From positions 1 through 23,851 of IMG/VR virus record IMGVR_UViG_3300022821_000113: 23,851 nucleotides of DNA; one strand, written 5' to 3'. Numbering within the stretch: the first letter of the stretch is position 1; each line of letters opens with the position of its first letter. Made by a program: the position numbers and the translations under genes. This document shows, one piece after another, positions 1-23,851 of the stretch. The stretch comes from a virus. Under the pieces are notes generated by a model. It was not told the origin of the DNA and ran no database searches. It saw only the letters and a program-made list of their open reading frames with translations.

Positions 1-1
1 A

Positions 2-871
2 TCCGCCTTCGGCAGTGACCAGCAGAAGGCCGTACACGCCTACGACAAGGTTCTGCGTCAGATTGACAACGAGATCCAGGACGCAAGCCCTCAGCGTCAA
101 GAACGGCTGCTCCAGATGCGACAAGATGTTGCGCAGGAGCAAGAGGCTGTAAGGGGTTACGGCGACACTGACTTCCAGAATTTCGTTGACGCATACGGCG
201 GTGGATCGAGCTTCTCGAGCGGTAGCGTTGATACAGCGGTTGACTCCAGGCTTGGTACGGGCCGAGACAATCTTGCTGGTGGAGCTCCTGGTGGATCCCT
301 CACTCACGAATCCGGCGCACTTCGAGCACCCCTGAGCGTAGGCGGATCAATCAACCCGACCAGAGGACCCGAGGCGCGGGCGGCGGCTGAAGAGAGAGTG
401 CAGGCCGCGCACAACATGGGCGACCTGAGCACCACGGCTCGGGACTCCGCTCTTGCTGCTCTTTCTGCAAGCGGCTGGACGCTCGACGACGTCACGACAG
501 ATGACCCCATGTTCGCGTCTTGGAGAGACCAGCACCCTCTTGCGATGAAGGCGAACACCCCTTCGATGGCCTTCATGTACGCAGGCGACAGGGGGCTCAT
601 CAACGACACCCCCGAGGCGCACGCTGCTCAAGCAGCAATCAATTCGTACTGGGCAGCTTTGGCTAACCCCATGGCAGAGGGAGGCATTGTCAACCGCCCC
701 ACGATGGCGCTCATTGGTGAGGCGGGACCTGAGGCTGTTGTGCCTCTCAGCGGCGGCAATGCACCGGGCGGATTCCATTTCCACGTTCACGGCAACGTCT
801 ACGGCATTGATGACATCAAGCGGATGATGGGCCGAGCCTTCCAAGAATACTCACGTAGCCAGAGGGTCTGA
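2..871 (+). CDS. Tail tape measure protein, C-terminal part (5' cut by window edge)
   Basis: The frame is open from the first bases of the window, so the gene starts upstream and only the last 289 residues are visible; the internal ATG at 116 is not the true start. From about visible residue 226 it carries GGIVNRPT followed by LIGEAGPEAVVPL. This is the signature found near the C-terminus of many phage tape measure proteins, which set tail length and line the tail tube. It is followed by a His-rich strand (FHFHVHGNVYG) and a terminal helix, also common in that family. The visible N-terminal stretch is Gln/Glu-rich and helical, as expected for the end of a coiled-coil region, and the middle is Gly/Ser-rich. 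The stop overlaps the next start (TGATG), suggesting coupled translation with downstream baseplate genes. No lytic domain can be recognised in the visible part. Confidence 0.85.
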   Translation, partial: SAFGSDQQKAVHAYDKVLRQIDNEIQDASPQRQERLLQMRQDVAQEQEAVRGYGDTDFQNFVDAYGGGSSFSSGSVDTAVDSRLGTGRDNLAGGAPGGSLTHESGALRAPLSVGGSINPTRGPEARAAAEERVQAAHNMGDLSTTARDSALAALSASGWTLDDVTTDDPMFASWRDQHPLAMKANTPSMAFMYAGDRGLINDTPEAHAAQAAINSYWAALANPMAEGGIVNRPTMALIGEAGPEAVVPLSGGNAPGGFHFHVHGNVYGIDDIKRMMGRAFQEYSRSQRV

Positions 872-1518
872 TGCCTAAGATTCCCTCACCAGTAATCAAC
901 AACACGGGGGCTCCCACGGGCGGGAGTGTTGTTGCCGGAGCCGTGGGTACCATCACGGATGCGGTTGGTAGTGCTCAAGGCACGAACCCAGCCGGTGGCT
1001 ACATCGACAAGCTGCGTCAGTTCGTGGTGTTTGAGCTTGTCGACGTGAGGCACGGCGAGAGCAGCGTGGTTCAGAGTGGTGCGACTTTCCCTTACATGGT
1101 GATGCACGTCAACCCCTCGACCTTCGAAGAGCAATACACCAAGCTCATCACCCGGCAGATCACACGCGGCGGCTACCTTGAGCAGCACTGGGGCGAGGAG
1201 CTCGACTCCATCTCATGCAACGGCTCCACCGGGGCGTTCATCACGACCACTTCTGGCATCTCGGCACTGAACCGCAAGGCCAGCATTGCCTACAGGAAGT
1301 ACCTTGAGCTCGTAGCCCTGTACCGGAACAATGGACTCGTCTACGACCAGCGCGGCAACGTGATCTTCAGCGGCTCAATCAACCTCCACTTCGACTCCAA
1401 CATCTTCAACGGCTACTTCGAGAATCTTGTGATCGCTGAGAGCTCCGCAAGCCCCTTCGTGTTTGATGTGAGTTTCACTTTCAAGGTTCACCATCAGTTC
1501 CGTACTGTGGGGCGCTGA
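871..1518 (+). CDS. Virion protein, first of two tandem paralogs (baseplate/tail-tip type)
   Basis: This 215-residue protein has a Gly/Ala/Val-rich N-terminus (about 1-45), then a folded domain from about residue 73 to 212. That domain contains MHVNPSTF, HWGEE (106-110), SCNG (115-118), LYRNNG (150-155) and a beta-rich end. The downstream protein carries the same motifs with identical spacing, so the two genes are a tandem duplication. The domain resembles small structural proteins between tape measure and hub genes of myophages, which may join tail tube and hub; that role is inferred from position and not from a recognised named family. The start ATG overlaps the tape measure stop by one base and the stop overlaps the next start in the same way. 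No signal peptide or membrane segment is visible. Confidence 0.7.
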   Translation: MPKIPSPVINNTGAPTGGSVVAGAVGTITDAVGSAQGTNPAGGYIDKLRQFVVFELVDVRHGESSVVQSGATFPYMVMHVNPSTFEEQYTKLITRQITRGGYLEQHWGEELDSISCNGSTGAFITTTSGISALNRKASIAYRKYLELVALYRNNGLVYDQRGNVIFSGSINLHFDSNIFNGYFENLVIAESSASPFVFDVSFTFKVHHQFRTVGR

Positions 1519-2288
1519 TGGCAAAGACTGAGAAGAGCCTGACCCAGCGGTTCGTCGACCTCATCCAGGTGCCGGGCGTGATGGAGGTGTCCTACGCGGG
1601 GGATGTTTCCCGCACGGGGAACGTCGAGCCCGTGCGCCCGAGTTCCAAGTCGTACCTCCCGATGACCATCGAGCTGCTCCCACCCAAGATTGAACTCGAT
1701 ATCAACGGTGCATTCAACCAGAACGCCGAGCTTGAGCGCTCCCAATCAGACGTCGGGTTCGTAGGCGACAACCTTGTGAGCTCGGACGGCTTCTTTGAGA
1801 TGGCTGAGGACATTCAGTTCACACTTCAGACGTTGGACTTCATAGAGCCGCTCATGCTCTACATCAACCCCACGGACCTCACCCGCACCTTTGGACGAAG
1901 AGTTCAGGAGCAGATGGCTGGACACGGCCACATTGAGGAGCACTGGGGTGAGGAGCAGGACAAGCTCTCCTGCAACGGGAAGATCGGTGCCACCTACACC
2001 AACAAGACCGGCCTGACGCGGTACTTCAGGCGTAACAGCGCTTCGTATCAGCAGTTGATGCACCTGTTCACGATCTACCGGAACAATGGCTACCTCTTTG
2101 AGGTGACGGACACGAACCGCATCTCACTCGTAGGTGCCGTACAGATCACCTACGACACAGAAACTTGGATCGGCCACTTCGACACTTTCAGTATGTCAGA
2201 GAATGCTGACAACCCCTACACCATGGAGTACTCATTCGAGTTCACCGTGCGTGAATACTTCAACGATACCAGCCTGAGTACCTCATGA
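1518..2288 (+). CDS. Virion protein, second tandem paralog with extended N-terminus
   Basis: This 256-residue protein pairs a domain (about 106-250) paralogous to the preceding protein with a different N-terminal extension of about 105 residues. Shared landmarks are YINPTDL, EEHWGEE, SCNG (151-154), TIYRNNG (185-191) and a closing region ending in a strand (FEFTVREYF). The distance from HWGEE to SCNG is 9 residues, and from SCNG to YRNNG 36 residues, in both copies. The extension (a segment around PSSKSYLPMTIELLPP, then an acidic stretch) is unique to this copy, so the two products probably occupy different positions in the tail tip. Position before the hub gene supports a baseplate or tube-terminator role, but the exact function is unknown. 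The start is ATG in a TGATG overlap and the stop overlaps the next gene as ATGA. Confidence 0.7.
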   Translation: MAKTEKSLTQRFVDLIQVPGVMEVSYAGDVSRTGNVEPVRPSSKSYLPMTIELLPPKIELDINGAFNQNAELERSQSDVGFVGDNLVSSDGFFEMAEDIQFTLQTLDFIEPLMLYINPTDLTRTFGRRVQEQMAGHGHIEEHWGEEQDKLSCNGKIGATYTNKTGLTRYFRRNSASYQQLMHLFTIYRNNGYLFEVTDTNRISLVGAVQITYDTETWIGHFDTFSMSENADNPYTMEYSFEFTVREYFNDTSLSTS

Positions 2289-2656
2289 GTACGACCTTCG
2301 GCGACTTCAGCATGTTCCTCTCTATGCGACACCCTGACCAGCCCGGTCAGCGTATGGTGTTCCAGATCACTAAGAACCGCCGTGTGCGGGTGGTGCTGGT
2401 GCGTGGCTCTGAAGACAACTCTGACACCTGGGAATGGCGTCCGGAGTCCGTAGGGGACAGCCTTCAAGGGCAGGAGTTGATGACCCCCGCCGAGGCCAAG
2501 GTTCGACTCGCAGAGCTGGAATCTGATGGGTGGGTTGACGCAGACAACGACAACATTCTGGGTACATGTCCCGCCGTGGCTGGCGTGAGTGGAGCGCAGA
2601 TGGACGCCATCAACCTACTCCCAACCGTGACAAGACAGGAACTACTCAATGATTGA
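2285..2656 (+). CDS. Hypothetical small phage protein (123 aa)
   Basis: No family is recognised. The protein has a beta-rich N-terminal half with alternating basic residues (about 23-45), then an acidic, helix-like segment (TPAEAKVRLAELESDGWVD, about 67-85) of the kind that often closes small single-domain phage proteins. There is no membrane segment, signal peptide or cysteine-based metal site; only one Cys is present. The start is the ATG of an ATGA overlap with the upstream virion gene, and its stop lies 8 nt inside the next gene, so it is part of the structural operon. It may be a minor virion component or a tail-assembly factor; the sequence alone cannot separate these. Confidence 0.6.
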   Translation: MSTTFGDFSMFLSMRHPDQPGQRMVFQITKNRRVRVVLVRGSEDNSDTWEWRPESVGDSLQGQELMTPAEAKVRLAELESDGWVDADNDNILGTCPAVAGVSGAQMDAINLLPTVTRQELLND

Positions 2657-2900
2657 TTTCCGTTTGGCAGCCTACTACTTCCGAGACAAGTTCTGGGACA
2701 TCGTCCACAACTGCATCTCGCACCCGCTGCTCCCCTTCTTTGGGGAAACGGCAGATAGGTTCCACGACTGGACCATCGCGAAGTGGAACCCCTCTGAAGA
2801 GCCTGTCAAGGACCTTGAGATCGTTGCAATCAACCGGCTACTCGCCACACAGGAAGGACGTGAGAGGGTGGCCCGGCTCCTCTCCGAGGCTTCCGAATAG
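2649..2900 (+). CDS. Small phage protein with HNCISHPLLPFF motif (83 aa)
   Basis: This 83-residue protein carries VHNCISHPLLPFF (about 19-31) followed by FHDWTIAKW. This Cys/His/Trp pattern recurs in uncharacterised small proteins of many tailed phages; its function is not known to me. The C-terminal half is a charged helix (KDLEIVAINRLLATQEG and after). The conserved Cys and His residues could bind a metal, but this is a guess. The start ATG lies 8 nt inside the preceding gene, and translation ends at a TAG that overlaps the Shine-Dalgarno of the next gene. A competing overlapping frame at 2653-3048 is Ser/Pro/Arg-rich and looks like a shadow. Confidence 0.7.
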   Translation: MIDFRLAAYYFRDKFWDIVHNCISHPLLPFFGETADRFHDWTIAKWNPSEEPVKDLEIVAINRLLATQEGRERVARLLSEASE

Positions 2901-2908
2901 GAGCATCC

Positions 2909-3142
2909 ATGGGCAAGGCAGTACACCCCGACGTAATTCGTTACGGCTTGGAGGAAGCCCTCATCCATGTAGCGCGCGGCGACTCACGAACGGCGCATCA
3001 AATCCTGTACCTCCTCACCGCAACCACCTCACAAGAGGACCGGGTTGAAGCGGTGGCGAAGGTGCTCCACCTGACACCAAACGACCTCCTCGCCCGGATC
3101 TGGGCGCAGGTAAATCAGAACACACCGGGAGAAGACACATGA
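2909..3142 (+). CDS. Hypothetical small helical protein (77 aa)
   Basis: This 77-residue product is predicted by eye to be almost all helix (ALIHVARGDSRTAHQILYLL, then EDRVEAVAKVLHLTPNDLLARIWAQ). I recognise no family. It is soluble, without cysteines or membrane segments. Its start is supported by a GGAG nine bases upstream that overlaps the TAG stop of the preceding gene. Its TGA overlaps the hub gene start as ATGA, so expression is probably coupled to hub synthesis. A role as hub assembly chaperone is possible from position only. Confidence 0.6.
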   Translation: MGKAVHPDVIRYGLEEALIHVARGDSRTAHQILYLLTATTSQEDRVEAVAKVLHLTPNDLLARIWAQVNQNTPGEDT

Positions 3143-5784
3143 GTTCAAGCGACTTCTCAGCGGACATCCGGGGAAATCCTTACCTGGGGACGTACAACAC
3201 GAAGCCCACTGTGGTGCAGGCTCCCGACGCGATGATCTACGTCAACGAGGAGTACGCGATCCCGTTCTGCCTTGAGTGTGACTCCAAGGTTCCAGTCAAG
3301 CAGTACGTCACCTCAATCTCGACGTCTCTGGACACGGACGGAGCTGGCGGTGGCAACGCCTCGCTCGAGATGGTGGTACCACGCTCGGCCAACGTCTCCT
3401 TCATCCGTGATGGACAGTCCGTTCTGACCAACATGATGGAAGTGGAGATCTGGTTCAAGGGGGCGTACACGGTACACGGATTCCCCCGTTACTACCGCGC
3501 GTTCTGGGGCTACATCAACAACATCAGCGAGAACTACTCGGACGGCAACCACACGCTCAGCATCAACTGCTCTGACATGCTGAGCTTCTGGAACATCATC
3601 AAGTTCAACCTGCATCCCTCACTCCTGAGTGACCGCATCAGTGGGCGCAACAACCAACAGGCATGGGCCACACGATTCCAGCGGAGCAATCCGTTCCAGA
3701 TCCTCGCGGCCCTCTCTACCGTATCGCGCGTGGACCTGATCGAGGTACAGAGCTTCCAGAACGCCAATCTGGTATCTGAGGACGCTCGAGAAGTGTGGAG
3801 GGAGAGCGCAGACCAGCTCATCAAGTACTGGGGCGCTCGGATGAACAAGATTGCCCGCGCAATCCGTGTGTACGGAGTGGCCGGAGACAGCATCTTCAAC
3901 TCCGCTGCCTTCTATGCAGGCGATCGAGACACCCAGGCTCAGATCGCGGCAGAGCTCAACAACGTCTCATCGCAGCGCCTCTTCGGCGTTGACCTTGCGG
4001 TGAACGAATCCCACTTCAGCCCGTTCCTGACCATTGGGAACATCGACAACTTCCAGAGCGAGCACCGAGGCCGTCTGGACATCATGGTGCAGGTGAAGGA
4101 CCACATCGGGTGGGAGTTCTTTATGGACACCACTGGCGAGATCGTATTCAAGCCACCGTTCTTCAACATCGATGCGCGCCAGAACTTCCCGGTGAGTTGG
4201 ATCAGGGACATCGACGTCCTCAACTGGAACTTCGAGGAGTCAGAGCCGGAGGCCACGCGCGTAGACGTTGTGGGACAGCTCAACTCGATGTTCGACAGCG
4301 GCATGTCCGCTGAGGTACAGCCCAACGGATGCTTCCAAGACTTCCACCTCTGCCGTCAGTACGGGGTGAGGCAGGAGAATATCCAAGCACACTGGCTGAA
4401 GACCGGCGAAGCCTGTGGTTTTTACGCCGTCGACAAGGTGGCTCAGTACGCAGCCAACCGTTTCACCGGCTCAATCACCATCCCAGGACGTCCTGAGCTC
4501 CGGCTCGGTCTTCCTGTGTACGTTGAGAGCCGTGACTGTTTCTACTACGTTCACTCCATCAGCCACTCCTTCGCATTCGGAAGCTCCTTCACGACCACCC
4601 TGGGCCTACGCGCAAGGCGTACACGGTTCAGCTCCACCGACCTGCTCTTCAAGAACGGTACGCAGGCTCCGAACGGTGAGATGGTTCGGGTGGACAACAA
4701 CGGCGTCAACCGCGACACCGACGGTAGGAACGTAGGGTTGCCCAACGTGATCATGCGCCCAGCTTCGGTGGAGGAGTTCAACGCAAAGTCCTCACTTGAC
4801 GACCCCTTCTCCATTGGCGTACCTGACGCGGAAGGCGTCCCTCACAAGGTTGCTCGTGTGGGTGGGTACGTGGACGTTTCCGACAACAAGCTTCAGCTTC
4901 AGAAGGGCTGGGACCAGATGCGGCGCGGCATCACATGGGACATCAGCGGTGGCTTGTGGGTGTACGATTTCGACGATGATCAGACCGCCATGCACGTCCA
5001 TTGGTGTCCGGAGGACACCGTCAGCCCTGACCTCCGACAGGATGTGAGCAATGCGCTCATCCCAGTATCAGACTCCAGCGGCTACGAGCTTGTGGGTGCT
5101 TTCCCCTACGGGCGCGGCCTGATCATTGACGAGGTAGGCGACATCGCCGCAGCATCCGGTAACACGGACGAGGATGGGCAGGCAGATGGAAGTACGGACG
5201 CAGCCGCAGCCGCGCGTGCCAATGCCGCTGTTCTTCTGAGGCAGATGACTCCCGATGACCAGACCGAGGTGACGGAGGGAACCCAGACCCGATCTACGGC
5301 GGGTGGCGGCGTCATGACCGGCGCGGGTGTGATGAAGATTGACCAGACGGACGTCGGTCAACTATTCGCATCCATGTCCCCGGACGACGAGAGCTCAAAC
5401 GTCTGCGGATGCCAGGACAACTACACTATCGACAACGTGCTCACCCTACAGAACCTCGGCTCAACCCTCAACGATGTGTTCGAGCGAGTGTCTGACATTG
5501 ACTCGTTGCTTGACGATTCCTACCAGGTATCCGACTCCGAGATCTGGGACTACGAAGCCGAGAAGAGCCGTGCTCAGGAAGGGGATGGAGGCTCATCGAC
5601 ACCCTTTGGGCAGTTCGCCTCTCACACGCTTGGCAATCTTCTTAGCCGCCAAGCGGGACCCATTTCGCCATCTGTGCCCGCTGCCGAGCGTTCTACAGGG
5701 AATGGGAGCCCCACAACCACCGTTCAGGTTCCGGCCAACCCCACATCCGCCATCATTCGGGACATCCTGGGTGAGGACTCTTGA
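3139..5784 (+). CDS. Baseplate hub protein (gp27/gpD-like) with long C-terminal extension
   Basis: This 881-residue protein begins with a region typical of myophage hub proteins. A beta-rich segment (VTSISTSLDTDGAGG, about 54-68) leads into a stretch describing strands around a tube (VEIWFKGAY, then FWGYINNISENYSDG), followed by CSDMLSFW. A later segment (about 440-510) has GRPELRLGLPVYVESRD and HSISHSF, resembling the second half of gpD-like hubs. Such hubs form the trimeric ring that joins tail tube and spike. From about residue 510 onward a long extension appears: a compact domain containing WDISGGLWVYDF, then acidic, Ala/Ser/Gly-rich linkers and a CGC pair near residue 756. The extension is unassigned. 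The start is ATG in an ATGA overlap with a good SD (GGGAG). The spike gene follows immediately, as expected for hub-spike pairs. Confidence 0.8.
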   Translation: MSSSDFSADIRGNPYLGTYNTKPTVVQAPDAMIYVNEEYAIPFCLECDSKVPVKQYVTSISTSLDTDGAGGGNASLEMVVPRSANVSFIRDGQSVLTNMMEVEIWFKGAYTVHGFPRYYRAFWGYINNISENYSDGNHTLSINCSDMLSFWNIIKFNLHPSLLSDRISGRNNQQAWATRFQRSNPFQILAALSTVSRVDLIEVQSFQNANLVSEDAREVWRESADQLIKYWGARMNKIARAIRVYGVAGDSIFNSAAFYAGDRDTQAQIAAELNNVSSQRLFGVDLAVNESHFSPFLTIGNIDNFQSEHRGRLDIMVQVKDHIGWEFFMDTTGEIVFKPPFFNIDARQNFPVSWIRDIDVLNWNFEESEPEATRVDVVGQLNSMFDSGMSAEVQPNGCFQDFHLCRQYGVRQENIQAHWLKTGEACGFYAVDKVAQYAANRFTGSITIPGRPELRLGLPVYVESRDCFYYVHSISHSFAFGSSFTTTLGLRARRTRFSSTDLLFKNGTQAPNGEMVRVDNNGVNRDTDGRNVGLPNVIMRPASVEEFNAKSSLDDPFSIGVPDAEGVPHKVARVGGYVDVSDNKLQLQKGWDQMRRGITWDISGGLWVYDFDDDQTAMHVHWCPEDTVSPDLRQDVSNALIPVSDSSGYELVGAFPYGRGLIIDEVGDIAAASGNTDEDGQADGSTDAAAAARANAAVLLRQMTPDDQTEVTEGTQTRSTAGGGVMTGAGVMKIDQTDVGQLFASMSPDDESSNVCGCQDNYTIDNVLTLQNLGSTLNDVFERVSDIDSLLDDSYQVSDSEIWDYEAEKSRAQEGDGGSSTPFGQFASHTLGNLLSRQAGPISPSVPAAERSTGNGSPTTTVQVPANPTSAIIRDILGEDS

Positions 5785-5792
5785 GGTATTAG

Positions 5793-7844
5793 ATGCCTGA
5801 ATTTCTTGATGAGAACTCCACGGGCTATTCAGAGCTCAAGAATCTTCAGTACCTTCGCCTCCGCGTGGCAGAGATCACCCGCGTTGACACGGCGAAGTAC
5901 AAGATCGACTTCCGGTACCTCCAGGAGACTGGAGGTCGAAGCGCCGTCCACCTCACGTCCGCATACTGGAGCAGTGCTGCCTTCATGGGCGTGATGCCGG
6001 AGGTGGGAGCTCTCTGCGTCATTGGGTTCTACCACAAGGGCGCAGACACTTGGGAGCCCGTGATCCTCACGTACCTCCCTCTCGGCGTGCAGGCAGCCCG
6101 GCGCGGTGAGTCCCAGTTGATTGGACTTCCCGCCACCGAAGAGGATGACGTTCGCGAGCGGATCAGCAAGACCATCCGAGGCCGACTGCGCAAGCTCTTC
6201 CCCGGCCAGGTTCTGCTCCAATCCACGCAGGGCTCTGACCTTGTACTGACCGATGACGTACTTCTCAGCAACTCCGACGGCAACGAGCTCCTCCTCAGGA
6301 GTGATGACGGCACCCTCGTAGGGAACTCCATTGCGCGCGTAGAGAACGTTTCTGGTGGCTACGTTAAGACCGGACCCATCACTCGGAACCTTCTTGCCGT
6401 AGACGACCACATCCTGCAGCCGGGAAGTGACACCTACGACATGGAAGAGGGCATCCCCCTCATGGATACCAGCACCTACGAAGGTGCGGTATCGGCCCGG
6501 CTGATCAATCCCATGACCCTTCCCAACGGGAAGAAGGTCAACTACGTCTGTGCCCTCCCAATCTCACCCCTTGAGCGAGGTGTGCCGCTGACCGAACGCC
6601 GGTTGGAGCTTCACGAGCTTTCGCCTCTGTCGATGAGGTTCACGGAGGATACGGAGCACTTCGCGGGGGACAGCGACGCCCGCATCCCCCTGATTGAGCA
6701 TGTGCAGGGAACCCTCGTAGGGAACGACATCACCGACCCTGACATCTACGGACGCGTGCTCAAGGCTCAGCTCTTCACTTCGATGACCCAGGCGACCGGC
6801 GTTTGGGCACTCAATGAGGCTCAGAGCTCGCGCGGTGTGTTCAGGGACAACGAGATCCACTCCGAAGCCGTGGCTGATTACCTCCGTGTAGGCAACTACC
6901 GACGGGCCATCACCAAGACCGGAAACGTCTACATCAGTGTGCCACGATCCTCCCAGAGCGGGTCGTTGGGCGATGGGCACTCCGTCCATGCCGCTCTCGC
7001 GGGCGCTCTCAAGCTGACGCTTGGGAAGGAAAACGCAACGGGCACGTCGGCCTATATAAGAGCCGAAGGCGCTGTCAAGGCTGTCATTGGCCGAGGGTTG
7101 ACCAACGATCAAGGGGAGAAGGGACGCTCCATCGACGTGACGGCTGCTGGCGGCGTCAACATGTCCATCAACGGCACGGACTCTGAGGAGACCAGCCTCC
7201 GGACATCGATGACTGGCAAGGAGTACAGGACTGTTGGACGCGACTATCACGTCACGACCAAAGGCAGCTACAACCTGACCATTCACGGTGCATCCAACGA
7301 GAAGATCCTCGGTAAGAAGAGCACGAGCGTCACGGGCGACTTCCACCAGACCATCGGTGGCGACCACAAGAACACCGTCACGGGTGAGCAGAACGAGCTG
7401 GTTGGTGGACCCCGTGACGTTACGGTATCGACGCCCGGAACAGGCACCAACGCTGACATCCTCCTGCTCATGGTTGGTGGCCGTTCGGCAACCATCACAC
7501 TCGGGAACGACCTGACCACGATTGCGGCGGGCAACATGACCGACACAATCGGCTCAGGCAACAAGCTGACGTCGATTGGTACCGGAAGCTACTCCGTGTC
7601 GGTAGGTACGGGAGCCATTTCGATTGTGACGGCAACGGGGGCAATCAGCGTCTCGACGGCGGCGGGAGCCATGTCAATAGCGGCCTCGGGAATCATTCAG
7701 ATCACGGGCGGGGTGATCAATGTGACTGGCGGCGCGGTGAACCTCGGAGCTGCTCCGATTGGCGGCGTGGTGACCTCTGCTCACCCCTGCCTTGTGACCG
7801 GAGCTCCGCACATTGGCTCGCTCACCGTAAAGGCGTCACTCTGA
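5793..7844 (+). CDS. Baseplate central spike protein (gp5/gpV-like OB-fold plus beta-helix)
   Basis: This 683-residue protein has an N-terminal OB-fold region (about 18-98; LRLRVAEITR, YKIDFRYL, then MPEVGALCVIGFY) like gpV/gp5 spike and VgrG-type proteins. A middle domain follows. From about residue 480 a repetitive beta-helix runs to the C-terminus, first with strands such as GDFHQTIGGDHKNTV, then with short Gly-punctuated strands (GAISI, GAISV, GAMSI, GGVINV, GGAVNL). The C-terminal tip contains HPC (664-666) and PHIGS (His673), possible metal ligands as in some iron-tipped spikes. It would sit on the hub trimer and puncture the outer surface of the host. There is no lysozyme domain. A GAGG overlapping the hub stop is its ribosome binding site. 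The stop overlaps the next start. Confidence 0.85.
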   Translation: MPEFLDENSTGYSELKNLQYLRLRVAEITRVDTAKYKIDFRYLQETGGRSAVHLTSAYWSSAAFMGVMPEVGALCVIGFYHKGADTWEPVILTYLPLGVQAARRGESQLIGLPATEEDDVRERISKTIRGRLRKLFPGQVLLQSTQGSDLVLTDDVLLSNSDGNELLLRSDDGTLVGNSIARVENVSGGYVKTGPITRNLLAVDDHILQPGSDTYDMEEGIPLMDTSTYEGAVSARLINPMTLPNGKKVNYVCALPISPLERGVPLTERRLELHELSPLSMRFTEDTEHFAGDSDARIPLIEHVQGTLVGNDITDPDIYGRVLKAQLFTSMTQATGVWALNEAQSSRGVFRDNEIHSEAVADYLRVGNYRRAITKTGNVYISVPRSSQSGSLGDGHSVHAALAGALKLTLGKENATGTSAYIRAEGAVKAVIGRGLTNDQGEKGRSIDVTAAGGVNMSINGTDSEETSLRTSMTGKEYRTVGRDYHVTTKGSYNLTIHGASNEKILGKKSTSVTGDFHQTIGGDHKNTVTGEQNELVGGPRDVTVSTPGTGTNADILLLMVGGRSATITLGNDLTTIAAGNMTDTIGSGNKLTSIGTGSYSVSVGTGAISIVTATGAISVSTAAGAMSIAASGIIQITGGVINVTGGAVNLGAAPIGGVVTSAHPCLVTGAPHIGSLTVKASL

Positions 7845-8428
7845 TGGCGATGGTACCCTCCATATACACCGGGCTCATCATGACGAACACCGCGTTCGTC
7901 GGACCGCAGGCTGCTCAACTGGCGAACGGGATCGCTGTCGGCTTCACAACGTATCTGACTGCCCACCCAGCCAACATCATCACGACCGTTGGAGACGTGG
8001 GCGCACCCGGAGCGGGAGTAGGGAATGGGGTTCTGTTGGCTCCTACCTGCACACCGCCGATCCTCTACGGTATCCTCGAGGCCAACCTCAAAGGTGCTGG
8101 ACTGCTCGGACCTCAGATGAGTCAGTTTGCACTCGGCCTTGCGTCAGCTACTTGCACGTACCTCGCGAGTGCGCAGACCGTCACCGCACACGCTGGTGTA
8201 GGAGCAGGCGTAGGTATCGGAAGTATCATCGGCATTGAGCCAGCGGGGATGGCTGGGGCTATCACAGCAGCGGCGGGATTCACAGGGGTGAACTGGCCCC
8301 AGATGGTACTGGCCATCAGCTCGGGGTTGGTCACTTTCATGATGACCAACGTAAAATACACCGTCGTAATCGCTGGGCCTGCTGGTCCCGGTGTTTCATC
8401 AGGAACTGGAAGCGGCAGACTTCTGTAG
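7844..8428 (+). CDS. Small Gly/Ala-rich virion protein made of three internal repeats
   Basis: This 194-residue protein is built from three degenerate units starting near residues 20, 89 and 150 (GPQAAQLANGIAVG, GPQMSQFALGLASA, WPQMVLAISSGLVT). Each begins with an amphipathic helix, continues with a Thr-rich strand, and ends in a Gly-rich turn (GAPGAGVGNG, GVGAGVGIGS, GPGVSSGTGSG). It is hydrophobic overall but has no clear long membrane helix. It lies directly after the spike gene, overlapping its stop by one base (TGATG). A tail-tip or spike-associated role is inferred from this position. Similar small repeat proteins occur beside spike genes in other large phages as far as I can recall, but no named family is claimed. 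Confidence 0.7.
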   Translation: MAMVPSIYTGLIMTNTAFVGPQAAQLANGIAVGFTTYLTAHPANIITTVGDVGAPGAGVGNGVLLAPTCTPPILYGILEANLKGAGLLGPQMSQFALGLASATCTYLASAQTVTAHAGVGAGVGIGSIIGIEPAGMAGAITAAAGFTGVNWPQMVLAISSGLVTFMMTNVKYTVVIAGPAGPGVSSGTGSGRLL

Positions 8429-8453
8429 ACCAGCCAAATAGAGATCAAATCAC

Positions 8454-11400
8454 ATGGCACTTGAACTATCCACATTCGTCCGTACAGACGAGTTTATCGT
8501 GAAGCAGCCGCGCGTGGCTCTGACCAACGCGCAAAGCACGCTGCCTGCGAAGACTCGTCCTCTTGCGGAGTCCCCCGTCTGGCCCCTTCCCAACAACATT
8601 GAGGAAGTGGGTGCCTATCCGTACACGCCCGGAGACGAGACTCCTGTCGGAGATGAGCGAGAAGGCACCAAACCGCCGCCCGACTTTGCCGTCGAGTACA
8701 TGGTCTACGTCAGCGACGAGGGATCGGGCATCAACGTCAGCTCAGAGCAGACGTTCGAGACCATCGACGGGTGGGTGGCAATCAACCAGGCCTCCGGCGT
8801 AGCTTTGACGAGCCGGGACCCGCAGCAGGGCTCCAAGAGCATCGTCTTCAACAAGACCGGAACGGCGGGCACCAACGCAGGTATTGAGAAGGACCTCACC
8901 GTAGCTGACTACTCAGCCTACGACGACCTTGACTTCTTCGTGGACGTGTACCTCGGGACCTTGGTTGGGTTGGACGACATCCGATTCACCCTGGAAGACA
9001 CCCTTGGGAACAAGCGCATGTGGAGCGTGGATTCCGGCTCCTTGAGCGTAGGCTGGAACACCCTCACCTTCGATGCAGACGCTCCCAACGAGACAGACGA
9101 TGTAGGGTTCGCCTCAACCTCCGTGAGGTACGTGAGATTCAAGCTCAAGACCCTTGTGTCTGCAACCGTTTACGCGGGCATTGAGTTCGATGACTTCAAG
9201 GGCACCGAGATCCTTGAAGGCAAGATCCTCGCTGGGGACGTGACCGTCGATTGGGCACGGAACAGCAACTGGCAGACCAAGTTCGAGTTCACTCAGAGCC
9301 TCAACCGGTGGACCCTCGTTGACTACGAGCTGGGCAAGATCTCGAACAGCCCACGCCTTGAGGTAAGCACTGACTACCTCAACGACTTCTCCAACAGGCC
9401 AGCCGACTTCACCATCAAGGTGTCGGGCATCTCCCTCACGGTTGCAGCCGTAGCCGATGAGCTGGCTTTTGGCACTCCAGCATCCGGCAACGTGGAGTTC
9501 GCCATTGCAGAGGGCACGTTCAACTTCAACACGGACGACCTGGACACCTACACCGGGAAGACGGTGGACTACGCTGAGGTGGAGGACGGAACTTCCACCG
9601 TGGCCTACAGCGCAGGCACAGGCGTTGCCACCCTTGAGCGCAGCATCGACATCACCTTCAAGGAGAACCCCGTACTCTCGCAGAAGGACCTCAGCCTGAA
9701 CTTCTCCCTCGAGGACGAAGTGCTTGCCTCTGAGTTGAGCGGCGTCAACAACGTCCGGATGAGCTTCGTACCGACGGCGGGCACCATCAGCCTTCGCTAT
9801 GACCCCGTGCCAGATGGGTACACTGACCCACTCGTTGAGAACGTGGACTTCACCATCGACGAGGACCTCCCCGCGATCCTGTTCACTGCCACCATTCCAG
9901 GCGAGTTGGTACTCACCAACTTCGACAGTGCTCCCGGCGCTGCGGGTGACGCTGACAGTAGCCGTCGACAGTATGAGATGCTTCAGCTCGCCAACATCGA
10001 CGCGGTGCCGAACACGATCGTCCTGAAGGACACCACAGGCACTCCCGTTACTCTCACCGAGGACACCGACTACATTGTGGACCTCGGGGTTGGGCAGGTG
10101 CTTCTCACCCACGGGTACACGGAGGAGACTCTGCTCGGCAACGTGTTCATTGAGGACACCGCGTTCGTAGACATCAACTTCTCCTTCTACGTCAACGGTG
10201 TGGAGATCGACGAGTACAACATCGTGCCGCAAGCGGGCTGGATCAACATCGACCGCCCCCTGTTCGAAGGTGACCATCCCACCGTTGACTACACCACCGA
10301 CGAGGAGGGGTCCGAGGGGACCGTAATCACGGGAGCGGACGTCAAGAGCCCTTCCGTGGAGGTGCCAGGCATTGGACGTGTGGGCATCCTCATCACTGGA
10401 GCGGACCCCGCTGCGGGCGGTGAGTTCAGCTTCTCCGTGCAGAGGCCGCCAATCCAGCTCAACCGTGTGGAGTTGGAGCCTGACGTGCTGACAATCGCCG
10501 TTGACGGCGACCGTACCGCTGAGTACGTTGCCGGTGTGGTGTTGAAGCTCGAGGACGACCACTACCACATCGTTTCCTCAGCCTACGACGGCACCACACT
10601 GAAGACCACACTGACCCTCGGAGCGGGCACGCGCACCAAGTACATCAACCCGAGCACCTTCCGTAGCAAGAGCACCGTGACCTGGATGGATGCGGTCGGA
10701 ACTCACGATGACATCTCGGAAGGGGTGAGTACTTTCACGCTGCTCAACGAGGCCGTCAACGAAGCCGCCTACTACGAGGGCATCCTGCTCCGGGTGAACG
10801 ACCTGGACGTCTACGCCATCAAGGGCGCGGTGACCGATGGCACTGACCTGATCGTATCGCTCACAAAGCAGCTCACACAGCCCGTCAAGGCAGCCAACGT
10901 CATTGAGATCACGACTGTACCGATCCCGACAGTAGGAGATGAGGACCTCAAGACCTTCTACACGCCCATCCACGAAATCCCTGACCGCTATAACGGGAAC
11001 ATAGATCTCCTGACTCTGGAAGATAGATTTCCCGGTTTGGGTGGGCGCAGCATCCGGGTGATCCGGAATGCCGTAGACCTGGACTTCGGAATCGACTACA
11101 CCGTAGCCTTGGACGGCACAATCACCTTCCGTGATCCTGTGGACGCATCTGACGACACCATCGTCATCCGGTACGTGCCATTCCGCCTCTCCGCGCTACG
11201 TGACGAGCTCACCATCGCCTACTCGTACTACAGCGTCTCACCCTCCGGTGTGGGCTTGCGCGGATCGATGGACTACGTGGTGCCTGACACCTTCTACTTC
11301 AGGGTGGTCAACAACTCCACCCAAGCAGCCATCTACCAGGCGGTGGTTGAGAGTGCAGTACGGCAGAAGGCTGGGCAGGTATCAGCAGGCTCCTCACCTG

Positions 11401-13061
11401 CGGTTGCAGCAAGCGGCGGGAACCACCAGAGCGGACTCGAGACGCCAGTGACCAAGGTGGGAGACCTCTACGACAATGACCTGATTGCACAACGCATCTA
11501 CGACTTCATGACCACCCGCGTTGGATACTTGGAATCGGAGAAGCAGGAGCTCAGCGGTGAGGTGACAGGGGGCTACGGAGGACAGCTCACGAACGATGAC
11601 CTTGAGGAGAGTGCTCGGGGGACCGGACGCCTGTTCCCCATCACGGCAAGCATCATCCTCAGGATCTTCAAGAAGGGACAGGACATTGCACTGCCCGCGC
11701 GCCCCTACCGCCTTCCGGTGCTGTTCGGACAGTCCCTTGAGGACGACGGAGGGCGGCTCGTGATGGATGACGACTACCCGACCATTCCTGTAGTGACCTT
11801 CCCGCCATGGCCCCCGCAGGGCAAGCATTACAAGGGCGCGAACCAGGAGCCGACAGCGTTCGGCATCCTCGGCATCTTCAGCATCGGCTTCTCAGCATCA
11901 GCGCCTACGACCTTCATCGAGAACTGGTACCCATTCTCCTTGGACCCGACCTACGTTCATCCCATCACCGCCGACGACTACACCAACTACGCGATCTCAC
12001 CAGCCGACGTTGACATCGAAGCCCAGGCTCCAGTACAGGATACAGGAGATCCGAGCGACGCTGTTCCCATCTTCCCACCGGCTGAGAAGGAACTTGACCG
12101 CGCTGATTGGGCGGGCTTCGACGTATCCTCCCCTCCCTTGACCACCTACGAATCCGCAGCCCCACGCTCCATGAGCTACGTTCCGTCCTCTTACGAGGGC
12201 ATGGCTATTGGAGCCCTTCAGACCATTGACGATGCCATTGAGGCTGACACTCTGAAGGGCACGCCCCACCGGAACATTGAGGCGGATCCCACCACCTACT
12301 CGGACTTCTTGGGGTGGATCTACCGGGACATGAACGAGTACGACCTGCTCAAGAACGGATCGGCTGCTGAGCTTGTACTACTCGAGGCTGAGTGGCAATC
12401 GGGCGGACGCCCCGCTGACCTCACGGCCATCACCGACAACGCGAAGCAGCAGCTCCTGGTACTCAACCTCCAGAAGGAGTCCCTGACCCGACAGCAGACC
12501 TTCCTCACCAGCTTGACGGGGCAGATCACCCCGGTTCCAAGCGGTGACCCCGAAGTGACCACCTACGACGACGCGGTAGCCACTCTGGTTCTGGTGGGCG
12601 AAGCTATTGTGGACGTGCAGGCCGCTCTGGACAACCTTCAGACGTGGTACGATGACGTGATCGTCACCGGCTCAGGCACCTCAAGCGATGCCCAGATCCG
12701 GACCCGGTGGACGTTCCTCACCGGAGTGGATGTGAGCGCCGTTTCGCCACCTACCGTGCTGCCCGTCACTCCCGTGACTCTGGACAGCAGAATTAGCCAG
12801 GTGGAGGCCCGGATGGTAGCGATCGTCGCCCGCTTGGGAGAGATCAACACCGCCCTCGGGTACGACAACACGGACCAGCCTGATTTCAGCGCAGACAGCA
12901 CATCTGAGGACCTCTACACCCAGAGGTTCACGTTCCTCGACCTACGAGTGAACAGAGAATCAGGCACACTGTTCAAGGCACTCGCCGGGCACGCTCAGTA
13001 CGTGCGGGACGTACAAGAATCCAGCTCGTTGCTGAGCATCCTATCGCTACTGGGAGGCTGA
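8454..13061 (+). CDS. Giant multidomain tail/baseplate protein (1535 aa) with CBM-like domain
   Basis: The largest gene of the window. About residues 83-252 form a jelly-roll, carbohydrate-binding-like domain: an FETIDGW opening, then paired strands (DLDFFVDVYLG, DIRFTLEDTLG), a WNTLTFDA strand and a closing EFDDFKG. The centre (about 250-1000) is a series of beta-sandwich modules marked by strand motifs such as VDFTIDEDLPAILF (near 461), DYIVDLGVGQVLL (near 537) and GIDYTVALDGTITF (near 879). The last 250-300 residues are helical and coiled-coil-like (KQQLLVLNLQKESLTRQQTF near 1330), ending in SSLLSILSLLGG. Such architecture fits a host-contacting fibre or a baseplate scaffold. No enzyme motif was recognised. 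It begins after 25 untranslated bases with a weak SD. Confidence 0.75.
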   Translation: MALELSTFVRTDEFIVKQPRVALTNAQSTLPAKTRPLAESPVWPLPNNIEEVGAYPYTPGDETPVGDEREGTKPPPDFAVEYMVYVSDEGSGINVSSEQTFETIDGWVAINQASGVALTSRDPQQGSKSIVFNKTGTAGTNAGIEKDLTVADYSAYDDLDFFVDVYLGTLVGLDDIRFTLEDTLGNKRMWSVDSGSLSVGWNTLTFDADAPNETDDVGFASTSVRYVRFKLKTLVSATVYAGIEFDDFKGTEILEGKILAGDVTVDWARNSNWQTKFEFTQSLNRWTLVDYELGKISNSPRLEVSTDYLNDFSNRPADFTIKVSGISLTVAAVADELAFGTPASGNVEFAIAEGTFNFNTDDLDTYTGKTVDYAEVEDGTSTVAYSAGTGVATLERSIDITFKENPVLSQKDLSLNFSLEDEVLASELSGVNNVRMSFVPTAGTISLRYDPVPDGYTDPLVENVDFTIDEDLPAILFTATIPGELVLTNFDSAPGAAGDADSSRRQYEMLQLANIDAVPNTIVLKDTTGTPVTLTEDTDYIVDLGVGQVLLTHGYTEETLLGNVFIEDTAFVDINFSFYVNGVEIDEYNIVPQAGWINIDRPLFEGDHPTVDYTTDEEGSEGTVITGADVKSPSVEVPGIGRVGILITGADPAAGGEFSFSVQRPPIQLNRVELEPDVLTIAVDGDRTAEYVAGVVLKLEDDHYHIVSSAYDGTTLKTTLTLGAGTRTKYINPSTFRSKSTVTWMDAVGTHDDISEGVSTFTLLNEAVNEAAYYEGILLRVNDLDVYAIKGAVTDGTDLIVSLTKQLTQPVKAANVIEITTVPIPTVGDEDLKTFYTPIHEIPDRYNGNIDLLTLEDRFPGLGGRSIRVIRNAVDLDFGIDYTVALDGTITFRDPVDASDDTIVIRYVPFRLSALRDELTIAYSYYSVSPSGVGLRGSMDYVVPDTFYFRVVNNSTQAAIYQAVVESAVRQKAGQVSAGSSPAVAASGGNHQSGLETPVTKVGDLYDNDLIAQRIYDFMTTRVGYLESEKQELSGEVTGGYGGQLTNDDLEESARGTGRLFPITASIILRIFKKGQDIALPARPYRLPVLFGQSLEDDGGRLVMDDDYPTIPVVTFPPWPPQGKHYKGANQEPTAFGILGIFSIGFSASAPTTFIENWYPFSLDPTYVHPITADDYTNYAISPADVDIEAQAPVQDTGDPSDAVPIFPPAEKELDRADWAGFDVSSPPLTTYESAAPRSMSYVPSSYEGMAIGALQTIDDAIEADTLKGTPHRNIEADPTTYSDFLGWIYRDMNEYDLLKNGSAAELVLLEAEWQSGGRPADLTAITDNAKQQLLVLNLQKESLTRQQTFLTSLTGQITPVPSGDPEVTTYDDAVATLVLVGEAIVDVQAALDNLQTWYDDVIVTGSGTSSDAQIRTRWTFLTGVDVSAVSPPTVLPVTPVTLDSRISQVEARMVAIVARLGEINTALGYDNTDQPDFSADSTSEDLYTQRFTFLDLRVNRESGTLFKALAGHAQYVRDVQESSSLLSILSLLGG

Positions 13062-13062
13062 T

Positions 13063-13359
13063 ATGGAATTCAGGGTCAACTTTGACGACATCAACATCGA
13101 TGAGCTTGAGGTAGCCGAGTTGAAGAAGCTCGCAGAGGAGATGCAAAACCCCCCGAAAGAGGGGTGGACCTTCTCCAGCGGCAAATCTCCGCTGCGCATT
13201 CAGCTTCAGATCGTGAAACGGTTGATGGAGATGACCAAGGAAGAGTACGAGAAGGAGCACGTCCGCCAGCTCAAGAAGCTGGAAGTGATGATGCGCTCCC
13301 GCGCCAACAACGCCAAGGGGCACACAGTGAGGGTCAAGAAGAATGGCAACAAGCGGTAA
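13063..13359 (+). CDS. Small charged helical protein (98 aa)
   Basis: No family is recognised. The protein is rich in Lys and Glu and almost entirely helical by eye (ELEVAELKKLAEEMQ near 14-28, then a long charged helix from about 47 to 77). It has a basic C-terminus (VRVKKNGNKR). The start ATG follows a strong GGAGG that lies just before the stop of the giant gene. Its last 17 bases overlap the next gene. A tail-assembly chaperone or small virion linker is possible; nothing in the sequence decides this. A run of six C (about 13148-13153) is not clearly slippery, and no productive frameshift is evident. Confidence 0.6.
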   Translation: MEFRVNFDDINIDELEVAELKKLAEEMQNPPKEGWTFSSGKSPLRIQLQIVKRLMEMTKEEYEKEHVRQLKKLEVMMRSRANNAKGHTVRVKKNGNKR

Positions 13360-15079
13360 GTGGGTCTCCGTATCCGTCGGACTCCCTGAAGAGCTACTCG
13401 ACGCGCTTGAGGCTATTGGCGATGTCCTTGAGGCGGTGTCCACCATTCTTGAGATCGTGTCCACGATCCTCGAGATCATCAAGGTGTTCCTGCTCGACAT
13501 CACCAACATCCTGGCAGTCGTTCTGAAGGCTCTCTTGGCTATTGTGGAGGGGCTCCTTGCAGACCTTTCCCAAACGGGCCTGTATATGTACGTCGACGCC
13601 CCTAAGCCTACCGACAAGGGCTTTGGGGCTAACGTGTTGGGCGGTATGTCGGGTTGGCGCGGTCGCATGGCCTACGCCCTTCTCAGCCCTGACGCGTCCA
13701 ACCGACCGAACTTCAGCTCTTCGGCCTCCGTGATCAGCTTCCACCTCGTAGTCACCTCAGGTGATATTGGCGAGTTGATGGCGTCCTTTGGCTTCCTGAT
13801 GGCGCTGTTCAAGCAGAAGGCTGCACCCAACCTGAACCCACCCAAGAACTTCAGCGTGCGTGCCATCAACGGGGAGTTCTACAACGAGTACTACGACGAC
13901 GGGTACGGCAGGATTGATGGCAAGCTCATCAACGCACGCCAGGACACACTCCTGGCCACAACCGCGACTCTTGCATCTCAGTTCGAGACTGCGGGCGTAG
14001 CAGTCGACCCCGAGAACATGGAGCTCGTGCTCAGGTTTGATTGGTTCACTGGGGAAGAGCTGATCGTAGAGAAGAACTCTGGTGCCATCCTGACCACAGG
14101 TGGCACACCGGACTCCGCGCTACTCACCTGGAAGCTTGACCAGAAGCTCATCCCCAACACCTTCACCATTTCACGCTCCGAGACCCAAGGCGGGGAGATC
14201 GAGACCTACGACGTGCTCGACTCGGCTGGGGAAGTGGAATCTGCCGGGGAGATGGTAAGAGACGAGGAAGGAGAGCCCGTCCGCACCTTTGATGAGCTCG
14301 ACACGGTGGACGTCAACTTCGGCTTCGGTCAGTCGATGGTAGGCGCATCCCACGAGCAGTTCGCCTACTTGGATGAGACCGTAGAGGCCGGAAAAGCCTA
14401 CTGGTACCAGGTGACTCCAAGGTACGGACCTTTGAACCCGTTGACCATTCCGGATGTGAACCCCGGCGCAAGTGACGTGGTGAAGAAGATCGTGGCCCTC
14501 ATTCAGAGCATCTTGAAGGCCACCAGCGGCACGGGCACACCTTCAGAGGTGAAGGGCGTCTACATCCCAGGTGAGGGCGAGTCCACTACGGCGCGCTCTA
14601 TCGCCTTTGCAGAGGCCACCGCATCCGACGGCAAGTGGTGGATGAGCTCGGCAGACTTCACGGGCGAGGGGTGGACCAAGGTTGGCATTGGCGACCTGTT
14701 CGAGCCCGTGATCCTGGCCGTTGAAGAGCTACGCAACTTCGTTGAGATGATGCTTGCGTCCATTGCGGGAGTAGTGGATCAGATCATCGCATTCATTGAG
14801 CTCTTGCAGACGAAGATCAACACGCTGAACACCTTCATTGAGGTGATCCAGGCGATCATCGCGCTGTTGCAGGTGTTTGAGCTGATCAGCTTCGGATGCC
14901 TGTTCACCACTACCGACAACGGCAACGGCGGCATCCTACAGGCCCTCAACGATGACTCAATCGAGGGGGTGCCTTCCGCTGGGTCCAAAGAGTACGTCGC
15001 CTCTGTCACCCTGCTCGGTGGCACTGCCGGAGTCGGCGGCGCTCTCAACGCTGTCAAGCTGCTCTTCGGCCTCAGTTGA
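13343..15079 (+). CDS. Virion protein with FnIII-like domain between helical hydrophobic segments
   Basis: This 578-residue protein starts with a long Leu/Ile/Val heptad-like helix (about 14-76), followed by YMYVDAPKPTDKGFG. A fibronectin type III-like domain lies at about 250-361 (SALLTWKLDQKL, FTISRSETQ, EAGKAYWYQVTPRYG: the tryptophan, the Y-x-Y strand and the ordering match FnIII). About 451-521 form a second hydrophobic helical bundle (VEELRNFVEMMLASIAG and after). The helices are too amphipathic to be sure membrane segments and probably pack in a virion oligomer or touch the host membrane. The start ATG lies 17 nt within the upstream gene with a weak SD. Its last 123 bases are overlapped by a minus-strand gene. 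It is probably a minor baseplate or tail-tip protein. Confidence 0.7.
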   Translation: MATSGKWVSVSVGLPEELLDALEAIGDVLEAVSTILEIVSTILEIIKVFLLDITNILAVVLKALLAIVEGLLADLSQTGLYMYVDAPKPTDKGFGANVLGGMSGWRGRMAYALLSPDASNRPNFSSSASVISFHLVVTSGDIGELMASFGFLMALFKQKAAPNLNPPKNFSVRAINGEFYNEYYDDGYGRIDGKLINARQDTLLATTATLASQFETAGVAVDPENMELVLRFDWFTGEELIVEKNSGAILTTGGTPDSALLTWKLDQKLIPNTFTISRSETQGGEIETYDVLDSAGEVESAGEMVRDEEGEPVRTFDELDTVDVNFGFGQSMVGASHEQFAYLDETVEAGKAYWYQVTPRYGPLNPLTIPDVNPGASDVVKKIVALIQSILKATSGTGTPSEVKGVYIPGEGESTTARSIAFAEATASDGKWWMSSADFTGEGWTKVGIGDLFEPVILAVEELRNFVEMMLASIAGVVDQIIAFIELLQTKINTLNTFIEVIQAIIALLQVFELISFGCLFTTTDNGNGGILQALNDDSIEGVPSAGSKEYVASVTLLGGTAGVGGALNAVKLLFGLS

Positions 15080-15532
15080 AACGCCACACCTGCGGAGGAG
15101 ATCTTGGCGACGCTCATCAGGGATGCCTACCATCGCGCGGATGGCCTCGGCCATGGATGCCTGGCCATCTGCCGACATCTGCTCGATGTGTGTGTTGATT
15201 TCGAGCATCTGCTCCTCAGCCCGAGCTTCATACTGGGCCGTTGTGGCTCGACGCTCAGCCCGCATCGTCACCAAGCGTGTGCGCATCCCAATGGAGAGGA
15301 TGTTCATCATGGCAATCACAAACCACACCACGGCAAGGATGTAGCTGCCGTCCATCAGCTCGGAGAAGAAGATGCCCACGACGCAGGCGAGCACGAACTT
15401 CATCCAGAAGATCTCGCGATCACTCTCCGCACGCTTCGCCCTCCACTCCTTGAACACCCCGAAGGAGTAGAGGATGATGAACACGATGGAGATCAAGCTC
15501 CAGTAGGCCGTTTCAGGCTCGATGACTTCCAT
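14957..15532 (-). CDS. Three-TM membrane protein with cytoplasmic coiled coil, inserted antisense in the structural operon
   Basis: I place the start at the ATG at 15532, with GGAG seven bases upstream; the open frame reaches 15697 but has no comparable ribosome site there. The 191-residue product has three hydrophobic segments (about 9-27, 42-59, 63-83), a basic stretch after the third (MRTRLVTMRAERR), then a charged coiled-coil helix to about 147 and an acidic, disordered tail. The Arg-rich flank suggests the C-terminal part is cytoplasmic. It is the only minus-strand gene inside the plus-strand tail operon, so it is probably an independently expressed moron (superinfection exclusion, envelope stress or lysis accessory are possibilities), not a virion part. 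Its last 40 codons overlap the 3' end of the FnIII gene. No family is recognised. Confidence 0.7.
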   Translation of the reverse strand: MEVIEPETAYWSLISIVFIILYSFGVFKEWRAKRAESDREIFWMKFVLACVVGIFFSELMDGSYILAVVWFVIAMMNILSIGMRTRLVTMRAERRATTAQYEARAEEQMLEINTHIEQMSADGQASMAEAIRAMVGIPDERRQDLLRRCGVSTEAEEQLDSVESAADSGSATEQGDRGDVLFGPSGRHPLD

Positions 15533-15619
15533 GGTAGGTCTCCATACACCAATGAACGCGGCATCTGGTATGGATGTGCAGCGTCCTCGAACATAGTCCT
15601 TTTGTAGCGAGGGGGAGCA
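15533..15619. promoter_or_regulatory. Divergent intergenic region between the antisense membrane gene and the M15-like gene
   Basis: These 87 bases separate the two diverging start codons and must hold the minus-strand promoter and possibly a plus-strand one. I see only weak candidates: on the plus strand TGGTATGGA resembles an extended -10, and on the minus strand TATGTT (near 15594-15589) resembles a -10 without a good -35. The plus-strand SD (AGGGGGAG) occupies the right end. Host or phage sigma specificity is unknown. Confidence 0.35.
15540..15543 (-). promoter_or_regulatory. Shine-Dalgarno deciding the start of the antisense membrane gene
   Basis: GGAG on the minus strand, seven bases before ATG 15532. 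No comparable site precedes the farther upstream start at 15697, and this choice begins the protein just before its first membrane segment. Confidence 0.7.
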
Positions 15620-17008
15620 ATGCCTTACGATTACCTCGGAACATTCACTCGGAACCAGCTCCTCGAACGCAATGCGTTCCTGAACGCACAGGTTCACTCG
15701 CTTCCAGGGGTGATTGCGACTCTTGAGGCGAAGAGGGACCGGCTCGGGTCTGAGGTGCTAAAGGACGCGGCAGAGAGTTTTGAGATCACCGCTGAAGTGT
15801 GTGGACGCACCTACAGCCTACACACTGTGACGGTGCCCTCCTTTGTGCCGGGCACCGAGATCTCCGCGCTACATGACGGCGCAACCGATAGCCAGTTCCC
15901 CATGCGCTACGACAGCCTCACCGGGAACCTATCTCACGGCGACACCGCATGGCGCTCCGAGCCTCGACTCCTACAGGTTGGCGACCTCCAGTCTGATAAA
16001 ATGGACGGCATCCCCGATGATGACGCAGTTCCCGCTCAGCGCTCCCTTGAGATCGTGCAGGAGTTCCGGGGCGTAGGCAAGCGCGCAGACCAGCTTGAGG
16101 ACCGAGTTGCGAAGCTCAGGTATCGATACCTGGCACTCAATGACGAGATCGACCGCAAGAAGACCATGCTTCTTCGGTACACCGAAGAAATGGCTGCCGT
16201 CACCGCGTTCCTGACGAATGAGGTGGAAGTGACCGGGGCCGACGGGGTGGTACGCACCGAATCTGACTACCCAAGCGCCGGAGTGGATCTCAAGACGGAC
16301 GTCACCTCCCCCGACGACATTGAGCGCATCTACGACCTGCTCTTGGCTCCCGTGGCTGAGTCCGACGACGACGAGCAGGATCAGGTACGCGGACAGCTCG
16401 TGCCTTCTGATGTAGGCTTGCAGATCCTATCGGACGTCACGGACTCCTCTGACCCCGGCGACCTTTCAGAGCTCGATGGTGAGTTCCCTGATGTGTCCTT
16501 CGCCAACATCCCACGGCGCAAACGTCAGCTCGTTGCCAACGTGTATGAGTACGGATTCAAGACCGGAGTGATGGTTGAGATCCCTACGAGCGTTGCACTG
16601 TTCAGGAACCCTACCGGATCGGGTGGAGATGAATCGGGCCTGTTCTATGCACCTCCCAACGTAGCCGCTGATCTCGCCAACTTCGCCTCTGAAGTATACT
16701 CCACCTACAGCATCGCATTCCGTGTCACCGAGGCCTGGCCCCCGACGGCAAACCACGGCGGCGTTGCCCACTTCACTGGCAACGCTATCGACCTGGTGTT
16801 TGACCTGATCGGAGAGGACGAGGACCGGACGAACCTCACGCTGCCTGAGCTCGCAGCCGCCATTGGCGCACTCGGAGTGAGGCGGGGGTACATCCGCTCG
16901 TTCTACAACGAGTACGCTCACGAATCCACCCACAAGACTGGCGACCACCTACACTTGGACATGAACGTCCAGTATTTCAACGACGGCGCTCTCTGGAGAC
17001 TGCGGTGA
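15620..17008 (+). CDS. Virion protein with C-terminal M15-like (DD-peptidase fold) domain
   Basis: This 462-residue protein starts with coiled-coil segments (about 11-52 and 152-195) and an acidic middle. It ends in a domain (about 345-462) with the layout of M15-type zinc peptidases (D-Ala-D-Ala carboxypeptidase/endolysin fold): a helix before the site, then AHFTGNAIDL with candidate ligands His384 and Asp391 in the H-x6-D arrangement, and GDHLHLDM with Asp442, His443 and His445 near the C-terminus. Enzymes of this fold cleave peptide crosslinks or termini in peptidoglycan. As part of a tail it could make a local opening in the cell wall. The domain is small and divergent, so loss of activity is possible. 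The start is ATG after a strong AGGGGGAG. The stop overlaps the next gene's GTG. Confidence 0.75.
   Translation: MPYDYLGTFTRNQLLERNAFLNAQVHSLPGVIATLEAKRDRLGSEVLKDAAESFEITAEVCGRTYSLHTVTVPSFVPGTEISALHDGATDSQFPMRYDSLTGNLSHGDTAWRSEPRLLQVGDLQSDKMDGIPDDDAVPAQRSLEIVQEFRGVGKRADQLEDRVAKLRYRYLALNDEIDRKKTMLLRYTEEMAAVTAFLTNEVEVTGADGVVRTESDYPSAGVDLKTDVTSPDDIERIYDLLLAPVAESDDDEQDQVRGQLVPSDVGLQILSDVTDSSDPGDLSELDGEFPDVSFANIPRRKRQLVANVYEYGFKTGVMVEIPTSVALFRNPTGSGGDESGLFYAPPNVAADLANFASEVYSTYSIAFRVTEAWPPTANHGGVAHFTGNAIDLVFDLIGEDEDRTNLTLPELAAAIGALGVRRGYIRSFYNEYAHESTHKTGDHLHLDMNVQYFNDGALWRLR
16995..16998 (+). promoter_or_regulatory. Shine-Dalgarno for the GTG start of the gp25-like gene
   Basis: GGAG, six bases before GTG 17005, lies inside the end of the M15-like gene. 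It supports GTG in a GTGA overlap as the true start. Confidence 0.65.
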
Positions 17009-17820
17009 CCCAGGAACTCAAAATCGAGCAGGTTTGCACGCATCTGGTGGTGGACGAAGTGTCCACCATTGAGAATGACTTGCGCACGGTCAAGACGCTC
17101 CGACCCCTTGCGAACAGTCAGGTGGAACTCAAGATCAACGGGTTCCTGGTAACGGACGTGGGCAACACCACTTACGGCTTCCGGTTGGTACGTGACGCCT
17201 CCTCACTTGACCCCACCGCCCGGCTTGTTCAGTTCCGCAGCCTACGCCGCGCCACGGATGAGTTCTACGAGCTCACCTACTACACCAGATCCTCTGAGTG
17301 CCGCCGTTGTCACGGGCTGCGGATGGAGCACGATTACCGGTACAACATCAACGGGACCCTCCTCACCGTCCGCAACGAGAAGAAGCTCGTACAGGACATG
17401 AAGAAGATCGTACTGACGGCCATCAGTTCCAACCCCTTCCACCGTTGGTACGGCACAAGCATTCCGTCCCTCATTGGATCAAAGGTGACGAACGCAGCGA
17501 TCATTCGCTCCAAGATGGAATCCGATATCCGTGTGGCTATTCGCCGGTACACCGACACTCAGACAAAGCAGATGAGAGCACTCCTGAGCATCAGCGGGGC
17601 ATCCGTTGATCCCAGGGAGCGGTTCGGCACGCTTCTCAAGCTCCAGGTGCAGCAAGACACCTTGGAACCGACCGCCTTCAATATCCAGATTGCATTCACA
17701 AATCGATCCGCCGAGATCGTGACCGTAGACACCACGGTCGCACTTCCGGATCCAGTGTCCCTCGTATACAACACCCCTCAGCAGGGTGCTTTGGATACGA
17801 GGTTCCAGCGTAGCGGGTGA
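17005..17820 (+). CDS. Baseplate wedge protein, gp25-like, with CxxC insert
   Basis: This 271-residue protein uses GTG at 17005 in a GTGA overlap with the preceding stop; GGAG six bases upstream supports this start. The C-terminal part (about 115-245) matches gp25/gpW-type wedge proteins: RNEKKLVQDMKKIVL, then NPFHRWYGT, LIGSKV, a long helix with RVAIRRYT, and closing strands. It would attach to the gp6-like product of the next gene and to the sheath. It is about twice the length of T4 gp25 because of an N-terminal region that includes a probable zinc site: C99-x2-C102 followed by His103 and His109. The gene sits directly before the gp6-like gene, the usual order. Confidence 0.85.
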   Translation: MTQELKIEQVCTHLVVDEVSTIENDLRTVKTLRPLANSQVELKINGFLVTDVGNTTYGFRLVRDASSLDPTARLVQFRSLRRATDEFYELTYYTRSSECRRCHGLRMEHDYRYNINGTLLTVRNEKKLVQDMKKIVLTAISSNPFHRWYGTSIPSLIGSKVTNAAIIRSKMESDIRVAIRRYTDTQTKQMRALLSISGASVDPRERFGTLLKLQVQQDTLEPTAFNIQIAFTNRSAEIVTVDTTVALPDPVSLVYNTPQQGALDTRFQRSG

Positions 17821-17823
17821 TAC

Positions 17824-20800
17824 ATGGCAAACGAAACTCCAACAATCCCTCAGATCCACAAGCCCCACGGCACTGGTTCGGATACGACGGTCCTGTACTC
17901 GACCAACGCATTCAGCCAGACCATCACGGGCACAGCGGATGAACTGACCAAGCGAGTCCTCGCCAACGGCAGTGACGCTGGGATGGACTTCAACGCCTTC
18001 CCGCTCGATGATGGAAGCTCTGGCACCACTGGTACAACCGGAGGTACCGGGACTACGGGCACCACGGGCTCTACCGGATCCACCGGTTCGACAGGGTCAA
18101 CAGGCGGCATTGTACTCTCAGATGGCGAGTGGAGCTTGACACTTCCCTCGAACCCGCAGCTTGTGGAGGGGCAGAACGTCTTCCTCATCCAGGCGGAAGG
18201 GTACGACGGCTCCCTCAGCACGGCAGCTACGCTCACCATTCATTACGTCTCTGACGGCTCCCTTGGGTTCCTCATTGACGCACCAACCGGCATCAAGATT
18301 GACCGGTACGCGAACCGCGTGGAGTTCCTGGCTACCCACATTGAGGACGTGCTGCTCGCTGATGTAGAGCGCGACACGATGACCGTAGGATTCAACTTCT
18401 ACTCAGCTTCCGAGCCGGGTGGCGGACTTGCGGGCTACACACTGCTCAACACCCGCCTCGTAGATGACTACAAAGAGGTGGTGGAGAAGGTAGTGTCCAC
18501 GGTGGAAACCACCGACCGAGAAGTGGACCCAGACGACAGCAACGTCATCATCGACACGAGCATCAACGTTCAGACCCTGAACAAGTTCTACGTGTACGCC
18601 TTCAACCACGTCCGCGCCAACGACTCCACAGCGACGGACTACCCGCAGCAGGATGCGGCGCAGGCTCTGTTCAGCCCTATCGCACTGACCCAGGAGATCT
18701 ACTACGTCGCTACGGCATTGGCCTACGACCCAAGCCTGGCCATTGAGTACGAGAGCACCTTCTCGAGTGAGCTTGTAGGACTGCCGTTGGTGCTGAGCAC
18801 GCGGGTCAAGGACCTCACGCCCCGCAACCTGAACACCATCCAGCAGGGACTCATCACCGAGATCCTCAGGGTTCAGTCGAACATCGATGTGCGCCCCGGC
18901 TCAGTGACCCGTGACATCCACGTAGACCCGCCCGCGTGGGAGATGAACCGCATCTGGCTGCTCATCGACTTCATGAGCCGAGCCCAGAGCTTCCTGACGC
19001 TCATTCAGATCGATGACCCTCAGCAGACGGGCACCAGCATCGCCTACAAGGAATCGAACTACAAGCAGGCACTCGCCCTTGCGGTAGCTCTGACCGAAGC
19101 TGAGGTGCAGACGCTCATCGACGAGACGTTCACCAAGCTCGCCATGAACTCGCTCACTGAGCGTATGGGAGCAACCAAGGCCATCGGACAGGCCGTCATG
19201 CGCCGGACGTCGGCCCCGAGTAAGGACTTGGTTGTGGATGCGGGCACCACACTGACAAGCCGAGGAGATAGCGCTGCGGGCACCAGCTCGCAGAGTTTCG
19301 TGACCTCTGCGAGCAAGACCATGTCAGCGGCCAATGGTAGCTCGTATTTCAACGCGAACACGGGCTTCTACGAGCTGACCGTCTCCATCTCTGCCGTGAC
19401 CGCAGGGGCGACGGGAAACGTGGCGGCGGGAGCCATCACATCTACCTCAGCCTCCGGGTTCAGCAGTGTCGTCAACAACGAGGCCACCACCTTTGGACAG
19501 GATCAGGAGAGCAACCTCAGTCTCGCTGAGCGAGCCATGCTCTCCTACGTCAGTGTGGACCGTGGCACCTCAGGAGGCTACCTCCGCACGGCACTTGACA
19601 CCTCCGGCGTACACCGCGCCCGTGTTGAGGAAGCGGGTGAGAGCCTGATGATGCGGGACTGGGACGATGTACGTGAGAAGCACATCGGCGGCAAGGTGGA
19701 CCTCTGGATCCAGGGCACGGCAATCATCGAGGTGCAGGAGACCTTTGCCTTCCAGTACCTCCAAGACCTCAACGTGCGTTTTGAAGCAGTGGGCGAGGCC
19801 TCGCTCCTGACCTTCCGGACGACTTCTGCCGCAGTGACCGAGGCCACTCCGATCTTCGCCATGCTGAACGATGCTTCCTTGGGCTACGGGCTGAGGAACA
19901 CTTCTACGGGACAGGACTTTGACCTGAGCGGCGTGACGATCACGGACTACCGCACCATCCAGCTTGACGTGAACATTCCTCAGCCTGATGTGGATGAAGA
20001 TGACATCCTCATCGGCGACTACAAGTACCGGGACAGCGATCCGTTCGAGCCCGTAGTGCAACCCATCCGAGATATCTCCGGCATCACAAGCTCTGCAAGC
20101 ACGTTGACCACGGAGAACTACTCGCTCAGCAAGACCGAAGACCCACTCCTGTTCGGCTACTCCGTTGAGGCCAGCGACCAGATCAACGTGGTACAGGCGA
20201 ACGGGGTTCCCACAGGCGACCCGACCACGGTGACGGACGAGGGTGTAGTGCTCGTAGGCAGCACCTCCGTCAAGCTCGGATCTGTAGGCGTCGACGAGAC
20301 GACCATCGTGATCACCAACACGGCGGGCACCGTCACCTACACCACCGACCAGGGGGATTCTGCAACACCCGACGTGTTCCTCACCGGAGGAGACCTAACC
20401 ACGGCTCCGAAGATCGCCCGCAACGAGTCAGGCACCATTCTCAACGGTGAGAAGGTGATTGTGGCCTACACGGCTGAGGAGAACTTCACCGTATCCTACT
20501 CCGTGAACAACGTGCTCCAGCTCGTAGCCGCCAAGGTGGACGTGATGCGGCATGTGACGGCGGATGTGCTGGTGAAGCAGAGCATTGAGAACGAGGTGGA
20601 GATCTCGGCGACCGTAGTGCTCAAGGACAATGCAGATCAGGCGGACGTGGACATTGACATCCGCACCAACCTCTCCCACCTCGTGAACCGTCTCCAGATT
20701 GGAGAGGATCTGCACCAATCGGATGTGATCCACGCCATCGAGGAAGTGAATGAGGTGAGCTACGTGGTGCTCCCACTCACCCTGATGCACAAGAGCGACG

Positions 20801-21288
20801 GCTCCCTGATCCTCCGTGACGCTCTGGACTCCGACTCCACAAAGGTAGTTGAGGGACAGGAAGCGGACGTGTGGCTCATCAACCAGCAGCTCACCTTCAA
20901 CACCTCAACGGGTGGAGGACCCAACACACTTCACCGTGGCGTCTTCATGGACGACCAGCCGATGACGCTGTTTGAGCTTGAGAGCGACTTCTGCGAGCTG
21001 GAGAGCAACCCCGGCTCCGCTCTGATCGTTGGACGTTTGGGCTTCGACGTATGTGACTGCGGCCTGGGCGGTTTGCTGTTGGATGCTGGCATTGTGACAG
21101 CGAACCGCGTGTTGGTGAGTTTGCCGAAGGGAGAAACGCCTGAGGACCACACCTGGGCGGCTTCCTACATCGTTGATGGCGAGAGCGGCACGGGTGACAT
21201 TGAGGCTTTCGTGATGGAGTACCTCACACTCGGCCAGGTGCAGATGACCTACACCGGCACGGGCGATGAGTACGGCAACGATTTCTGA
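17824..21288 (+). CDS. Large baseplate wedge protein, gp6/gpJ-like, with collagen-like segment and Ig/FnIII-like insert
   Basis: This 1154-residue protein starts with a short N-terminal segment (1-60), then nine consecutive Gly-X-Thr triplets (67-93). An Ig-like stretch follows (about 98-145; NVFLIQAEGYDG, TLTIHY), then an FnIII-like region (about 150-210; NFYSASEPGGG). From about residue 320 it has gp6/gpJ features: VRPGSVTRDIHVDPP, helices around TLIQIDD, and a later domain with VDVMRHVTADVLVK and IRTNLSHLVNRLQIG, in the style of wedge proteins. Two wedge copies with gp25-like protein would form a baseplate arm. The C-terminal quarter contains DVCDCG and SDFCELES. It follows the gp25-like gene after a three-base gap. 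Its TGA is the left half of TGATCA, shared with the stop of the facing gene. Confidence 0.8.
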   Translation: MANETPTIPQIHKPHGTGSDTTVLYSTNAFSQTITGTADELTKRVLANGSDAGMDFNAFPLDDGSSGTTGTTGGTGTTGTTGSTGSTGSTGSTGGIVLSDGEWSLTLPSNPQLVEGQNVFLIQAEGYDGSLSTAATLTIHYVSDGSLGFLIDAPTGIKIDRYANRVEFLATHIEDVLLADVERDTMTVGFNFYSASEPGGGLAGYTLLNTRLVDDYKEVVEKVVSTVETTDREVDPDDSNVIIDTSINVQTLNKFYVYAFNHVRANDSTATDYPQQDAAQALFSPIALTQEIYYVATALAYDPSLAIEYESTFSSELVGLPLVLSTRVKDLTPRNLNTIQQGLITEILRVQSNIDVRPGSVTRDIHVDPPAWEMNRIWLLIDFMSRAQSFLTLIQIDDPQQTGTSIAYKESNYKQALALAVALTEAEVQTLIDETFTKLAMNSLTERMGATKAIGQAVMRRTSAPSKDLVVDAGTTLTSRGDSAAGTSSQSFVTSASKTMSAANGSSYFNANTGFYELTVSISAVTAGATGNVAAGAITSTSASGFSSVVNNEATTFGQDQESNLSLAERAMLSYVSVDRGTSGGYLRTALDTSGVHRARVEEAGESLMMRDWDDVREKHIGGKVDLWIQGTAIIEVQETFAFQYLQDLNVRFEAVGEASLLTFRTTSAAVTEATPIFAMLNDASLGYGLRNTSTGQDFDLSGVTITDYRTIQLDVNIPQPDVDEDDILIGDYKYRDSDPFEPVVQPIRDISGITSSASTLTTENYSLSKTEDPLLFGYSVEASDQINVVQANGVPTGDPTTVTDEGVVLVGSTSVKLGSVGVDETTIVITNTAGTVTYTTDQGDSATPDVFLTGGDLTTAPKIARNESGTILNGEKVIVAYTAEENFTVSYSVNNVLQLVAAKVDVMRHVTADVLVKQSIENEVEISATVVLKDNADQADVDIDIRTNLSHLVNRLQIGEDLHQSDVIHAIEEVNEVSYVVLPLTLMHKSDGSLILRDALDSDSTKVVEGQEADVWLINQQLTFNTSTGGGPNTLHRGVFMDDQPMTLFELESDFCELESNPGSALIVGRLGFDVCDCGLGGLLLDAGIVTANRVLVSLPKGETPEDHTWAASYIVDGESGTGDIEAFVMEYLTLGQVQMTYTGTGDEYGNDF
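18022..18102 (+). repeat. Nine Gly-X-Thr codon triplets (collagen-like segment, codon-diversified)
   Basis: Inside the gp6-like gene, 27 codons encode nine perfect Gly-X-Thr triplets (GTT GTT GGT GTT GTT and four GST). Codons are strongly varied: all four Gly codons, three or more Thr codons, and the four Ser positions use TCT, TCC, TCG and TCA once each. Thus the amino-acid repeat has no matching DNA repeat. This fits selection on the protein and/or against recombination between repeats. Confidence 0.9.
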
Positions 21289-21291
21289 TCA
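21286..21291. other. TGATCA palindrome forming both stop codons of convergent genes
   Basis: The plus gene ends with TGA at 21286-21288 and the minus gene ends with TGA read from 21291-21289. Zero bases lie between them. No rho-independent hairpin with a T-tract was visible around this junction, so a shared bidirectional terminator is not supported. Confidence 0.9.
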
Positions 21292-22203
21292 GCTACCGCA
21301 GCTCCGAGTAGTACCTCCGCACCCTGATGTAGAGCTTGCCACCGAGGCCCGCACTGGCTCGGGCACTGGGAGCTCGTAGGGCTCGTCGGTGGTCCATCCG
21401 GTAGTCATCCTACCGTCGGGCTGCAGAATCACCTCGTACACAAGGCCGAGATCATCGCTTGGCTCGAGCGTGCTGTACTTCCAATGCACGCGCACCCCGT
21501 CGATGGTCATGACGAAGTCCTTGCACGTCGGGCAGCCATGCTCCACCGTGGCCTCTTCGCTGAAGTTGTCCTGCAACGGGTGAGTGTCGAGCGTGCCGTG
21601 AAGCTTGCGGAGGAATACCGCTCCGGCTCCAACGCTCTTGCACTTGGCGAGGAATGCGCGGGTGTATGCCTTGTCGGCTCCTACCCACTCTCCGAGGATC
21701 ATCTCTCCCCACCAGATGCCGAGCACGGCGCTGATGGTCACGTCGATTCCAACCTCAGCCATCTTGGTGCAGAAGGTCTCGGTCTCTTCCCAGTTGATGG
21801 TCTTGCAGTCTCCGAAGGCCGCACGGTTCTCAAGCTCGTTGAGGGCGTGACGTGAGAGGTTGATGTGGTCCACCACCCCGTCGAACAGGTCCCTCAGCTT
21901 GTCGAAGTTCTTGGGAGACCCCCCGTTGGTGGTCAGCACCACTCGGTCGAAGCGCTCCTTGTGGAGCTCGATCACACTCAGCGCACGCTTGAGGTAGGGG
22001 CTGAGTACAGTCTCTCCTCCGGTGAGGGAGAGGGTCTTGAACTGTGGGGGCAGGGCTCCCAGCACGCGGTTCAGCTCAGATGCCCACGCCTTGAGGCGTA
22101 GCTCATTGTCCGAGCGTTTCCAATAGCAGAACCCACAACGAGCCTGACAGGCTCCGGGTAGGACGATGCTGAAGTTGGGGTTTGCGATGGTCTCAGTCGG
22201 CAC
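21289..22203 (-). CDS. Radical SAM protein with C-terminal CxxC
   Basis: This 304-residue protein has the radical SAM cluster motif C19-x3-C23-x2-C26 (CQARCGFCYWKR), the SAM-binding GGE (62-64; LTGGET) and a following strand, TTNGG (91-95). A later CPTC (224-227) in a segment with DFVMTIDGV could bind a second cluster or zinc. Cys295 and Cys302 lie in a Gly/Ser/Thr-rich tail of uncertain value. Enzymes of this kind reduce SAM to make a 5'-deoxyadenosyl radical; the substrate here is unknown. The start is GTG at 22203 with AAGGAG seven bases upstream, and it overlaps the upstream gene by 11 nt. It is last in the four-gene minus-strand cluster, so it is probably cotranscribed with the genes before it. 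It is not QueE-like by motif spacing. Confidence 0.9.
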   Translation of the reverse strand: MPTETIANPNFSIVLPGACQARCGFCYWKRSDNELRLKAWASELNRVLGALPPQFKTLSLTGGETVLSPYLKRALSVIELHKERFDRVVLTTNGGSPKNFDKLRDLFDGVVDHINLSRHALNELENRAAFGDCKTINWEETETFCTKMAEVGIDVTISAVLGIWWGEMILGEWVGADKAYTRAFLAKCKSVGAGAVFLRKLHGTLDTHPLQDNFSEEATVEHGCPTCKDFVMTIDGVRVHWKYSTLEPSDDLGLVYEVILQPDGRMTTGWTTDEPYELPVPEPVRASVASSTSGCGGTTRSCGS

Positions 22204-22480
22204 TGTCTATCTCCTTCAGCCAGAAGTCCACCTCCATCACGTCGCGGTTTTTGCCGCTGCCCTTGATGAGGTAGCCGTGGAAGCGGACTGTATGCAGCCA
22301 CTCGGGTTTGAACTGATGCGGTCGGTTGTAGCCGTCGAACTGGAATCCGGTCCAGTTCACACCGTCGCCTGTCCCTTTGACACGAAGATCAATGAGCCCG
22401 CGCCCACTGTTCGTGATTTCGAGTTCGAACTGGGGCTTGGTCCCGTCCATCGGGTAGCAGGTGATGGTGCGTCCGATCAT
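22193..22480 (-). CDS. Hypothetical beta-rich small protein (95 aa)
   Basis: I choose the ATG at 22480, which overlaps the upstream stop as ATGA, giving 95 residues; the open frame upstream to 22528 lies inside the preceding gene. The product is beta-rich (MIGRTITCYP, then FELEITNSG, LIDLRVKGTG, VNWTGFQFDGY, and VMEVDFWLKEID). It contains one Cys and several aromatic residues. No membrane segment or known motif is seen. Its position directly before the radical SAM gene makes a partner, substrate or accessory subunit plausible, but that is inference only. Confidence 0.6.
   Translation of the reverse strand: MIGRTITCYPMDGTKPQFELEITNSGRGLIDLRVKGTGDGVNWTGFQFDGYNRPHQFKPEWLHTVRFHGYLIKGSGKNRDVMEVDFWLKEIDSAD
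22211..22216 (-). promoter_or_regulatory. Strong Shine-Dalgarno for the radical SAM gene
   Basis: AAGGAG on the minus strand, seven bases before GTG 22203, lies inside the end of the 95-residue gene. It is among the best ribosome sites in the window and supports the GTG start. Confidence 0.75.
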
Positions 22481-22698
22481 GAGGCAGCTTCCCACTTGCG
22501 CATGATGGCGTCCTTGGCGTCGTAGCACCCGGCCTCATCAGCGATGATGCAGTAGCACCCCACGAGGTCCGCGCTCTCTGAGCGCGTCCAGTCTTCCCAG
22601 TCCTCGAGCCATGCCACGGGGAAGTCCTGCTTGCGCGCCTCTTCGATGACGGTTTCGATCTGGTCGGTGGTGCTGTCTTGTCGCTGGGCGAGGGCCAT
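22477..22698 (-). CDS. Hypothetical small acidic protein with Cys cluster (73 aa)
   Basis: The ATG at 22698 with GGAG six bases upstream is preferred over the GTG at 22743, which has no clear SD. The 73-residue product has an acidic N-terminal helix (TTDQIETVIEEARKQ), then PVAWLEDWEDWTRSES, a short Cys segment (GCYCIIADEAGCYD; Cys48, Cys50, Cys58) and a C-terminal helix (DAIMRKWEAAS). It could be a small metal-binding protein, or a peptide substrate of the neighbouring radical SAM enzyme; neither is shown. Its stop overlaps the next start as ATGA. Confidence 0.55.
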   Translation of the reverse strand: MALAQRQDSTTDQIETVIEEARKQDFPVAWLEDWEDWTRSESADLVGCYCIIADEAGCYDAKDAIMRKWEAAS

Positions 22699-22704
22699 GT
22701 TGTG

Positions 22705-22708
22705 CTCC
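22705..22708 (-). promoter_or_regulatory. Shine-Dalgarno deciding the ATG 22698 start
   Basis: GGAG on the minus strand, six bases before ATG 22698. The alternative GTG at 22743 has no purine-rich box at the right distance, so the shorter product is preferred. Confidence 0.6.
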
Positions 22709-22754
22709 GTGCTGCACAGGTAACGGACGGAGCGCCTGATCACTCAGAGGCTAT

Positions 22755-23759
22755 TCAGGATGTAGCGCGGTCCCGTGCAACAGCCTGCATGTCGTCGTCA
22801 CGGTCAGTCTCGTCAACAATCTCTTCGCCAACAACGATCTCAAGGACGTCCTCGAGGGTCACCAAGCCATGTACCGCGCCGTACTCTCCCCGCACGAGAG
22901 CCATGTGGTTCCGCGCGGGTAGGAAGTGCCGCATGAGCTCATCGGCGGGCATGTCGGGGCTGACAAAGGCGGCAGGCACAGGCTTCGGTAGCAGTCCGCC
23001 ATTCATGAGCGAGAGGAGCAAGTCCCTCAGCATCACCACGCCCACCACGTCGTCGAGCGTCTCACCCACAACGATGATGCGGGAGTGCTGTGACGCCTTG
23101 ATCTGGGCCTCCTGCTCCTTGGCAGTCAGGTCAGCGCGGAGGTAGGTCATCGCGGTACGGGGAGTCATGATGTCGCTGGCGGTCAGGTCGTTGAGGCTGA
23201 ACACCCGGAGGATCATGTCGCGCTCATCCTCCTCAATCTGGTCCTCACGTCCGGCTTCCCGCACCATGAAGCGCAAGGTAGCCTCGTCCGCTGCCGTAGC
23301 ACCGTTGGGTCCGCCAATGAGCTTGGTCACCTGTTCGAGCATCCAGAGTGCCGGGGTCAGCAACCACGAGATCGCACTGAGCGGTCGTGCAATCAGGAGG
23401 CTGATGCGCTCCGGGTAGTTGGTGCCGATGCTCTTGGGGATGATCTCTGCGAAGAGGATGATGGCGAAGGTCAACACGGCTGAGAAGGCACCGAGGTAGG
23501 CACTTCCGAGCACGTCAGTAGCAATCCCACCAACCACGATGGAGCCGACGATGTTGGCGATGTTGTTGAGAACCACGATGGCAGCAATGGGCCTGTCGAG
23601 GTTGTCTTTCAACCGGAGCAGTATGGCGGCTGTTGAGCCACCTTCCTCCGCGAGCTGGCGAACACGCACGTTGGGCATTGCCATCAAGGCGGCTTCAGAG
23701 CCGGAGCAGAGCGCCGAGGCAAGTACAACTGCGGTTACAGCGATTACAAGGAGTATCAT
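22755..23759 (-). CDS. CNNM/CorC-type membrane protein: DUF21 plus paired CBS domains, without the CorC_HlyC domain
   Basis: This 334-residue protein starts with a DUF21 (CNNM) transmembrane domain (about 1-150): hydrophobic segments near 1-28, 57-80 and 87-110, with SGSEAALMAM, LNNIANI and FAEIIPKSIGTNYPE, all hallmark motifs. A linker helix follows, then a paired CBS region (about 195-320) with DIMTPRTAM, HSRIIVV, VMLRDLL and EYGAVHGLVTLEDVLEIVVG followed by DETD. Family members export or regulate Mg2+ (CorC/PaeA/MpfA/YhdP relatives), with CBS domains sensing Mg-ATP. It ends soon after the second CBS motif and lacks the C-terminal CorC_HlyC domain of most bacterial homologues. No obvious SD lies close to ATG 23759 (GGAG is 15 bases upstream). 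It heads the minus-strand cluster. Such a transporter gene is unexpected in a phage. Confidence 0.9.
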   Translation of the reverse strand: MILLVIAVTAVVLASALCSGSEAALMAMPNVRVRQLAEEGGSTAAILLRLKDNLDRPIAAIVVLNNIANIVGSIVVGGIATDVLGSAYLGAFSAVLTFAIILFAEIIPKSIGTNYPERISLLIARPLSAISWLLTPALWMLEQVTKLIGGPNGATAADEATLRFMVREAGREDQIEEDERDMILRVFSLNDLTASDIMTPRTAMTYLRADLTAKEQEAQIKASQHSRIIVVGETLDDVVGVVMLRDLLLSLMNGGLLPKPVPAAFVSPDMPADELMRHFLPARNHMALVRGEYGAVHGLVTLEDVLEIVVGEEIVDETDRDDDMQAVARDRATS

Positions 23760-23851
23760 GGTTGGGTATTGGGTCTCCGAAAGGGGTTCAGAGACTCAAC
23801 GGACCATGTGCCCGTATTCTCAGGGAAGGGGTCGTCTTTTTCGCAGGGAGT
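23760..23851 (-). promoter_or_regulatory. Non-coding leader upstream of the CNNM-type gene
   Basis: The last 92 bases show no convincing gene on either strand; the minus frame of the CNNM gene meets a stop within it. It is the expected site of the promoter for the four-gene minus-strand cluster, but no clear -35/-10 pair was found, and the window ends here. Confidence 0.3.

Follow-up and report, generated by a model that had tools for sequence, protein, structure and literature searches.

The window analyzed here is the whole of a 23,851-bp virus record. On its minus strand it carries a complete gene, from ATG to stop, for a 334-aa CNNM/CorB protein (22755..23759) whose start codon aligned with the starts of four other family members. 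In Pfam searches the protein matched CNNM/DUF21 (PF01595) over residues 8-179 at E=1e-42 (146 bits; cut-off 28.4) and CBS (PF00571) at E=5.9e-10 (39.8 bits; cut-off 24), with two CBS stretches at E<=0.01. The C-terminal CorC_HlyC domain (PF03471) found no match in it at E<=0.001 or at E<=0.01. The nearest PDB sequence was archaeal MtCorB (7m1t; E=3.2e-37 over residues 3-311), followed by 7m1u (7e-35) and then by CorC-type CBS domains. Alignment to MtCorB and TpCorC, conservation and a structure model place the DUF21/CNNM membrane domain at residues 1-150 (23310..23759, minus strand), and Pfam, alignment, conservation and model place the CBS pair at residues 191-313 (22821..23189, minus strand). 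An earlier note made from the bare sequence had named a CNNM/CorC-type protein of DUF21 and CBS domains that lacks CorC_HlyC; the identity proved far beyond chance, and the missing domain is indeed missing. It is very probable that the protein is a CNNM-type cation transporter. PHROGs already holds a family for such genes (phrog_10948, 'unknown function'; E=3e-52), and the NCBIfam models PRK11573, GldE, PaeA and CorC all matched well under their cut-offs, GldE (TIGR03520) with 135 bits against 376.

MtCorB binds Mg2+ through Ser21, Ser25, Ser71 and Glu111 as well as the main chain at Ser21 and Gly110, the Ser71 position is Asn in bacteria, and the pi-helical turn of MtCorB includes Pro114 and Lys115 (PMC8242095). 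In our alignment, S21, S25, S71, E111, P114 and K115 of MtCorB correspond to S15, S19, N65, E105, P108 and K109 of the window CNNM, which has the CNNM/CorB Mg2+-site pattern S, S, N/S, E and the EIxPK turn. Alignment to MtCorB and TpCorC, the ligands reported in PMC8242095, conservation and the model thus led us to predict a Mg2+ site of S15, S19, N65 and E105 (codon 23445-23447, minus strand) with the pi-turn P108-K109. Conservation was read from an alignment of 107 rows: the window protein, two Lak copies, four copies labelled as phage and 100 from genomes, three of these genome rows being repeats of others. S15, S19, E22, E105, P108 and K109 were invariant in all 107 rows and N65 was identical in 105, bearing out the conserved Ser, Asn and Glu cation ligands envisaged for the DUF21 core. 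For the CBS pair, the ATP site described in PMC8242095 points to T199, S226, R227, T301 and D304 as predicted Mg-ATP residues. R227 and D304 were invariant (107/107), T199 was present in 106 rows, the T301 position was T or S in 107/107 and the S226 position S or T in 102/107. Phe233 of MtCorB corresponds to His225, and His is found likewise in 48/107 rows.

The predicted model of the window CNNM (mean pLDDT 92, pTM 0.60) had 7m1t_A as its top Foldseek match (E 2.6e-20, TM 0.52). VIA-align paired 302 residues with 7m1t_B (Z 21.4) at an rmsd of 9.8; single domains fit and the whole-chain superposition was poor, this rmsd indicating that the two domains of the model and of 7m1t_B do not superpose as one body. 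Alignment to 7cfh_B gave Z 19.0 and rmsd 2.2 over 164 residues, the membrane-domain structure 7cff gave Z 17.1 and rmsd 3.1 over 150 residues, and CBS-pair structures aligned to residues 177-314 of the model. At the level of its sequence, the window CNNM keeps the Mg2+-site and key Mg-ATP residues of the solved CNNM/CorB structures. MtCorB (7m1t) and the bacterial TpCorC (7cfg/7cff, 7cfh) share its fold and these ligands at about 28-34% identity, whereas native MtCorB has a C-terminal CorC domain that the window CNNM lacks (PMC8242095).

The window is identical (100%, full length) to positions 120179-144029 (reverse) of IMGVR_UViG_3300023296_000874, a contig of 257,533 bp and 59.5% GC that is classed as viral in IMG/VR. 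Because the whole window matches inside this contig, the CNNM gene is interior to it and not a contig-end artefact. A host chromosome or a chimeric contig end is thereby ruled out, and the earlier placement of the gene in a phage genome stands. Phage genes flank it on both sides: baseplate/tail-type genes on one, and on the other a 690-aa gene whose homologues neighbour a baseplate-wedge-type gene in other viral contigs, with DNA polymerase A farther off. Besides this family A DNA polymerase, the contig encodes a topoisomerase in which Topoisom_bac, Toprim and Top1 zinc domains were matched. It also has a weak tape-measure match and a gene for a baseplate-hub-type protein (E=3e-11 to phrog_430; Gp5_trimer_C slightly below its cut-off). 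A 1154-aa protein (17824..21288, plus strand), classed as baseplate-wedge-type from protein matches and the comparison of viral loci, shares 33% identity over 90% with a protein from a 485-kb phage known only as uncultured; its matches to proteins of Tunturi_5 and phage G that are annotated as baseplate wedge subunits are weaker. The contig gave no match to terminase phrog_2, and no clear capsid or terminase was seen among ten other large ORFs, so that phage identity rests on the other genes and on viral relatives. No tRNA was found in the contig, and PF03420 gave nothing anywhere and is uninformative. PF01595 was matched once in the 257,533 bp. The GC3 of the CNNM gene (0.75) resembles that of five large opposite-strand phage genes (0.735-0.768), as expected of a long resident. 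The earlier sequence-only note named the window CNNM correctly, and the phage location of the gene is on firmer ground than that note could establish.

Between the 1154-aa and 690-aa genes lie 3,192 bp that form an opposite-strand cassette. Upstream of the CNNM gene and just outside the window, this cassette holds a 143-aa ORF (L002:9399-9830, plus strand) that is weakly 2H-phosphoesterase-like (tRNA_lig_CPD at E=5e-4, under the cut-off; HMT and HVT motifs in the translation). The CNNM gene is followed downstream by an 88-aa ORF (22477..22743, minus strand), an overlapping 111-aa ORF (22193..22528, minus strand) and, as the last cassette gene, one for a 304-aa radical SAM protein (21289..22203, minus strand; PF04055, E=3.7e-12). 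Pfam, PHROGs and NCBIfam searches found no family for the 88-aa and 111-aa ORFs, and Pfam found none for the 690-aa protein, which is encoded outside the window. The radical SAM protein matched the viperin model weakly (30.8 bits against a cut-off of 180) and by this measure is not a viperin. A search for sigma-70-like promoters gave 0 sites in the cassette and 0.7 expected in shuffles.

The 1154-aa protein is encoded at eight viral loci including the 257,533-bp contig, and six of the other seven span the junction, where homology to the 690-aa protein is confined to its N-terminal part, at about residues 20-270. The 690-aa homologue begins at most about 45 bp after the 1154-aa homologue in L025 (DNA-identical to L030), L026 and L029; in L027 (identical to L028) the gap is about 440 bp and holds two small ORFs. 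No cassette protein had a match in the seven relative loci. Since the flanking genes adjoin, or nearly so, in relatives without the cassette proteins, we take the cassette to be an insertion in this lineage. PF01595 was likewise absent from all seven relative phage records (14 to 358 kb; several are fragments, and two pairs share identical stretches), which indicates that phages of this kind do not carry the CNNM gene as a constant component. The idea of the cassette as a travelling unit gained no support: in a scan reaching close relatives only, the radical SAM protein had no viral locus besides its own.

The missing CorC_HlyC domain had been interpreted as a streamlined version of the protein. 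Among the best 80 of 585 confirmed loci of our genome scan, where bacterial identity to the window CNNM reached 49-50%, 74 relatives were 320-379 aa long and 77 were shorter than 400 aa; three had at least 400 aa. A Pfam scan of 62 family members below 400 aa, the three long ones lying outside it, found CNNM and CBS domains in all 62 (the window protein, 60 bacterial proteins and one from a Lak-type contig) and CorC_HlyC in none. As PF03471 is carried by none of the 61 homologues, its absence does not reflect streamlining by the phage, and this part of the earlier interpretation has to be abandoned: the short form is common in bacteria. Longer frames related to CNNM, of about 420-550 codons, are present in the bacterial genomes as well. 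Phylum scans, which scored at most five candidates per genome, matched 85 of 386 genomes at E<=1e-40 in the phylum of a Cyanothece hit (33 at 41-49% identity, E<=2e-79) and 57 of 387 in that of a Rubritalea hit (four at E<1e-80). Relatives from a Rivularia MAG (L040), Cyanothece (L042) and Rubritalea (L041), with 49%, 44% and 45% full-length identity, share the two-domain layout without CorC_HlyC. Unlike the window, the flanks of L040-L044, some of them short, held no phage gene by eye in ORF lists. By its description, S. aureus MpfB resembles the window CNNM in having CNNM and CBS domains and no C-terminal extension and differs from it in being chromosomal and in the sigmaB regulon (PMC6711546).

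In an 88-row tree, the window copy belonged to a 13-row clade (SH-aLRT 100) of Cyanobacteria, Verrucomicrobia, Armatimonadota, Lentisphaera and a few others, including the copy of a T4-like contig (L037) and the long-branched copy of a staphylococcal phage/provirus record (L020); the Lak copies lay among Bacteroidales. A 54-row tree recovered a 28-row clade with the window copy (100/100) and a clade of Lak and Bacteroidales (100/100); the exact neighbour of the window copy was unsupported and its branch was long (1.14). AU tests rejected a joint clade of window and Lak (p 0.0003), also with L037 added (6e-6). The phage copies thus do not form a clade of their own, a possibility raised earlier: the window copy goes with Cyanobacteria/Verrucomicrobia and the Lak copies with Bacteroidales. 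The rejection of a window-Lak clade implies at least two captures, and since window and L037 as sisters were not rejected (p 0.069), two or three are possible. A clade of the window and 12 cyanobacterial rows was not rejected either (p 0.11), though it was not demonstrated. Some caution applies to these trees, in which the end branches of the window and L037 copies are long, half of the columns (50%) are empty for L037 and the Lak rows have a deviating composition. The exact window lineage comprised one sequence only in the collections searched. The gene seems to be an old capture whose bacterial donor belonged to the branch of the subfamily with Cyanobacteria and Verrucomicrobia, and this capture seems independent of the similar genes in Lak megaphages.

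Other phage-borne copies exist. The phage collection held 66 records matching the window CNNM, all below 60% identity and 15 of them Lak genomes; we inspected seven matching regions, two Lak and five others. The CNNM genes of the Prevotella Lak megaphages (L017, L018) are phage-borne like the window gene, encode the short form and keep the Mg2+ ligands, but they share only 32-33% identity with it and are nested in Bacteroidales as a separate capture. Four of the five non-Lak regions (two Escherichia phage records, Wolbachia WO and MT837186) had bacterial neighbours by annotation or by eye, and in phiSP44-1 the CNNM gene lies at the end of a prophage record. Further true phage copies may exist among Listeria, Salmonella, Acinetobacter, Enterococcus, other Staphylococcus, Pseudomonas and other 'Bacteriophage sp.' records. 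The L037 copy lies on the 76-kb contig IMGVR_UViG_3300015263_000962, which is T4-like with a T4-type major head protein (phrog_138, E 3e-81), portal (2e-76) and terminase (2e-46). It resembles the window CNNM in being phage-borne, at 37% identity and in the same broad clade, but has only 177 aa because the contig end cuts it; the two contigs have 2/313 ORFs in common at E<=1e-3, the CNNM gene and one other. The CNNM genes of two further viral contigs may be host flank: that of L120 lies beside tail genes and groups with Vreelandella, and that of L121 sits on a long branch. Calling this family not a standard phage gene was therefore fair, but the case is not unique, given the 15 Lak records, the T4-like contig and phrog_10948.

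Among the matches listed in open-licence PMC, we found no paper on phage CNNM genes. The words magnesium and transporter are absent from the main text of PMC13037316, PMC11165621 and PMC8093824, and PMC12619734 names the gene in no passage, its two 'corc' matches including the surname Corces. In the literature examined, the only mention of a phage-encoded Mg2+ transporter is a line in PMC8346664 that lists the magnesium transporter K03284 among Lak core families. Both Lak records that we searched (Lak-A2 and Lak-B1; L146, L147) carry a CorA-family gene as well as the CNNM gene, a possible import/export pair. The CorA family had no match in the 257,533-bp contig.

Mg2+ sets the activity of the ribosome, the polymerase and packaging, and a lytic phage probably changes the amount of free Mg2+. 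S. aureus cells that have lost MpfA contain more Mg2+, a loss for which MpfB compensates if overexpressed or mutated; the role of MpfB in Mg2+ export is minor, and for MpfA the authors could not exclude a regulator instead of an exporter (PMC6711546). CorC/MgpA lower cell Mg2+ (PMC12421838), and TtCorB moves Mg2+ directly in liposomes, a transport that is probably electroneutral antiport (PMC8242095). How CNNM proteins act, and in which direction, has been disputed, with efflux, influx and indirect action all reported (PMC8242095), and a CorC-domain protein of Vibrio was reported in K+/H+ exchange (PMC12421838). From the effects of MpfA and MpfB and the direct transport by TtCorB, we infer a Mg2+ efflux that would be tuned by Mg-ATP. 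On balance we lean, by a little, towards the view that this jumbo phage carries a functional, anciently captured short-type CNNM/CorB protein that would serve as an ATP-sensing Mg2+ efflux valve in infection. The window CNNM would dimerise in the host inner membrane, its CBS pair would bind Mg-ATP, and it would export Mg2+ through the electroneutral antiport that has been proposed for prokaryotic relatives. When a large phage infects its host for a long time, free Mg2+ would have to be held in range; the breakdown of ribosomes, host nucleic acids and ATP would free Mg2+, and the CNNM could vent the excess. Whether the net effect during infection is Mg2+ export we judge to be evenly balanced.

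The earlier note had the gene adjust host Mg2+ for assembly, and the window CNNM might accordingly raise or retain Mg2+ for virion assembly, packaging and ribosomes. Some authors report CNNM influx (PMC8242095), and the pairing of CorA and CNNM in both Lak records means that other phages may control Mg2+ uptake. Mutants of CNNM or CorC in prokaryotes, however, accumulate Mg2+ or are Mg2+-sensitive (PMC6711546, PMC12421838), and the contig of this phage is without a CorA match. Control of Mg2+ is the plausible part of that proposal, and supply for assembly is the weaker reading, which we hold to be unlikely because the characterised bacterial relatives lower cell Mg2+. We give the same low rank to export of another cation, such as a polyamine, Co2+ or Mn2+. 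PaeA, a CNNM-domain relative, exports polyamines and shares the CNNM and CBS domains (PMC12421838), and its NCBIfam model (NF052568) gave 127 bits; this score is far under the cut-off of 500, and PaeA has the CorC domain (PMC12421838) that the window CNNM lacks. Slightly less probable again is a passenger gene that hitch-hikes in the cassette and brings the phage no benefit, as the absence from the seven related records and the other cassette genes, which have no clear Mg2+ link, would allow; yet the ligand positions are kept at only 49-50% identity to the nearest bacterial protein (best 80 of 585), the composition matches the phage and other large phages hold copies of their own. Exclusion of competitors, by interference with a receptor for phages or bacteriocins or, through mixed dimers, with host CNNM proteins, would fit the dimeric state of CNNM proteins (PMC8242095) and the dependence of plantaricin EF sensitivity on a CorC protein (PMC6854853), but is very improbable: nothing in the sequence points there, and the transport residues, unneeded by a decoy, are kept.

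That large phages with little else in common captured such genes independently makes it plausible that the gene brings a selective benefit. As a protein the window CNNM is ordinary; such genes were captured more than once by dissimilar large phages, which hints that Mg2+ control helps such viruses during infection. A wider and much more tentative idea, which we think rather doubtful at present, is that giant and T4-like phages repeatedly and independently recruited short ATP-sensing CNNM proteins as a Mg2+ valve. Such valves would vent the Mg2+ set free by the collapse of host nucleic acid and ATP pools and would form a general, unrecognised layer of takeover, balanced in Lak phages through the CorA-family gene.

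Several minor observations were made along the way. The phage contig encodes a 693-aa protein with matches to families of Nudix hydrolases and to part of a portal family (L012:8044-10125, minus strand), a 774-aa glycosyltransferase (L016:10590-12914, minus strand) and a protein with DFP and class II aldolase domains (L004:11712-13259, minus strand). The T4-like L037 phage has a radical SAM gene near its CNNM gene on the other strand (L037:3089-4570). In the staphylococcal phage/provirus records L020, L036 and L038, a CNNM gene of the short type lies close to or at one of the ends, and an attachment site may be nearby. In Lak-B1, a 387-aa ORF with 7 recoded stops (L017:6058-7221) repeats the C-terminus of the preceding gene and contains, by eye, what we take to be LAGLIDADG-like motifs; it looks like a homing endonuclease insertion, and in Lak-A2 the same gene ends without this ORF.
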